Source: an uncultured Pelagibacteraceae bacterium
GTDB taxonomy: Bacteria > Pseudomonadota > Alphaproteobacteria > Pelagibacterales > Pelagibacteraceae
Assembly: GCA_902629285.1 (NCBI GenBank)
Contig: CACOQN010000004.1
Span: 1 to 64,000 of the forward strand
Length of the DNA stretch: 64,000 nucleotides
Direction of reading: 5' to 3'
Program-made: the position numbers and the translations under genes
Notes under the pieces: model-generated
Told to the model about the DNA's origin: nothing
The model's input: the letters and a program-made list of their open reading frames with translations, nothing else
Database searches by the model: none
Shown: positions 1 to 64,000 of the stretch, piece after piece
Numbering within the stretch: position 1 is the stretch's first letter
How the letters are laid out: each line of letters opens with the position of its first letter

Positions 1-740
1 GAACACCAACCACTTCACCGTTCAAGTTTTTTATATTTCCTTTTTTAAAAGAGTCTGGTCTAAATTTTTGAATTACAGATGCGTAATCACCACTTGGTAC
101 AAAACAAATATCCTGGCTATCAGGTTTATCAGCTACATTCAGCTCTAAATTTTTAGCAATTTCTCTAGTTTTATCCTTAAGCATACTTCCTAAAGGAAAT
201 CTTAAATAATTTAATTGTTCTCTAGTTGTATTAAATAGAAAATAACTCTGATCTCTATTTTCATCAATTGCTCTATACATATTTGTTGTTTTATTTTGTG
301 TTATACTTTTTACATAATGACCAGTTACTAAAGCATCTGCTTTGAGTTCTTTTGAAACCTCAAATAAATCTTTAAATTTTACTGTTTGATTACATTGAAC
401 ACATGGAATTGGTGTTTCGCCTTTTAAATAACTATCAACAAAATTATCAATTACACCTTGTTTGAATTTATCTTGATAATACAAAATTTTATGCTCTATG
501 CCCAATTTATGTGCAACACGTTTTGCGTCCATTACATCTTGACCTGAACAACATTGTTTTGAGTTAGATACTTCCTTATTATCATCATAAAGTTTTAAAG
601 TTATGCCAATAACCTTGTAGCCTTCTTTTTTCATGATACCTGCGACAGTTGATGAATCAACACCACCTGACATTGCTACAACTACAGTAGTATCTGATGG
701 CTTTTTATCTATCCCAAGTGAATTTAAATTTTTATTCATA
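1..740 (-). CDS. mnmA: tRNA-specific 2-thiouridylase MnmA (partial, C-terminus outside window)
   Basis: Minus-strand reading from ATG at 740 gives [31 protein letters not shown]..., the PP-loop SGGVDS motif, with downstream CVQCN typical of MnmA. Confidence 0.9.
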
Positions 741-780
741 AGGTGGTATTTATACTTATTTACAATATAAGTTAAATATA

Positions 781-951
781 ATGATTTTAGATTATGAACC
801 AGGCGACAAAGTCACAAATCCACTTAAAAAAGAATGGGGAATTGGTCAAGTTCAATCAATAATTAATGATAAAGTGACTGTAAACTTTGAAAATGTTGGA
901 AAAAAAGTGATTAACGCAAAAAATGTTGAATTAATAAAAGTAGGAAAATAA
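781..951 (+). CDS. DUF3553-like small protein (56 aa)
   Basis: [56 protein letters not shown]; matches the GxxVxNPxxxxWGxGQVQS pattern. Not in supplied ORF track. Confidence 0.7.
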
Positions 952-953
952 AA

Positions 954-1718
954 GTGGATTTTAAACACGTAATAGAACATTTAATAGAAAGTTTTTTAGC
1001 TGCTGGGGATTTGGCACTTCAATTAAGGGAAAAAGGATTAATAAATAAAATAAAACCTGACAACACTCCTGTGAGTAATGGTGACCTTGAGGTTAATCAA
1101 TTAATTTTAAGTAAAATTTCTGAAATCACTCCAGAATTACCAATAATTTCAGAGGAATCTAGTGAAAATAAAGATATTTCAAATTTAAAAAATTTCTGGC
1201 TTGTCGATCCAATTGATGGGACCTATGATTATATTAATAATCTAGAGGAATTTACAATCAACGCTGGTTTAATTATTAACAACAAGCCTGTTGCTGGATT
1301 AATAAATGCTCCTGCAAAAAAAAGAATGTTTTATTCGTATGAAAAAGGTAATGCTTATGAATTTAGTAACGGTAAAACAAAAAATTTGAATAAAATACCT
1401 TCTAAAAAATCTAAAAATTTAAAATTTGTTACATACTCAAATAAAATTAAACCTGAAATACAAAAAATTTATGATGATTTAGGAGTAAAAGAAAAGGTAC
1501 GAATGAAGAGTTCACTTAAATTTTGTGCCGTTGCTACGGGTGAGTATGACGGTTATGTTGCAGAGCCAAGGGCATATGAATGGGATATCGCTGCTGGTCA
1601 TGCAATTTTAGAACATGCAGGTGGAACTGTAACTGATTTTGATGGAAATGAAATTTTGTATGGAAAAAAAGATTTAAGAAATCCAAGTATTATTTTAAAA
1701 AATAAAAATATTTTATAA
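954..1718 (+). CDS. cysQ: Inositol monophosphatase family / 3'(2'),5'-bisphosphate nucleotidase (CysQ-like)
   Basis: SEES, WLVDPIDGTYDYINN and WDIAAGHAILEHAGG motifs of the IMPase superfamily. Confidence 0.85.
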   Translation: MDFKHVIEHLIESFLAAGDLALQLREKGLINKIKPDNTPVSNGDLEVNQLILSKISEITPELPIISEESSENKDISNLKNFWLVDPIDGTYDYINNLEEFTINAGLIINNKPVAGLINAPAKKRMFYSYEKGNAYEFSNGKTKNLNKIPSKKSKNLKFVTYSNKIKPEIQKIYDDLGVKEKVRMKSSLKFCAVATGEYDGYVAEPRAYEWDIAAGHAILEHAGGTVTDFDGNEILYGKKDLRNPSIILKNKNIL

Positions 1719-1861
1719 TGGATGAACAATTAAGAATAATACTAATAATTATTGTTTCTGTTTCAATTTTTGGATTGTTATTGTTCGTTTTCGTAAAAAA
1801 TTATATAAAAAATAAAATCAATCAGCTTGTAAAAGAAGAAAAAAATAAAAAATTAAAGTAA
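1718..1861 (+). CDS. Small single-pass membrane protein (47 aa), unknown
   Basis: MDEQLRIILIIIVSVSIFGLLLFVFVKNYIKNKINQLVKEEKNKKLK; ATG overlaps the upstream TAA (TAATG). Not in ORF track. Confidence 0.5.
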   Translation: MDEQLRIILIIIVSVSIFGLLLFVFVKNYIKNKINQLVKEEKNKKLK

Positions 1862-2416
1862 ATTTATTATTTTTAAATATTCGTCCTTTTCTATATCCAT
1901 TACCTTTTTTGATGTTTCAAAATCAAAACCATTTCTTGCAAGTAATGAAATATCTTTTTTATAAAATAAAGTTCTATTATCCTCTGCTCTAGCTGGACCA
2001 ATTCTTTTTTTTTTACATAATTTTATTGCCGAAAAAAAATCTTGATCAGAATTATCCTCTTTGATTTTATCAACTGTATCTTTAATGAAAATTTCATTTA
2101 TCCCTTTTCCTATTAAATAATTTCGGATTTTATTAATTGAATTACCTCTTTGAATCATACTTTTAGCTTTACTTTCAGAATAAAATTGATCATTTATAAA
2201 TTTATTTTTTTCCATATCAGATAAAACAATGTCTATCAGCTTATTTACATCTTTCTTTCTTACATCTGTTGCGGATAGTTTCATGTATTTTTTTAATAAA
2301 TAAGTTTTTAATTGTTGTTTTGAAGGTGCATACTTTTCAACATATGCAAAGGCAAAATTACGCATCTCATCTACAGTTACTTGAAGAGATTTTTTTCTAT
2401 TTCTTATAGGAATCAT
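1853..2416 (-). CDS. recX: Regulatory protein RecX
   Basis: RecX-like helical repeats (LLKKYM, FINDQFYSESKAKSMIQRGNSINKIRNYLIGKGI). Confidence 0.75.
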   Translation of the reverse strand: MIPIRNRKKSLQVTVDEMRNFAFAYVEKYAPSKQQLKTYLLKKYMKLSATDVRKKDVNKLIDIVLSDMEKNKFINDQFYSESKAKSMIQRGNSINKIRNYLIGKGINEIFIKDTVDKIKEDNSDQDFFSAIKLCKKKRIGPARAEDNRTLFYKKDISLLARNGFDFETSKKVMDIEKDEYLKIINLL

Positions 2417-2442
2417 TGTTAGAATTAATATAATATAATTAA

Positions 2443-2916
2443 ATGATTGAACAAATTTATACTTATTTTACTATTGAGACACTTTATATGTGGATCAACC
2501 TTGGTGTTCTGCCTTTTTGGTTTATCTTAATAGTGTTTCCACAATCACATTTAAGTAGAATTTTTTTAACATCCATTTTTCCTATTCTCATATTAAGCGG
2601 TGTCTATATCTTCATTTTATATAAATCTTATTTAATTGGTTACGATTTTACTGATAATTTCACTCTCTATCTTGGTCTTACTGAATTATCTAGATTATTT
2701 GAGGATCATTTATACATAATGATATTTTGGACTCATTTTATTGCTATAAACTTATTTATTGGTGGTTGGATTGTTAAAGATTCTCAAAAATTTTCAATTA
2801 ATAAAGTTTTGTTGGCTTTACCATTAATATTAACTTATTTAATTGGACCACTAGGTTTATTTTTGTATTGGATAATTAGAATTTTTTATGCAAAAAGAAT
2901 TAGTTTATATGAGTAA
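2443..2916 (+). CDS. ABA4-like (DUF4281) membrane protein
   Basis: Four hydrophobic segments with FEDHLYIMIFWTHFIAINLFIGGWIVKD and GPLGLFLYWIIR typical of the family. Confidence 0.65.
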   Translation: MIEQIYTYFTIETLYMWINLGVLPFWFILIVFPQSHLSRIFLTSIFPILILSGVYIFILYKSYLIGYDFTDNFTLYLGLTELSRLFEDHLYIMIFWTHFIAINLFIGGWIVKDSQKFSINKVLLALPLILTYLIGPLGLFLYWIIRIFYAKRISLYE

Positions 2917-3484
2917 TCATATAGATTTTTATTTTGATATAATTAGCCCTTACGCCTACATTGCACATAAAAAAATTCTTAAACAAAAAAATATCATATT
3001 TAATTATAAACCAATTTATTTAGGTGGCCTTCATAAACTAGCTGGAATTGATTCTCCTGCATTTAACAAATATAAATTGAGAAATAATATTAATGATTGC
3101 AATTTAGTATCTGAAAAAAATAATATTGAATTTAAATGGAATTCTAATTTTCCAATAAATTCTTTAAATATAATGAGGGGATATATTAGTATTAGTAATG
3201 ATAAGCAAAATGATTATTTAAATTGTTTTTTTGATGCTTATTGGAAAGATAATCAAGACTTGTCAAATATTGAAAACATTTCTAAATTATTAAGTGATTT
3301 AAAAATTGAAAGTGAAGTATTTTTTAAGTCTATAAAAGAACAATCGGTTAAAGATAAATTAATTAAATTAACTACTGATGCTTTTAAAAAAGAAGTTTTT
3401 GGAACTCCAACTTTTGTAATTAATAATAAAATTTTTTGGGGGCAAGACAGGCTTGATTACGCTATTGAAGAATTCTACAGTTAA
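2909..3484 (+). CDS. 2-hydroxychromene-2-carboxylate isomerase / DsbA-family oxidoreductase
   Basis: MSNHIDFYFDIISPYAYIAHKK... and C-terminal FGTPTFVINNKIFWGQDRLDY. The ATG at 2909 is likelier than the 2888 start in the track. Confidence 0.8.
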   Translation: MSNHIDFYFDIISPYAYIAHKKILKQKNIIFNYKPIYLGGLHKLAGIDSPAFNKYKLRNNINDCNLVSEKNNIEFKWNSNFPINSLNIMRGYISISNDKQNDYLNCFFDAYWKDNQDLSNIENISKLLSDLKIESEVFFKSIKEQSVKDKLIKLTTDAFKKEVFGTPTFVINNKIFWGQDRLDYAIEEFYS

Positions 3485-3864
3485 ACTATTTTAAATTTAC
3501 TTCTCACAATAGAGGAAAAGCCACCATCAATATGAGATATTTTTTGATATCCCATATCTTTTAATGATTTAACAGCTAGAGCAGATCTTACACCTCCCGC
3601 ACAGAATAAAACAAATTCTTTATTTTCATCTAATTTACTGTTTTGAAATACTGGACTAGATGGATCTAAATAAACTTCTAGCATACCTCTTGGGATGTGA
3701 CTTGCTCCCTCAACGCTACCTGAATTTTCTAATTCATTGCTTTCTCTTATATCAATTAGATTGCAACTTTTATCTTGAAACATTGTATATGCTTCATCAA
3801 CATTAATTGTTTTAATTTGTTTTGAAGTTTCACTAACTAGAGTTTGTAATGATTTAATAGCCAT
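3481..3864 (-). CDS. Rhodanese-like domain protein
   Basis: NLIDIRESNELENSGSVEGASHIPRG and active-site FVLFCAGGVRSALA. Start placed at internal MAIKSL. Confidence 0.85.
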   Translation of the reverse strand: MAIKSLQTLVSETSKQIKTINVDEAYTMFQDKSCNLIDIRESNELENSGSVEGASHIPRGMLEVYLDPSSPVFQNSKLDENKEFVLFCAGGVRSALAVKSLKDMGYQKISHIDGGFSSIVRSKFKIV

Positions 3865-3889
3865 AATATTATAAGACTTATAACATATT

Positions 3890-4867
3890 ATGAAAAAATT
3901 TTTTATCAAATTTTGCAAATTATTTGGTTTCGAAATTTTAGATCAAAATAATTTTTCATCACCAACACTAGAAAAAAAATTAAATGAAGATCTTTCGGTA
4001 ATCAATGAAAAATCAATAATTTTACCCTTGGGGGAAGTTAAAATTACAAAAAAAATTAGTTCAATATTAATTATATTGAGAATGAATACAGATATTCAAA
4101 TTTGGGACCAAAATAGGAAGAGATTATTCGAATATCCTAAAGTGGAATATACCAAAAGATCACTTAATTCGCTCATAAGATCAATTAATTTTTTTAAAAA
4201 AAAATATTCAAATATAAATATCAAAACAATTATTGTTGATGATAATTCAAATATAAAAAACCTTGAAATGATTAAAAAGATAGTTGTGGGAAATAATGTT
4301 GAGATAATCAACTTAGATTATTCTAAATTTCAAGACAAAATATCAAAACAAAAAAATAGAGAAACCTTTGCAAATCTTGCGAGTTTGCTTCAAAGTTTTG
4401 AAATTGGAAAAGAATTTGGTGATGATTTAATTTATTTTGTTGAAGATGATTATTTACATTTCGAACCAATGCTTGAGGAAATGGTGACGTCTTATGAAAG
4501 AATTGCTTCACAAGTTAAAAAAGATATTTTTATGTGTCCATCTGACTATCCTTATTTGTATATGAATAATTTAAAAACTAATATTTTGATTGGTAGTAAA
4601 CGTCATTGGAGAACTGTTGATAGAACGCTTTGTACTTTTATGACAACTAAAAACCTATTAAATAAATATTGGAAAAACTTTTATAAAAATTGTCAAGATA
4701 GACATGACCCTTTTGAAAAGTATTTAAATGAAATTTATTTAAATGAAATTTGTATTTCTCCAATAAAGAGTTTGTCACTACATCTTACTAATATAAATTC
4801 AAGTTACGGTTTATCACCATTCATCGATTATAAAAAACTTTGGGAGGAAAACAAAATAAATGATTAA
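3890..4867 (+). CDS. Glycosyltransferase family 2-like protein
   Basis: IKTIIVDDNS and YFVEDDYLH (DxD-like) motifs. Confidence 0.55.
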   Translation: MKKFFIKFCKLFGFEILDQNNFSSPTLEKKLNEDLSVINEKSIILPLGEVKITKKISSILIILRMNTDIQIWDQNRKRLFEYPKVEYTKRSLNSLIRSINFFKKKYSNINIKTIIVDDNSNIKNLEMIKKIVVGNNVEIINLDYSKFQDKISKQKNRETFANLASLLQSFEIGKEFGDDLIYFVEDDYLHFEPMLEEMVTSYERIASQVKKDIFMCPSDYPYLYMNNLKTNILIGSKRHWRTVDRTLCTFMTTKNLLNKYWKNFYKNCQDRHDPFEKYLNEIYLNEICISPIKSLSLHLTNINSSYGLSPFIDYKKLWEENKIND

Positions 4868-5330
4868 GGAAAATATAAAAGCACCAATATTTAAATTACC
4901 ATCTACAAATAAAAAAAGTTATTCTTTGAAAGATTCTTTAGGAAAATATGTAGTTATTTATTTTTATCCAAAAGATGATACACCTGGATGCACTATTGAA
5001 ACCAATGATTTCAATAAATTACTACCAAAATTTAAAAAATTAAATTGTGAGCTATTAGGTGTTTCAAAAGATAGTCTTAAAAGTCATGATAAATTTAGAG
5101 ATAAATATAAAATTAAATTTGATTTACTGGCAGATGAAAAACTAGAAGTTCTTAAAAAATACAAAGTTTGGGGTAAAAAAAATTTTATGGGACGTGAATT
5201 TATGGGGGTTATTCGAAGCTCAATTTTAATTGATAGAAGAGGTAAAATTTTGAAAGTTTGGAATAATGTAAAAGTAAAAGATCATGCAAAAGAAGTGTTA
5301 GAAACTCTAAAAAATATTTTAAAGAAATAA
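4860..5330 (+). CDS. bcp: Thioredoxin-dependent peroxiredoxin (BCP/PrxQ family)
   Basis: IYFYPKDDTPGCTIETNDF is the Prx active-site signature. Confidence 0.92.
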   Translation: MIKENIKAPIFKLPSTNKKSYSLKDSLGKYVVIYFYPKDDTPGCTIETNDFNKLLPKFKKLNCELLGVSKDSLKSHDKFRDKYKIKFDLLADEKLEVLKKYKVWGKKNFMGREFMGVIRSSILIDRRGKILKVWNNVKVKDHAKEVLETLKNILKK

Positions 5331-5332
5331 AA

Positions 5333-5362
5333 AAAAGCCCCTTATTTCTAAGGGGCTTTTAA
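5333..5362. terminator. Bidirectional Rho-independent terminator
   Basis: AAAAGCCCCTTATTTCTAAGGGGCTTTT between convergent bcp and amt; A/T tracts on both sides. Confidence 0.9.
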
Positions 5363-5384
5363 CTAATGAGAGAAAGAATTTAAT

Positions 5385-6686
5385 TTAATCTCTTATTGCG
5401 TAAGCTCTTACACCTATTTCAGCAACATCAGTTCCAAGTTTTTCTGCTCCAGAACTAATTCTCAAACCTATTGTTGTCTTCATTACTTTAAAAATTATAT
5501 AAGACAGAACAAAACTAAATAAACATACTGAAATTACTCCTGTAAATTGAGTTCCAAAATTTGTATCTGGATTACTTATTGGAACTATAAGTGTTCCAAA
5601 AATTCCTGCAAACATATGGACTGGTATTGCACCAACGACGTCATCGAGATGTCTTGCTTCTAAAAATTTTGTACCAAAATACATAATAATAGATCCAATA
5701 GCACCTATAACAATTGCAAGTAAAGGTGATGGAGTTAAAGGCTCAGCAGTTATTGCAACAAGACCTGCAAGAGCTCCATTCAACATCATTATTATATCTG
5801 TCTTTCCACCTAACAATCTTGATACTACTGCAGCAGATACTGTACCAGCTGCACCAGCTAAGTGAGTGTTAACTGCAATCCTACTAATTGCATTTACATC
5901 ATCAAAAGTACCCATTGCTAATTGACTAAAACCATTAAAACCAAACCATCCAAACCAAAGCAAAAATGTTCCAAGTGTTACAAGCGGTATACTTGAAGCA
6001 GCAAATGGCTCTAAAGTTTTAGGTTCACCTGATTTAGTAAATCTTCCCTCTCTAGCACCTAAAACCATTACTCCAGCTAAAGCTGCTGCACCACCACAAG
6101 CATGTACTAGAGTAGAACCAGCAAAGTCAGAGAAACCTGAAGTTGCTAACCAACCTCCACCCCATTGCCAACCCATTGAAATTGGGTAAATGAAACCAGA
6201 CATTAAAAATGCAAAGATGAAAAATGGCCAAATCTTAATTCTTTCTGCCACCGCGCCTGATACGATCGAAACAGTTGCACAAACAAACATTGTTTGAAAA
6301 AACCAATCAGAATGGTCTGAATATCCTGTATCCAGACTTAAAGAGTCACCCCACATTAAAAAGGATCCAATATATCCTCCTTCAGGTATTCCATAAGCCA
6401 TATTGTACCCAAAAAAGAAAAACACAAGTGAGCAAATAGCAAATTTACCTATATTTTTTGCTGCAATAGTAGAAACACTTTTTGTTGTTACAAGTCCGCT
6501 CTCTAACATACAAAATCCAGCAGCCATAAAAGCTACTAAAACACCACCTATATAAAATCCAAGTGTATTGAAAATATATTGACCCTCTGGTGAAATAGTG
6601 GTCTCAGCATTCACCACAGTTGTAAAACTGATCATAGCGATAAATGATAATAGAATTAAATTTATTTTTTTAAAAAATTTGTTCAT
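5385..6686 (-). CDS. amt: Ammonium transporter (Amt family)
   Basis: Signal peptide, GFCMLESGL, WFGWFGFNGFSQ, LAGAAGT: Amt family signatures. Confidence 0.95.
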   Translation of the reverse strand: MNKFFKKINLILLSFIAMISFTTVVNAETTISPEGQYIFNTLGFYIGGVLVAFMAAGFCMLESGLVTTKSVSTIAAKNIGKFAICSLVFFFFGYNMAYGIPEGGYIGSFLMWGDSLSLDTGYSDHSDWFFQTMFVCATVSIVSGAVAERIKIWPFFIFAFLMSGFIYPISMGWQWGGGWLATSGFSDFAGSTLVHACGGAAALAGVMVLGAREGRFTKSGEPKTLEPFAASSIPLVTLGTFLLWFGWFGFNGFSQLAMGTFDDVNAISRIAVNTHLAGAAGTVSAAVVSRLLGGKTDIIMMLNGALAGLVAITAEPLTPSPLLAIVIGAIGSIIMYFGTKFLEARHLDDVVGAIPVHMFAGIFGTLIVPISNPDTNFGTQFTGVISVCLFSFVLSYIIFKVMKTTIGLRISSGAEKLGTDVAEIGVRAYAIRD

Positions 6687-6756
6687 AATCTCCTCCGTTA
6701 AATAGAGTTTATATTTTTTAAAATTTTTTTTAGAAACGTTTATACGGAAAATTGGC

Positions 6757-6773
6757 TATGCAGTTTTTGCATA
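6757..6773. repeat. Inverted repeat TATGCA-N5-TGCATA upstream of amt (possible operator)
   Basis: Perfect 6-bp arms, 5-bp spacer, ~70 bp upstream of the amt start codon. Confidence 0.35.
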
Positions 6774-6776
6774 TAG

Positions 6777-6820
6777 AAACAGCCCTAGACGAGTTTTTTG
6801 AAATCGTTAGGGCTGTTGAA
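6777..6820 (-). terminator. Hairpin downstream of the HU gene (terminator-like)
   Basis: AACAGCCCTA ... TAGGGCTGTT, 10-bp arms, just after the HU stop codon. Confidence 0.65.
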
Positions 6821-6825
6821 ATATT

Positions 6826-7101
6826 TTATCTATTGAATACTTCTTTTAAAGCTTTAGCTGGTAAGAATTTTACCTTCTGAGAAGCAGCAATTTGAATTTG
6901 CTCACCTGTTCTTGGGTTTCTTCCAACTCTTGCTTTTCGCTTAGCAACTTTATATGTGCCAAACCCAGCAATTTTTACTGAGTCATCACCTTTTAGAGCA
7001 TCTAAAATAGTGTTTGTAATTGTATCGAAAGTTCGCTCAGCATCTGCTTTACTCAAATTTAATGAGCCAGAAAGCTTTGCAATTAGTTGTTTTTTGTTCA
7101 T
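6826..7101 (-). CDS. HU family DNA-binding protein
   Basis: MNKKQLIAKLSGSLNLSKADAERTFD... GFGTYKVAKRKARVGRNPRTGEQIQIAA. Confidence 0.95.
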   Translation of the reverse strand: MNKKQLIAKLSGSLNLSKADAERTFDTITNTILDALKGDDSVKIAGFGTYKVAKRKARVGRNPRTGEQIQIAASQKVKFLPAKALKEVFNR

Positions 7102-7258
7102 TTTAGCTCCGGTTTTGTTGGTTAATATTTATACTTGTCATAAACCTTGATAAATCAAGCTTTTTTTTAGTATATAGTTTTTTAAAACACACAATATCTT
7201 GTAAAATTATAAAAAAACGTTGGTTTTATTGACTTTTTTAGACTTTTTAAAATGTAAA

Positions 7259-8371
7259 CTATCTAAATAAACCCAGGTCTTTTAGATCATTAAATGTTGT
7301 GAAAAACATCAATGATAACAACAAAAACAGTCCGATTCGAAAAAAACCTTCTTGGGTTTTTTGAGATAAAGGTCGTCCTAAAACTTTCTCAAAAGCATAA
7401 AACATTAAATGTCCTCCATCTAACATTGGAATTGGAAATAGATTAATAAGCCCTAGACTTATTGAAATATAAGCCATCATACTTATAAATGCTAACACTC
7501 CAAACGTTGCAACTTGTCCAGAAATTTTAGCAATCCTAATTGGACCTCCTAATTGAGAAGTATCTGCTTTACCTAAAATCATTCCTCCGATGTATTTTAG
7601 TGATGAAACAGTTACAAAATAAACTTCATTTGCTGCATGATATAGTGCTTTTGCAGGTCCTAATTTAACATGATTAATCTTATCATTATAAGCAGATAAT
7701 TTAATACCAACCATTCTTTTGTTTATTTTGTTACCTAATCCATCATCACCTTCAACAACATTAGGTTTTACTTTTAATATTAATTCATCATAGGAACGCT
7801 TAACTTTAAAATCTATAAAATCACCAGTAGACAATGTTATAAATTTAGAAACTTCCATAATACTTTTAACTTCATTTCCATCAATTTCTAAAATTATATC
7901 TTGATCTTTAAGTCCACCAATCATTGCAGGACTGTCTTTTTGAACTTCGCTGATTACAGCAGGAGTAAAATCTTTACCAACAAACATATAAAGACAAAAA
8001 AATATAATCAAAGCTAATAAAAAATTAGCAAAAGGGCCCCCAAAGATGATTAATGCTCTTTGATATAATGGTTTTAAAGTAAATAATTTTTCTCTATCCT
8101 CTTCATTATATTTCCTTAATATTTCTTCGTGATCTGCTTGTGAATATACATTTCGATCTCCAAAAAATTTGACATAACCACCTAAAGGAATGGCGCATAC
8201 TTTCCATCTAGTACCATGTTTGTCATTCCAACCAAATAATTCTTTACCAAAACCAATTGAAAAGTCAGTAACCCCTACTCCATATCTTCTAGCAAAATAA
8301 TAATGTCCATATTCATGAATAAATACAACTACTAGGATAAGAACTAAAAATGGAATTATATAACTAAACAT
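7259..8371 (-). CDS. rseP: RIP (site-2) zinc metalloprotease RseP
   Basis: HEYGHYYFARR (HExxH), PDZ domain, and NLFPIPMLDGGHLMFY motif. Confidence 0.93.
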   Translation of the reverse strand: MFSYIIPFLVLILVVVFIHEYGHYYFARRYGVGVTDFSIGFGKELFGWNDKHGTRWKVCAIPLGGYVKFFGDRNVYSQADHEEILRKYNEEDREKLFTLKPLYQRALIIFGGPFANFLLALIIFFCLYMFVGKDFTPAVISEVQKDSPAMIGGLKDQDIILEIDGNEVKSIMEVSKFITLSTGDFIDFKVKRSYDELILKVKPNVVEGDDGLGNKINKRMVGIKLSAYNDKINHVKLGPAKALYHAANEVYFVTVSSLKYIGGMILGKADTSQLGGPIRIAKISGQVATFGVLAFISMMAYISISLGLINLFPIPMLDGGHLMFYAFEKVLGRPLSQKTQEGFFRIGLFLLLSLMFFTTFNDLKDLGLFR

Positions 8372-8476
8372 AATTTAAATATATTTAAATTATAGATTTA
8401 CTCAATAAGCTAAATTGCCTTAATAAATACCTTATTTTAGTTTAATTTTCGATCATTAATACTATATAATAATTAT

Positions 8477-8962
8477 ATGCCATCTTTTGATGTAATTAGT
8501 AAAATTAATTATCAAGAATTTGATAATGCTTTAGCTAATTGTGTAAGAGAAATTAGCAATCGATATGATTTTAAAGGCCTTCATATATCGATTGAGCGAA
8601 AAGATAAAATGGTCACAACCAATGCCACTGACGAATTAAAATTAAAGCAAGTAAATGAATTGTTACAAACTCATTTGGTTAGAAGAAAAGTAGATCCAAG
8701 AGTATTACAAGTTAAAAGCTCTGAAGGAGCCTCTGGTGGATCCATTAGACAAGTAAGTGAATTAAAAGAAGGTATTAGCCAAGAAAATGCCAAAAATGTT
8801 ATTGCTGAAATCAAAAAACTTAAAATTAAAATTCAAATTAAAATTCAAGGCGATGAATTAAGAGTTGATGGCAAAAAGAAAGATGATCTTCAAGAAGCTA
8901 TGGCTGCGATCAAAGCAATTGATATTGGTCTCCCAATTGACTTTGTAAACTTTAGAGATTAA
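8477..8962 (+). CDS. YajQ family nucleotide-binding protein
   Basis: MPSFDVISKINYQEFDNALANCVREISNRYDFKG..., KDDLQEAMAAIKAIDIGLPIDFVNFRD. Confidence 0.92.
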   Translation: MPSFDVISKINYQEFDNALANCVREISNRYDFKGLHISIERKDKMVTTNATDELKLKQVNELLQTHLVRRKVDPRVLQVKSSEGASGGSIRQVSELKEGISQENAKNVIAEIKKLKIKIQIKIQGDELRVDGKKKDDLQEAMAAIKAIDIGLPIDFVNFRD

Positions 8963-9045
8963 TCCTCTCAAAGTATTTGTTGTATTTGGTAGAAAAAGAT
9001 ATAAGGAGACATTCAATTACTTAAATATATATCTTTCCCTATATA

Positions 9046-10329
9046 ATGAATTTCTCTGATCTCAATATTGAAAACAAACTAAAAAAATCAATTGATTTAG
9101 CTGATTTTAAAGTTTTGACTCCTATTCAAAGTCAATCCCTACCAATCAGTTTAGAAGGAAAAGATGTTTTGGGAACTGCACAAACAGGAACTGGTAAAAC
9201 TTTAGCTTTTACTATCCCAATGATTAATAAATTGCTTAAAGACAAACAGGCGATGGCATTAATTATTTGCCCAACTAGAGAACTCGCGACACAAGTAATG
9301 GAAACAGTTTTAAAACTTAATGTTAGAGAAATAGGAATTGGCAATGCTCTTTTAATTGGTGGCGAGAGCATGCAAAAACAACTTAGACAATTAAAGAAAA
9401 GAGCACGAATTATAGTTGGAACACCAGGAAGAATTAATGATCACATTGAGCGAAAAAGTCTAAATCTATCAAAAGTAAATTATCTAGTTTTAGATGAAAC
9501 TGATCGAATGCTAGACATGGGTTTTACCCCTCAAATAGAATTTATTTTAAAATTTGTACCAAAAAATCATCAGACATTATTATTCTCAGCTACTTTACCT
9601 GAAAATATTTTAAAAATTTCACAAAAATATCTTAATAATCCTGAAAGAGTTTCAGTTGGATCTTTATCAACACCAATTGAAAAAATTAAACAAGAAACGT
9701 TTCAAATTACACCTGATAAAAAATATCATGAACTAATTAATCAGTTGGTTGAAAGAAGTGGTTCTATTTTGGTTTTTGTTAAAACTAAACATGGTGCAGA
9801 TAAAATAGTTAAGCGATTAAGATATGATGGACATAAAGCTGATGCTATTCATGGAAATCTAAGACAAAGTAAAAGAGATCGTGTAATTAGAGGTTTTAGA
9901 AATGGTAATAGTCGAATTTTAGTTGCAACTGATGTAGCCGCACGTGGATTAGATATACCAGTTATAAAACATGTAATTAATTATGATCTTCCACAGATAC
10001 CAGAAGATTATATTCATCGAATAGGAAGAACTGGTAGAGCTGGAAAAGATGGTTCGGCTTTAACCTTTTTAACTAACAACGACAGAAATATGTGGAGATC
10101 AATTCAAAAACTAATTGATCCTGACTTTAAAGTTAAAGAAGAAGCAAAACCAAATAATCTTAAAGGAAAGAAGTTTAATAAAAAAAATAAATTTAAGAAG
10201 AAATTTCAAAAAAAAAAATACAATAAAAAAAATAAATTTAAATCATTTGAAAAGAAAAATAATAAAAGAAAATTTAAAAATAGAAAAAGACCAAAAAATT
10301 TTAAATTTAAGAAGAATAAACGAAAATAA
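9046..10329 (+). CDS. DEAD-box ATP-dependent RNA helicase (RhlE-like) with Lys/Asn-rich C-terminal tail
   Basis: AQTGTGKT, PTRELA, VLDETDRMLDMGF, SAT, HRIGRTGRAG motifs; basic ~55-aa tail. Confidence 0.92.
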   Translation: MNFSDLNIENKLKKSIDLADFKVLTPIQSQSLPISLEGKDVLGTAQTGTGKTLAFTIPMINKLLKDKQAMALIICPTRELATQVMETVLKLNVREIGIGNALLIGGESMQKQLRQLKKRARIIVGTPGRINDHIERKSLNLSKVNYLVLDETDRMLDMGFTPQIEFILKFVPKNHQTLLFSATLPENILKISQKYLNNPERVSVGSLSTPIEKIKQETFQITPDKKYHELINQLVERSGSILVFVKTKHGADKIVKRLRYDGHKADAIHGNLRQSKRDRVIRGFRNGNSRILVATDVAARGLDIPVIKHVINYDLPQIPEDYIHRIGRTGRAGKDGSALTFLTNNDRNMWRSIQKLIDPDFKVKEEAKPNNLKGKKFNKKNKFKKKFQKKKYNKKNKFKSFEKKNNKRKFKNRKRPKNFKFKKNKRK

Positions 10330-10331
10330 AA

Positions 10332-10952
10332 TTATACTTTTTGAATTAGAGAAGCGCTATTATTTGTGGGTTTATTAACATCTTTTGATACTTCATGAAA
10401 AATAAGATCAGGAACTTTACGCTCATTTAAGAAAGCTGAACCTTGTAATTCTAAATTTAAATAACGATTAATATCAGCTTGATTTAAAATAACTGGTTGT
10501 CTATGGTGAATTTCATTTATGTTTTCTTTTGCTTCTTCTGTAATTAAACAGAATTTATCATTTTCAAAGATACCAGCAAAAAAAATAGGGTTTGTGTCTT
10601 CACGAGTAAAATAATGGGGAGTTTTTTCTTTCTCTTCTCTTTTCCATTCATAAAAACCATCTGCAACTGCAACACATCGATTGTTTTTTATTAATTTTTT
10701 AAATGAGACTTTTTCATCAATGGTCTCTAACCTTGCATTAATCAAAGCTTTAAAATCTTTATCTTTAGCCCATCCTGGAACTAAACCCCATTGGAGATTT
10801 TCTAAAGTATTTCCATTTTTATATTTTTTTATTACTGGCAGTTTTTGATATGGATGAGCATTATAGTTTTCAGCATCTTCAACCTGAATTGCAGATTTAA
10901 CGAGTTTATTTGTTTTTGTTATCGGGTTTTTAACTACGTATCTTCCACACAT
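10332..10952 (-). CDS. SOS response-associated peptidase (SRAP; YedK/HMCES family)
   Basis: MCGRYVVK (catalytic Cys2), NARLETIDEK, RCVAVADGFYEWKR, HHRQPVIL. Confidence 0.92.
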   Translation of the reverse strand: MCGRYVVKNPITKTNKLVKSAIQVEDAENYNAHPYQKLPVIKKYKNGNTLENLQWGLVPGWAKDKDFKALINARLETIDEKVSFKKLIKNNRCVAVADGFYEWKREEKEKTPHYFTREDTNPIFFAGIFENDKFCLITEEAKENINEIHHRQPVILNQADINRYLNLELQGSAFLNERKVPDLIFHEVSKDVNKPTNNSASLIQKV

Positions 10953-11500
10953 TATATTGTTTGCTGTTTCATTAATTCTTCTATTTGCTTGATCATTATT
11001 TTTGGAGATCTCATAGCAGGAAAAATTTCTTGCGCTTGTTCATAGCTTCTTATTGCTTTTTCATAATTCTTGAGTTGAATATTTACTAAACCCTGCCCTG
11101 CTAAAGCTCCAAAGTGTCTTTGTTCTAAGGCTAATACCTGATCTATATCATCTTGAGATTTTTGAAATTCTCCTAGCATATAAAGTACAGTCGCCCTTTT
11201 ATTCCAAGCTTCAGCCCAATTTTGATCAAGATTAATAACTTCAGTAAAAATATCTTTTGCTTTAATATAATTTTGATCTCTCACAAATTGAGAGCCCTCT
11301 TCTAATCTTGCGGTAAGTTTTTCATCTGTTGGATGAGTGCTCCATAAAGCCCAAATTTCTTGTTCAATTATAAAAGCTACTTTCGATTTATTTGCTTTTA
11401 ACTCACTAAATAATTGGTTCAGTCTAATATCCCTTTCATTTGCTAATAAGATAGCCTGCGAAAATAAATAAAACAAAATTACTAGGAATACCTTTTTCAT
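10952..11500 (-). CDS. TPR-repeat exported protein
   Basis: Signal peptide, then TPR pattern NWAEAWNKRATVLYMLGEFQKSQDDIDQVLALEQRHFGALAGQGL. Confidence 0.75.
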   Translation of the reverse strand: MKKVFLVILFYLFSQAILLANERDIRLNQLFSELKANKSKVAFIIEQEIWALWSTHPTDEKLTARLEEGSQFVRDQNYIKAKDIFTEVINLDQNWAEAWNKRATVLYMLGEFQKSQDDIDQVLALEQRHFGALAGQGLVNIQLKNYEKAIRSYEQAQEIFPAMRSPKIMIKQIEELMKQQTI

Positions 11501-11540
11501 AATTAGATATTATCAAATATTAGAATTAGAGTCTTTGGTC

Positions 11541-11996
11541 TTAAGTGTCTTTGTTGTTATTTTTACAACTATAAAAAGAAATATCTTTTTCTTTTTCCTC
11601 TTGTTTTATATTGGTTGTGATTTCGTGAATAAGTTCTCCTGTTTTTCTAGTATAGACTGCAGACTCAGAATAATTCCTCTCTTTATCGAATGCTTGAATT
11701 AAGAATATATCCTTATTCGAAATTTTAACCTCTAAATCAATTTTATTAAAAAATTCTGATAGATTTTTAACATTTAGAACGTCTGGTGTTTTAGACTCGA
11801 TTATTAGCTTATTTATATCTTTTCTTTTAATTTGATCTTTGGTGAAAGATTCAAAATTATGGTTTGGATTTTTTAAAATTACTTTTTCAAATTTACAATT
11901 TAAATTCAAGTTAGAGCTCAGAGTAATATTTATATTTTGGGCTTGAGCTATACTAAAACAAAATAAATAACTAAATATAAAAGTAAAAATTTTCAT
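11541..11996 (-). CDS. Exported hypothetical protein
   Basis: N-terminal signal peptide MKIFTFIFSYLFCFSIAQAQ; no recognised domain. Confidence 0.5.
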   Translation of the reverse strand: MKIFTFIFSYLFCFSIAQAQNINITLSSNLNLNCKFEKVILKNPNHNFESFTKDQIKRKDINKLIIESKTPDVLNVKNLSEFFNKIDLEVKISNKDIFLIQAFDKERNYSESAVYTRKTGELIHEITTNIKQEEKEKDISFYSCKNNNKDT

Positions 11997-12604
11997 TTAA
12001 TTATATTAATAATACTTTTTTTTATTGTTTCACTTATTTTAATTGTTCCATCTTTATTGGGGTGTATACCGTCTTGTTGATTTAAACTTGGATTTAGTGC
12101 CACACCATCAAGAAGAAATGAAATTAACGGCAAATTATACTTTTTTGATAATTTCGGATAAATTGCATCAAAGTTTTTTTTATAAATAAATCCATGTGTA
12201 GTTGGTGCAATCATACCAGCTAAAATAATTTTAATCTTTTTATCTTTTGCAATATTTATTATTTTTTCTAAATTTTTTTCAGTTTCTTCTGGTTGAATTC
12301 CTCTAAGCATATCATTAGCTCCTAATCCTAAAATAATTAAATCTATTCCTGGTTCAGATAAACTCCAATCAGCTCTATTCAATCCACCAGATGATGTACT
12401 TCCAGAAACGCTTCCATTAATGACTTTAATGTTTAAACCAGCTTGCTTAAGATTATTTTCTAAAACTATTGATAAATGATGTTCTTTAGGTAATCCATAT
12501 CCAGCCATCAAACTATCACCGAATAAAACTACCTTTTCTATTGCACTTGCGTTTATGTGCACTAGAAAGGTTATCAAAATTTTAATAAATATAGTTTTAT
12601 TCAT
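11993..12604 (-). CDS. tesA: Arylesterase / acyl-CoA thioesterase I (GDSL/SGNH hydrolase, TesA)
   Basis: VVLFGDSLMAGYGLP, ILGLGANDMLRG, QDGIHPNKDG blocks. Start at 12604 preferred over 12640. Confidence 0.88.
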   Translation of the reverse strand: MNKTIFIKILITFLVHINASAIEKVVLFGDSLMAGYGLPKEHHLSIVLENNLKQAGLNIKVINGSVSGSTSSGGLNRADWSLSEPGIDLIILGLGANDMLRGIQPEETEKNLEKIINIAKDKKIKIILAGMIAPTTHGFIYKKNFDAIYPKLSKKYNLPLISFLLDGVALNPSLNQQDGIHPNKDGTIKISETIKKSIINIIK

Positions 12605-13268
12605 GAGTGCTCTTCTTAAATTAAAAAAAATAAATCTCAAATACCAAACTGGTAAAGATAATATCAGTGTTTTAAAGAATATTGATTTAAATATTAAGAA
12701 AAAAGAAACTGTTTCAGTAGTTGGAGAAAGTGGCTCAGGGAAAACAAGTTTAATAATGTTAATTGGGGGATTAGAAAAACCAACCTCTGGTAAAATAAAT
12801 TTTAATAATCAAGAAATAACAGGCCTTAGTGAAGATGAGGTATCAGAAATAAGAAAGAAAAATATTGGAATAATATTTCAATCTTTTTATTTAATTCCTA
12901 ATTATACAGCGGTTGAAAATGTTGCTCTTACCCTTGAACTTAATAATTTTAAAAATCCAGAAAAAGAAGCAAAGATTTTATTAGATCGTTTTGGTTTGAA
13001 ACATCGTTTTAATAATCTACCAAGTCAATTATCAGGTGGTGAACAGCAACGTGTTGCTATAGCTAGAGCAATTGCGATGAAACCAGAACTAATCTTAGCA
13101 GATGAACCAACAGGAAACTTAGATACAGAAAATTCTATCATGATTGCAAATATTTTATTTAAATATGTTAAAGAAGAAGGTTCTTCTTTAATCATGGTAA
13201 CTCATGACCCTAAACTTGCCGACAAAGCTAAAAGAAAAATAAAAATTAAAGATGGAAAAATTAAATAA
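12603..13268 (+). CDS. ABC exporter ATP-binding protein (YbbA/LolD-like)
   Basis: [36 protein letters not shown]. Divergent from tesA, as in the tesA-ybbA-ybbP arrangement. Confidence 0.9.
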
Positions 13269-15786
13269 TCCTTCAGAATTTAATTTGATATTTAAATACG
13301 CTTTAAAAGACTTAAGCAGAAATTATAATAAAATTTCTAGTATCATTATTACACTATTTATAAGTCTTTTTATCTTAAGTGCTATTTTCACAATTGAAGA
13401 TAGTCTTAAAAAAGAACTTAATGATAATGCCAAAGCACTTTTAGGTGGAGATTTAGAAATTGATTACAATCGTAATCAAGGAAATTTAGATCTAGTTAAC
13501 AAAGTAAAAGAATTTGCAACTGTTTCTCAAATGATTGAGTTCAGCACTATGCTTTCAACTACTGGAAGAGAAAAAAATAAATCATTATTTACTAGAATTA
13601 AAACTGTAGATGAAAAATATCCTTTATATGGAAATGTTGTCTATGAGCCAATTGGTGCTTATGAAAGAATGCAAAAAGAACCTAACACTATCCTTGTCAA
13701 TGAAAGTTTGTCAAAAACCCTAAATATTAAAATTAATGAAATAGTAAAAGTTCAAGATCAAAATTTTACAATAATTGGAATTATTAAATCTGTACCAGAT
13801 GTAAGTGGATTTGTTGCATTTGGCGATTGGGCTTTGGCAGGAAAACAAACTTTAGAAATTTTAAAACTTAACGGAATTGGAAGTTTTTTAAACTATGAAT
13901 ACAAAGTAAAGTTTAATGAAAATGATAAGACTGAAGAAATCGAAAAACGAATTGAAGAAATCTTTAAAGACGATCAAAAAGTAAAACTTAGATATCCTGA
14001 AAATTCTGCAAGTGGAATAAAGAGAATTATTAATAATTTTTCACAATTTTTGTCACTTGTTTCTATTAGTGCAATGTTAATAGCAGGTATTGGAATAGCA
14101 AATACTTTGCTTTCTTTTATTAATCAAAACAACATGTCGATAGCTGTTAGAAAGGCAGTTGGCTTTTATTCAGGCAATATTAAAACACTATATTACCTTC
14201 AGTTATTTATACTTTTATTTATCATCACTGTTATAGCTTATGGATCAAGTTTTTTAATTGTACCAATAGCAGATAAATATTTATCTGATGGATTAGGATT
14301 AAATGTTTATCCGGTATTTTCATTACTCAATTTTTTAAAAATATTTTTAGTAGGTTTATTGGTTCTTGTAATTTTTTCTATTCCAACAATCAGTTCTATT
14401 GATCAAGTAAAAGCGTCTAATTTATTTAGAAACGTATTTCAAAACCTTCAATTTTATTATTCCAAGAGATCAGTTGTTCTAAGCTTTGTTTTATTATCTA
14501 TCTTAATTTTGATATTCACGGTTGGATCTGAACAACCTTCTTATAGCTTGGGTTACTTTGCTGCTTTTTTTGTGTGTTTAATTGTATTTTTCTTACTTTC
14601 GAAATTAATCATTTTTTTCCTAAAAAAATTCAAATCTAGTTCAATAATTTCTTTAAAAGTTTCAATTAAAAATATTACCCAAACAAAAAGTATAACTCCC
14701 ATTACAGTTATGTCTCTTGGCTTAGGAGTTACTTTGTTATTAACATTAGCTTTAGTTGGTACAAATTTTCAAAGAGAAATAGCTAAATCTATTCCTGATA
14801 TAGCACCTGATTATTTCTTTGTCGGTATTCAAAAAGGAGAAAGAGAGAAATTTGAACAGGGAATTTTAAATATGGATCCAAATGCATCTATCGAAATTGT
14901 ACCAATGGTATCCTCTGGAATTGTAAAAATTAATGGTGTAGATCCCAACACTTATATTAAACCAGATAATGATAGTTACTGGGTAATTGGTAGTGAACGA
15001 AGATCTTCATGGGTAGAAAATGTACCTGAAGACAATCCAATTTTAGAGGGTGAATGGTGGGATTTATCAAACCCTAATCAACTTCAAATATCTCTTGATG
15101 CAAAAGTTGCTAAAGATTTTAACATCAAGTTAGGTGATATTTTTACTTTAAATGTTTATGGGCGTGAAATTGAAGGAAAAGTAATTAATTTCAGAGAAGT
15201 GGATTATCGAGATTTAAGCATCAACTTTGCAATGTTATTTAATCCTCAATTTGCAAAAAACATACCTCATGAATATTTAGCTACTGCAAAATTTAATTCA
15301 AATAAATTTGATGAAACTGAAATGCTTGAAATCATGCCAAGTTTATCAATGATAAAAATTTCAGATTATTTATCTAAAGTTACAGCTGTTTTAAATAAAG
15401 TATTTATTGCAGTTACCTTAATCTCTGCAGTTACTATTGTTATAGGGTTAATCGTAATTTCAAGTGCAATTATGGTTCAAGGGAAAGTAAAAGAATATCA
15501 AAATTTAGTCTTTAAAATTTTAGGTTTTTCAAAAAAACAAATTGTTTTTTCATCTTTAATTGAATTCATCATTATTTTTAAATCTGTAATTTTAATTGCA
15601 ATATTTTTTGCAGTGATTGGTTCAAAATTTATTATGGAAAATATTTTTGAGCTAGTTTGGATGTTTGACTTTAAGGTTTTAATTTATTTAGGATTTTCAA
15701 TTGGCTTCGTTACTTTAATTTTAATATTGCTAACAAACTTTAAATATTTAAATCCTAAAGTTTATCCTCTATTGAGAAATCAATAA
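13252..15786 (+). CDS. FtsX-like ABC permease (YbbP-like)
   Basis: 844 aa, multiple TM segments, FtsX-like domains; overlaps the upstream ATPase gene. Confidence 0.85.
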   Translation: MEKLNNPSEFNLIFKYALKDLSRNYNKISSIIITLFISLFILSAIFTIEDSLKKELNDNAKALLGGDLEIDYNRNQGNLDLVNKVKEFATVSQMIEFSTMLSTTGREKNKSLFTRIKTVDEKYPLYGNVVYEPIGAYERMQKEPNTILVNESLSKTLNIKINEIVKVQDQNFTIIGIIKSVPDVSGFVAFGDWALAGKQTLEILKLNGIGSFLNYEYKVKFNENDKTEEIEKRIEEIFKDDQKVKLRYPENSASGIKRIINNFSQFLSLVSISAMLIAGIGIANTLLSFINQNNMSIAVRKAVGFYSGNIKTLYYLQLFILLFIITVIAYGSSFLIVPIADKYLSDGLGLNVYPVFSLLNFLKIFLVGLLVLVIFSIPTISSIDQVKASNLFRNVFQNLQFYYSKRSVVLSFVLLSILILIFTVGSEQPSYSLGYFAAFFVCLIVFFLLSKLIIFFLKKFKSSSIISLKVSIKNITQTKSITPITVMSLGLGVTLLLTLALVGTNFQREIAKSIPDIAPDYFFVGIQKGEREKFEQGILNMDPNASIEIVPMVSSGIVKINGVDPNTYIKPDNDSYWVIGSERRSSWVENVPEDNPILEGEWWDLSNPNQLQISLDAKVAKDFNIKLGDIFTLNVYGREIEGKVINFREVDYRDLSINFAMLFNPQFAKNIPHEYLATAKFNSNKFDETEMLEIMPSLSMIKISDYLSKVTAVLNKVFIAVTLISAVTIVIGLIVISSAIMVQGKVKEYQNLVFKILGFSKKQIVFSSLIEFIIIFKSVILIAIFFAVIGSKFIMENIFELVWMFDFKVLIYLGFSIGFVTLILILLTNFKYLNPKVYPLLRNQ

Positions 15787-16203
15787 TTAGAATTTAGTAA
15801 TTTTACTATCTAAAGAAATTAGATTTAATTCTACTTTTATTTTTGGAAATTTTTTTTTTATTTGTTTTTTAATTTTAGAGAATGACTCTTTATGAATTTT
15901 TTTTTCATTCGTTGGGCTAAATTCTTTTTTTCCATTAGCTATTTTAGCTGCACCACAATCTTTATGATTAATAACAATTAATTTTTCTATTTTATGTAAT
16001 TTAATAGAGGTTCCTAAATTGTCATAAAACGTTTTATGCCATTGTTTAAATTTATCATGTGTAACCCCAACAGCTGCACCTGCAATTGTAAAAGCACTAT
16101 ATTTTCCTATTAATTTTTTTTTCTTTAAATGATTATGAACTAAATGTTGAAATCTAGGATCCATACAAGATAATACCATTGCTTTAAATTTCGATTTTTT
16201 CAA
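15787..16203 (-). CDS. Carbonic anhydrase-like protein
   Basis: VLSCMDPRF and INHKDCGAAK zinc-ligand-like motifs. Confidence 0.65.
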   Translation of the reverse strand: MKKSKFKAMVLSCMDPRFQHLVHNHLKKKKLIGKYSAFTIAGAAVGVTHDKFKQWHKTFYDNLGTSIKLHKIEKLIVINHKDCGAAKIANGKKEFSPTNEKKIHKESFSKIKKQIKKKFPKIKVELNLISLDSKITKF

Positions 16204-16766
16204 TTTAATTCCACTTTAAACATAGCCTCATTTCTTCTATTCATTGGTAGGGTAAATGGACTATCATATGTGGCCCTAATAGGTGGGCTTATAATTGATA
16301 TATTATTTTTTTGTAACTCTTTTTCTAAAATTTCTTTATGTTTATAAAAATTTCTATCTGAAGCTCGTCCAGAATATCTCAACACTGCATAGTATCCTCC
16401 TTCAATATTAATTATTTTAATATCATTCCTACTGGGATTTGGTGCATTTTCTAAGTTAAATTTCGAGGGCAAATAAAATTGCATACTCATATTTCCATTT
16501 TTCTCAACCTGAGTAACTGGGGTTGTCATTTTAATTTTCTCTTGAGTGTCGTTTCTACCTGAAATGTAATTAAATAATTTTCTAAAATTACTATCTATTC
16601 CAGATGTCATTGTTTCCACCGCTAAACGATCAGAGTATTTTCTAATCTCATATACTTCGTTTTTAGTGACAACTTCATAATTTGCTTCCTCGTAAGCCAT
16701 AACTGTAGAATAGGGTAAAATAAATAAAGTACAAAAAACTAAAAAATAAAGTTTAATAATTTTCAT
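16200..16766 (-). CDS. SOUL family heme-binding-like protein, exported
   Basis: YEVVTKNEVYEIRKYSDRLAVET, KIKMTTPVTQ, YAVLRYSGRASD. Confidence 0.82.
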   Translation of the reverse strand: MKIIKLYFLVFCTLFILPYSTVMAYEEANYEVVTKNEVYEIRKYSDRLAVETMTSGIDSNFRKLFNYISGRNDTQEKIKMTTPVTQVEKNGNMSMQFYLPSKFNLENAPNPSRNDIKIINIEGGYYAVLRYSGRASDRNFYKHKEILEKELQKNNISIISPPIRATYDSPFTLPMNRRNEAMFKVELN

Positions 16767-16768
16767 TG

Positions 16769-17323
16769 TTACATGACTTTATATTCAAAATTTTGTGTAG
16801 TTTCATTAATTTGAACCAATTTAGCACCATTTCTTTCATGAAAATTAGTTGCCATTTCTGTCAGAGGCGAAAGAGTTACTAATCTATTTAAATGATTAGA
16901 TTTTTTGATTTTTTTAAATACTTCTTTTACTATTAATTTTCCCCCACCCTTTTTTTTAGACCAAACAGTATAAGCGATAGCTATTTGACCACCAGCCTGG
17001 TCTCTCATAGCAGTTTGTAGAAATGCATCAGTACTAAGTTTTTCTAACTCCTCAACACTTTTTGGAATTTCATTTGTGTAAGCAAAACACATAACAGCAT
17101 GAATTTCTCCTTTGTATTCAACTCCAAAAATTTTTCTTCCATATCCGGTTCTGAACTTGTTGTCCAGTTCTGGTCTTACAGGATCTTCATCAGTATTGCA
17201 TTCTTTTAGCTCAACAAGTTTTGCACCTTTAACCCAACCAAAAAAATTACCAATATTTTTACTCAAAACTTGTCTGTTTTTTCTTAGTCTAGCTTTAATT
17301 CTTGGATTGAACTTTTTTATCAT
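16769..17323 (-). CDS. Hypothetical protein (possible GNAT-like fold)
   Basis: Long ORF in operon-like order; AVMCFAYTNE and FHERNGAKLVQINET weakly suggest an acetyltransferase. Confidence 0.45.
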   Translation of the reverse strand: MIKKFNPRIKARLRKNRQVLSKNIGNFFGWVKGAKLVELKECNTDEDPVRPELDNKFRTGYGRKIFGVEYKGEIHAVMCFAYTNEIPKSVEELEKLSTDAFLQTAMRDQAGGQIAIAYTVWSKKKGGGKLIVKEVFKKIKKSNHLNRLVTLSPLTEMATNFHERNGAKLVQINETTQNFEYKVM

Positions 17324-17376
17324 AATTTAAAGTATATATTTAAACATTTATTAAAAATTTAGTATGTGTAAAAAAA

Positions 17377-18123
17377 TCATATTAGATAATCATATAAAAG
17401 CTTTGAGCTTGTTATAAAAATTAGAGCATATATAAAATTATAAAATAATTTTTCTTCAATAATTTTAAGTAATTTATATCCAATCAATATCCCTAATAAC
17501 GCAACAGGAAATAAAATTGCCGAATGCTTAAAAGACTCAAGATTGATCATTGATAAATTAATATACAAGGGGAGTTTAATTAAATTTATACAAGTGAAAA
17601 AAAATATTCTTGTACCAACATAGATTTCTTTTTTCATTCTGAGAGGTAATAAATAAAGACTTACCGGAGTTCCACCGGCATGAACACAAAAACTTGTAAA
17701 CCCTGCTACTACAGAACAAACACCACCTTTGAAAAAGTTTTTCTCTGATTTTTTTTCTTTATTTTTTTTTAAAAAAAAATAATGACCTGCGAATAAGAAT
17801 CCCATTACTCCAATTATAAATTTTAATAATTCCTCTGAAAAATATGAAAATGTTAAGGACCCTATAATTATACCAGTTGCAGCAAAAGGAACCATTAATT
17901 TTAAAGTTCCTAAATCAAATTCTTTTCTATATTTATAAATAGCAATAAAATCTGAAAATATTAAAATCGGTAAAATAATTCCTAAAGCTTGATTTAACGG
18001 CATCACTAATGTCATTAAAGGAACAGATATCAAAGTCATAGAACCCCCTAATCCTGACTTTGCAATTCCATATAGAATTATGGCTGGAACAACCGTGAAA
18101 AAAAATAATAAGTTTATTTCCAT
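17377..18123 (-). CDS. TauE/SafE family permease
   Basis: GLGGSMTLISVPLM and GFTSFCVHAGGTPVSLYLLP repeats typical of the family. Confidence 0.85.
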   Translation of the reverse strand: MEINLLFFFTVVPAIILYGIAKSGLGGSMTLISVPLMTLVMPLNQALGIILPILIFSDFIAIYKYRKEFDLGTLKLMVPFAATGIIIGSLTFSYFSEELLKFIIGVMGFLFAGHYFFLKKNKEKKSEKNFFKGGVCSVVAGFTSFCVHAGGTPVSLYLLPLRMKKEIYVGTRIFFFTCINLIKLPLYINLSMINLESFKHSAILFPVALLGILIGYKLLKIIEEKLFYNFIYALIFITSSKLLYDYLI

Positions 18124-18151
18124 TTATTTAATGAATTTAATAATTAAGATT

Positions 18152-18316
18152 CTAGTAATTTAGGAGCAAAAGAATAAGCGCAATTAGTGCGATAATTGTA
18201 CCTACAACAATATAGTTAAGTCTAATATTGAATTTTTTTTCCACAAACTCAGTAATATTTTCCCAAAATAAAACGATTAAAAAAATGATAATTGCTGGAA
18301 GAATATATTTAATCAT
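18152..18316 (-). CDS. Small membrane protein (54 aa), unknown
   Basis: MIKYILPAIIIFLIVLFWENITEFVEKKFNIRLNYIVVGTIIALIALILLLLNY, two hydrophobic segments. Not in ORF track. Confidence 0.5.
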   Translation of the reverse strand: MIKYILPAIIIFLIVLFWENITEFVEKKFNIRLNYIVVGTIIALIALILLLLNY

Positions 18317-18319
18317 TAT

Positions 18320-20014
18320 TTAATTATTATCGTTAACATACACAGACACTCCTCTTGTATTAATATCTACATCAAATTTCTTATGTAATGGCGGAAATGC
18401 TCTTTGAGAACAATCTAACCTGTCACACGTTCTACAAGATACTCCAATTGGAATTTCAGTTTTTTTATCTGAAATATCAAGGTTTTCTGTATATACAAAC
18501 TCTTTAGCATATTTAGCTTCACATCCAAGACCAATAGACAAAATACTTTTTGATTGACCATACCTGCCAACACCTTTTTCAACAGTTCTGGCAATACAGA
18601 CATATTTTTCACCATTTGTCATTTTACTTACAGCAGCTTGAATAACGCCAGGTCTTGTAAACGCAGAATAAACATTCCATCTAGGACATGCACCTCCATA
18701 ACGGGGAATTTCAATTCCAGATAAAGAAAATCTCTTCGATATGTTGCCTGCAATGTCTGTTCTTAGCATATGGAATGGTATTCCTGGTAATTTAGGATCT
18801 TGTAAACACGTAACTCTATGAGCTACCTGTTCAAATGATGTAGCAAATGTATTCTGCAAAAGCTCTAAATCATATTTTAATTTTTTACATTCATTGTGAA
18901 AAAGTTTATATGGCATCAAAATTGCTGCTCCACAATAATTCAAAAGTGCTACTTGAGTTAATCGCTTTGATTCATCTGATGGAAATTTAAAATTTGATAA
19001 ATATTCTGCAATTATATCTATTGCTCCTTCTTGTGCAATTTGGGCGGCTGCATGTAATTTTTTTGTTTCTAATGAATTGTAATCGCTCAAAAGGAGTTCC
19101 TTTTTTGTCTCACTAAATATCTTTGAAAATGGTTTTCCTTCTTCTGGGATTACATCTTTTACAATTATCGAATGTTCTTTTTTTAAATAATCACAAAGAG
19201 CAATGTATCTTGTTCTATTATTTTTCTGAACTTTATCAAATATACTATTTGCAAATTCTTCTAATCTTGGAAAATAATTTTTATTTTCTTGAAGAAAATC
19301 TGAAATTACCTCTCCAGGAAAAGCTGCCTTCCTACTATCAATTATTTTACCTGAAATATTTTCAACCTTATTAACTATTTCGTGATCTTTTTGTTTAAAG
19401 TTATCTCCTAATTTTATTAATGCTCTTGCTATTTTTGGGTTTGTGCTGACAAGGTCTTTTACTTCAGGTCCAAGTATATCTAAATCTTCGAATAACTGGT
19501 CATCTAAAAGCTCAGAAATATTATTTTCTAAGTTTATATCGCTTTTACTTGTTAAGTCTGATAAATCTACTCTTAATTCTTTGCTTATTTTGATTAATAA
19601 ATCCCCATCTATTTTTCGTTTTCCTCCTTCTATTAAATTTAAATATGTAGGAGATATACCTATTTGTTCTGAAAATTTATTTGCCTGTAAACCTAATTGT
19701 CTTCTAAACGCCTTTATTTTTGGTCCAATTTTTAAATCTAATTTATTTAAATTTTTACCTTTAGAAAATTTTGATATTGCTTTTTTTGAATTATTTAAAT
19801 CAATAAATTTATCCGTTTTTAAGTCTGATATCTCGATTCTTAGTTCTTGACAAATTTTTAATAATAAATCAGCATCAATTTTTCGTTTTCCACTTTCAAT
19901 TAGATTTAAATAACTTGGAGAAATTTGTAATTGCTCAGCTAACTTATTAGCTTGAAGCCCAAGTTGTTTTCTAAACTTTTTTATATTTGCTCCGATATGG
20001 CTATTAATCTGCAT
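18320..20014 (-). CDS. XRE-family regulator with ImmA/IrrE and DUF2083-like C-terminal regions (ScfR/RamB type), duplicated N-terminal HTH
   Basis: Two HTH copies ...RQLGLQANK..ISP.YLNLIE.GKRKID.DLL.KI..ELR...SDL; C-terminal CRTCDRLDCSQRAFPPLHK. Divergent from isocitrate lyase. Confidence 0.88.
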   Translation of the reverse strand: MQINSHIGANIKKFRKQLGLQANKLAEQLQISPSYLNLIESGKRKIDADLLLKICQELRIEISDLKTDKFIDLNNSKKAISKFSKGKNLNKLDLKIGPKIKAFRRQLGLQANKFSEQIGISPTYLNLIEGGKRKIDGDLLIKISKELRVDLSDLTSKSDINLENNISELLDDQLFEDLDILGPEVKDLVSTNPKIARALIKLGDNFKQKDHEIVNKVENISGKIIDSRKAAFPGEVISDFLQENKNYFPRLEEFANSIFDKVQKNNRTRYIALCDYLKKEHSIIVKDVIPEEGKPFSKIFSETKKELLLSDYNSLETKKLHAAAQIAQEGAIDIIAEYLSNFKFPSDESKRLTQVALLNYCGAAILMPYKLFHNECKKLKYDLELLQNTFATSFEQVAHRVTCLQDPKLPGIPFHMLRTDIAGNISKRFSLSGIEIPRYGGACPRWNVYSAFTRPGVIQAAVSKMTNGEKYVCIARTVEKGVGRYGQSKSILSIGLGCEAKYAKEFVYTENLDISDKKTEIPIGVSCRTCDRLDCSQRAFPPLHKKFDVDINTRGVSVYVNDNN

Positions 20015-20025
20015 AATTTAAAAAA

Positions 20026-20116
20026 TTTGTAAATTTTGTAAATTTTAATTTACAAAAAATTAACTAAATTTACAAGTAAAATTGAGGTTTTTTGTAGATT
20101 TTGTAAATCTTGTAAA
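20026..20116. promoter_or_regulatory. Cluster of TTTGTAAA half-sites, probable operator array for the divergent regulator and aceA
   Basis: TTTGTAAA at 20026 and 20035; TTTACAAA at 20049; TTTACAAG at 20069; TTTGTAGA at 20091; TTTGTAAA at 20100; CTTGTAAA at 20109. Confidence 0.7.
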
Positions 20117-20129
20117 TTATAAAATAAAC

Positions 20130-20291
20130 ATGAATACAAAACTTAAAAATACAGAAAATGAAGCTCAAATCATCAAAAAAGAAGATTTAGATCATCATAA
20201 TAGTAGAGGTATCTATATGAGAGATGATCATTGTGATTGGGGATCTAGTGGAATGAATGATCTTATCGAAAAGTCTAACGATAATAATTAA
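20130..20291 (+). CDS. Small acidic protein (53 aa), unknown, upstream of aceA
   Basis: MNTKLKNTENEAQIIKKEDLDHHNSRGIYMRDDHCDWGSSGMNDLIEKSNDNN; ATG at 20130 preferred over the TTG at 20082, which lies within the repeat array. Confidence 0.6.
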   Translation: MNTKLKNTENEAQIIKKEDLDHHNSRGIYMRDDHCDWGSSGMNDLIEKSNDNN

Positions 20292-20340
20292 TTCCCACCA
20301 CTAAAGTCATTTTTCATAAAATTAAAAAAAGGATTACATA

Positions 20341-21615
20341 ATGAGTGCTGAAAATATCTCATACGATTTAAAAAGATTTGCAGGAATAAAAAGAGACTAT
20401 ACACCTGAAGAAGTAGAGAGATTAAAAGGTTCTATAAAAATAGAACACTCTTTATGTAAATTACAATCACAAAAATTATGGAAATTATTAAATACTGAAA
20501 ATTATATAAATACTCTTGGATCATTATCGGGCAATCAGGCTGTTCAACATGCTAAAGCTGGTTTAAAAGCAATATATTTAAGTGGATGGCAAGTTGCAGC
20601 TGACGCAAATACAGCTGGAGAAATGTATCCTGATCAATCATTATATCCTTATGATAGTGCACCTAAATTAGTTGAAACAATGAATAACTCGTTAGTTAGA
20701 GCTGATCAAATTCAACACATGGAAATTCAAGATGGTGAAATGAATAAAGAAAATAAAGTTGACTATATGCTACCAATAATTGCAGATGGTGAAGCAGGTT
20801 TTGGTGGACCACTAAATGTCTTTGAATTAACTAAAAAATTTATTCGAGCAGGAGCTGCTGGTGTTCATTTTGAAGATCAATTAGCAAGTGAGAAGAAATG
20901 TGGCCACATGGGAGGCAAAGTTTTAGTACCAACTGGAACAATGGTGAAAAATTTAAAAGCTGCAAGACTAGCTGCTGATATAGCTGAAGTTCCATTAATA
21001 ATACTAGCAAGAACAGATGCTAATGCAGCAAAATTGATTACAAATGATTTTGATAAAAATGACAAACCATTTCTAACTGGTGAAAGATCTCCAGAGGGTT
21101 TCTTTTATGTTAAAGATGGAATTGAACAAGCAATATCTAGAGGTTTAGCTTATGCACCCTATGCAGACTTAATTTGGTGTGAAACAGCTACTCCTAATCT
21201 AGCTGAAGCTAAAAAATTCGCTGATGCTATACACGAAAAATTCCCTGGAAAACTTTTAGCTTATAATTGTTCCCCTTCTTTCAATTGGAAAAAACATTTA
21301 AACGATGACGAAATAGCATCTTTTCAGCAAGAGATTGCAAAAATGGGTTATAAATTTCAATTTATTACGCTAGCAGGATTTCACACTCAAAATATTGCTA
21401 TTTTTGAACTTGCCGAAAAATATAAAAAAGAAGGTATGGCAGCATATTCTAGAATTCAACAACAAGAATTTTCTAGAGAAAAAGACGGTTATACAAGTGT
21501 TAAACACCAAAGGGAAGTTGGTACATCATATTTTGATGCTGTATCAAACACTATTAGCAGTGGACAAAGTTCTACCACTGCAATGTCAGGTTCAACAGAG
21601 TCAGAACAATTTTAA
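20341..21615 (+). CDS. aceA: Isocitrate lyase
   Basis: [61 protein letters not shown]. Confidence 0.97.
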
Positions 21616-21639
21616 AAAATATATCCCTCTCCATTTTTT

Positions 21640-21664
21640 ATAGCCCTTAATTGGGCTATTTTTT
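21640..21664 (+). terminator. Rho-independent terminator after aceA
   Basis: ATAGCCC-TTAATT-GGGCTAT followed by T6. Confidence 0.88.
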
Positions 21665-21667
21665 CAA

Positions 21668-22435
21668 TTAAGCTTTAATATTATAACCTCTTTTAAGAAG
21701 ATTGGTCACAAGCAGAATGCAAATTACTAGAAATGACAACATTAACCCTACACTTATCCATATGTTAAAATCTGAAACTCCATAAAATGCATATCTCAGC
21801 CCATTAATTAAATAAACCACAGGATTAAAATAAGTAACAATTTGCCAAAACTCAGGCAACATATCTAGTGAATATAAACTACCACCCAAAAATACCATCG
21901 GTGTTATTACTAAAGAGGGAATTATTGACATTTGCTCAAAATTTGAGCTCATTAAACCTATTAAGAAACCAAATAAAGCAAAAGTAAAAGACACTAGAAC
22001 TAATAAAAAGATCATTAAGATTGGATATTTTACCTCTACTTCTACAAAAAATGTTGCTGTTACAAAAATCATAGCTCCAACTATTAATGTCTTAGTAGCT
22101 CCAGCACCAACAAACGCCAGCACAATTTCTAATGTTGAAATTGGAGCTGCAAGAATTTCATATACAGTTCCATTAAATTTAGGAAAAAAAATTCCAAATG
22201 AAGTATTACTAATTGATTGTGTTAACAATGTAAGCATTAATAATCCTGGAACAATATATGAGCCATAACTGATCCCATCTATTTTTTGTACATAACCTCC
22301 AATTACTGATCCAAATACTATGAAATAAAGAGAAGTAGATAAAACAGGAGATAACAAAGACTGAGCTAAAGTTCTTCTGAAACGATCCATTTCATGAAGA
22401 TAAATTGCTTTTAACGCATGATAATTAAATTTCAT
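21668..22435 (-). CDS. ABC-2 type transporter permease
   Basis: Hydrophobic; [19 protein letters not shown] and [17 protein letters not shown] typical of ABC-2 permeases. Confidence 0.88.
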
Positions 22436-23360
22436 TATTTTCCTTTACCAATGTAACAAAAATTTTCTCTAAATTACTTTGTTCTGTTTTTAAATCTCTT
22501 AATTTTAAGCCAGCATCTTTTATATCTTGCAAAAGATTAGTTATTCCTGTTTGTTTTTCTCTTAAATCATATTTATAATTAAGTGAAATATTATTGTCTC
22601 CAAGGGTTAATTTGTATTTACTTAATTCATTAGGAATATTTTTAATTTCTTCTTGTAATTCTACAGTTAATGTTTTGTTCCCCATTTTTTTTAATAATTC
22701 TTTTTTTTGTTCTACAATTATAAGTTCACCTTGATTTATAACTCCTACTCTATCTGCAATTGCCTCAGCTTCCTCAATATAATGGGTAGTTAAAATAATC
22801 GTAACACCTGTTTCTCTTAAATCCTCAACTACTTTCCACATTTCTTTTCTTAATTCAACATCCACCCCTGCTGTTGGTTCGTCTAGGAACAGAATAGAGG
22901 GCTCATGTGATAATGCTTTTGCAATAAGCACCCTTCTTTTCATACCGCCAGATAATTGTCTTAATCCTAAATCTTTTTTATCCCAAAGGCTTAACTGTTT
23001 TAAAACCTTTTCAATATACAATGGATCAGGTTTTTTACCGTAAAGACCTCTGGAATAAGAAACATTATTAAATACTGTTTCAAATTGTTCCAAAGTTAGT
23101 TCTTGTGGCACTAAACCTATTCTTGATCGCGTTTCTCTGTAATCCTTGATGATATCAAAATTTTCAACTGAAACTTTTCCTGATGACGGCTTTACAATTC
23201 CACAAACAATACTAATTAAAGTTGTCTTACCTGCACCATTTGGTCCAAGCATTGCAAAGATTTCACCTTTTTTTATATCTAGATTTATATTCTTTAGAGC
23301 TTCAAATCCATTATCATATATTTTAGATAAATTATTAATACTTATTTGATTATTAGACAT
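22425..23360 (-). CDS. ABC transporter ATP-binding protein
   Basis: [36 protein letters not shown]. Confidence 0.93.
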
Positions 23361-23431
23361 TATAGATACATCGTATATAGAGACAATTTAGTAGATTACA
23401 ATGTATATAAATTAACGTTAAATACAAAAAT

Positions 23432-23806
23432 ATGAAAAAAATTCTAACTTTAGTTTTTTGTATTTTTGCTTTTAGTTTAAATGTAGTAGCAAAAGAAACG
23501 ACTTATAATAAAGCAGATTTTGATAAAGCATTGTCAGAGGGTAAGGTAGTAATTGTAAGTTCGTGGATAAAATATTGCACATCATGCGCAAGTCAGATGA
23601 AAGTTCTTAATAAAGCTGTTAATGAATTTGATAATATTGAATATTTCGCATTTGAAGTAACTAATAAAGAGATAGCAAATTCATTTAATGTGCAATACCA
23701 GACAACTCTTTTAATTTTTAAAGAAGGTAATGAAGTTTATAGAAGCATTGGTGAAACTTCAAAAGATCTCATTTATAAAGCTATAAAATCTTCTCTAAAG
23801 TCTTAA
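23432..23806 (+). CDS. Exported thioredoxin-fold protein
   Basis: Signal peptide, then VVIVSSWIKYCTSCASQMKVL (CxxC) and QTTLLIFKEGNEV. Confidence 0.7.
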   Translation: MKKILTLVFCIFAFSLNVVAKETTYNKADFDKALSEGKVVIVSSWIKYCTSCASQMKVLNKAVNEFDNIEYFAFEVTNKEIANSFNVQYQTTLLIFKEGNEVYRSIGETSKDLIYKAIKSSLKS

Positions 23807-25242
23807 TTATTTTTTATTTTTAAAATTATTGCAGGTAAGAAAGTTGCAATGAGAAAAGATAAGAACAATAAAGACTGAGCTATAAATGGGTAAAATAATT
23901 CTTTAGAAAAAAATACTCCTACTAACAAACTTTTAGAAAAATCAGGAAATGGGAACATTAAAAATCCTGCCCCTAAACCTATTATAATTGAAATATAGGC
24001 GGTTTTTTCATCTATTTTTTTATAAAAACTGAAAAAAACAGTTATTACAAACGCACAACAAAATAAATCAGCTAATAAAAATAAATATAAAATATCAAAT
24101 CCTTTAGAAGCTATGCCAAAAGCAATTATTGATAGGAGGATTATAAAATATTTAGAAATTTTTAGATAATTTGTTTTTTTGTTTAGTTTAAAGGTTGCTT
24201 TACCATCAACAATAAACAAGCTTGAGATAGCATTTACTAAGGTATCAATAGTTGAAATTGTAAGTGATAATCCTAGCACGATAATCATTAAGGATAATAA
24301 TTCGGTTTGCTCTTTTAATAATAATGTAAAAAAACCTAAATCAGGTCTAGTGCTTGAATCTAAAGAGAATGAAACCATACCAATAAAACCCATTAAACAA
24401 ACTATTGGTACAATTATAAAAAAAGACATGATCAAACCTAATTTTAAAGTTTGATAATTTTTTGCTGCATATACTCTTTGCCAATTTCCTTGATGAAATA
24501 AATTTGTTGCTGCTACAGCTATAAAAAAGGTTAGTCCTGCGGTATAACTTGGAATATATGATAAACTTAAAAGTTGTGGATTTTTACTTTTAATAAATTC
24601 AAATGAAAAATTACTTTCAGTTGATGAACTGATTATTGAAATTAGAATTAATAATAATACTCCAATTACAATCATTTGAATATTGTCGGTAAATATTGAT
24701 GCTCTCAAACCACCATAGAGCGTATAAGTTAAAGTAGATATCAATACAACTAAAGCTGTAATCCAAAGTTCAGTTCCTGATAGATAATTAATTAGTACAG
24801 CTATTGCAGTAACCTCTGCACAAAGAAATATAAACATATAAAATATTGTCATTAAGAGAACTAATTTAAATAAGCTTTTGCCAAACTTTTTTCTCATATA
24901 TTCAATTAATGATGAACCTTTAGGAAAATCACTTCTTATTTTCTTTCCCAAATAAATTAAGAATATCATTGGAAAAGCTGTTCCTAATGCATAACCAATT
25001 ACTGCACCTATTCCTCCCCAAGTAGCTGCAGCAACTGGACCAAAAAGGATCCAAGCACCTAAAGCTGAAGCAACTAGACTTGTAGTCAAAGAAAATAATT
25101 TTATATTTCTGTTCGCGGTGAGATAATTGTTTATCCCTGGAAATTTTTTTGAATGATAAAGCCCTAGTACTGCAAATATAAAACTTATTAAAATTAATAA
25201 TGTTAAAGATGTTGATTGATTTAAAAAGAATGTTTTTTCCAT
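23803..25242 (-). CDS. thiV: Sodium:solute symporter family transporter, candidate thiamine-precursor (HMP) transporter ThiV
   Basis: SSS-family TM topology, GALGAWILFGPVAAATWGGIGAVIGYALG; preceded by a TPP riboswitch, the configuration described for SAR11 ThiV. Confidence 0.8.
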   Translation of the reverse strand: MEKTFFLNQSTSLTLLILISFIFAVLGLYHSKKFPGINNYLTANRNIKLFSLTTSLVASALGAWILFGPVAAATWGGIGAVIGYALGTAFPMIFLIYLGKKIRSDFPKGSSLIEYMRKKFGKSLFKLVLLMTIFYMFIFLCAEVTAIAVLINYLSGTELWITALVVLISTLTYTLYGGLRASIFTDNIQMIVIGVLLLILISIISSSTESNFSFEFIKSKNPQLLSLSYIPSYTAGLTFFIAVAATNLFHQGNWQRVYAAKNYQTLKLGLIMSFFIIVPIVCLMGFIGMVSFSLDSSTRPDLGFFTLLLKEQTELLSLMIIVLGLSLTISTIDTLVNAISSLFIVDGKATFKLNKKTNYLKISKYFIILLSIIAFGIASKGFDILYLFLLADLFCCAFVITVFFSFYKKIDEKTAYISIIIGLGAGFLMFPFPDFSKSLLVGVFFSKELFYPFIAQSLLFLSFLIATFLPAIILKIKNN

Positions 25243-25245
25243 TTT

Positions 25246-25312
25246 ATCCCTTTCTGAATTACCGGACAGGTTCTTTGGGTATAATCTCAGTCTGTTAAGA
25301 CACCCCTGTAAC
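25246..25312 (-). ncRNA. TPP (THI-box) riboswitch
   Basis: Minus strand: ACAGGGGTGTCTTAACAGACTGAGATTATACCCAAAGAACCTGTCCGGTAATTCAGAAAGGGATAAA; contains GGGGTG, CTGAGA..ATACCC, GAACCTG.TC.GG.TAATTC, AGGGA. Confidence 0.92.
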
Positions 25313-25369
25313 TAACGTTTATATTATATTGTTTAAAATAGCTAGTTATTTTATTTTAATATGTTTTTA

Positions 25370-25663
25370 TTATTTTTGACTTTTATGATTCATTATTTCA
25401 ATCATACATTGGGTTGCATATTGTCTCCATTCAGAAGAGTTTTTATTTTTTAAGCTATTTAAATGATCACGATTACTTTGAATATCATCTTTATGCTTTA
25501 ACTTGTCAGCTCCGTTAAGGTTTTTTTCCATTTCAGCCAAATTTGTTTCCATTGCCTTTATCCACTCGTTTCCAAGCTGAACGCATTTTTCATCATTCTT
25601 TTCATCACAAATTTGTTTAAAAAAATTAAAAATGACGTCGTCAGTATTAACTGATGTATTCAT
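25370..25663 (-). CDS. Hypothetical protein (97 aa)
   Basis: ORF immediately downstream of the pentapeptide-repeat gene; no recognised domain. Confidence 0.45.
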   Translation of the reverse strand: MNTSVNTDDVIFNFFKQICDEKNDEKCVQLGNEWIKAMETNLAEMEKNLNGADKLKHKDDIQSNRDHLNSLKNKNSSEWRQYATQCMIEIMNHKSQK

Positions 25664-25666
25664 TGA

Positions 25667-26176
25667 TTATTGATTACAAGTTCCAATAGATTCTGGTCCA
25701 CAAGTCTGGCCATTGGTCCATGTAGCACCAGTTAAATTAGCTCCATCAAAATTAGCATTGGTTGTGTTTGAGGATGTAAAATTAGCTTCCATTAAATTAG
25801 AGTTTTGAAAATTTGCTTCTATTAATGTTGCTCCCATAAAATCAACTCTAGTTAGGTTGGCTCCAGTAAAATTAGTTTTTTCAAAATTAGCGCCGATCGA
25901 TATTGTCTCGTAAAGATTTGCTCTAACAAATGTTGATTCAGGAAAAGTTCCAAATGATAGATTAGAATTCATCATAATGCTTTTATCAAAATTTACTTGG
26001 ATAAAACTTGCAAATGACAGATTCGAATTGGGAAGATAACTTCCTTGTAAATCTTGAGCATCGGAGAACCTACAATTAGAATAATCTACTCCATCAGTGA
26101 GTGGATCATCACATGCAGCATTTGAATTTGTAAAAAATAATAAACTTAAAAACATAATTAAGATTATTTTTTTCAT
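25667..26176 (-). CDS. Exported pentapeptide-repeat protein
   Basis: Signal peptide MKKIILIMFLSLLFFTNSNA, then A(N/D)LxxA(N)F repeats: GANFEKTNFTGANLTRVDFMGATLIEANFQNSNLMEANF. Confidence 0.85.
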   Translation of the reverse strand: MKKIILIMFLSLLFFTNSNAACDDPLTDGVDYSNCRFSDAQDLQGSYLPNSNLSFASFIQVNFDKSIMMNSNLSFGTFPESTFVRANLYETISIGANFEKTNFTGANLTRVDFMGATLIEANFQNSNLMEANFTSSNTTNANFDGANLTGATWTNGQTCGPESIGTCNQ

Positions 26177-26366
26177 ACGAAAATTTAACAAATAAATTAT
26201 GTCAAAACAATGGATGAATTAAATCATAATAAATATTATTATGTAAAATTTAAAAGTGATAATAATATATGTTATTAATTGATGATTTATATACTTTTCA
26301 AATATCTTAAAATATGACTAATACATTAATATTGTTCAAAAATTTAGGTATACTTTTTTTAAATCA

Positions 26367-27335
26367 TTAATTAATTCTAATTTTTGTAGTAGATGAATAA
26401 CTTTTATTAGGTCTGATTAAGGTACTTGGAAAATTTTTTTTATTAGGACTATTTGGAAAATATTGTGTTTCTAAACAAATTCCCTGGTAGGGAAACAATT
26501 TTTTTTTATAATTAAGATTTTGGGCTGAATAAAGTTGAATTCCAGGTAAATTAGAAAAAAAATCTACTTGAATATTACTCACTTTACTTTTCAAAGATGC
26601 AACTAAATTTCTAGAATTTTTCTTTATGACAAATGTAGTATCAAAACCTTTAAATTTAATGTCAAGATTTTTACTTTTAAAATAATTTAATTTATTGCCA
26701 ATATTTTCAAATTTTAAAAAATTATAAATTGAATTTTTAACATTTTTAAACTTACCTGTTGGAATTAAATTCTTGTTTACCAAAAGATATTTATTTGAGT
26801 TTAATTTTAATTCATGATTATAAATCATATTATTTTTATTTTTTTCTAAATTCCAATAGCTATGATTTGTTAAATTCACATGAGTGCTTTTATTTGATTT
26901 ATATTCATACTTTATTATTAAAAATTTACCTTTAATTTTATAAGTACAATTTACAACTAAATGTCCAGGAAAACCTTGATCATTATCTCTGGAGTGAAGT
27001 TGATAAATAATTTTTTCTTTTAAATGGTTAATTTTTTTCCATGGAAGAGCAGCAAAACCAATTTTTCCACCATGAAGAATATGTTTTCCTTCATTTGCGT
27101 TTAAAATAAATTTTTTATTAGCAATTTTAAATTTAGAATTAGCAATTCTGCCTGCATACCTTCCACAAGTTGATCCAACACTTGCATGCTTAAAACAATA
27201 ATTTTTTTTTGATCCTAAATTTAAAATTAAATTAATTTTTTTCTTCTTGTGATAAATTTCAAAAAGACTAGCTCCATAATTAAGAGTTTGAACTCTAAGA
27301 AATTTATTTTGAATTATTGAACTTTTAACTTTCAC
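26367..27335 (-). CDS. Aldose 1-epimerase (galactose mutarotase family)
   Basis: STCGRYAGRIANSKF, HGGKIGFAALPW, LTNHSYWNLE, LETQYFPNSPN. Confidence 0.88.
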   Translation of the reverse strand: MKVKSSIIQNKFLRVQTLNYGASLFEIYHKKKKINLILNLGSKKNYCFKHASVGSTCGRYAGRIANSKFKIANKKFILNANEGKHILHGGKIGFAALPWKKINHLKEKIIYQLHSRDNDQGFPGHLVVNCTYKIKGKFLIIKYEYKSNKSTHVNLTNHSYWNLEKNKNNMIYNHELKLNSNKYLLVNKNLIPTGKFKNVKNSIYNFLKFENIGNKLNYFKSKNLDIKFKGFDTTFVIKKNSRNLVASLKSKVSNIQVDFFSNLPGIQLYSAQNLNYKKKLFPYQGICLETQYFPNSPNKKNFPSTLIRPNKSYSSTTKIRIN

Positions 27336-27340
27336 TTAAA

Positions 27341-28102
27341 TTAAGTTATACCACCATCAACAATAAAACTTTGCTTTGTGCATCCAGAAGACTGTTCTGA
27401 AGCTAAAAATAATACTAATTGAGCTACATCGTTTGGTTTTAATTGTCTTTTAAGAGCTTGGCTATCTAATATAAACTTTTTATATTTTGGTGTTAACCAA
27501 TTTTTTATTTGTCTTTCAGTTTTAATGGATCCAGGTATGATTAAATTTGATCGTATATTGTATTTACCATACTCTTGAGCAAAAGATCTTGTTAACCCTA
27601 CAACTGCAGACTTTGCTGTTTCGTAAACTACCTTATCGCCCTCGCCTAGTACCCATGATATTGAGCTTAAATTTATAATAGATCCTGCTTTTATTTTTTT
27701 CATCCCTTTAATAACTGCTTTAGCTGCAAAAAAGTAATGCTTTAAATTTACATCCATTCTATTTTGCCAATATTTTTCATTAACTTGTTCTGCAGTATGT
27801 CTATCATCGTTAGCTGCATTATTAATTAATGCATGTATAGGACCTTTTGTAGATATTATTTTTTTAATTATCTTTTCTAATTTATTTATATTTAATAAAT
27901 CACACTCAATAAATTTTGGTAATCTAAAGTTTTTCTTTTTTATTTTATTAAATAATTTTTTTGTTTCTTTTAGGTTTATATCTACAAAATATACCTCACT
28001 ACCTTGCTCACAAAAATGTTCAACAATTGAAGCCCCTATTCCTGATCCACCACCGGTAATGAAAATTCTTTTATTTTTTAAATCTGAATATTTAACTTTC
28101 AT
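27341..28102 (-). CDS. SDR family oxidoreductase
   Basis: ITGGGSGIGASI, INNAA, YETAK, C-terminal FIVDGG. Confidence 0.9.
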   Translation of the reverse strand: MKVKYSDLKNKRIFITGGGSGIGASIVEHFCEQGSEVYFVDINLKETKKLFNKIKKKNFRLPKFIECDLLNINKLEKIIKKIISTKGPIHALINNAANDDRHTAEQVNEKYWQNRMDVNLKHYFFAAKAVIKGMKKIKAGSIINLSSISWVLGEGDKVVYETAKSAVVGLTRSFAQEYGKYNIRSNLIIPGSIKTERQIKNWLTPKYKKFILDSQALKRQLKPNDVAQLVLFLASEQSSGCTKQSFIVDGGIT

Positions 28103-29001
28103 AAAATATTTTGTCTTCCAAGATCAGCTGCCCCTCTAACACCACTTGAATCTCCAAAATTATTTTTTACTATTTCAGTATTTACTGTATCACTAAAAAC
28201 ATATTTTTTTAATTTTGGATTTATATTTCCATAAATTTGTTTCATATTTGATACCCCGCCACCTAATACAATTGCTCCTGGATCAATAATATTAATTACT
28301 TGTGCCAATCCTCTGGCTAAGTAATCCAAATATTGAAAAATAAATTCTAAAGCTTGTTCGTCACCCTTGTTAGCATTTTCCTGAATTATTTTTGCGTCCA
28401 ATTTAACTTTGTAAATATCAAAGTAATGATTAGAAAAACCTGGTCCAGATAGAAAAGTTTCTATGCATCCCTTTTTACCACAATAACAATCATGCCTATT
28501 CCATTTATCGTTAGATCCCATAGGCATTTGGTTATGCCCCCATTCGCCTGCAATATTGTTGAATCCATTGATAATTTTTTTATTTATAACTAAGCCCCCT
28601 CCTACGCCAGTTCCAAGTATTACCCCAAAAACAATTTCGTGTTTAGATCCAGCACCATCGTATGCCTCTGATAAAGCAAAACAGTTTGCATCATTCTCTA
28701 AAATGACTTTTCTGTTCAATCTCAGTTCAATATCATTTTTTAAAGGTCTCCCATTGAGCCAAGTGGAGTTACCCCCTTTAATACAATTAGATTCTTTAGA
28801 CAGTGCACCAGGAGTTCCTATACCAACAGTACATTTTTTTTGATATTTATCCTCTAAATAATTTACTAGCCCACATAATGTATCTAAAGTTCCATTATAA
28901 TTTTGAGGAGTATCTTTTCTTAGTCTGTCAATTTCTTTACCATTTTCATCGAGAATTATAGACTCAGTTTTAGTTCCACCAAGATCTATTCCAATATACA
29001 T
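28099..29001 (-). CDS. ROK family sugar kinase
   Basis: MYIGIDLGGTKTES, GVILGTGVGGGLV, GEWGHNQM, CYCGKKGCIETFLSG. Confidence 0.9.
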   Translation of the reverse strand: MYIGIDLGGTKTESIILDENGKEIDRLRKDTPQNYNGTLDTLCGLVNYLEDKYQKKCTVGIGTPGALSKESNCIKGGNSTWLNGRPLKNDIELRLNRKVILENDANCFALSEAYDGAGSKHEIVFGVILGTGVGGGLVINKKIINGFNNIAGEWGHNQMPMGSNDKWNRHDCYCGKKGCIETFLSGPGFSNHYFDIYKVKLDAKIIQENANKGDEQALEFIFQYLDYLARGLAQVINIIDPGAIVLGGGVSNMKQIYGNINPKLKKYVFSDTVNTEIVKNNFGDSSGVRGAADLGRQNIL

Positions 29002-29002
29002 G

Positions 29003-29752
29003 TTAATATGTGGCTCTACCGCCACTTAAATCGAAAACAGCTGCGGTTGAAAATGAATTTTCTTCACTGGCCAACCAAGTAACTAATGAAGCAAGCTCCT
29101 CTACTTTCGCAAACTTGTTTCTAGGAATTTTTGATAACATATAATTAATATGCTCTTTTGTCATTTGATCGAAAATTCTTGTTTTTGCAGCTGCCGGAGT
29201 TACACAATTTACAGCAATATTATTTTGAGCAAGTTCTTTACCTAAAGACTTGGTTAAACCAATAACACCAGCTTTTGAAGTACTATAAGCGCTTGCATTC
29301 GGATTTCCTTCTTTTCCTGCTATAGAAGCAATATTAACTATTCTTCCATAGTCATTTTTTATCATAAATGGAACCACAGCTTTACAACAATAAAATACTG
29401 AATTTAGATTTAAATCCATTATTTTTTTCCATTCATCTAATGGGTAATCAGCAACAGTAGTGTTCAGTCCAGCCATTCCGGCGTTGTTAATAAAGATGTC
29501 TATTTTTTTATGACTTTTTTCAGTGTCTAATAAATTTTTATTAATTATTTCAAAATTTGTAACATCTACAATTTGATAACTTACTTTTTCTGATTTTATT
29601 TTTGTAACTGCTTTTTTGGCTGCATTTTCATCTACATCCCAAATAATTACTTTTGCACCTGCCTCAATAAACCTTTCAGTTATCGCTAAACCAAAACCTT
29701 GGGCACCACCAGTTACAATTGCAACTCTATCTTTTAAGTCGTACTTTATCAT
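29003..29752 (-). CDS. SDR family oxidoreductase
   Basis: VTGGAQGFGLAI, INNAGMAG, YSTSKAGV. Confidence 0.9.
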   Translation of the reverse strand: MIKYDLKDRVAIVTGGAQGFGLAITERFIEAGAKVIIWDVDENAAKKAVTKIKSEKVSYQIVDVTNFEIINKNLLDTEKSHKKIDIFINNAGMAGLNTTVADYPLDEWKKIMDLNLNSVFYCCKAVVPFMIKNDYGRIVNIASIAGKEGNPNASAYSTSKAGVIGLTKSLGKELAQNNIAVNCVTPAAAKTRIFDQMTKEHINYMLSKIPRNKFAKVEELASLVTWLASEENSFSTAAVFDLSGGRATY

Positions 29753-31227
29753 AATTTCTTTTTATTTTGTTTAGATCTTATTAAAGGAAAAGCTAAAGCA
29801 ATTAAAGACAAAATAAAAAATGTTAAAGCAATAGGTCTTGTAAAAAACATCAGCCAATTTCCATCAAATATTACAAGTGATTGTCGCAAAGTACCTTCCA
29901 CTAACTCACCTAAGATTAATCCAATTATGACAGGAACTACAGAGAAACCATAACGTCTCATAAAAAAACCAAGTATTCCAAAAAACAACATTATCCAAAC
30001 ATCAATTATAGACTGGTTCAAAGAATAAGTTCCACAAACAGAAACTGCAAATATCATTGGCCATAAAATTTTATTTGGAACTAAAGTAATCCTAGCGAAT
30101 ATTTTAGCACCAAAAAAACCGAAAATAAAAAATAGAATGTTTGCAATTAACATTGCCCCAAATATTCCATATAAAAAATCTGGTTGCTCTCTAAACAAAT
30201 CTGGACCTGGTCTCACTCCATGAATTATTAACCCCGTCAATATTACAGCTGTCGTAGCGCTACCAGGAATTCCAAGCGCAAGAGTAGGAACCATTGCACC
30301 ACCTGTTGCCGCATTATTTGCTGCCTCTGCACCTGCAATTCCTTCTATAGATCCTTTTCCAAACTCTTCAGGACTTTTAGAAAATCTTTTAGCCTCTGAG
30401 TAACCAATTAAGGATGCTACTGTACCACCTTCTGCTGGCAAAACTCCAATAAAAGATCCAATACCACTTGATCTTAAAATTGTTTTCCATGTTTTTTTAT
30501 AATCATTTTTTGATGGTAATTTTATTGCTTTTAAAGCAATTCTATTAAATACTTGATTGATTAAGGTAGATTGAGTTAACATTTCACTCATTGCAAATAA
30601 ACCAACAACAACTGGAATAAAACCGATGCCTTCTGTTAATTCATTTATTCCAAAGGTAAAACGATCTATCGAAGTCATAAAATCTTTACCCACTGTTGAA
30701 ATTAAAATTCCAAAAGCACCAGCAATTAAATTTTTTATTGGGCTTCCTTCACCTATAGAGGCTAGCATTGTTAAACCAAAAATAGCTAAAGCAAAATATT
30801 CTGGTTGTCCAAACTCATATGCAAGCTGAGCTAGTATTGGGGCAAAAAAGACCAAAATAATAACACTAAATATTCCTCCAACTGTACTTGAAACTGTTGC
30901 CATTCCTAGAGCTCTTCCTGCTTCACCTTTTTGAGCTAAAGGGTAACCATCCAAACAAGTTGCTGCTGCTGCTGGTGTTCCGGGGGTATTTATTAGAACT
31001 GCTGTTATTGCTCCACCGTATGTACCCGCACAATAAATAGAAGTTAATAACACAATTGCTGATAAAGGATCAAGTGTCATAGTAAATGGTAAGATTAATG
31101 CACCACCAGTTGTTGGCCCCAATCCTGGCAATACACCTAAAATTAAACCAAATAAGGTTCCAAAAAATAAAACCAATAATAGCTTAGAACTAAAAAGAGG
31201 TGCCAGCATTAAAAATAAATTATCCAT
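29749..31227 (-). CDS. tctA: Tripartite tricarboxylate transporter, TctA family large membrane subunit
   Basis: GLILGVLPGLGPTTGGALILPF, YCAGTYGGAITAVLINTPGTPAAAAT. Confidence 0.95.
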   Translation of the reverse strand: MDNLFLMLAPLFSSKLLLVLFFGTLFGLILGVLPGLGPTTGGALILPFTMTLDPLSAIVLLTSIYCAGTYGGAITAVLINTPGTPAAAATCLDGYPLAQKGEAGRALGMATVSSTVGGIFSVIILVFFAPILAQLAYEFGQPEYFALAIFGLTMLASIGEGSPIKNLIAGAFGILISTVGKDFMTSIDRFTFGINELTEGIGFIPVVVGLFAMSEMLTQSTLINQVFNRIALKAIKLPSKNDYKKTWKTILRSSGIGSFIGVLPAEGGTVASLIGYSEAKRFSKSPEEFGKGSIEGIAGAEAANNAATGGAMVPTLALGIPGSATTAVILTGLIIHGVRPGPDLFREQPDFLYGIFGAMLIANILFFIFGFFGAKIFARITLVPNKILWPMIFAVSVCGTYSLNQSIIDVWIMLFFGILGFFMRRYGFSVVPVIIGLILGELVEGTLRQSLVIFDGNWLMFFTRPIALTFFILSLIALAFPLIRSKQNKKKL

Positions 31228-31740
31228 TTAACTATAGTAAATATTGGTAATTATTCCTGGAGGAAATCTTAAACCTAAAATTGTTTCAAAAAAAATAAAT
31301 ACAATAACTGGAAAAATAATTCCAACTAGTATCAAATAAAATAATCTTTTTTCACCCCAGCAGTAAGATACAAAAATTGATAAAGCTGAAATAGCTAAAA
31401 AGAAATCTAATGTTTTGGAAACAATTACAAAAATAATAAAACTAAATAGAGTTAAAAAAAATGTTTTTGGTAATTTTTTTTCATTTTTCCAAGGGTTTTT
31501 AATTGCTAAATAAAAAGTTAATAAAGTCATTAAAATTATAAAAATTAATAATGCTTTTGGAAATGTTGCTGGTTGAATACCTCTATTTAAAATAGGAGGA
31601 ACAACATCAAAAGTAAAAGTGGTGATTAATAAAATTATAGATACTAAAATAATTACAAATGAAACTTTAAATTCATCTTTAAAAAAAAAGGGCAAACCTT
31701 TGTTTGCCCTTTTTGATTTTTGTACATTTTTCATATTCAA
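31228..31740 (-). CDS. tctB: Tripartite tricarboxylate transporter, TctB family small membrane subunit
   Basis: Position between tctC and tctA and four TM segments. Start is TTG at 31740 or ATG at 31734. Confidence 0.8.
   Translation of the reverse strand: MNMKNVQKSKRANKGLPFFFKDEFKVSFVIILVSIILLITTFTFDVVPPILNRGIQPATFPKALLIFIILMTLLTFYLAIKNPWKNEKKLPKTFFLTLFSFIIFVIVSKTLDFFLAISALSIFVSYCWGEKRLFYLILVGIIFPVIVFIFFETILGLRFPPGIITNIYYS
31681..31714 (-). terminator. Intrinsic-terminator-like hairpin located inside the 5' coding region of tctB
   Basis: Minus strand: AAAAAGGGCAAAC-AAAG-GTTTGCCC-T9. Confidence 0.75.
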
Positions 31741-31758
31741 ATGTACGTATAAATTAGA

Positions 31759-32733
31759 TTAATTAATGTAACCTAAAGCTTTAAGCTGTGCAGTCATTTC
31801 AGCAAGCATTTCTTCCATTTGCTTACCCCATTCGTCAGCACCAACAACACTAGTATCGTCAAGACCAATTTCTGTTAAGAAATTTTTGTAGTAATTGTGG
31901 CTCATAGCTTTCATCATTCCAGCTTCTAATTGTTTTACTCTATCTGCTGGTGCACCTTTTTTAGTTACAAAACCTCTAACAGTCGATAAAGAAACAGGTA
32001 TACCTAATTCTTTAGCTGTTGGAGAATCTCCAATTTTAGCCATTCTATTATTTGCTAGTACAACAGAAACACAAAGTTTACCTTCGTTAATTTCTGTTAG
32101 TGCTTCACCTAAATTTAAAACACCTACATCAATATCTCCCTTGATCAAGTTTGTTTTAATTGGCGCAACACCTTTGTAAGCAACAATAGTTGGATCTTTT
32201 AATCCACCTTTTTTTGTAAATGCTATTGCACTTACATCATCAATACCACCAGTATGAGTTGTTCCATATTTTAGTGATTTTGATTTTTGTGTGCTAATAA
32301 ATTTCTTTGCATCTTTAATGTCATTTTTACAGCTAACAACAAATAATTGAGGATCATCTGTTCCTCTTGCAAGTGGCTGCATATCACTTAACTTAACTTT
32401 AGTTTTACCTAAAGCCATTGATACAGCATGACCTGTAGTCCAAGTTAGTGTGTGATTTCCATCAGCTGGTAAAGACATCATGTAATCCATAGATGCTGCT
32501 CCACCACCACCCTTTTTGTTTACTAATTGCATATCCTGCTTAAGAACTCTTCGTGCTCTTAACAACATCATTCTAGTAGTAACATCAGTTCCACCACCAA
32601 AACCAGCGTGAGTAATAGCTTGAATTGGATGTCCGTCAGCCTTAGCTGAAGTAATCATTAATGGAAGAGCTACAACAAAAAATTCAGTTACTAGGAAAGC
32701 TGCCGCTAAAAATAGTTTAAAGCTTTTTTTCAT
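31759..32733 (-). CDS. tctC: Tripartite tricarboxylate transporter substrate-binding protein (TctC/Bug family)
   Basis: Signal peptide, AGFGGGTDVTTRMM, and gene order tctC-tctB-tctA. Confidence 0.88.
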   Translation of the reverse strand: MKKSFKLFLAAAFLVTEFFVVALPLMITSAKADGHPIQAITHAGFGGGTDVTTRMMLLRARRVLKQDMQLVNKKGGGGAASMDYMMSLPADGNHTLTWTTGHAVSMALGKTKVKLSDMQPLARGTDDPQLFVVSCKNDIKDAKKFISTQKSKSLKYGTTHTGGIDDVSAIAFTKKGGLKDPTIVAYKGVAPIKTNLIKGDIDVGVLNLGEALTEINEGKLCVSVVLANNRMAKIGDSPTAKELGIPVSLSTVRGFVTKKGAPADRVKQLEAGMMKAMSHNYYKNFLTEIGLDDTSVVGADEWGKQMEEMLAEMTAQLKALGYIN

Positions 32734-32802
32734 TATTTCCCTCTTTAGTTAATTTATAAATAAAGATATAAGCATAATCTAATACAAATCGTAAAGTAAA
32801 AA

Positions 32803-33801
32803 ATGTCTCAAAATAAAATTAATATAGCCCTACTTCTTGGAGATCCCTCGGGCATTGGTCCAGAGCTCGTATCTAAATTATTAAATGAGGAAGTAACAAA
32901 TAAAGCAAATGTTATTGTAATTGGTGAGAAGAATATTTTAGAAAACGGACATAAAATTTCTGGAAAAAATACTGATCTTGATTATGTTGAGAATTTTGAA
33001 CAAATTAATTTTAATAACGGAAATAAATTTTTTTTAGATATATCAAATGGAAAAAATCACGATTATAAATTATCTGAATGCTCAAAAGAATCGGGTGAAA
33101 GTGTACTTTCGGCATTAAATCTAGCACTCGAATTGGCAAATCAAAAAAAGATACATGCTATAAATTTTGGTCCATTTAATAAAACAAGCTTAAAACTTGG
33201 TGGCAATAAGTATTCTGATGAATTACATTTAATGGCTGAAAAATTAAATGTAAAAAATTTTTTTTGTGAATTTAATGTAATTGATAATTTTTGGACGGCA
33301 AGAGTAACTTCTCATATACCTATTAGAGAAGTTCCTAATCAAATTAAAAAAGATAAAATTATTAGACCAATAAAATTAATAAATGAAGCAATGAAATTAA
33401 ATGGCATTAAACAACCAAGAGTTGCTGTCCAAGCCTTAAATCCCCACGGAGAATTTGGTACAGAGGAAAAAGATGAAATTATACCAGCAATTAAAGAAGC
33501 AAAACAAATAGGTATTAATGCAGAGGGTCCATTACCGTGCGACACATCTTTTATCACAGCTTATAAAAATAAAAATCATGACTGTATTGTTGGTATGTAT
33601 CATGATGCTTTACAATCTGGTTTAAAAGCTTTTGGTTTCGATCGAGGAGTAACTGTGCAAGGAGGTTTACCTCTCCCAATAACTACTCCTGCTCACGGAA
33701 CAGCTTTTGATATTGCTGGTCAAAATAAAGCAAATTTAGAACCAACTTTAAATTCTTTTAAAATTGCATTAACAATGGCTGAGAATGTTAATAATCAATG
33801 A
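32803..33801 (+). CDS. PdxA family 4-hydroxythreonine-4-phosphate dehydrogenase-like protein
   Basis: [57 protein letters not shown]. Confidence 0.88.
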
Positions 33802-34973
33802 CAAAAATAAAAAATATTAAAACTAAAGTTTATCAATGGAATGGTAAAACTGTTCCACCTCAAAATAATTTCTGCACTAATGCATCTGATATTTTATATG
33901 AAAAGTCTGATGCTATGAGTTCTTTTAGATTTCATGAATGGTTAATTTGTGAGATTGAAACTGATGATGGATTTATTGGAATAGGTAATGCAGCTTTAGC
34001 TCCTCAAGTTACAAAAAAAATTATTGATACATATTTAAAACCTTTAGTAATTGGAGAAGATCCATTTGACTATGCCTATCTTTGGGAAAAAATGTACAGG
34101 AGAACTCAAGCATGGGGTCGTAGAGGAGTTGGCATGGTTGCAATATCAGCAATTGATATAGCGCTATGGGATATAATGGGGAAAGTTACAAAAAAACCTA
34201 TTTTTAAATTATTAGGTGGAAGAACTAAGGAAAAAATACCTGTTTATGCATCTAAACTTTATAGCCAACCAATTAAAGAACTTCAAAAAGAGGCTGAAAG
34301 TTACGTAAAACAGGGTTTTAAAATGTTTAAAATGAGATTTGGTTGGGGTCCTAAAGATGGTCCTGATGGAATGAAAAAAAATATTGCACTTGCAGAAGCA
34401 GTGAGGGAGGTAATCGGTGAAGATACTGATCTCATGATGGAATGTTATATGGGATGGAATTTAGACTATACAAAAAGAATGATACCTAAACTAATAAAGT
34501 TTAATCCAAGATGGTTGGAAGAACCTGTAATTGCAGATGATATACAAGGCTATTCGGAACTAAATAATATGAATATGATACCTATTTCTGGTGGTGAGCA
34601 TGAATTTAACTTATTTGGTTTCAAGCAACTATTAGATCTCAAAGCTGTAAGCTATATTCAATATGATAATAATAGAGTTGGAGGTTTTACAATTGCTCAG
34701 AAAATAAATTCTTTAGCTGAAGCACATCAGGTTCCTGTTGTTCCACATGCAGGTCAAATGCACAATTATCATTTAACAATGTCTAATTTTAATTGTCCCA
34801 TATCTGAATATTTTCCAGTTCATGATGTTGAAATTGGAAATGAACTTTTTTACTATATATTTGAGGGAGATCCTGCTCCAAAAGATGGTTTTATTGATCT
34901 TGATGATAATAAGCCAGGGCTTGGTTTAAAAATTACAGATAAATATAAATCTGATTTTAATATTATCGAATAA
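33798..34973 (+). CDS. Mandelate racemase/muconate lactonizing enzyme family (enolase superfamily) sugar-acid dehydratase
   Basis: [47 protein letters not shown]. Confidence 0.88.
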
Positions 34974-34980
34974 AATAAAA

Positions 34981-36138
34981 TTATCTTAAAATTTTTTTAA
35001 TTTCATTTAGTGAGAATGGTGTTGGTATTTTGCAACTTGTTTTAATTATCTGAGCTTTGCCTGATGTACATGCTTTCATAGTTGACTGTATAATATCCAA
35101 AACGTGAAGAGATAACTCTCCATTGCATTTGTTATTTTTATTTTTTTGAATTGAATAAGCCATTTCTGATAATCCAACACCTCGGTAATTAGCATTAGTT
35201 GGAGTCTCATTAGCTCTAGAACTTTGAGATCTAATATTAATTTTTCCAAGTGGCATTTTATTTGTTTTATATTCTTTCCACTTATCTCCTAGTTTTTTAC
35301 ATACATATACTGAGCCACCAAACATGTTTGGATCAGGAACAATCATTGAACCCTTGTTACCATATAGCTCAATATGATTTCGCTGATGAGCAATAACATC
35401 AAAAGAGAGTGTAAGTCTAATAATTGTTCCATTTTTAAACATAATTGTTGATAAATAAGTTGTTGGGCATTCTACTTTAAAAGTTTTATTTTTTCTTGGT
35501 CCAATTCCTATAGTTCTTCTTTTAACACCGCGCACTATACTTCCGCTTACTTTTTTTGCTGGTCCAAGTAAGTTGACTAGAGCTGTTATGTAGTATGGAC
35601 CCATATCAATTACTGGCCCTCCCTCTTTTTTTGCAAACCATGGTTCGGGATTAGGATGATATGATTGAACTCCAGGGAAAGCAAAAATTGCATTACCTAA
35701 ATTTATTTTACCAATAATTTTTTTTTTAAGTAATTCTATTGATGTTTGAATTCCTCCTCCTAAAAATGTATCTGGTGCATTACCAATATAAAGTTTTTTC
35801 CTCTTTGCTATTTTAATAAGTTCTTTTCCATCACTAAAGTTAATTGCTAGCGGTTTTTCAGAGTAAACATGCTTTCCATTTATCAAAGATTTTCTAGCAA
35901 CTTGATAATGTGCCTTTGGAATAGTTAAATTTAAAATAATTTCAACTTCTTCATCCTTTAAAAGATCATTAACAGATAAAGCTTTTATATTGTATATTTT
36001 GGCACATTTTAAAGCATTTTGATGAATAATATCTGCACATTTGATTATTTTTATATTATTAAAATATTTTTCTGCTCTAAAATAAGTTTCAGAAATATGT
36101 CCACAACCAATTAAACCTACTTTAAATACTTTGTTCAT
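34981..36138 (-). CDS. Gfo/Idh/MocA family oxidoreductase
   Basis: VGLIGCGHISETYF, GKHVYSEKPLA, GGPVIDMGPYY. Confidence 0.9.
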   Translation of the reverse strand: MNKVFKVGLIGCGHISETYFRAEKYFNNIKIIKCADIIHQNALKCAKIYNIKALSVNDLLKDEEVEIILNLTIPKAHYQVARKSLINGKHVYSEKPLAINFSDGKELIKIAKRKKLYIGNAPDTFLGGGIQTSIELLKKKIIGKINLGNAIFAFPGVQSYHPNPEPWFAKKEGGPVIDMGPYYITALVNLLGPAKKVSGSIVRGVKRRTIGIGPRKNKTFKVECPTTYLSTIMFKNGTIIRLTLSFDVIAHQRNHIELYGNKGSMIVPDPNMFGGSVYVCKKLGDKWKEYKTNKMPLGKINIRSQSSRANETPTNANYRGVGLSEMAYSIQKNKNNKCNGELSLHVLDIIQSTMKACTSGKAQIIKTSCKIPTPFSLNEIKKILR

Positions 36139-36144
36139 AAAGAA

Positions 36145-37989
36145 TTATACGCCTTGTCTTTGCTTATTCTTTCCTTCTTTATAAAGTTTTAAGGCCTCTT
36201 TATTTTCATCAGTTGTAGGAATTTCTAAGGTTGGACTATCCCAAAAAGCAGAACCCTCCAGCCATTGATATGCATGTGTTTTAATTGAGATTACATATGT
36301 TACATCTGATTTTTTTGCTCTTTTAAATGCTTCTTCTAAATCTGATATTGAGTTCACATGCTCTGATTTAGCACCCATGCTTTCTGCATGCTTTGCAAAA
36401 TCAACATCAACAAGTCCTGGAGTGTTAGAACTTTTTAATAAATTATTATATTCATTCCCACCTTTGAATAATTGTAATCTGTTGATAACTGCAAAACCTC
36501 CATTATCACATACGATAATAATCAGTTTGTTTTTGGTAATAACTGACGAATATATATCTGTATTATTTAACAGGTAGGATCCATCACCAACAAAAGAAAT
36601 TACTTCTTTATTTGGATTTGCCATTTTAATTCCTAAAGCTCCAGAAATTTCATAACCCATACAACTAAAACCCCACTCAGTTTCATGAGTATTAAGTTCT
36701 CTAGGTCTCCAAACTTGAACAACCTCTCCAACTAAACCACCTGCGGCTGTGACTGCTATATCAGATGGATCTGAGTTTTTGTATATTGCACCGATTGCCT
36801 GAACGTAACTTGGAATTTCTTGATTTGAAGGTGCACTCTCTTTTTCTATTTGCTCATTCCATACTGCTAACTCTGTTTGGGATTTTTTATTCCATTCGTC
36901 ATTAGCTTTCCAGTCACCCAAAGCAATTGATAAATCTTTTAGAGAAATTTTTGCATCTCCAACAATTGCTTGTGCTAAATGTTTATTTGCATCAAATCTT
37001 GATACATTAATTGTGACAAGTTTAAAATTTTCATTTTCAAAATTGGCCCAAGATCCTGTAGTAAAGTCTCCCAATTTTGTTCCTATTGCAATTGCAAGAT
37101 CTGTTTGCTTTGCAATAAGATTTGTATTTTTTCCACCTAAAGCACCAATTTGCCCTGCATAATGTGGGTGATCTCTTTTCATTGTTGAATATCCCATTAC
37201 TGTTTGGGTAACTGGAATATTATGCTTAGTTGCAAAGTCGCTTAATTCCTCCATAGCATCTGAATAAAAAACTCCTCCGCCAGAAATTATTATAGGATTT
37301 TTTGAAGATTTAATAACCTCAGCTGCTTCTTTAATTTGAAAATCATCAGGTCTTGGCCTTCTAATTGTGTGAATTTTTTCTTTAAAAAATACTTCAGGAT
37401 AATCAAATGTTTGACCTTGTATATCTTGACTTAAAGATATGCATGCAGGTCCACAATCTGCAGGATCTAACATTGTTTGAACAGCAGTAGGAAACGATTG
37501 AATTATTTGCTCTGGCCTAGTGATTCTATCAAAATATCTTGTAACTGGTTTAAATGCATCATTTGCAGTGATAGTGGGATTATTAAAATGCTCTACTTGT
37601 TGTAATACTGGATCAGGCATTCTATTTGCATAAGTATCACCTGGTAAAAATAAAATTGGTAATCTATTACTCATTGCAACAGCAGCAGCCGTAACCATAT
37701 TTGTTGCACCTGGACCAACTGAGGATGTTGCCACAAAAATCTGCTGTCTTCTTTTTGCTCTTGCATATGCAATGCCGGTTAGAGACATATTTTGTTCATG
37801 ATGACCTCTGAAAGTAGGTAGCTCTTTTTGATTTTCTTCAAGAGCCTGTCCTAAACAAGCAACATTTCCGTGACCAAATATTCCAAATACGCCAGGAAAC
37901 AGAGGTTCCTTTTTACCATTAATTAATATTTTTTGGGCAATCAAATATTTAATTATAGCGTGTGCACATGTGAGAGTAATTTTTTTCAT
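36145..37989 (-). CDS. iolD: 3D-(3,5/4)-trihydroxycyclohexane-1,2-dione acylhydrolase (IolD), ThDP-dependent
   Basis: FGIFGHGNVACLGQAL, SVGPGATNMVTAAA, PDPVLQQVEH, DAFKPVTRYFDRITRPEQ, GDGSYLLNNTDIYSS. Confidence 0.9.
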   Translation of the reverse strand: MKKITLTCAHAIIKYLIAQKILINGKKEPLFPGVFGIFGHGNVACLGQALEENQKELPTFRGHHEQNMSLTGIAYARAKRRQQIFVATSSVGPGATNMVTAAAVAMSNRLPILFLPGDTYANRMPDPVLQQVEHFNNPTITANDAFKPVTRYFDRITRPEQIIQSFPTAVQTMLDPADCGPACISLSQDIQGQTFDYPEVFFKEKIHTIRRPRPDDFQIKEAAEVIKSSKNPIIISGGGVFYSDAMEELSDFATKHNIPVTQTVMGYSTMKRDHPHYAGQIGALGGKNTNLIAKQTDLAIAIGTKLGDFTTGSWANFENENFKLVTINVSRFDANKHLAQAIVGDAKISLKDLSIALGDWKANDEWNKKSQTELAVWNEQIEKESAPSNQEIPSYVQAIGAIYKNSDPSDIAVTAAGGLVGEVVQVWRPRELNTHETEWGFSCMGYEISGALGIKMANPNKEVISFVGDGSYLLNNTDIYSSVITKNKLIIIVCDNGGFAVINRLQLFKGGNEYNNLLKSSNTPGLVDVDFAKHAESMGAKSEHVNSISDLEEAFKRAKKSDVTYVISIKTHAYQWLEGSAFWDSPTLEIPTTDENKEALKLYKEGKNKQRQGV

Positions 37990-38078
37990 AAATTAAGTTT
38001 AACTTTAATTGTATATAATGTTTATATATAGTTAATCATAAATTATAAATTCTTAATAAGTAAGCTTAAAATAAATCT

Positions 38079-39521
38079 ATGTACGATAAATTTGGACAAT
38101 TCATTAATGGTAAATGGCAACTAGCAGAAAAAAAAGAAACGTATGACGTTATCAATCCTGCCACAGAGGAATTAATTGGAAAAGCATCAAAAGCATCTTC
38201 TTTAGATGTACAAAAAGCTTTGAAGTCAGCTCAAAAAGGTTTGGAAGTTTGGAAAAATACTGCACCATGGCAAAGAGCTTATACATTGAGAAAAATTGCA
38301 GATCTCATGAGAGAAAATAAAGATGTACTTGCAAAGTGGTTAACACTTGAGGTGGGTAAACCTCTAGCTGAAGGTGTAGGAGAAGTTGGTGGCGCTGCAG
38401 ATATTTTCGAATGGAATGCTGAGGAAACAAAAAGAATTTATGGTCAAACACAACAAAGCAGATTTCCAGATACTAGAGTTCATGTTTATTATCAGCCAGT
38501 AGGTGTAGTTGCTGCACTAGTTCCATGGAATTTCCCAATCGTTTTAGCTTCTAGAAAAATTTCTACTGCATTAGCAGCTGGTTGTTCTGTTATTTGTAAA
38601 CCAGATGTGATTACACCTGGTGCAGTGATGCAATTAGTTGATATTTGTAAAGAGGCAGGTGTTCCAGATGGTGTGGTAAATCTTTTATCAGGTGATCCAG
38701 CTGAAATTTCTAACGAGCTAATGGAGTCAGATATAGTTAAAAAAATTTCAATTACTGGTTCTACAAGAGTTGGTAAAATAATTTTAAAAAAAGCTGCAGA
38801 AAAAGTGCAAAGAGTAACAATGGAACTGAGTGGTCACTCTCCATTTATAGTATGTGAAGATGTAGATATTAATAAAGTTGCTGATATAGCTATATCAGCC
38901 AAATTTAGAAATAATGGACAAGTTTGTATTTCCCCTAACAGATTTTATATCCAAGAGAATAGAAAAAATGAATTTGTTGATGCTTTTATTGAGAGAGCAA
39001 AAAAATTAAAAATCGGTAATGGTATGGATAAGGGTGTTGAGTTAGGGCCTTTAACTACTGCAAAAAGATTAGAAGAAATAGAAAAGTTAGTTGATACTAC
39101 TAAAAAAGAAGGTGCCAAAGTATTAATGGGTGGAAAACGACCGTCTGGATTTAACAAAGGATACTATTATGAGCCAACGGTTTTTGATGACGTAAAAGAT
39201 AATTTCACAATTATGAGAGAAGAACCATTTGGCCCTCTAGTACCAATTTTAACTTTTAAAACTTTTGATGATGTAATCAAAAGAGCAAATGACAATGATT
39301 TAGGATTGTGTAGCTATTTATATACTAATTCGATGGAAAAAGCTCAGATAGGGTCTGAAAAATTAGAGACTGGTTGTGTTGCAGTAAACACTGGAGTAGT
39401 TGCAATTGCAGAGGCTCCATTTGGAGGAATTAAACAAACAGGTTATGGACGTGAAGGTGGTTCAGGTGCAATTAAAGATTACTTAAACGTTAAATATACC
39501 CACATGGGTCTTAAAATTTAA
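38079..39521 (+). CDS. NAD(P)-dependent aldehyde dehydrogenase
   Basis: PWNFPIVLASRK, MELSGHSPFIV, FRNNGQVCISPNRFY, APFGGIKQTGYGREGG. Confidence 0.94.
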   Translation: MYDKFGQFINGKWQLAEKKETYDVINPATEELIGKASKASSLDVQKALKSAQKGLEVWKNTAPWQRAYTLRKIADLMRENKDVLAKWLTLEVGKPLAEGVGEVGGAADIFEWNAEETKRIYGQTQQSRFPDTRVHVYYQPVGVVAALVPWNFPIVLASRKISTALAAGCSVICKPDVITPGAVMQLVDICKEAGVPDGVVNLLSGDPAEISNELMESDIVKKISITGSTRVGKIILKKAAEKVQRVTMELSGHSPFIVCEDVDINKVADIAISAKFRNNGQVCISPNRFYIQENRKNEFVDAFIERAKKLKIGNGMDKGVELGPLTTAKRLEEIEKLVDTTKKEGAKVLMGGKRPSGFNKGYYYEPTVFDDVKDNFTIMREEPFGPLVPILTFKTFDDVIKRANDNDLGLCSYLYTNSMEKAQIGSEKLETGCVAVNTGVVAIAEAPFGGIKQTGYGREGGSGAIKDYLNVKYTHMGLKI

Positions 39522-39523
39522 AT

Positions 39524-40315
39524 ATGAGAAAAAATAAGATTAAAGAAATGATGAAATCAGGAAAACCTGTTGTAAATGGTTGGCTTCAAATACCCAGTAC
39601 TGTTTCTGCAGAAGTTATGGCTCATCAAGGTTGGGACTCGCTTACAATTGATATGCAGCATGGTTTAGTTGATTACACAAATGCACTTCCAATGTTGCAA
39701 ACAATATCTACAACAAATGTTACACCTTTAGCTAGGGTAAACTGGAATGAACCAGGTCAAATAATGAAAATTCTTGATGCAGGTTGTTATGGAATTATAT
39801 GCCCAATGGTAAGTAATAAAGAAGATGCGGAAAGATTTGTTCAAGCTTGTATGTACCCTCCACTTGGTTATAGAAGTTTTGGTCCTGTTAGAGGATTAAT
39901 CTATGGTGGCTCAGATTATGCAAAACATGCGAATGATGAAATGCTAAAATTAGCTATGATCGAAACAGAAGAGTCTTTAGAAAAATTAGATGAGATTATG
40001 TCAACTCCCGGTGTTGATGGAATATATATTGGTCCAGCTGATTTGAGTTTAGCAATAGGTGAAGAACCTGGCTTTGATAAAGCAGAAAACACAAAGGCAT
40101 ATTCAGAAATATTAAGAATATTAGAACACGCAAAAAAGAATAATATTTTTGCTGGAATTCACAATGGTACGCCTGAGTATTCACAAAAAATGATAGATAA
40201 AGGTTTTAATTTTGTAACTATTGGAGCTGACCAAAGAGCACTAAGTGCTGGCGCTAAGGCAGTGGTAGAGAAAATGAAAGGTGCTTCCAAAAAAGAGGAT
40301 TCTAAAGCTTACTAG
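39524..40315 (+). CDS. HpcH/HpaI family aldolase
   Basis: WDSLTIDMQHGLVDY, LARVNWNEPGQIMKILDAGCYGIICPMV, DGIYIGPADLSLAIG. Confidence 0.92.
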   Translation: MRKNKIKEMMKSGKPVVNGWLQIPSTVSAEVMAHQGWDSLTIDMQHGLVDYTNALPMLQTISTTNVTPLARVNWNEPGQIMKILDAGCYGIICPMVSNKEDAERFVQACMYPPLGYRSFGPVRGLIYGGSDYAKHANDEMLKLAMIETEESLEKLDEIMSTPGVDGIYIGPADLSLAIGEEPGFDKAENTKAYSEILRILEHAKKNNIFAGIHNGTPEYSQKMIDKGFNFVTIGADQRALSAGAKAVVEKMKGASKKEDSKAY

Positions 40316-40316
40316 T

Positions 40317-41468
40317 CTAATTTTTAAACTGTGTCCATTTACTATTATTTTTACTGGATTCTAAAACTGTCTCGATAAACTTCATTCCTTCAACCCCATC
40401 ATAAATAGTTGGGTAACAGTCATTCAACTCATTATATTTTTCATTATTTATTTGAGCATTTAATCTTTTTGAAACATCAGTATAAATATTTGCAAATCCT
40501 TCTAAATATCCTTCGGGATGACCTGGAGGAATTCTTGTAACATTATTAGCTTCTTTATTTGCGCTCCCGCTACCTCGTGTTATTTTTTCAGTAGGTTTAC
40601 CAAATTTAGTGAAATACAAATAATTAGGGTCTTCTTGTTTCCACTCTAAACCTCCCTTTTCGCCATAAACTCTTATTTTAAGATTATTTTCATTACCTAC
40701 TGCAACTTGACTAGACCAAATTGAACCTTTTGCACCACCTTTAAATCTCAACATGATTTGAGCATTATCATCTAATTTTCTACCCTTCACAAAGGTATGA
40801 ATATCAGCTGATAATTCATCTAATTCTAATCCGGTAATAAACCTAATAAGATTAAATGCGTGAGTACCGATATCTCCTATACACCCTCCTCCTCCTGACC
40901 TTTTAGGATCAGTTCTCCACTCTGCTTGTTTTAAACCTTTATCCTCAGCTTTTGTGGTTAACCAATCTTGAGGGTATTCAGCCTGTATAACTCTTATGTC
41001 TCCAAGATCTCCCTCTTTAATAAGAGATCTTGCATGCCTCACCATTGGATAACCAGTGTAATTATGAGTTAAAGCAAAAATTATCTTTTTATTTTCGATA
41101 ATGTCTTTAAGAGAATTTGCTTCCTCACTGGAAAAAGCAAGAGGCTTATCACATATAATGTGAATACCTTTTTCAGCAAAAATTTTTGCTACTGGCACAT
41201 GAAGATGATTAGGAGTTACTATTGAAACAACATCTATACCATCGGAACGAACAGACTCCTTTTCGGCCATTACTTGAAAAGTTTCATATACTCGTTCATC
41301 TGATATTCCAAGTTTGCTACCAGTTTCTTTTGTATTTTTAAAATTAGATGAAAAGCATCCCGCTACTAATTCATAATGACCATCAAGTCTCAAAGCTATT
41401 CTATGAACACCTCCAATGAAAGCACCCTCTCCTCCACCTACCATTCCTACACGGATTTTTCTCTGCAC
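40317..41468 (-). CDS. Gfo/Idh/MocA family oxidoreductase
   Basis: VGMVGGGEGAFIGGVHRIA, GIHIICDKPLA, GGGGCIGDIGTHAFNL. Confidence 0.92.
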   Translation of the reverse strand: MQRKIRVGMVGGGEGAFIGGVHRIALRLDGHYELVAGCFSSNFKNTKETGSKLGISDERVYETFQVMAEKESVRSDGIDVVSIVTPNHLHVPVAKIFAEKGIHIICDKPLAFSSEEANSLKDIIENKKIIFALTHNYTGYPMVRHARSLIKEGDLGDIRVIQAEYPQDWLTTKAEDKGLKQAEWRTDPKRSGGGGCIGDIGTHAFNLIRFITGLELDELSADIHTFVKGRKLDDNAQIMLRFKGGAKGSIWSSQVAVGNENNLKIRVYGEKGGLEWKQEDPNYLYFTKFGKPTEKITRGSGSANKEANNVTRIPPGHPEGYLEGFANIYTDVSKRLNAQINNEKYNELNDCYPTIYDGVEGMKFIETVLESSKNNSKWTQFKN

Positions 41469-42523
41469 TAATTTATACCTAACATTTTTTTATTAGCTTC
41501 AATATCGGCGCCACTTCCTGCAAAATCATCAAATGCTTTTTCCGTAGTATTAATAATATGATTTTTGATAAACTCAGCTCCCTCTCTTGCTCCATCTTCA
41601 GGATGTTTCAAGCAGCACTCCCATTCTAGAACTGCCCAACCATCAAAACCATATGTTGTAAATTTTGAAAAAATTGATTTAAAATCTACTTGTCCATCAC
41701 CAAGAGATCTAAATCTACCAGCTCTTTTAATCCATGGTTGGAAACCACCATATACACCCTGTTTCCCAGTGGGGTTTAATTCAGCATCTTTGACATGAAA
41801 CATTTTTATTTTTTCATGATAGATATCAATATGAGCCAAATAATCTAAATTCTGTAAAACATAATGGCTAGGATCATAAAGCATATTGCACCTTTTGTGA
41901 TTGCCAACTTTTTCAAGAAACATTTCAAATGTAATTCCATCGTGAAGATCTTCACCTGGATGTATTTCATAACAGAGATCGACTCCATTTTGGTCAAATT
42001 GATCAAGTATTGGTTTCCACCTATTCGATAATTCATTAAATGCGTTTTCAATCAATCCCTCAGGTCTTTGTGGCCAAGGATAAACATAAGGCCAAGCTAA
42101 TGCTCCTGAAAAGGTGACATGCCTATCTATTCCAAGATTTTTTGAGGCCTTAGCTGCCATCATCAATTGGTTTACAGCCCATTCTTGTCTAGCTTTTGGA
42201 TTTCCTCTGACTTCAGGTGCTGCAAAACCATCAAAAGCTTTGTCATACGCTGGGTGAACGGCAACTAACTGTCCTTGTAGATGTGTTGATAGTTCTGTTA
42301 TTTCGAGATTATATTTTTTTGTTATACCTTTTATTTCATCACAATAATCTTTGCTCTCAGATGCTTTCTTAAGATCAATTAATCTAGCATCCCAACTTGG
42401 AATTTGTACGCCTTTGTAACCTAAAGAAGAAGCCCACTTACAAATTTTATCTAAAGAATTAAACGGCTCATCTTCACCTACAAATTGTGCTAGAAAAATT
42501 GCAGGACCTTTAATATTGTTCAT
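41468..42523 (-). CDS. Sugar phosphate isomerase/epimerase family (AP endonuclease 2-type TIM barrel)
   Basis: GYKGVQIPSWD, DLCYEIHPGEDLHDG, YDPSHYVLQ, HVKDAE, DGWAVLEWEC. Confidence 0.9.
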   Translation of the reverse strand: MNNIKGPAIFLAQFVGEDEPFNSLDKICKWASSLGYKGVQIPSWDARLIDLKKASESKDYCDEIKGITKKYNLEITELSTHLQGQLVAVHPAYDKAFDGFAAPEVRGNPKARQEWAVNQLMMAAKASKNLGIDRHVTFSGALAWPYVYPWPQRPEGLIENAFNELSNRWKPILDQFDQNGVDLCYEIHPGEDLHDGITFEMFLEKVGNHKRCNMLYDPSHYVLQNLDYLAHIDIYHEKIKMFHVKDAELNPTGKQGVYGGFQPWIKRAGRFRSLGDGQVDFKSIFSKFTTYGFDGWAVLEWECCLKHPEDGAREGAEFIKNHIINTTEKAFDDFAGSGADIEANKKMLGIN

Positions 42524-42640
42524 AATGTTCCCCTCCCCTAAAATTTATCAACAATTTATTTTCTACAAAAAAAATACTAGCAGGCACAACTCTTCTTGGA
42601 TAGACTATTCTTAAGAATAAATAAACTAAGAGGAGATATA

Positions 42641-43945
42641 ATGAAAAAAATAATGATTTTATTGTTTGTTTCTCTATTTTCTTTTTCTGTTAATTCAAAC
42701 GCTAAATCTATCACATTAGGTTGGGCCGCTTGGGACCCTGCTAATGCTTTGCAAGAGTTAACTAAAGAATTTACTGCAGAAACAGGAATAGAAGTAAACT
42801 TTGAGTTTGTACCGTGGCCAAATTTTGCTGACCGTATGTTAAATGAGCTTAACAACAAAGGTAAAACATTTGACCTTTTAATCGGAGACTCACAATGGAT
42901 TGGTGCTGGAGCTGTATATGGACATTACGTAAAGCTGAATGACTTCTTTAATAAAGAAGGAATTTCAATGAGTGATTTCTCACCCGCTACAGTTTATGCT
43001 TATTCTACTTGGCCTAAAGGAAGTGAAAACTATTATGCATTACCAGCTATGGGAGATGCGTTGGCTTGGGCATATAGAAAAGATTGGTTTGATAGACCAG
43101 AACTTAGATCTGAGTTTAAAAAGAAACATGGATATGATCTAGGAGTACCAGCAAACTGGAATCAATTACATGATATGTGTAAGTTCTTCCAAGGAAGAGA
43201 AATTGATGGTCAAAAAAGATATGGGGCTGCAATTAACACAGAACGTGGATCAGAAGGTATAACAATGGGTGTTACGGCTGCTATGTATGCGTGGGGTATG
43301 GAATATGAAAATCCTAACAAGCCATACGATATGGAAGGATATTTTAATTCTCCACAAGCTGTAGAAGCAGTTGAGTTTTACAGAAAATTGTATGAGGACT
43401 GCGCACCTCCAGGACACTCTGATGCTTACATGGTTGCAAACTTAGATGCTTACAAATCGGGACAAGTTGCATTCCAAATGAACTGGTATGCTTTCTGGCC
43501 TGGTGTTTCTAAAGAAGATAGCGGTGGAAGAGTAAGTGGTTTCTTTGCAAATCCAAAACAGAATGTTGCAGCTGCAACTTTAGGTGGACAAGGGATATCT
43601 GTTGTTAAATATTCTGACAAACAAGATCTTGCTCTTGAATACATTAAATGGTTTGCGAGACCAGATGTACAACAAAAATGGTGGGATCTAGGTGGATACT
43701 CGTGTCATAATGATGTTTTAAATTCGCCTTCATTTCCAACGTCTACTGTTTACGCGCAAGGGTTCTTAGACTCAATGGGAATTGTCAAAGATTTTTGGCA
43801 AGAACCAACTTTTGTTGAGTTGATGCTTCCTATGCAAGAAGCAATTCATGACTATGTTGTTAATGGTAAAGGAACTGCTAAAGAAGCTCTCGATAAAATT
43901 ATCGGAGAATGGGTTGAAGTATTCGAAGCAGACGGAAAACTTTAA
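42641..43945 (+). CDS. ABC sugar/polyol transporter substrate-binding protein (family 1)
   Basis: Signal peptide from ATG 42641 and family-1 SBP features (ITLGWAAWDPANALQELTKEFTAETGIEVNF). Confidence 0.93.
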   Translation: MKKIMILLFVSLFSFSVNSNAKSITLGWAAWDPANALQELTKEFTAETGIEVNFEFVPWPNFADRMLNELNNKGKTFDLLIGDSQWIGAGAVYGHYVKLNDFFNKEGISMSDFSPATVYAYSTWPKGSENYYALPAMGDALAWAYRKDWFDRPELRSEFKKKHGYDLGVPANWNQLHDMCKFFQGREIDGQKRYGAAINTERGSEGITMGVTAAMYAWGMEYENPNKPYDMEGYFNSPQAVEAVEFYRKLYEDCAPPGHSDAYMVANLDAYKSGQVAFQMNWYAFWPGVSKEDSGGRVSGFFANPKQNVAAATLGGQGISVVKYSDKQDLALEYIKWFARPDVQQKWWDLGGYSCHNDVLNSPSFPTSTVYAQGFLDSMGIVKDFWQEPTFVELMLPMQEAIHDYVVNGKGTAKEALDKIIGEWVEVFEADGKL

Positions 43946-43972
43946 CATTAATACTTTAAAAAAATTAAAATT

Positions 43973-43998
43973 GGGGGGGTACCACCTCCCCTTTTTTT
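43973..43998 (+). terminator. Intrinsic-terminator-like hairpin between the SBP and permease genes
   Basis: GGGGGGGT-ACC-ACCTCCCC followed by T7. Confidence 0.82.
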
Positions 43999-44010
43999 AT
44001 AAAAATTCAT

Positions 44011-44910
44011 ATGAGCGTAAAAAAAAAATTCAAAGGACTTTCTGATAAAGCTGTGGGTTGGCTTTTTATTGGGCCTACTGTACTTCTTCTATTAGCTATA
44101 AATATCTATCCATTGGTCTATGCGATCAAAATGTCTTTTACAAATTTTTACGCAAATAAAATTGGAAGAGAGCCCCAATTTATTGGTTTAAAAAACTACA
44201 TTAAAGTTCTCAATAAAGAAGCTATTTGGGAAAAAATGCAAGTCACTGCAAGCTTTATGTTTTGGACTTTGTTGCTACAAGCAATAATTGGTTTAGGTTT
44301 GGCTCTACTTCTAAACAGAAAATTTAAAGGAAATGAATTATTAACTACATTAATTGTTTTGCCAATGATGTTATCGCCTGCTGTTGTTGGAGTTTTTTGG
44401 ACTTATCTATACAACCCTCAAGTAGGTCTGTTTAATTATGTAGTCAATTTTTTCTATGATTTTGGAAGCTTTGATATGATTGGGTCGAGTATACTAGCAC
44501 CATGGTCAATCGTTATTGTTGATACTTGGATGTGGACACCTTTCACAATGTTGATTTGTTTAGCAGGTTTAAGATCTGTTCCAAACTATTTATATGAAGC
44601 AGCAGAAGTTGATAGAGCGAGTAAGTGGCAACAATTTATTTACATTACTTTACCCTCTGTTTTGCCGTTTTTATTATTAGCTCTACTATTTAGGGGCATT
44701 GAAAATTTTAAAATGTTTGACATGGTAGTTGAACTGACATCGGGTGGACCAGGTTCAGCAACTGAACTTGCCTCTATTAATTTAAAGAGGGAAGCATTTG
44801 AAAAATGGAAAACTGGATACAGTTCAGCATTCGCAGTTATTCTTTTTGTGACCATTTTTGGTTTTGGAAATGTTTATGTAAAAGTTATGAACAAGATAAA
44901 GGAGCGCTGA
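44011..44910 (+). CDS. ABC sugar transporter permease (MalF/UgpA type)
   Basis: EAAEVDRASKWQQFIYITLPSVLPF EAA loop; multiple TMs. Confidence 0.92.
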   Translation: MSVKKKFKGLSDKAVGWLFIGPTVLLLLAINIYPLVYAIKMSFTNFYANKIGREPQFIGLKNYIKVLNKEAIWEKMQVTASFMFWTLLLQAIIGLGLALLLNRKFKGNELLTTLIVLPMMLSPAVVGVFWTYLYNPQVGLFNYVVNFFYDFGSFDMIGSSILAPWSIVIVDTWMWTPFTMLICLAGLRSVPNYLYEAAEVDRASKWQQFIYITLPSVLPFLLLALLFRGIENFKMFDMVVELTSGGPGSATELASINLKREAFEKWKTGYSSAFAVILFVTIFGFGNVYVKVMNKIKER

Positions 44911-45854
44911 TGGATACCTCAAGATCATATTTAGAACCTTCATCCTTTTCAAAAAAAATTGCAGCTGCGATTATTATAATTTACACGGTTATAACTTTAA
45001 TACCCATATCTTGGATGGTCATGACAAGTTTTAAAAATGTAGACAGTGCAATTTCATACCCACCTGAGGTATTATTTGAGCCATCATTAGAAGGTTATGT
45101 TAATTTATTTACTAATAGATCAAGACAATCACCGGAATATCTTGACTCATTACCCCCACCAAAAAATTGGTATGAAGAGCTTGTTAGAAGTAGAGAGATG
45201 GTAATCACTGGACCATCAAAATTTTTAGGAAGATATTCAAACTCTATGATAATTGGCTTTGGTTCAACTTTTGCATCAGTATTTTTGGGTGCATTAGCTG
45301 CATATGCTTTTTCAAGATTTAGAGTTCCATTAAAAGATGATTTATTATTTTTTATTCTATCTACCAGAATGTTTCCACCAATAGCAGTAGCAGTTCCAAT
45401 ATTTATTATGTACAGAAAATTAGGGCTAGGAGATACTCATCTTGGAATGATCATATTGTATACAGTTGTAAATTTAAGTTTAGCAGTATGGTTGTTAAAA
45501 GGATTTATGGATGAAATTCCTAAAGAATACGAAGAGGCAGCAATGATTGACGGATATTCTAGACTTCAAGCTTTCTTTAAAGTTGTTCTACCACAAGCAA
45601 TGACAGGTATAGCTGCAACTGCAATATTTTGTATGATATTTTCATGGAATGAATATGCTTTTGCTGTTCTGCTAACACAGTTCAACGCTCAAACAGCCCC
45701 ACCTTTTATTCCAACAATCATTGGTGAGGGGGGGCTTGACTGGCCAGCAATCGGTGCAGGTACAACTTTATTTTTATTACCAGTAATGATTTTCACAATC
45801 ATTTTAAGAAAACATCTTTTAAGAGGTATTACCTTTGGAGCAGTGAGAAAATAA
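44910..45854 (+). CDS. ABC sugar transporter permease (MalG/UgpE type)
   Basis: EEAAMIDGYSRLQAFFKVVLPQAMTGI EAA loop. Start at 44910 (TGATGG overlap) preferred over 44805. Confidence 0.92.
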   Translation: MDTSRSYLEPSSFSKKIAAAIIIIYTVITLIPISWMVMTSFKNVDSAISYPPEVLFEPSLEGYVNLFTNRSRQSPEYLDSLPPPKNWYEELVRSREMVITGPSKFLGRYSNSMIIGFGSTFASVFLGALAAYAFSRFRVPLKDDLLFFILSTRMFPPIAVAVPIFIMYRKLGLGDTHLGMIILYTVVNLSLAVWLLKGFMDEIPKEYEEAAMIDGYSRLQAFFKVVLPQAMTGIAATAIFCMIFSWNEYAFAVLLTQFNAQTAPPFIPTIIGEGGLDWPAIGAGTTLFLLPVMIFTIILRKHLLRGITFGAVRK

Positions 45855-46045
45855 TGCAAGAAGAAAAGTCATTAATGAGAAAAATATTTAGACGAGTTTA
45901 TTGGGAAAACTTATCAACAATATTAATTTTAATTGGAGTTTTCATGTTACTACAACCATTTGCTATGTGGATGTTTACTTATTCATTTATTGTAATTTTA
46001 GTCGGAACCATAGGTTTCGTAATAACTAGCCATTTTCCAGATTAA
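45854..46045 (+). CDS. Small membrane protein (63 aa) within the ABC transporter operon
   Basis: Two hydrophobic segments; ATG overlaps the permease stop; 1 nt gap to the downstream ATPase gene. Confidence 0.75.
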   Translation: MQEEKSLMRKIFRRVYWENLSTILILIGVFMLLQPFAMWMFTYSFIVILVGTIGFVITSHFPD

Positions 46046-46046
46046 T

Positions 46047-47129
46047 ATGTCTCAAATTAAAATAACAAATTTGCAAAAATCATTTGGTGATTTTACTGCA
46101 GTAAAAAATTCTAATTTAACAATTAATGATAAGGAGTTCTTTGTTTTGCTTGGTCCTTCTGGTTGTGGAAAAACTACAACACTTAGAATGATAGCAGGAT
46201 TAGAATTACCTACATCCGGTGAAATATATTTAGGAGAAGAAGAAGTTGGGATGTTAAGAGCATCTGAAAGAGATATTGCTTTTGTTTTTCAATTATTTGC
46301 TCTTTACCCACATATGAATGTAAGGAACAACTTGTCATTTCCACTAAAAATGCAGGGCTATAAAAGAAGTGATATCAAGTTACGAGTTGAAGAAGCAGCT
46401 AAACTTTTAAGAATTGATCATATTTTAAATTCTAATATTTCCTCTCTTTCAGGTGGAGATAGACAACGGGTAGCTTTAGGTAGAGCGCTAGTTAGAAGAC
46501 CAAAAGCATTTTTAATGGATGAACCATTGGGCACTTTAGATGCTGAATTTAGAGAATTAATGTGTCTAGAATTAAAAAAACTTCATTTAGATATAGGAGC
46601 AACTACTGTTTATGTAACACATGATCAATTAGAGGCAATGTCTTTAGCTGATCGAATTGCAGTTATGGATGGTGGTGAAATTTTACAAGCTGATGAGCCT
46701 AATATTATTTACAATAAACCTAAAACAAAATTTGTAGCCTCATTTATAGGATCTCCAGGTATGAACTTTTTTGAGATTGATGAAGGAATTTCAAAAGATC
46801 AATCTTTCGTGAATATCGAGGGTACTAAATTTAATATTCCTAAACAACTTGAGGAATCAAAAGGAAATAAAAATTTCTTTGGTATACGTCCAGAAAACTT
46901 AACTCTTAGTAATAATGAGGGTCTTAAAGGTTCGGTTTATGGAGTGGAGTATTTAGGATCAAGAAAAATAATTACAATTAAAACAAGTTTAGGTGAAATT
47001 AAAGTTAAAACAGATATTTCAGTTAATATTAAATTGAAGGAAAATGTCCAGGTTAAACCTCTAAATAATAATATTATTATTTTTGATGGTGAAACAGATA
47101 AATCTTTGAACAGTGAGTTTATACAATAA
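46047..47129 (+). CDS. ABC transporter ATP-binding protein 1 (MalK/UgpC/GlpS-T-like)
   Basis: GPSGCGKTT, LSGGDRQRVALGRALV, AFLMDEPLGTLDA, C-terminal TOBE-like region. Confidence 0.93.
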   Translation: MSQIKITNLQKSFGDFTAVKNSNLTINDKEFFVLLGPSGCGKTTTLRMIAGLELPTSGEIYLGEEEVGMLRASERDIAFVFQLFALYPHMNVRNNLSFPLKMQGYKRSDIKLRVEEAAKLLRIDHILNSNISSLSGGDRQRVALGRALVRRPKAFLMDEPLGTLDAEFRELMCLELKKLHLDIGATTVYVTHDQLEAMSLADRIAVMDGGEILQADEPNIIYNKPKTKFVASFIGSPGMNFFEIDEGISKDQSFVNIEGTKFNIPKQLEESKGNKNFFGIRPENLTLSNNEGLKGSVYGVEYLGSRKIITIKTSLGEIKVKTDISVNIKLKENVQVKPLNNNIIIFDGETDKSLNSEFIQ

Positions 47130-48139
47130 TGGCAAAAGTAGAATTAAAAAAATTATTTAAAACTTATAATCAAAAAATTAAAGCTTTGGAGGACATAAAT
47201 CTTACAATTGAAGATGGTCAATTTTTTGTATTACTAGGTCCATCTGGTGCTGGAAAAACTACAACACTTAGATGTATAGCCGGTTTAGAAAAAATTGATT
47301 CTGGAGATGTATTATTTAATGATGAAAATATAACTCATGATCAACCTGCTTCAAGAGATGTGTCTTTTGTTTTTCAACAATATTCTCTTTATCCTCATTA
47401 CACTGTTTATGAAAATCTTGCTTTTCCTTTGAGGTCACCAATGAGAAAACTTCCTGGGGAAGAAATAAAAAATAAAGTAGAGAAAATTGCTGAAATGCTC
47501 AAAATTACAAATAAATTAAAAAATAAAGCGACTGAACTTTCTGGTGGAGAAATGCAAAGAGTAGCTATAGGTAGAGCTCTTGTTCGTGAACCAAATATTT
47601 ATTTGATGGATGAACCACTTTCTTCATTAGATGCTAAACTTAGAGAGACTCTTCGTGTTGAATTAAAAAATATACAATTAAATCTAAATGCAACTATTCT
47701 ATATGTTACACATGATCAAGCCGAAGCAACAACATTAGCTGATAAAATTGGTGTATTAAAAGAAGGTAAAATAGTTCAAATAGGAACTCCTGAGGACATT
47801 TATGAAAATCCAAATTCTATTTATGTATCTCAAAGATTAGGTTCACCAAAAATAAATATTTTGTCTGGTTCATTGTTTAAACTTGATAACAACATACCAA
47901 AAATTGGACTTAGACCAGAAAATATAGAGTTAGGTAATGGGCCATATGAAGGAAAGGTTATTTCTATAGAAAATTTAGGTTCAGAAACTGTTGTGGCTAT
48001 TAATTTTCAAGACAATGAAATATTAGCTTCAATTCAGGGTAGCTATAAATCTTCAGTTAATGAAAAAATTAATTTTGACATTAATAGAAATAAAGTTTTA
48101 AAATTTGATAACGGAGATCAAAGGATATATGAGCGTTAA
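47129..48139 (+). CDS. ABC transporter ATP-binding protein 2 (MalK/UgpC/GlpS-T-like)
   Basis: GPSGAGKTT, LSGGEMQRVAIGRALV, IYLMDEPLSSLDAKLRE. Confidence 0.93.
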   Translation: MAKVELKKLFKTYNQKIKALEDINLTIEDGQFFVLLGPSGAGKTTTLRCIAGLEKIDSGDVLFNDENITHDQPASRDVSFVFQQYSLYPHYTVYENLAFPLRSPMRKLPGEEIKNKVEKIAEMLKITNKLKNKATELSGGEMQRVAIGRALVREPNIYLMDEPLSSLDAKLRETLRVELKNIQLNLNATILYVTHDQAEATTLADKIGVLKEGKIVQIGTPEDIYENPNSIYVSQRLGSPKINILSGSLFKLDNNIPKIGLRPENIELGNGPYEGKVISIENLGSETVVAINFQDNEILASIQGSYKSSVNEKINFDINRNKVLKFDNGDQRIYER

Positions 48140-48758
48140 TTTTTTAATTTCTCAGGCAAAAAATATTCAAATAGTCATTGATGAAAATGCTTCAGAAATT
48201 GAGGCACTAGATCAAAATATTGGAGATGGAGATCATATATTTAATGTGCAAAGAGGTCTTAAATTAGTTGTTGAACTTGAAAAAGACATTAAGAACCTGC
48301 CTTTGCAAAAAAGTTTAAATATGATTGCTATGAAAGTCTTGTCAGGCATTGGTGGCTCCTCAGGAGCTTTATTTGGAACTTTCTTTATGTCTATGGCTAA
48401 AACACCAGATCTAGATAAAAATGTAAATTTTAGCAAAGCATGTGAAATGATTATCACAGGAATTAATGCAATGAAGGAAAGAGGGAAAGCTGATGTTGGT
48501 GAAAAAACAATGATGGATGTCTTAATTCCAGTATCAGAAAAACTTAATGAACTAAAAAGTGGCAATAAAGATATGAAAGAAGGATTAAGTGAGATAATAA
48601 AAATTGCAGAAGAGAGAATGCTAGCTACAAAAGACATGCTTGCTACTAAAGGTAGAGCTTCGTTTTTAGGAGAACGCGCAAAAGGTCATATAGATCCAGG
48701 GGCCCGTTCTTCACAACTTATAATTGACACGATATGTAAATCAGTAATAAATCAATAG
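48129..48758 (+). CDS. dhaL: Dihydroxyacetone kinase subunit DhaL-like
   Basis: LDQNIGDGDHIFNVQRGL, LSGIGGSSGALFGTFF, GRASFLGERAKGHIDPGARSS. Confidence 0.92.
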   Translation: MSVNFLISQAKNIQIVIDENASEIEALDQNIGDGDHIFNVQRGLKLVVELEKDIKNLPLQKSLNMIAMKVLSGIGGSSGALFGTFFMSMAKTPDLDKNVNFSKACEMIITGINAMKERGKADVGEKTMMDVLIPVSEKLNELKSGNKDMKEGLSEIIKIAEERMLATKDMLATKGRASFLGERAKGHIDPGARSSQLIIDTICKSVINQ

Positions 48759-48766
48759 GAGGAAAA

Positions 48767-49759
48767 ATGAAAAAATTTATAAATAATGTTGATGATTTTT
48801 TAAAAGAAAGTCTTAATGGATTTGGCAAAGCGCATGCTGATATAATCAAAGTAAATTTTGAACCAAATTTTATTTCTAGAAAATCAAAAACTAAAGAAGG
48901 AAAAGTATCTTTAATTTCGGGTGGAGGAAGTGGACATGAACCGATGCACGGTGGTTTTGTTGGACATGGTATGCTGGATGCGGCATGTCCAGGTTTTGTT
49001 TTTTCAGCACCTACTCCAGATCAAATGCAAGCAGCAGCTGAACATGTTGATAGTGGTGCAGGTGTTTTATTTATAGTTAAAAATTACTCTGGAGATATTA
49101 TGAATTTTCAAATGGGTGCAGAAATGTATTCAGGTAAAAATGATAGTATCATTACTAACGACGATGTGGCTGTTGAAGACTCTACGTTTACAACAGGTAG
49201 AAGAGGTGTAGCTGCAACAGTTTTAGTTGAAAAGATTGTTGGATCACTTGCTGAGAATGGTGGTTCGTTAGAAGAATGTAAAAAACTTGGTGAAAAAGTA
49301 AACAAAAACTCTGGAACTATGGGGGTAGCTTTTACCAGTTGCACAGTTCCTGCTGCAGGCAAACCAACTTTTGATATTGGAAATGATGAAATGGAATTTG
49401 GAGTAGGTATACATGGTGAACCAGGAAGAAAGCGAGAGAAAATTCAATCTTCAAAAACAATAGTAAATAATATGTTGGAAGCCATACTTGACGATTTAAA
49501 GCCACAAAAAAATGAAAAGACACTCCTTTTTGTAAATGGTATGGGTGGAACTCCTCTTACTGAATTATATTTAGTGTATGATAATGCTTGTGAAATTTTA
49601 AAATCAAAAGGAATTGAAATTACAAAAAGTTTAGTTGGTAATTATTGTACATCTCTTGAAATGCAAGGAGCATCAATAACACTCCTAAAATGTGATGAGG
49701 AAATTTTAAAAAATTGGGATGCGCCTGTACATACAGCTGCGATGAGATGGGGAATGTAA
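48767..49759 (+). CDS. dhaK: Dihydroxyacetone kinase subunit DhaK-like
   Basis: VSLISGGGSGHEPMHGGFVGHGMLDAACPG, FIVKNYSGDIMNF, GIHGEPGR, LLFVNGMGGTPLTELY. Confidence 0.94.
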   Translation: MKKFINNVDDFLKESLNGFGKAHADIIKVNFEPNFISRKSKTKEGKVSLISGGGSGHEPMHGGFVGHGMLDAACPGFVFSAPTPDQMQAAAEHVDSGAGVLFIVKNYSGDIMNFQMGAEMYSGKNDSIITNDDVAVEDSTFTTGRRGVAATVLVEKIVGSLAENGGSLEECKKLGEKVNKNSGTMGVAFTSCTVPAAGKPTFDIGNDEMEFGVGIHGEPGRKREKIQSSKTIVNNMLEAILDDLKPQKNEKTLLFVNGMGGTPLTELYLVYDNACEILKSKGIEITKSLVGNYCTSLEMQGASITLLKCDEEILKNWDAPVHTAAMRWGM

Positions 49760-49814
49760 ATGTTAATTTACATTTTTAATTTATATTCGTATTAAAAAGT
49801 CCTTTAACAAAAAT

Positions 49815-50780
49815 ATGAGTAATAAAAAAAAAATTTTAATTATTCAACCTATTCATCATGCTGGGATAGATTTATTAGAAAAAAATTCAAATTATGAATT
49901 TGAGATTATAAAAAATACAGAAATCAACTTTCTTAAATCTAAAATAAAAGATTGTGACGGTGTTACAATTAGAACATCTAAACTTTCTGGAGATATAATC
50001 CATGCTGCTAGCAAACTAAAAATTATTTCAAGACACGGAGTTGGCTACGACAATATTGACCTCAAAAGTTCAAAGGAAAAGAATATTACTCTAGCAATTA
50101 CAGCCACAGCAAATGCTGTCGCCGTTGCTGAGCATGTAATGTTTATGTTGCTCAGCATATCAAAAGGCAAAAATATGTATGACAATACAGTTAAAGAAGG
50201 AAATTTTGATGACAGAAATAAACTTCCAAAAACAATAGAAATTTGGAATAAAAATATTTTAATTGCTGGTTTTGGTAGAATTGGACAGGCATTAATAAAA
50301 AGGTGTCTTGGTTTTGAGATGAAAGTTTTTGTTTATGACCCCTTTGTATCAAAAGAGGTCATTGAAAAATTTGGTGGTATTAAAATTGATAATATTAATG
50401 AAGTTTGTAAAAATATTGATGCAATCTCACTTCATGTTCCTTTAAATGAAAATACTAAAAATTTAATTAATTATGAATTACTTAAAACTATGAAAAAAAA
50501 CTGTATCATAATCAATGCCGCAAGAGGTGGTATTATAAATGAAATTGATTTAGATAGAGCTTTAAATGAAGATTTAATATTTGGTGCAGGTTTGGATGTA
50601 TTTGAGGTTGAACCACCTAATTTAGAAAATCCATTACTTAAGAATAATAAAGTATTTCTAAGCCCCCATACAGCAGCTTTTACGGAAGAATGTATGACTA
50701 GAATGGGCATAGAGACTGTACAAAATATTATTGATTTTTTTGATGGAAAGTTAGAAGAATCAAAAAAAATAAAGTTATAA
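49815..50780 (+). CDS. D-2-hydroxyacid dehydrogenase (phosphoglycerate dehydrogenase-like)
   Basis: ISRHGVGYDNIDL, LIAGFGRIGQALIKR, INAARGGIINEIDL, SPHTAAFT. Confidence 0.92.
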   Translation: MSNKKKILIIQPIHHAGIDLLEKNSNYEFEIIKNTEINFLKSKIKDCDGVTIRTSKLSGDIIHAASKLKIISRHGVGYDNIDLKSSKEKNITLAITATANAVAVAEHVMFMLLSISKGKNMYDNTVKEGNFDDRNKLPKTIEIWNKNILIAGFGRIGQALIKRCLGFEMKVFVYDPFVSKEVIEKFGGIKIDNINEVCKNIDAISLHVPLNENTKNLINYELLKTMKKNCIIINAARGGIINEIDLDRALNEDLIFGAGLDVFEVEPPNLENPLLKNNKVFLSPHTAAFTEECMTRMGIETVQNIIDFFDGKLEESKKIKL

Positions 50781-50781
50781 T

Positions 50782-51282
50782 ATGAGAATAAGTTTTAAAA
50801 ATTTTGGATTTCTAGAGCTACTAGTTATTAGTTCTGCAATTTTTGTTGTTGGTATGTTAATTTGGACAGCTAGTACGAGACCTGCAGTTGAAGCTAAAGC
50901 AAATTTAGTAAAAGAAAATCATAACAAAGTAGTAGATTTAATAAATAATGAAATAAATAATTGTGGAAATAATGAAGAAGGAAAGTTTACAGTTTGGGGA
51001 GATGCTTGTAATGAAGAGTGGATTGCAGAAAAAGTAGTAAATTATATTAATAATAATCTTAAAATTGAAAACCCATTTTCAAATGATAATACAGTAAAAA
51101 CTGATCCAGATCCAAGAATTAAGGCTGAAGGTAAAGCTGGTCAAGCTGTTGAGATGGGAGTAATATTTGTAATGTCATCAAACTTCTTACCTGAACCGGG
51201 ATCAGAATGGATAGTTGGTACTTGTTTTAAATCACCATGTGTTGCTGCTGGGAATAACGAGTTAACTTCAATTTATAGATAA
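50782..51282 (+). CDS. Type IV pilin-like / pseudopilin-like protein
   Basis: N-terminus MRISFKNFGFLELLVISSAIFVVGMLIWTAS resembles a pilin hydrophobic helix with Glu5; C-terminal part has paired Cys. Confidence 0.5.
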   Translation: MRISFKNFGFLELLVISSAIFVVGMLIWTASTRPAVEAKANLVKENHNKVVDLINNEINNCGNNEEGKFTVWGDACNEEWIAEKVVNYINNNLKIENPFSNDNTVKTDPDPRIKAEGKAGQAVEMGVIFVMSSNFLPEPGSEWIVGTCFKSPCVAAGNNELTSIYR

Positions 51283-52185
51283 CTATTCTTTAAAAACTTC
51301 TATGCCACTACTTTTTAAAGTTTGTGTTAAATATTGATATCCAATTTTTGCGTATTCAAATGGATTAGCTTTTGCTGGATCTTGTTCAGCTTCAACTACG
51401 AGCCATCCAGAATAATCTTTTTCTTTTAAAACATCGAAAATAGGTTTGTAATCTATGCATCCATCTCCAGGTACGGTAAAGGCACCCTCTAAAAATGCAT
51501 CTCTAAAACTTAAATCTTCTTTTAAAGTCTTTTCTAAAACATGTTCTCTTATATCTTTACAATGAACATGAATAATTCTTTTATAAAAATTTTTTAATAT
51601 ATTTAGGGAATTACCTTGTGCAAAAAGCATGTGACCAGTATCTAAGGTAAGTTTTACACTATCATGTGTATTTTCTAATAACCTAATAGTATCTTCTTCC
51701 GTCTCAATTACAGTTCCCATGTGATGATGATACGCAAGTGGCATTTCTTCATCCTCTAAATATTTTCCTATTTCTGATATTTTACTGTAAAATTTTTTTG
51801 CTTCTTCTGACTCCATTCTTGGTCTACTAGATAATTTTTTATTCGGATTGCCTTGAATAGAGTCAGAAACTTCAGCAAAGACCATACAAGGTGAATTACA
51901 GTTTTTAAATAGTTTCAATTGTTCTTGAATGTTATTTTTTTCTTCACTTACAGAATTTCTTCTTAAGTTTGCTGCATACCAGCCAGAGCAAAGATTAAGT
52001 TTAAATTGTTTTAATTTAGGTATTAAATCTTCTGACTTTTTTGGAAATTTTCCTCCAGCTTCAACACCAATATATCCTGCCTGACTTGCTTCTGATAAAC
52101 ATTGTTCAAGAGATGTATCGCCTCCCAATTCAGGCATATCATCATTGCTCCATGCGATAGGAGAAATACCTAATTTTACTGACAT
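51283..52185 (-). CDS. IolE-like TIM-barrel (inosose dehydratase / xylose isomerase-like)
   Basis: LGISPIAWSNDDMPELGGDTSLEQCLSEASQAGYIGVEAG, AYHHHMGTVIE, LTLDTGHMLFAQ, VPGDGCIDYKPIF. Confidence 0.88.
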   Translation of the reverse strand: MSVKLGISPIAWSNDDMPELGGDTSLEQCLSEASQAGYIGVEAGGKFPKKSEDLIPKLKQFKLNLCSGWYAANLRRNSVSEEKNNIQEQLKLFKNCNSPCMVFAEVSDSIQGNPNKKLSSRPRMESEEAKKFYSKISEIGKYLEDEEMPLAYHHHMGTVIETEEDTIRLLENTHDSVKLTLDTGHMLFAQGNSLNILKNFYKRIIHVHCKDIREHVLEKTLKEDLSFRDAFLEGAFTVPGDGCIDYKPIFDVLKEKDYSGWLVVEAEQDPAKANPFEYAKIGYQYLTQTLKSSGIEVFKE

Positions 52186-52214
52186 ATTTTAGTCTTATAT
52201 ATATAAGTAAACTA

Positions 52215-53216
52215 ATGAAAAATGTAGCATTAATTGGACTTGGGAGAATTGGTCAAATGCATGGGGAGAATATAGTTTCTCATAAAAGTTTTAGGCTAAA
52301 ATATGTTTTTGATTTAAATAATAAATTAAATAATAAATTTTCTAAAAAATTTAAAGCTACTAAAATTAGTAATCCCTCTATTGCATTTAAGGATAAAAAT
52401 ATTGATATTATATTTATTGCGTCAAGCACACCGACACATACCAAATTAATTGAGGAAGCTGCCAAATATAAAAAAGTAATTTTTTGTGAAAAACCTTTAG
52501 ATTTAAATATTGATAAAGTTAACAAATGTCTTCGAAAAATTAAAAAACTAAATCCAAAAATACAGTTAGGATTTAACAGAAGATATGACCCTGGTCATAG
52601 CTCTTTAAAAAAAGAACTTCAAAAAGGAAAAATAGGAACACTAGAAAAAATTATAATTACCAGCAGAGATCCTGCGCCTCCTTCTTTAAATTATTTAAAA
52701 GTTTCTGGAGGCATTTTTAAAGACATGATGATACATGACTTTGATTTAGTAAGATTTTATTTAGAAAAAGATGAGGTAGACTCAATTTTTTCAACAGGAA
52801 GTAATATTTCTAATAGAAAATTTGATAAAATAAAAGACTACGAACTTGCCTCTTGTATTTTAAGATCAAAAAAAGGTGTTCAATGTATAATTACAAATTC
52901 TAGACATTGTAGTTTTGGGTATGATCAGAGGGTAGAATTATTTGGATCTAAAGGAATGTTAATATCTGGAAATAAAAAAGAAAACGAGACAGAAACATTC
53001 ACTAAAAACAATACTTTTCAAAAAAAACCTCTTCTTAATTTTTTTATTGATAGATATGTTGATGCTTACAAGCTTCAGCTTAATGAGTTGGCCAGATACA
53101 CATTAAAGAAATACAAACCTATATCTAGTTTTGAGGATGGAAGAAGAGCTCTTATAATTGCTAATGCTGCAGCAAATTCTTTGAAACAAAAAAAACAAAT
53201 TAAAATAAAATTTTAA
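52215..53216 (+). CDS. Gfo/Idh/MocA family oxidoreductase (IolG-like inositol 2-dehydrogenase)
   Basis: VALIGLGRIGQMHGENI, VIFCEKPLDL, LGFNRRYDPGH, SGGIFKDMMIHDFDLVRF. Confidence 0.87.
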   Translation: MKNVALIGLGRIGQMHGENIVSHKSFRLKYVFDLNNKLNNKFSKKFKATKISNPSIAFKDKNIDIIFIASSTPTHTKLIEEAAKYKKVIFCEKPLDLNIDKVNKCLRKIKKLNPKIQLGFNRRYDPGHSSLKKELQKGKIGTLEKIIITSRDPAPPSLNYLKVSGGIFKDMMIHDFDLVRFYLEKDEVDSIFSTGSNISNRKFDKIKDYELASCILRSKKGVQCIITNSRHCSFGYDQRVELFGSKGMLISGNKKENETETFTKNNTFQKKPLLNFFIDRYVDAYKLQLNELARYTLKKYKPISSFEDGRRALIIANAAANSLKQKKQIKIKF

Positions 53217-53218
53217 AT

Positions 53219-53272
53219 ACAACTTAAAATTGTAAATTTATTTTCAAAAACTTTTTTAAATTTTTAAGTTGT
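53219..53272. repeat. Inverted repeat with 11-bp perfect arms
   Basis: ACAACTTAAAA (53219-53229) and TTTTAAGTTGT (53262-53272), between the IolG-like gene and the SBP gene. Confidence 0.5.
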
Positions 53273-53348
53273 CTTCTTTACATTCTGCTTTTTTATATGT
53301 TAACTTTTCAACTTTAAAAGTAAACTTTTAATAACAAGAAGGGAAATA

Positions 53349-54272
53349 ATGAAAACATTATACAAATCATTATTAGCTTTTGTTGCTTGGGTTATGCTTT
53401 CAGTGTCTGCTTTTGCAGTAGACGTGATTGTTGTATCGCACGGACAAGCTAATGACCCGTTTTGGTCTGTTGCTAAGAACGGTGTAGATAAAGGATGTGC
53501 TGATATGGGAATATCTTGCAAGTACACTGCACCTGGTACTTTCGATATGGTTGAAATGGCTAAATTAATTGACAACGCAGTTTCACAAAAACCAAAAGGT
53601 ATTGTGATTACTCTTCCAGATGCTGCTGCTTTAGGAAAATCAGTTAAAGCTGCAATTGCAGCTGGAATTCCAGTAATTTCAATGAACTCTGGTTCAGATG
53701 ACTTTGCATCACTAGGTATCAGTGCTCACGTTGGACAAACTGAGTTTGAAGCTGGTGTCGGTGGCGGACAAAAAATGAAAGCTGCTGGTGGAAAAAAAGC
53801 ACTATGCGTTAACCACGAAGTTGGAAACGTTGCGCTAGACAGAAGATGTGCAGGATTCAAAAAAGGTTTTGGCGGATCAGTAGACATCTTAGGAACTTCT
53901 AATGACCCAACAGAAATTCAAAAAGCTGTTGCTGCTAAATTAGGTGGTGGATATGACACTATCCTTACTTTAGGTGCTGGTCTTGCAGGTGAAGCTGCTC
54001 TTAAAGCTTTGGAAGCTGCAGGAAAAGTTGGTAAAGTTAGACTTGGTACATTTGATATGTCACCAGGAATGTTAAAAGCTGCTGCTGCAGGTAAAGTAGA
54101 GTTTTTAATTGACCAACAACAATATCTACAAGGATACTTGCCAATCGCAATTTTTGGTCAGTATATGAGATATGGAACTATGCCAGCTGGTGTAGTTATG
54201 ACTGGCCCTGGTTTCGTAACTCCAGATAATGCTGCTAAAGTTATTAAATGGGCAGCTCAAGGTTATAGATAA
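53349..54272 (+). CDS. Ribose/inositol-type ABC transporter substrate-binding protein
   Basis: Signal peptide, DVIVVSHGQANDPFWSVAKNGVDKGCADMG, KGIVITLPDAAALG. Confidence 0.93.
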   Translation: MKTLYKSLLAFVAWVMLSVSAFAVDVIVVSHGQANDPFWSVAKNGVDKGCADMGISCKYTAPGTFDMVEMAKLIDNAVSQKPKGIVITLPDAAALGKSVKAAIAAGIPVISMNSGSDDFASLGISAHVGQTEFEAGVGGGQKMKAAGGKKALCVNHEVGNVALDRRCAGFKKGFGGSVDILGTSNDPTEIQKAVAAKLGGGYDTILTLGAGLAGEAALKALEAAGKVGKVRLGTFDMSPGMLKAAAAGKVEFLIDQQQYLQGYLPIAIFGQYMRYGTMPAGVVMTGPGFVTPDNAAKVIKWAAQGYR

Positions 54273-54281
54273 AAATACTTT

Positions 54282-54319
54282 AAAAAGGCCTAACTAATTT
54301 TTTAGTTAGGCCTTTTTTT
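54282..54319 (+). terminator. Intrinsic-terminator-like hairpin between the SBP and permease genes
   Basis: AAAAAGGCCTAACTAA-TTTT-TTAGTTAGGCCTTTTTTT. Confidence 0.88.
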
Positions 54320-54337
54320 AATAAAATTCAAATCTGT

Positions 54338-55465
54338 ATGTCTGAAAAAGCAAAAAGTATCGCTTCAAAAAAAAGCTCAGGTCAAGATGAAAGACTTCAA
54401 AATGTTTCAAAATTAAAATTGCTTTTAAACAGACCAGAATTAGGTGCCCTTGGTGGTGCAATTTTAGTATTTATATTTTTTGGAATAGTTGCTGGCGATA
54501 CTGGAATGTTTAGTGCATATGGTATGCTAAACTTTTTAGATGTATCAGCTAATTTGGGTATAATTGCAATTGCAGCAGCGATGCTAATGATTGGTGGAGA
54601 ATTTGATTTATCTATCGGATCAATGATTGGTTTTGCTGGTATTTGTATAGCTATTCCAGCAATATACTGGGGTTGGCCATTATGGATAAGTATAGTTTTT
54701 GCTTTTGCAATGGCCGTACTTGTTGGATATTTTAATGGTATACTTGTTGTAAGAACAGGTCTGCCTTCTTTTATAGTCACTCTAGCAATGTTGTTTATTT
54801 TAAGAGGGGCAACTTTAGCAATTACAAGATTGATTACTGGAAGAACTCAAGTTCCAGGACTAAGAGTTCTAATAGAAAATGATCCTATAGCATGGATGTT
54901 CGCAACGGATACTTTTAAATGGTTGTTCACTTGGTTAGGTTCAATGAACCTGATAGCACTCAGAACTGATGGAACTCCTTTAGCTACAGGTATCCCTCCA
55001 TCAGTAATTTGGTTTATTGCAGCAACTTTATTTGCGACTTGGATTTTAATGAAAACTAGATATGGAAATTGGATTTTTGCTTCAGGTGGAGATAAAAATG
55101 GAGCAACAAATGTAGGAGTACCAGTTGGAAGAGTTAAAATTAGTTTATTTATTGGAACTGCAGTCGCGGCAACAATCTTTGCTACAATTCAAGTTTTAGA
55201 CGCTGGTTCAGCAGATACAATGAGAGGTAACTTAAAAGAATTGGAAGCAATTGCAGCAGCGGTTGTTGGTGGTTGCTTATTAACTGGTGGGTATGGATCT
55301 GCAATAGGTGCAGCTTTTGGGGCATTAATATTTGGAACAGTATCTATGGGAATATTTTATACAGATGTAGATACTGATTGGTTCAAAGTTTTTTTAGGCG
55401 CTATGATGCTAATTGCAGTAGTTTTCAATAATTATGTCAGAAGAAGAGTAACAGAAAGTAAGTAA
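54338..55465 (+). CDS. Ribose/inositol-type ABC transporter permease
   Basis: [60 protein letters not shown]. Confidence 0.93.
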
Positions 55466-56256
55466 TGTCAGAAAATTTAATTGAATTTAATAATATAAGT
55501 AAATTTTTTGGAAAAGTTATTGCTCTTAAAGATGTTACTATGAAATTAAAAGAAGGTGAAATAATGTGTTTACTTGGAGATAATGGTGCAGGTAAATCTA
55601 CTTTAATTAAAACGCTTGCAGGTGTTTACAAACCTGATGAGGGTGAAATTTTAATTGAAGGTAAAAAAACAATTTTTGACTCTCCTAAGGATGCTTTAGA
55701 TATGGGTATTGGCACAGTTTACCAAGATTTAGCATTAGTACCTTTAATGAGCGTTACTAGAAACTTTTTCATGGGAAGAGAACCGCTTAAAGGACCCCCT
55801 TTATTAAAGACATTTGATATTGAAAAAGCAAATCAAATTGCAGCTGAAAGAATGGGGCAAATTGGAATAGATGTCAGAGATCCGTCTCAAGCTGTTGGAA
55901 CGATGTCAGGAGGTGAAAGGCAATGTTTGGCAATTTCAAGAGCAATTTATTTTGGTGCTAAAGTTCTAGTTTTAGATGAACCAACCTCTGCTTTAGGTGT
56001 GCACCAAGCATCGATGGTATTAAAATATGTTGTAAAAGCAGCATCAGAGGGATTAGCAGTAATATTAATTACTCACAATGTTCATCATGCCTACCCTGTA
56101 GGAAATAGTTTTACAGTTTTAAATCGAGGAAAAAGTCTTGGAACTTTTGATAAAAAAGATATTTCAAGAGAAGATCTTCTTGGAATGATGGCAGGTGGTG
56201 AAGAATTGAGTAAACTTGAAGTAGAACTTAAAGAAATGGGAAGAATAAATAACTAA
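55465..56256 (+). CDS. Sugar ABC transporter ATP-binding protein (single-domain, FrcA-like)
   Basis: [44 protein letters not shown]. Confidence 0.92.
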
Positions 56257-56338
56257 ATTGTTATCATTTTCACTACTTTTACCCTTTTTTAATGAAACAA
56301 TACTTTACTCGCTTAGATAAAATAATTTAACCTCTAAA

Positions 56339-56356
56339 TTTTTACTGCAGTAAAAA
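56339..56356. repeat. 18-bp perfect palindrome TTTTTACTGCAGTAAAAA upstream of moaA
   Basis: Self-complementary; followed by an AT-rich stretch with T6, so terminator or operator. Confidence 0.5.
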
Positions 56357-56408
56357 ATTTTTTATATTTTATTCACCTAGTTATAAATATATTATATAAA
56401 ATTGATAT

Positions 56409-57401
56409 ATGAACATTCTTAAAGATAAGTTCGGCAGAACGTTTCCTTATATTAGAATGTCAATAACAGATGTTTGTAATTTTAAATGTGGTTATTGCTT
56501 ACCGAATGGCTATCAAGTCGATAAAAACGATACTCGAAAATTTCTCCATTTAGAGGAAATCAGGAGGTTGTCAAAATGCTTTTCTCTTTTGGGTGTTAAT
56601 AAAATTAGAATCACTGGGGGAGAACCTACTGTAAGAAAAGATTTTTTTGATATAATTAAAGTTTTAAAGTTTGACTCAGGAATTGATAATATAGCTATAA
56701 CAACTAATGGTTATCATTTAGACAAGAAAGCAAAATTACTATCTAGCAGTGGGTTGACTGGAATAAATATAAGTATAGATAGCTTAAATCAAGAAATTTT
56801 CAAAAATATAACTGGTCATGATAGACTTCCAGAAATTTTAAGAGGAATTAAAATATTACAAGATATTGATTTTGAAAATATTAAAATTAATGCTGTACTA
56901 TTAAATGGAATTAATTCATCCTATAAAGATTTTAATGAATGGTCAAAATTTATTGAAAAAAACAAAGTAGATTTTAGATATATAGAATTAATGAGAACTG
57001 GTGACAATCTAGAATATTTTAATAAATATCATGTTTCATCAAAAATATTTAAAGAATACTTGATTCATAATAAATGGATATATCAAACTTTTGGTAAAGA
57101 TGCCGGACCTTCGTTAAATTATATAAACCCAAAGTTTAAAGGTAGATTTGGTATTATAGCTCCTTACTCAAAAGATTTTTGTAAATCTTGTAATAGATTA
57201 CGTATTACATCAAGAGCAGACTTGAGACTTTGCTTGTTTGGAAATACAGGTATAAATTTAAGGCACCTTTTACAAAGAGATGATCAACTCAATGAATTGA
57301 AAGACTTAATATTAAGTCAAATGCAATTTAAAAAAGAGTCTCATTATTTAGAATTAGGCGATACTGGATCAACAAAAAATTTATCAAAAACAGGAGGATA
57401 A
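56409..57401 (+). CDS. moaA: GTP 3',8-cyclase MoaA (radical SAM)
   Basis: CNFKCGYC, RITGGEPTVRKD, C-terminal CKSCNRLRIT...C, terminal GG. Confidence 0.96.
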   Translation: MNILKDKFGRTFPYIRMSITDVCNFKCGYCLPNGYQVDKNDTRKFLHLEEIRRLSKCFSLLGVNKIRITGGEPTVRKDFFDIIKVLKFDSGIDNIAITTNGYHLDKKAKLLSSSGLTGINISIDSLNQEIFKNITGHDRLPEILRGIKILQDIDFENIKINAVLLNGINSSYKDFNEWSKFIEKNKVDFRYIELMRTGDNLEYFNKYHVSSKIFKEYLIHNKWIYQTFGKDAGPSLNYINPKFKGRFGIIAPYSKDFCKSCNRLRITSRADLRLCLFGNTGINLRHLLQRDDQLNELKDLILSQMQFKKESHYLELGDTGSTKNLSKTGG

Positions 57402-57402
57402 A

Positions 57403-57945
57403 TTGAAATTAAAAGTTATTAATCAAAATTCATTAAAGGATTGGGCTAAAGAAATCTTTAAGGATAATTCTTTTCATATGATTGATGTTTCTTCAAAAAA
57501 AGAAACATTTAGAAGAGCTTTAGCTTCAGGTAAAATTTTTGTTGGGGAAAAGGTTTTTAATTTAATAAAAAATAAGACAATGCCTAAAGGAGATCCTTTA
57601 ACTTTAGCTGAGGTAGCAGCTGTATTGGGAGTAAAAAAAACTAGCGAATTAATACCTCTGTGCCACCCTATAGCTATTGATCATACCGCTTGCAAAATTA
57701 TAATGAATGAAGAGGATAATTCTTTAGAGGTGTTTTGTGTAGTATCTACTTATTCTAAAACTGGTGTAGAAATGGAAGCTATAATGGGTGTAAATGCTGC
57801 TCTAATTACAATTTATGATTTAAGTAAAATAATAAACCCAAATCTTAAAATTGATAATATTAGGTTGTTGATAAAAGAAGGTGGAAAGAGTGGTTTATGG
57901 AAAAACCCAGAGGGTATCCCAGAGTTTTTAAAAGAATTGTTTTAA
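57403..57945 (+). CDS. moaC: Cyclic pyranopterin monophosphate synthase MoaC
   Basis: MIDVSSKKETFRRA, LIPLCHPIAID, GVEMEAIMGVNAALITIYDL. Confidence 0.96.
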   Translation: MKLKVINQNSLKDWAKEIFKDNSFHMIDVSSKKETFRRALASGKIFVGEKVFNLIKNKTMPKGDPLTLAEVAAVLGVKKTSELIPLCHPIAIDHTACKIIMNEEDNSLEVFCVVSTYSKTGVEMEAIMGVNAALITIYDLSKIINPNLKIDNIRLLIKEGGKSGLWKNPEGIPEFLKELF

Positions 57946-58215
57946 ATGAAAATTAAAGTTGAACTCTTTGGTGCAAGTAGAGAATTTAGCAAAGATTACG
58001 CTATTGAATTTAATGTAAATAATGACTCAAAAATAAAAGATATTAGACAGGAATTGATAAAATATCTTGATCAAAATTTTAATGGAAATGAAGTTTATAA
58101 AAAAATTGTTAAATCATCTGCTTTTTGCTCTGAAGAAAATAATATTGTAAGCGACAATTATAAAATAACAGAAAATGAAAAAATTGGTATTATACCTCCT
58201 ATTGGAGGAGGTTAA
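57946..58215 (+). CDS. moaD: Molybdopterin synthase small subunit MoaD
   Basis: MoaD/ThiS-like with terminal IIPPIGGG. Confidence 0.92.
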   Translation: MKIKVELFGASREFSKDYAIEFNVNNDSKIKDIRQELIKYLDQNFNGNEVYKKIVKSSAFCSEENNIVSDNYKITENEKIGIIPPIGGG

Positions 58216-58667
58216 TGCTTCATACAGATATATTAGATATTAAACAAAAAAAATTATCAATTAATGACGCTGAAAAATTTATTTCATCATCTAAGTATGG
58301 TGCATCAATTATTTTCACAGGAACAGTCAGAAATCAAAATAATAACAAAAATGTTATAGGCGTTACCTATGATAGCCATGATGTTCTTGTCTTAAAAAGT
58401 TTTAGTGAAATTTATTATGAAATAGAAAAAAAGCTCAATATTAAAAATAAAGCTGTTTTTATTGAGCATGCCAAAGGTTATTTAAACCTTAAAGAAATTA
58501 GTATAATCGTAGCTGTAGCATGCAAGCATAGAGATGAAGCATATATTTTGTCTAGATACATAATTGAGGAAATCAAGAAAAGATCTCCTATTTGGAAAAA
58601 AGAACACTATACAAATAATCAAAGCGATTGGTTAAAAGGAAACCCATTAGTAAATGAAAAAATTTAA
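58215..58667 (+). CDS. moaE: Molybdopterin synthase catalytic subunit MoaE
   Basis: ASIIFTGTVRNQN, VFIEHAKGYLNLKEISIIVAVACKHRDEAY, PIWKKE. Confidence 0.94.
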   Translation: MLHTDILDIKQKKLSINDAEKFISSSKYGASIIFTGTVRNQNNNKNVIGVTYDSHDVLVLKSFSEIYYEIEKKLNIKNKAVFIEHAKGYLNLKEISIIVAVACKHRDEAYILSRYIIEEIKKRSPIWKKEHYTNNQSDWLKGNPLVNEKI

Positions 58668-59565
58668 ATATTCAGAAATTACCCCTGAGAGTATTTTTAA
58701 AAATAGACGAAAATTTATTAAAAATTTAGGTCTTTCAGCTAGCTCTCTTTTTTTCGGTCAAAATTTAATTACCTCAGCAAATGCAAATACAAAAAAAGAA
58801 AATATGAAACTCACTGAATACAGATATGTCACAACTTATAATAATTATTATGAATTTGGAACTGGTAAATCTGATCCAGTAGAAAGATCACAAAAATTTG
58901 AAACTAAGCCTTGGGATATTATTATTGATGGAGAAGTTGAAAATCCAATAACAATTTCTATGGAGGAAATAACACAAATGTTTCCGTCGGAGGAAAGAAT
59001 TTATAAATTAAGATGTGTTGAGGGGTGGTCAATGATTATACCTTGGCTTGGATTTCCATTAAATAAACTTTTAAAAAAAGTTTCTCCTACAAATAAAGCT
59101 AAGTTTGTTAAGTTCACATCTATTCTAGATCCAGAGCAAATGATAGGACAAAGATTTCCAATTTTGGATTGGCCCTACAAAGAAGGTTTAAGAATTGATG
59201 AAGCTATGCATGATTTAACTATTTTAGTAACTGGACTATATGGGAAGAAATTACCAAATCAAAATGGAGCTCCTTTAAGATTAATGGTTCCATGGAAATA
59301 TGGATTTAAAAGTTCTAAAGCAATCGTAAATATAAAATTAGTAGAAAAAATGCCCATATCCTCATGGATGAAAGCTTCCCCTAATGAATATGGTTTTTAT
59401 TCAAATGTAAACCCTGGGGTAAGTCACCCAAGATGGTCTCAAGCTACAGAAAGAGTAATTGGTGAAGGTATAATTAGTCCAAGAATCCCTACAACTATGT
59501 TCAATGGATACGGAGATGAAGTTGCTAGTTTATACGATGGCATGGATTTAAAAAAATATTTTTAA
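58654..59565 (+). CDS. msrP: Protein-methionine-sulfoxide reductase catalytic subunit MsrP (YedY)
   Basis: YKLRCVEGWSMIIPWLGFPL (Mo-ligand Cys), PWKYGFKSSKAIVNI. Confidence 0.95.
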   Translation: MKKFKYSEITPESIFKNRRKFIKNLGLSASSLFFGQNLITSANANTKKENMKLTEYRYVTTYNNYYEFGTGKSDPVERSQKFETKPWDIIIDGEVENPITISMEEITQMFPSEERIYKLRCVEGWSMIIPWLGFPLNKLLKKVSPTNKAKFVKFTSILDPEQMIGQRFPILDWPYKEGLRIDEAMHDLTILVTGLYGKKLPNQNGAPLRLMVPWKYGFKSSKAIVNIKLVEKMPISSWMKASPNEYGFYSNVNPGVSHPRWSQATERVIGEGIISPRIPTTMFNGYGDEVASLYDGMDLKKYF

Positions 59566-60143
59566 TGAAAAGCCTTTTAAAGCCAAGTATTTTTGTATTA
59601 TCTGCAGCTCCATTTTTACTAATAACCTACAAAATCTTTTTCAATAAACTAGGACCTGAGCCTGTAAAAGAAATAACTCATTTTACTGGAGAGTGGACAT
59701 TGATTTTTATCTGCTTAACTTTATCAATGAGTCCACTTAAACGTTTTACCAGCTTTATATTTTGGATAAAAATTCGAAGAATGTTAGGATTATTTGTTTT
59801 TTTTTACGCGACACTTCACTTATTAACGTATGTTGTAATTGACTATAGGCTTGATTGGAATCAAATAACTGACGATGTAATAAAAAAAAAATATGTATTC
59901 GTAGGTTTTGCTGCATGGTTATTATTAATACCACTTGCAATAACTTCTTCACAAAAAATGATAACACTTCTTAAACAAAATTGGAAAAGATTACATAGAT
60001 TAATTTATGCAATAGCAATTTTAGGTTCTCTACATTTCATTTGGTTATCTAAAACTATATATTTTAAACCTTTGATTTATTTTATAATAATAACTATTTT
60101 ACTAATATTAAGAGTTAATTTTAAAAATATATTTAATAGATGA
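59565..60143 (+). CDS. msrQ: Heme-binding membrane subunit MsrQ (YedZ)
   Basis: Ferric-reductase-like TM protein directly after msrP; RRMLGLFVFFYATLHLLTYV, LHFIWL. Confidence 0.93.
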   Translation: MKSLLKPSIFVLSAAPFLLITYKIFFNKLGPEPVKEITHFTGEWTLIFICLTLSMSPLKRFTSFIFWIKIRRMLGLFVFFYATLHLLTYVVIDYRLDWNQITDDVIKKKYVFVGFAAWLLLIPLAITSSQKMITLLKQNWKRLHRLIYAIAILGSLHFIWLSKTIYFKPLIYFIIITILLILRVNFKNIFNR

Positions 60144-60469
60144 ATAATTTCACTGAAAAAAAAATATTTGAAGAAGCTGATAATTGGATAAAATCAAATA
60201 AAAAGGTCGTCCTCGCAACTGTCATTCAAACATGGGGCTCTTCACCATTAGGAATTGGTAGTAGAATGATAGTAAACGAAAATGGAAATTTTTTAGGATC
60301 TGTGTCTGGAGGTTGCGTAGAGGCTAAAGTTATTGAGGAGTGTATATCTTTACTCAATAGTAAAGAAAATTGTAAGAAAATAGATTTTAAGGTTTCAAAT
60401 GAAAATGCATGGGAAGTGGGATTAGCCTGTGGTGGTGATATTTCAATTTATATTGAAGAAATTATTTAA
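60140..60469 (+). CDS. XdhC/CoxI family protein, N-terminal-type domain
   Basis: VVLATVIQTWGSSPLGIGSRMIVNENGNFLGSVSGGCVEAKV, GLACGGDISIYIE. Confidence 0.88.
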   Translation: MNNFTEKKIFEEADNWIKSNKKVVLATVIQTWGSSPLGIGSRMIVNENGNFLGSVSGGCVEAKVIEECISLLNSKENCKKIDFKVSNENAWEVGLACGGDISIYIEEII

Positions 60470-61149
60470 TGAAATTAAAGACAATACAAGAAACTTTAAA
60501 AAATAAATCTTTAAAAAAAGAATTTGCGATTATTACAAATTTAAAAAATGGTGATAGTGAAATATTTTTCCCTGATACAAATCTAACTGGATTTTTTTCA
60601 AAATATAGAAATGATATTAAAAAAATATTTCATTTAAATAAAAATAGTTTGATAGAAAATTCAGATATATTTGTTCAAACTTTTAAAAATCCTATTAAAG
60701 TAATAATTGTAGGTGCAGTTCATATAACAACATATTTAATTGATTTAGCAAAAAATTTAGATTTTGAGATTATTATTGTTGATCCTAGAGGATATTTTGC
60801 ATCAAAAGAAAGATTCCCAAATACAAATATTATTAAAAAATGGCCTAATGAAGCTTTTAAAGAAATTGAAACAAATTCAAAAACAGCTTTAGTTGCATTA
60901 ACTCATGATCCAAAAATTGATGACCCCGCTTTACAATATGCATTGAAAAATAAATTTTTTTATATTGGTGCTCTTGGAAGTAAAAAAACACACGAAAAAA
61001 GATGCTTAAGATTGATGGAATCTGGCTTCAAAAAAGAAGAGGTAGAAACAATCAATGGGCCAATTGGTATAAAGTTGGGTGGTAAATCTCCTTCTGAAAT
61101 AGCTATATCTATTATTGCTCAACTTGTTTTGGAAAAATATAGGAAATAG
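60469..61149 (+). CDS. XdhC family protein, Rossmann-type C-terminal domain
   Basis: VIIVGAVHITTYLIDLAKNLDFEIIIVDPRGYFASKERF, YIGALGSKKTHEKR, IGIKLGGKSPSEIAISI. Confidence 0.88.
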   Translation: MKLKTIQETLKNKSLKKEFAIITNLKNGDSEIFFPDTNLTGFFSKYRNDIKKIFHLNKNSLIENSDIFVQTFKNPIKVIIVGAVHITTYLIDLAKNLDFEIIIVDPRGYFASKERFPNTNIIKKWPNEAFKEIETNSKTALVALTHDPKIDDPALQYALKNKFFYIGALGSKKTHEKRCLRLMESGFKKEEVETINGPIGIKLGGKSPSEIAISIIAQLVLEKYRK

Positions 61150-61218
61150 TTAAATTTAATTAATTTTGATAATTATCATAATCTTGTGATTATTTATTAT
61201 ACAGTTAATAGTTTCATT

Positions 61219-61464
61219 ATGAATGAAAATGAAAAAAAAACTCTTCAATCAGCAGCTTTTGAAAGATTAATAAAACATTTAGACGAAAGAAAAGATGTTC
61301 AAAATATTGATCTAATGAATTTAGCTGGTTTTTGTAGAAATTGTTTATCAAGGTGGTTTAGAGAAGAAGGTGAAAAAAGAGGAATTTTAATTTCAGATGC
61401 GCAAGCAAGAGAACATGTTTATGGAATGCCCTACTCTGAATGGAAAACAAAATATCAAAAATAA
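61219..61464 (+). CDS. DUF1244 family protein
   Basis: AFERLIKHLDERKDVQNIDLMNLAGFCRNCLSRWF, MPYSEWK. Confidence 0.88.
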   Translation: MNENEKKTLQSAAFERLIKHLDERKDVQNIDLMNLAGFCRNCLSRWFREEGEKRGILISDAQAREHVYGMPYSEWKTKYQK

Positions 61465-61965
61465 TTATTTTTCTTTTAATCTTGGAAATAATTCAACAAA
61501 ATTACAGGGTTTATGATTGATGTCTAATTGATGTTTTAAAATACCATCCCAAGCGTCTGTTACACCACCTGATGATCCTGGTAATGCAAAAATATATTTT
61601 CCATTTGATAAAACTGCACATGCTCTTGATTGTATTGAGGATGTGCCTACTGTCTTTAAACTAATTGTTCTAAAAACTTCCCCAAAACCAGGAATATGTT
61701 TATCAGCGATTTCATCTAATGCTTCTGGTGTAATATCTCTTCCAGTTAAACCAGTCCCCCCTGTTGTAATTATGACATCAACTTCTTTTTGAGTAATCCA
61801 ATCTTTTAAAATTAATAAAATATCTTCTTTATTATCTTTGCAAATTTTTCTATCTACTAAATTGTGTTTTGCATTTTTTATTTTATCAACTAAAATTTTT
61901 CCAGATTTATCATTATCAAACGTTCTGGTATCTGTTACAGTCAATAAAGCAATATTAACAATCAT
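61465..61965 (-). CDS. moaB: Molybdenum cofactor biosynthesis protein MoaB/Mog
   Basis: LLTVTDTRTFDNDKSG, IITTGGTGLTGRDITPEAL, FALPGSSGGVTDAWDGIL. Confidence 0.93.
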   Translation of the reverse strand: MIVNIALLTVTDTRTFDNDKSGKILVDKIKNAKHNLVDRKICKDNKEDILLILKDWITQKEVDVIITTGGTGLTGRDITPEALDEIADKHIPGFGEVFRTISLKTVGTSSIQSRACAVLSNGKYIFALPGSSGGVTDAWDGILKHQLDINHKPCNFVELFPRLKEK

Positions 61966-61978
61966 AATAATTATTTAA

Positions 61979-62725
61979 ATGATTATACTAACAATATTTT
62001 TTTTTATAACAGCTATTTTATATGCTAGTATTGGCTTTGGTGGAGGATCAACATATCTTGCATTAATGTTAATATGGGAGATCCCATATTATATTTTTCC
62101 AATAATAGCTCTATTTTGTAACATCATAGTTGTTTCTGGAAATTCTATTAATTTTATTAGATCTGGTAATATCAATTTAAAATTAATACTGCCTTACCTA
62201 GTTGGATCTGTGCCTTTTGCTTTTATAGGTGCTTCTATTTCACTAGAAAAAGAAATTTTCGAAATATTATTATTCTTAGTTTTAATAATAGCTGGTTTTT
62301 TTTTATTATTAGAAAGCAACACTTTTAATAAAAAAGACTTAAAAATAAATTCTATATCAACTATTTTTTCAATTTTTATAGGATCATTAATTGGATTTGT
62401 ATCAGGTTTGGTTGGAATTGGGGGTGGAATATTTTTGAGCCCAATATTATTTTTATTAAAAGCTGGTTACCCTAAACACATAACAAGTTCAGCTTCTTTA
62501 TTTATTTTAATTAACTCAATTTTTGGAGTAGCAGGTCAATTAACTAAAGAAATTGTCTTAAATGAATTTTTAAATTACTGGCCACTTTTTTTAGCTGTAC
62601 TAATCGGTGGTCAAATAGGTAATTATTTAAATATAAAATTTTTGTCTAACAAAGCTTTAGCATTATTAACGTCTTTACTAATTATTTTTGTAGCGATAAG
62701 AATGGGATTAAGAATATTATTTTAA
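61979..62725 (+). CDS. TauE/SafE family permease
   Basis: ASIGFGGGSTYLALM and GLVGIGGGIFLSPILFLL. Confidence 0.88.
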   Translation: MIILTIFFFITAILYASIGFGGGSTYLALMLIWEIPYYIFPIIALFCNIIVVSGNSINFIRSGNINLKLILPYLVGSVPFAFIGASISLEKEIFEILLFLVLIIAGFFLLLESNTFNKKDLKINSISTIFSIFIGSLIGFVSGLVGIGGGIFLSPILFLLKAGYPKHITSSASLFILINSIFGVAGQLTKEIVLNEFLNYWPLFLAVLIGGQIGNYLNIKFLSNKALALLTSLLIIFVAIRMGLRILF

Positions 62726-62726
62726 A

Positions 62727-63632
62727 ATGATAAATACAAATTTTTTTAAAAAAACTCGGATATTAGATGGTGGAATGGGTCAAGAACTTTTAGCAAGGGG
62801 AATGCCATCAAATTCAACATTATGGAGTGCTAATGCAATTTTAAATGAAAAATATCATCCATTAGTATTAAATACTCACATAGATTTTATAAAAGCAGGA
62901 GCAGAAGTAATAGTAACAACTACATTTGCAACACGACAAAAAAGATTAAAAGAAAATAATCTTCAAGATAAATTTGAATATTTAAATAAAAAAGCTGGCG
63001 AAATAGCTGTTAATGCTAAGCAAAAATATCCACATGTATATATTGCTGGTGGCCTTCCTCCTCAACATTTAACATATGAAGCAGATGAAAGAAATGAGAG
63101 AGAAATTATTAATAATTTCAGTAGTCAGGCAAAAATATTAAATCCCTATGTGGATTTTTTTTACTTTGATGTATGGAGTAGTATAAAAGAAGTTAAGTGC
63201 GGTATAGAAGCAATTAAACAATTTGAAAAACCACATTTAATAGGAATCCATATTTCTGAAGGAGTAAAATTACCAAGCGGAGAAAATATTTCAAATTTAA
63301 AAAATTTAATTAACGATCAAACACTAGGTGTTATGCTTGCATGTGTATCGCCAGAAAATTTTGAAAAAAATCTTACTGAGCTTAAAAGTTTAAACATCCC
63401 CTTTGGTTTCAAATTAAATGGTTTTGTTACAACTAAAATTAAAAATGGGTACACTTCAGTGTTTTTAAATAAAAAATCAAATCCAAATGAAATGTTAGGA
63501 AAAAGGCAAGATTTAACTCCAGATAAAATGGCAAAAATAGCAAAAAAATTTAAAGATTCTGGTGCTACAATTATTGGAGGTTGTTGCGAAACAGGTCCAT
63601 CACATATAGAGGCAATTGCAAAAATTAAGTAA
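62727..63632 (+). CDS. Homocysteine S-methyltransferase family protein
   Basis: LDGGMGQELLARG, VTTTFATRQ, IIGGCCETGPSHIEAIA (GGCC zinc motif). Confidence 0.92.
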   Translation: MINTNFFKKTRILDGGMGQELLARGMPSNSTLWSANAILNEKYHPLVLNTHIDFIKAGAEVIVTTTFATRQKRLKENNLQDKFEYLNKKAGEIAVNAKQKYPHVYIAGGLPPQHLTYEADERNEREIINNFSSQAKILNPYVDFFYFDVWSSIKEVKCGIEAIKQFEKPHLIGIHISEGVKLPSGENISNLKNLINDQTLGVMLACVSPENFEKNLTELKSLNIPFGFKLNGFVTTKIKNGYTSVFLNKKSNPNEMLGKRQDLTPDKMAKIAKKFKDSGATIIGGCCETGPSHIEAIAKIK

Positions 63633-64000
63633 CATTTTTATAATCAGCTTTTCTTGCTAAATATATTCCAATAAATACAGCAACTAATGCAACTAAAATT
63701 TTTGAAGTAATTATTTCATCAAGAAATATATACCCTAAAATAATTCCAAAAATTGGAATTATATATGACACTTGAGAGTGAAAAATAAGTCCATTAGTTT
63801 TTAAAATTTTAAACCTTAGTAACCATGCAATTCCTGTTGGAAAAATTCCTAAATAAATTACAGATATAATAGAGTCCATTGATGGATTTAACATCCATGG
63901 TTTTTCAAAAATTAACGTTAAGGGAAAAAGTATTATAGATGACCAAATTAAAATAGAACCTGTAACATTTTCATTTTTTTTACTACTTATTTTCAAAGTC
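63625..64000 (-). CDS. EamA/DMT family transporter (partial, N-terminus outside window)
   Basis: SVIYLGIFPTGIAWLLRF, SQVSYIIPIFGIILGYIFLDE; reading frame runs into the window edge. Confidence 0.8.
   Translation of the reverse strand, partial: TLKISSKKNENVTGSILIWSSIILFPLTLIFEKPWMLNPSMDSIISVIYLGIFPTGIAWLLRFKILKTNGLIFHSQVSYIIPIFGIILGYIFLDEIITSKILVALVAVFIGIYLARKADYKNVT

Follow-up and report, generated by a model that had tools for sequence, protein, structure and literature searches.

The 91-bp array of repeats ahead of the isocitrate lyase gene aceA in a SAR11 genome is most probably (with a probability of about 0.85, judging from the DNA sequence) the operator region of the divergently encoded ScfR-family regulator. 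Through this regulator, which carries the residues expected of a metabolite and iron-sulfur sensor, the array very probably controls the SAR11 glyoxylate shunt. The sites themselves, their conservation, specificity and rigid spacing, the co-occurrence of array, regulator and aceA, and the sensor residues are shown by the sequences; regulator binding, the sign of control and the ligand are inferred. The locus lies in the window, that is, the whole stretch of 64,000 nucleotides analysed, from a Pelagibacter-like SAR11 genome of 1.31 Mb whose relatives with names are almost all Pelagibacteraceae, and comprises the following features:

18320..20014, minus strand: ScfR-family regulator of 564 aa, with two HTH_3 domains, an IrrE/M78-like domain and a C-terminal ScfRs domain
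19553..19717, minus strand: HTH2, about residues 100-154 of the regulator, orthologous to the sole HTH of other SAR11 regulators
19820..19984, minus strand: HTH1, residues 11-65, an extra domain absent in most orthologues
20026..20042, plus strand: putative operator pair 1 (S1 and S2), TTTGTAAA-t-TTTGTAAA, 12 bp from the regulator start codon
20049..20056, minus strand: S3, an inverted single site, paired with S2 in an 8-6-8 inverted repeat
20069..20076, minus strand: S4, an inverted single site, CTTGTAAA on the minus strand
20095..20100, plus strand: -35-like element TAGATT (conservation of columns T95, G97 and A98 1.0, 0.93 and 0.88)
20100..20116, plus strand: putative operator pair 2 (S6 and S7), TTTGTAAA-t-CTTGTAAA, filling the 17-bp spacer of the predicted promoter
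20118..20123, plus strand: predicted -10 element TATAAA (first four columns conserved at 0.97-1.0)
20130..20291, plus strand: small ORF of 53 aa with the core GIYxRDDHCDWGSSGM, between the operator and aceA
20341..21615, plus strand: aceA, isocitrate lyase (NCBIfam NF011645, 727.6 bits, cutoff 562)

The half-site array and its conservation

The original prediction had counted seven copies of a TTTGTAAA-type 8-mer, and all seven were found where it placed them: exact copies at 20026, 20035 and 20100 on the plus strand and at 20049 on the minus strand, and copies with one mismatch at 20069 (minus), 20091 (plus) and 20109 (plus). As it also described, the array fills nearly the whole region between the regulator and the 53-aa ORF, taking up 91 of the 115 bp that separate the regulator ATG (20014) from the ATG of the small ORF (20130). 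The gaps are 1 bp between S1 and S2, 6 bp between S2 and S3 and 12 bp between S3 and S4.

The density of the motif against shuffled sequence, on which the prediction was staked, gave a divided result. Window-wide the TTTGTAAA-type motif is not enriched (359 matches versus 336 +/- 22 in shuffles), but its clustering is exceptional: at least five non-overlapping matches per 91 bp occur only at the location of the array within the 64 kb. The 115-bp gap holds 8 matches, one of them a trivial TTTTTAAA, and among 20,000 dinucleotide shuffles of this gap 8 matches were never reached, 7 matches were reached by 3 shuffles and 4 exact copies by none. The AT-richness of the window and the lack of overall enrichment would suit repeats that arose by chance between genes in AT-rich DNA; this reading is rejected, given a cluster that occurs only once in the 64 kb and exceeds the shuffles, and an array that is conserved and specific genome-wide. 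Between positions 15000 and 25000 no Rfam family reached its gathering threshold in a search for structured RNAs and riboswitches, and a phage collection gave no DNA match.

We compared a first set of 56 loci and 40 more, and aligned 75 Pelagibacter loci. The alignment upstream of aceA, a check named in the original prediction, bears it out for six sites with rigid spacing. With at most one mismatch, S1 is present in 67/75 loci, S2 in 75/75, S3, S4 and S7 in 72/75 each and S6 in 73/75; the S2-S3 distance of 14 bp and the S3-S4 distance of 20 bp are each kept in 75/75. Site columns have a mean identity of 0.958 over these loci versus 0.703 for the other columns between the sites. The 8-mer at 20091, by contrast with the six, carries at least 3 mismatches in 38/75 loci (31/55 of those whose regulator has a single HTH and 7/20 of those with two), and was rejected as a seventh operator copy; it is explained by the -35-like TAGATT. 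The 9-bp spacings of the predicted pair and triplet are exact, but the triplet is a pair preceded by this promoter-like element.

The array is seen in Pelagibacter loci, and most other SAR11 genera have a modified version of it. In the latter (L057-L076, upstream positions 1-20) the pair on the regulator side reads TTTACAAA, the reverse of the Pelagibacter TTTGTAAA, and the pair on the aceA side keeps the Pelagibacter orientation; the reversal counts against the operator reading. Two loci from other alphaproteobacterial families (L159 and L175) have a TTTAC pair on the regulator side and a distal GTAAA pair, both of 9-bp period, a two-pair architecture outside SAR11. The pair-to-pair distance is 73-74 bp in most Pelagibacter and, read off the sequences, about 81-90 bp in other genera, and with a distance that varies between genera we make no claim that the pairs loop together in helical phase.

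Across 99 Pelagibacter genomes, exact copies of the 17-mer TTTGTAAANTTTGTAAA number 88, versus 3 of the reversed control, and nearly all exact matches fall by position at the regulator locus (the assignment leaves out G435, G436 and G438), the clear exceptions off the locus being three (G201, G302 and G384), which equals the control rate. In the source genome the copy at 20026 is the sole exact one, 7 of the 8 one-mismatch 17-mers outside the array lie inside ORFs, and a search for a wider regulon with up to 3 mismatches gave no excess over the control. Since the 17-mer is specific to the locus and few near-matches in the source genome lie outside ORFs, the operator and its regulator look local to the aceA locus as far as this 17-mer can report, a search that could miss regulon sites with another spacing.

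Regulator and aceA also tend to be present or absent together. Among the 18 genomes at least 90% complete in which no regulator was found, 16 have no true aceA and show only weak partial matches of 36-42%, which are probably PrpB-like proteins; in the other two aceA lies at a contig edge, and the array is visible in one of them. In one further genome (G152, 86% complete) aceA (L133, C4:141402-142667) stands behind an unrelated gene, with no detectable regulator, array or small ORF. This would make it a possible natural control, a candidate unregulated aceA, with the caveat that the genome is incomplete.

The regulator and its known relatives

The regulator belongs to the ScfR family: PF09856 (ScfRs) matches it with E 3.7e-59 and 199.5 bits (cutoff 24), and PF01381, in two stretches, and PF06114 are both above their cutoffs. 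It scores 386.6 against a cutoff of 700 for the RamB equivalog NF038139, and it is therefore named ScfR-family and not RamB. The structures of Mycobacterium tuberculosis PrpR (6cyj, 6cyy and 6cz6) align to it with E of about 1e-60. The residues by which PrpR contacts CoA, K217, R338, K347 and K410 (PMC6765138), are identical in the SAR11 protein (K294, R418, K427 and K489), and the ligands of the [4Fe-4S] cluster (Cys363 and C-X2-C-X4-C) align to C443, C527, C530 and C535, four cysteines that are invariant in 45 SAR11 sequences. The ligand-selecting Phe155 of PrpR is replaced by Gly234, also invariant in the 45 sequences, and R159 by Ser; the regulator has no bulky aromatic at PrpR position 155, the mark of a propionyl-CoA sensor. 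Because of these two replacements, the sensed acyl group is not transferable from PrpR. An AlphaFold model of the 564 aa (mean pLDDT 58.7) shows both HTHs as helical domains, the rest being too poor.

The original prediction had noted a resemblance to RamB-type operators, and the comparison with footprinted sites strengthens it. In M. tuberculosis the DNA footprinted with PrpR reads TTTGCAAA-n-TTTGCgAA, a pair of 8-mers separated by a single base, and these 17 bp recur upstream of icl1 (PMC3420887; PMC6765138). The SAR11 pair, as read from its letters, is a form of the PrpR/RamB operator TTTGCAAA-n-TTTGCAAA in which a central C has become T. With PrpR, an MccR-type ScfR, it shares the 8-1-8 layout of 17 bp and 9-bp period found at prpR-prpDC and icl1, the divergent arrangement of regulator and target with sites upstream of isocitrate lyase, and the [4Fe-4S] cysteines and CoA-contacting residues. 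It differs in its core (TTTGTAAA instead of TTTGCAAA), in having two pairs and two inverted singles where PrpR has one pair, in the residues at PrpR positions 155 and 159 and, in part of Pelagibacter, in the two HTHs.

Paracoccus denitrificans RamB (class 2, ms-icl) is likewise an alphaproteobacterial ScfR, divergent from glyoxylate-shunt genes, with two nearly identical boxes and with [4Fe-4S] and CoA-ester sensing. It is a tetramer that goes over to dimers on methylmalyl-CoA, carries a [4Fe-4S] cluster and acts as an activator as well as a repressor; a distance of 18 bp separates its boxes, which lie 82 bp upstream of ms (PMC10370305). Unlike in SAR11, its ms and icl stand together and no small ORF is described. 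Two near-identical boxes near an acyl-CoA gene, as expected of an ScfR, were found in SAR11 as two 8-1-8 pairs at 75 loci; the 18-bp spacer of the class 2 two-box site was not found, the SAR11 gaps being 1, 6 and 12 bp. RamB of Corynebacterium and Mycobacterium (NF038139) is of the same kind in that it is an acetate/glyoxylate regulator with a TTTGC(A/G)AA-type site, but the SAR11 protein is far under that equivalog cutoff. SAR11 also has a glycine riboswitch on glcB (malate synthase), the other gene of the glyoxylate shunt (PMC5069720); unlike the array, it is RNA-based, and it lies at a separate locus and is unrelated to the array.

The duplicated HTH and the 9-bp period

The original prediction had explained the tandem sites by the regulator, suggesting that half-sites repeated every 9 bp would suit a protein with two HTH domains per chain; on such a model each HTH would take one half-site. 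The regulator of the window does carry two HTHs, and their recognition-helix segments are near-identical (SPSYLNLIE and SPTYLNLIE), but the comparison with other genomes makes such an adaptation very improbable. Among the 75 Pelagibacter loci 20 encode a double-HTH and 55 a single-HTH regulator, and array and spacings are alike in both; single-HTH orthologue matches begin at about residue 87 of the regulator. The sampled SAR11 genera outside the Pelagibacter group are all single-HTH, and most have tandem 9-bp pairs. M. tuberculosis PrpR shows this layout with a single HTH. Finally, for 26 single-HTH homologues of 33-45% identity in other alphaproteobacterial families, the spacing with the strongest enrichment in the upstream DNA is TTTAC-N4-TTTAC, of period 9: 8/26 have it exactly and 13/26 with one mismatch, versus 0.00 and 0.68 in shuffles. 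On this sequence evidence the tandem layout with its 9-bp period belongs to the family and is not a consequence of the doubled HTH.

Because the outgroup genera are single-HTH and the array is shared by both forms, the HTH duplication is read as derived and the operator as older. The tandem duplication is patchy on the tree, present in some Pelagibacter lineages only, with the operator unchanged; the double-HTH label needs three changes on the tree, and one origin is also compatible. A secondary effect of the double HTH could be another stoichiometry on the same pairs. The DNA of the HTH1-HTH2 linker, compared with the old operator and start codon, has a best register of 0.55 identity (about 0.3-0.49 elsewhere), in an unexpected register, and may resemble the old upstream region.

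Promoters, the small ORF and the sign of control

On the aceA side, a conserved T-x-G-A sits 17 bp before a nearly invariant TATAA at the 75 Pelagibacter loci. TAGATT matches a -35 at 3 of 6 positions, and if T-x-G-A is read as a weak -35, its 17-bp spacer would coincide with the pair 20100-20116 to within one base. The predicted -10 ends 6 nt ahead of the small ORF ATG, a proximity which suggests a leaderless transcript of the small ORF.

The small ORF is taken to encode a real protein because it is under purifying selection, with dN/dS of about 0.07 over the 19 codons at the C-terminal end and 0.23 over the remainder. In Pelagibacter the core reads (R/K)DDHCDWGSSGM with hardly any variation; the other SAR11 genera have EDDQDWGS(A/S)G in its place. 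A search of 239 other alphaproteobacterial genomes did not turn up the ORF, and it is matched by no Pfam or NCBIfam model. A combined proposal, in which one double-HTH chain can occupy a whole 17-bp pair with the operator unchanged and, in addition, the co-transcribed small protein is an unrecognised part of the shunt switch, we regard as unlikely.

On the regulator side, the S4 hexamer TTGTAA may double as the -35 of the regulator promoter. It is conceivable, and only somewhat doubtful, that S3 and S4 are together the core promoter of the regulator (TTGTAA as -35, with a -10 over S3) and not operator sites: 17 bp separate the minus-strand TTGTAA from a hexamer at S3, TAAATT or TAAAAA, and the distance between the hexamers is invariant in 75/75 loci. 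Both sites nevertheless match the operator 8-mer with at most one mismatch in 72/75 loci, and this promoter does not stand out in a consensus scan.

In the mechanism we propose, the binding unit would be the 17-bp tandem pair TTTGTAAA-n-TTTGTAAA, and the regulator, as a tetramer with [4Fe-4S] and a CoA thioester, would sit on both pairs. Pair 2 would lie inside the spacer of the smORF-aceA promoter, between the weak -35 and the -10, and pair 1, abutting the regulator start codon, would serve autoregulation. Both promoters are proposed to be held down because of these positions, so that in the simplest state the regulator would repress aceA and its own gene, and a change of acyl-CoA ligand or the loss of the iron-sulfur cluster would alter the oligomer and relieve or reverse the repression. 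Repression is the main sign that we favour, with modest confidence.

The same operator could instead be chiefly an activator site, at which the acyl-CoA-bound regulator recruits polymerase to aceA as Paracoccus RamB does for ms-icl. RamB acts mostly as an activator, and icl expression on acetate depends on it (PMC10370305), PrpR activates prpDC and icl1 (PMC3420887), and a -35 that matches at 3 of 6 positions would be in keeping with activation. Pair 2, however, lies inside the -35/-10 spacer, a position that is usually repressive, the Paracoccus boxes lie instead 82 bp upstream of ms, and RamB also represses on succinate (PMC10370305). Since RamB does both, activation is kept as a serious rival, though we think it the less probable sign.

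The gene order around aceA in G176, which we take to be P. ubique HTCC1062, is azlC-sfuA-sfuB-sfuC-aceA-regulator and matches the gene and tag order of HTCC1062. In G176 (L268, 3199-8682), unlike in the window, the sfuABC iron transporter genes follow immediately after aceA in the same orientation, and transcription of aceA could run on into sfu. In a P. ubique microarray under iron limitation aceA rose 1.58x (P=0.091) and the divergent transcription regulator, SAR11_1242, rose 1.60x (P=0.054) (PMC2864753). The joint rise of aceA and regulator is an independent hint at the proposed mechanism, with changes that are small and only marginally significant. It is not explained by read-through from sfu, because sfu is downstream of aceA and the regulator is divergent.

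The type of operator is already known, and the doubled HTH and the conserved, SAR11-only small protein are the additions. We found no open-access paper joining SAR11 with RamB at the aceA locus, an absence that argues only weakly for novelty. SAR11 bacteria, very abundant in the ocean, possess few regulators; aceA is the entry to the glyoxylate shunt, on which iron and carbon supply have an influence in the ocean. A sequence-defined operator with an iron-sulfur and CoA sensor offers a concrete hypothesis for how the shunt is set in SAR11, beside the glcB riboswitch, and makes the regulator's target directly testable. For the family, a 9-bp tandem operator need not imply two DNA-binding domains per chain.
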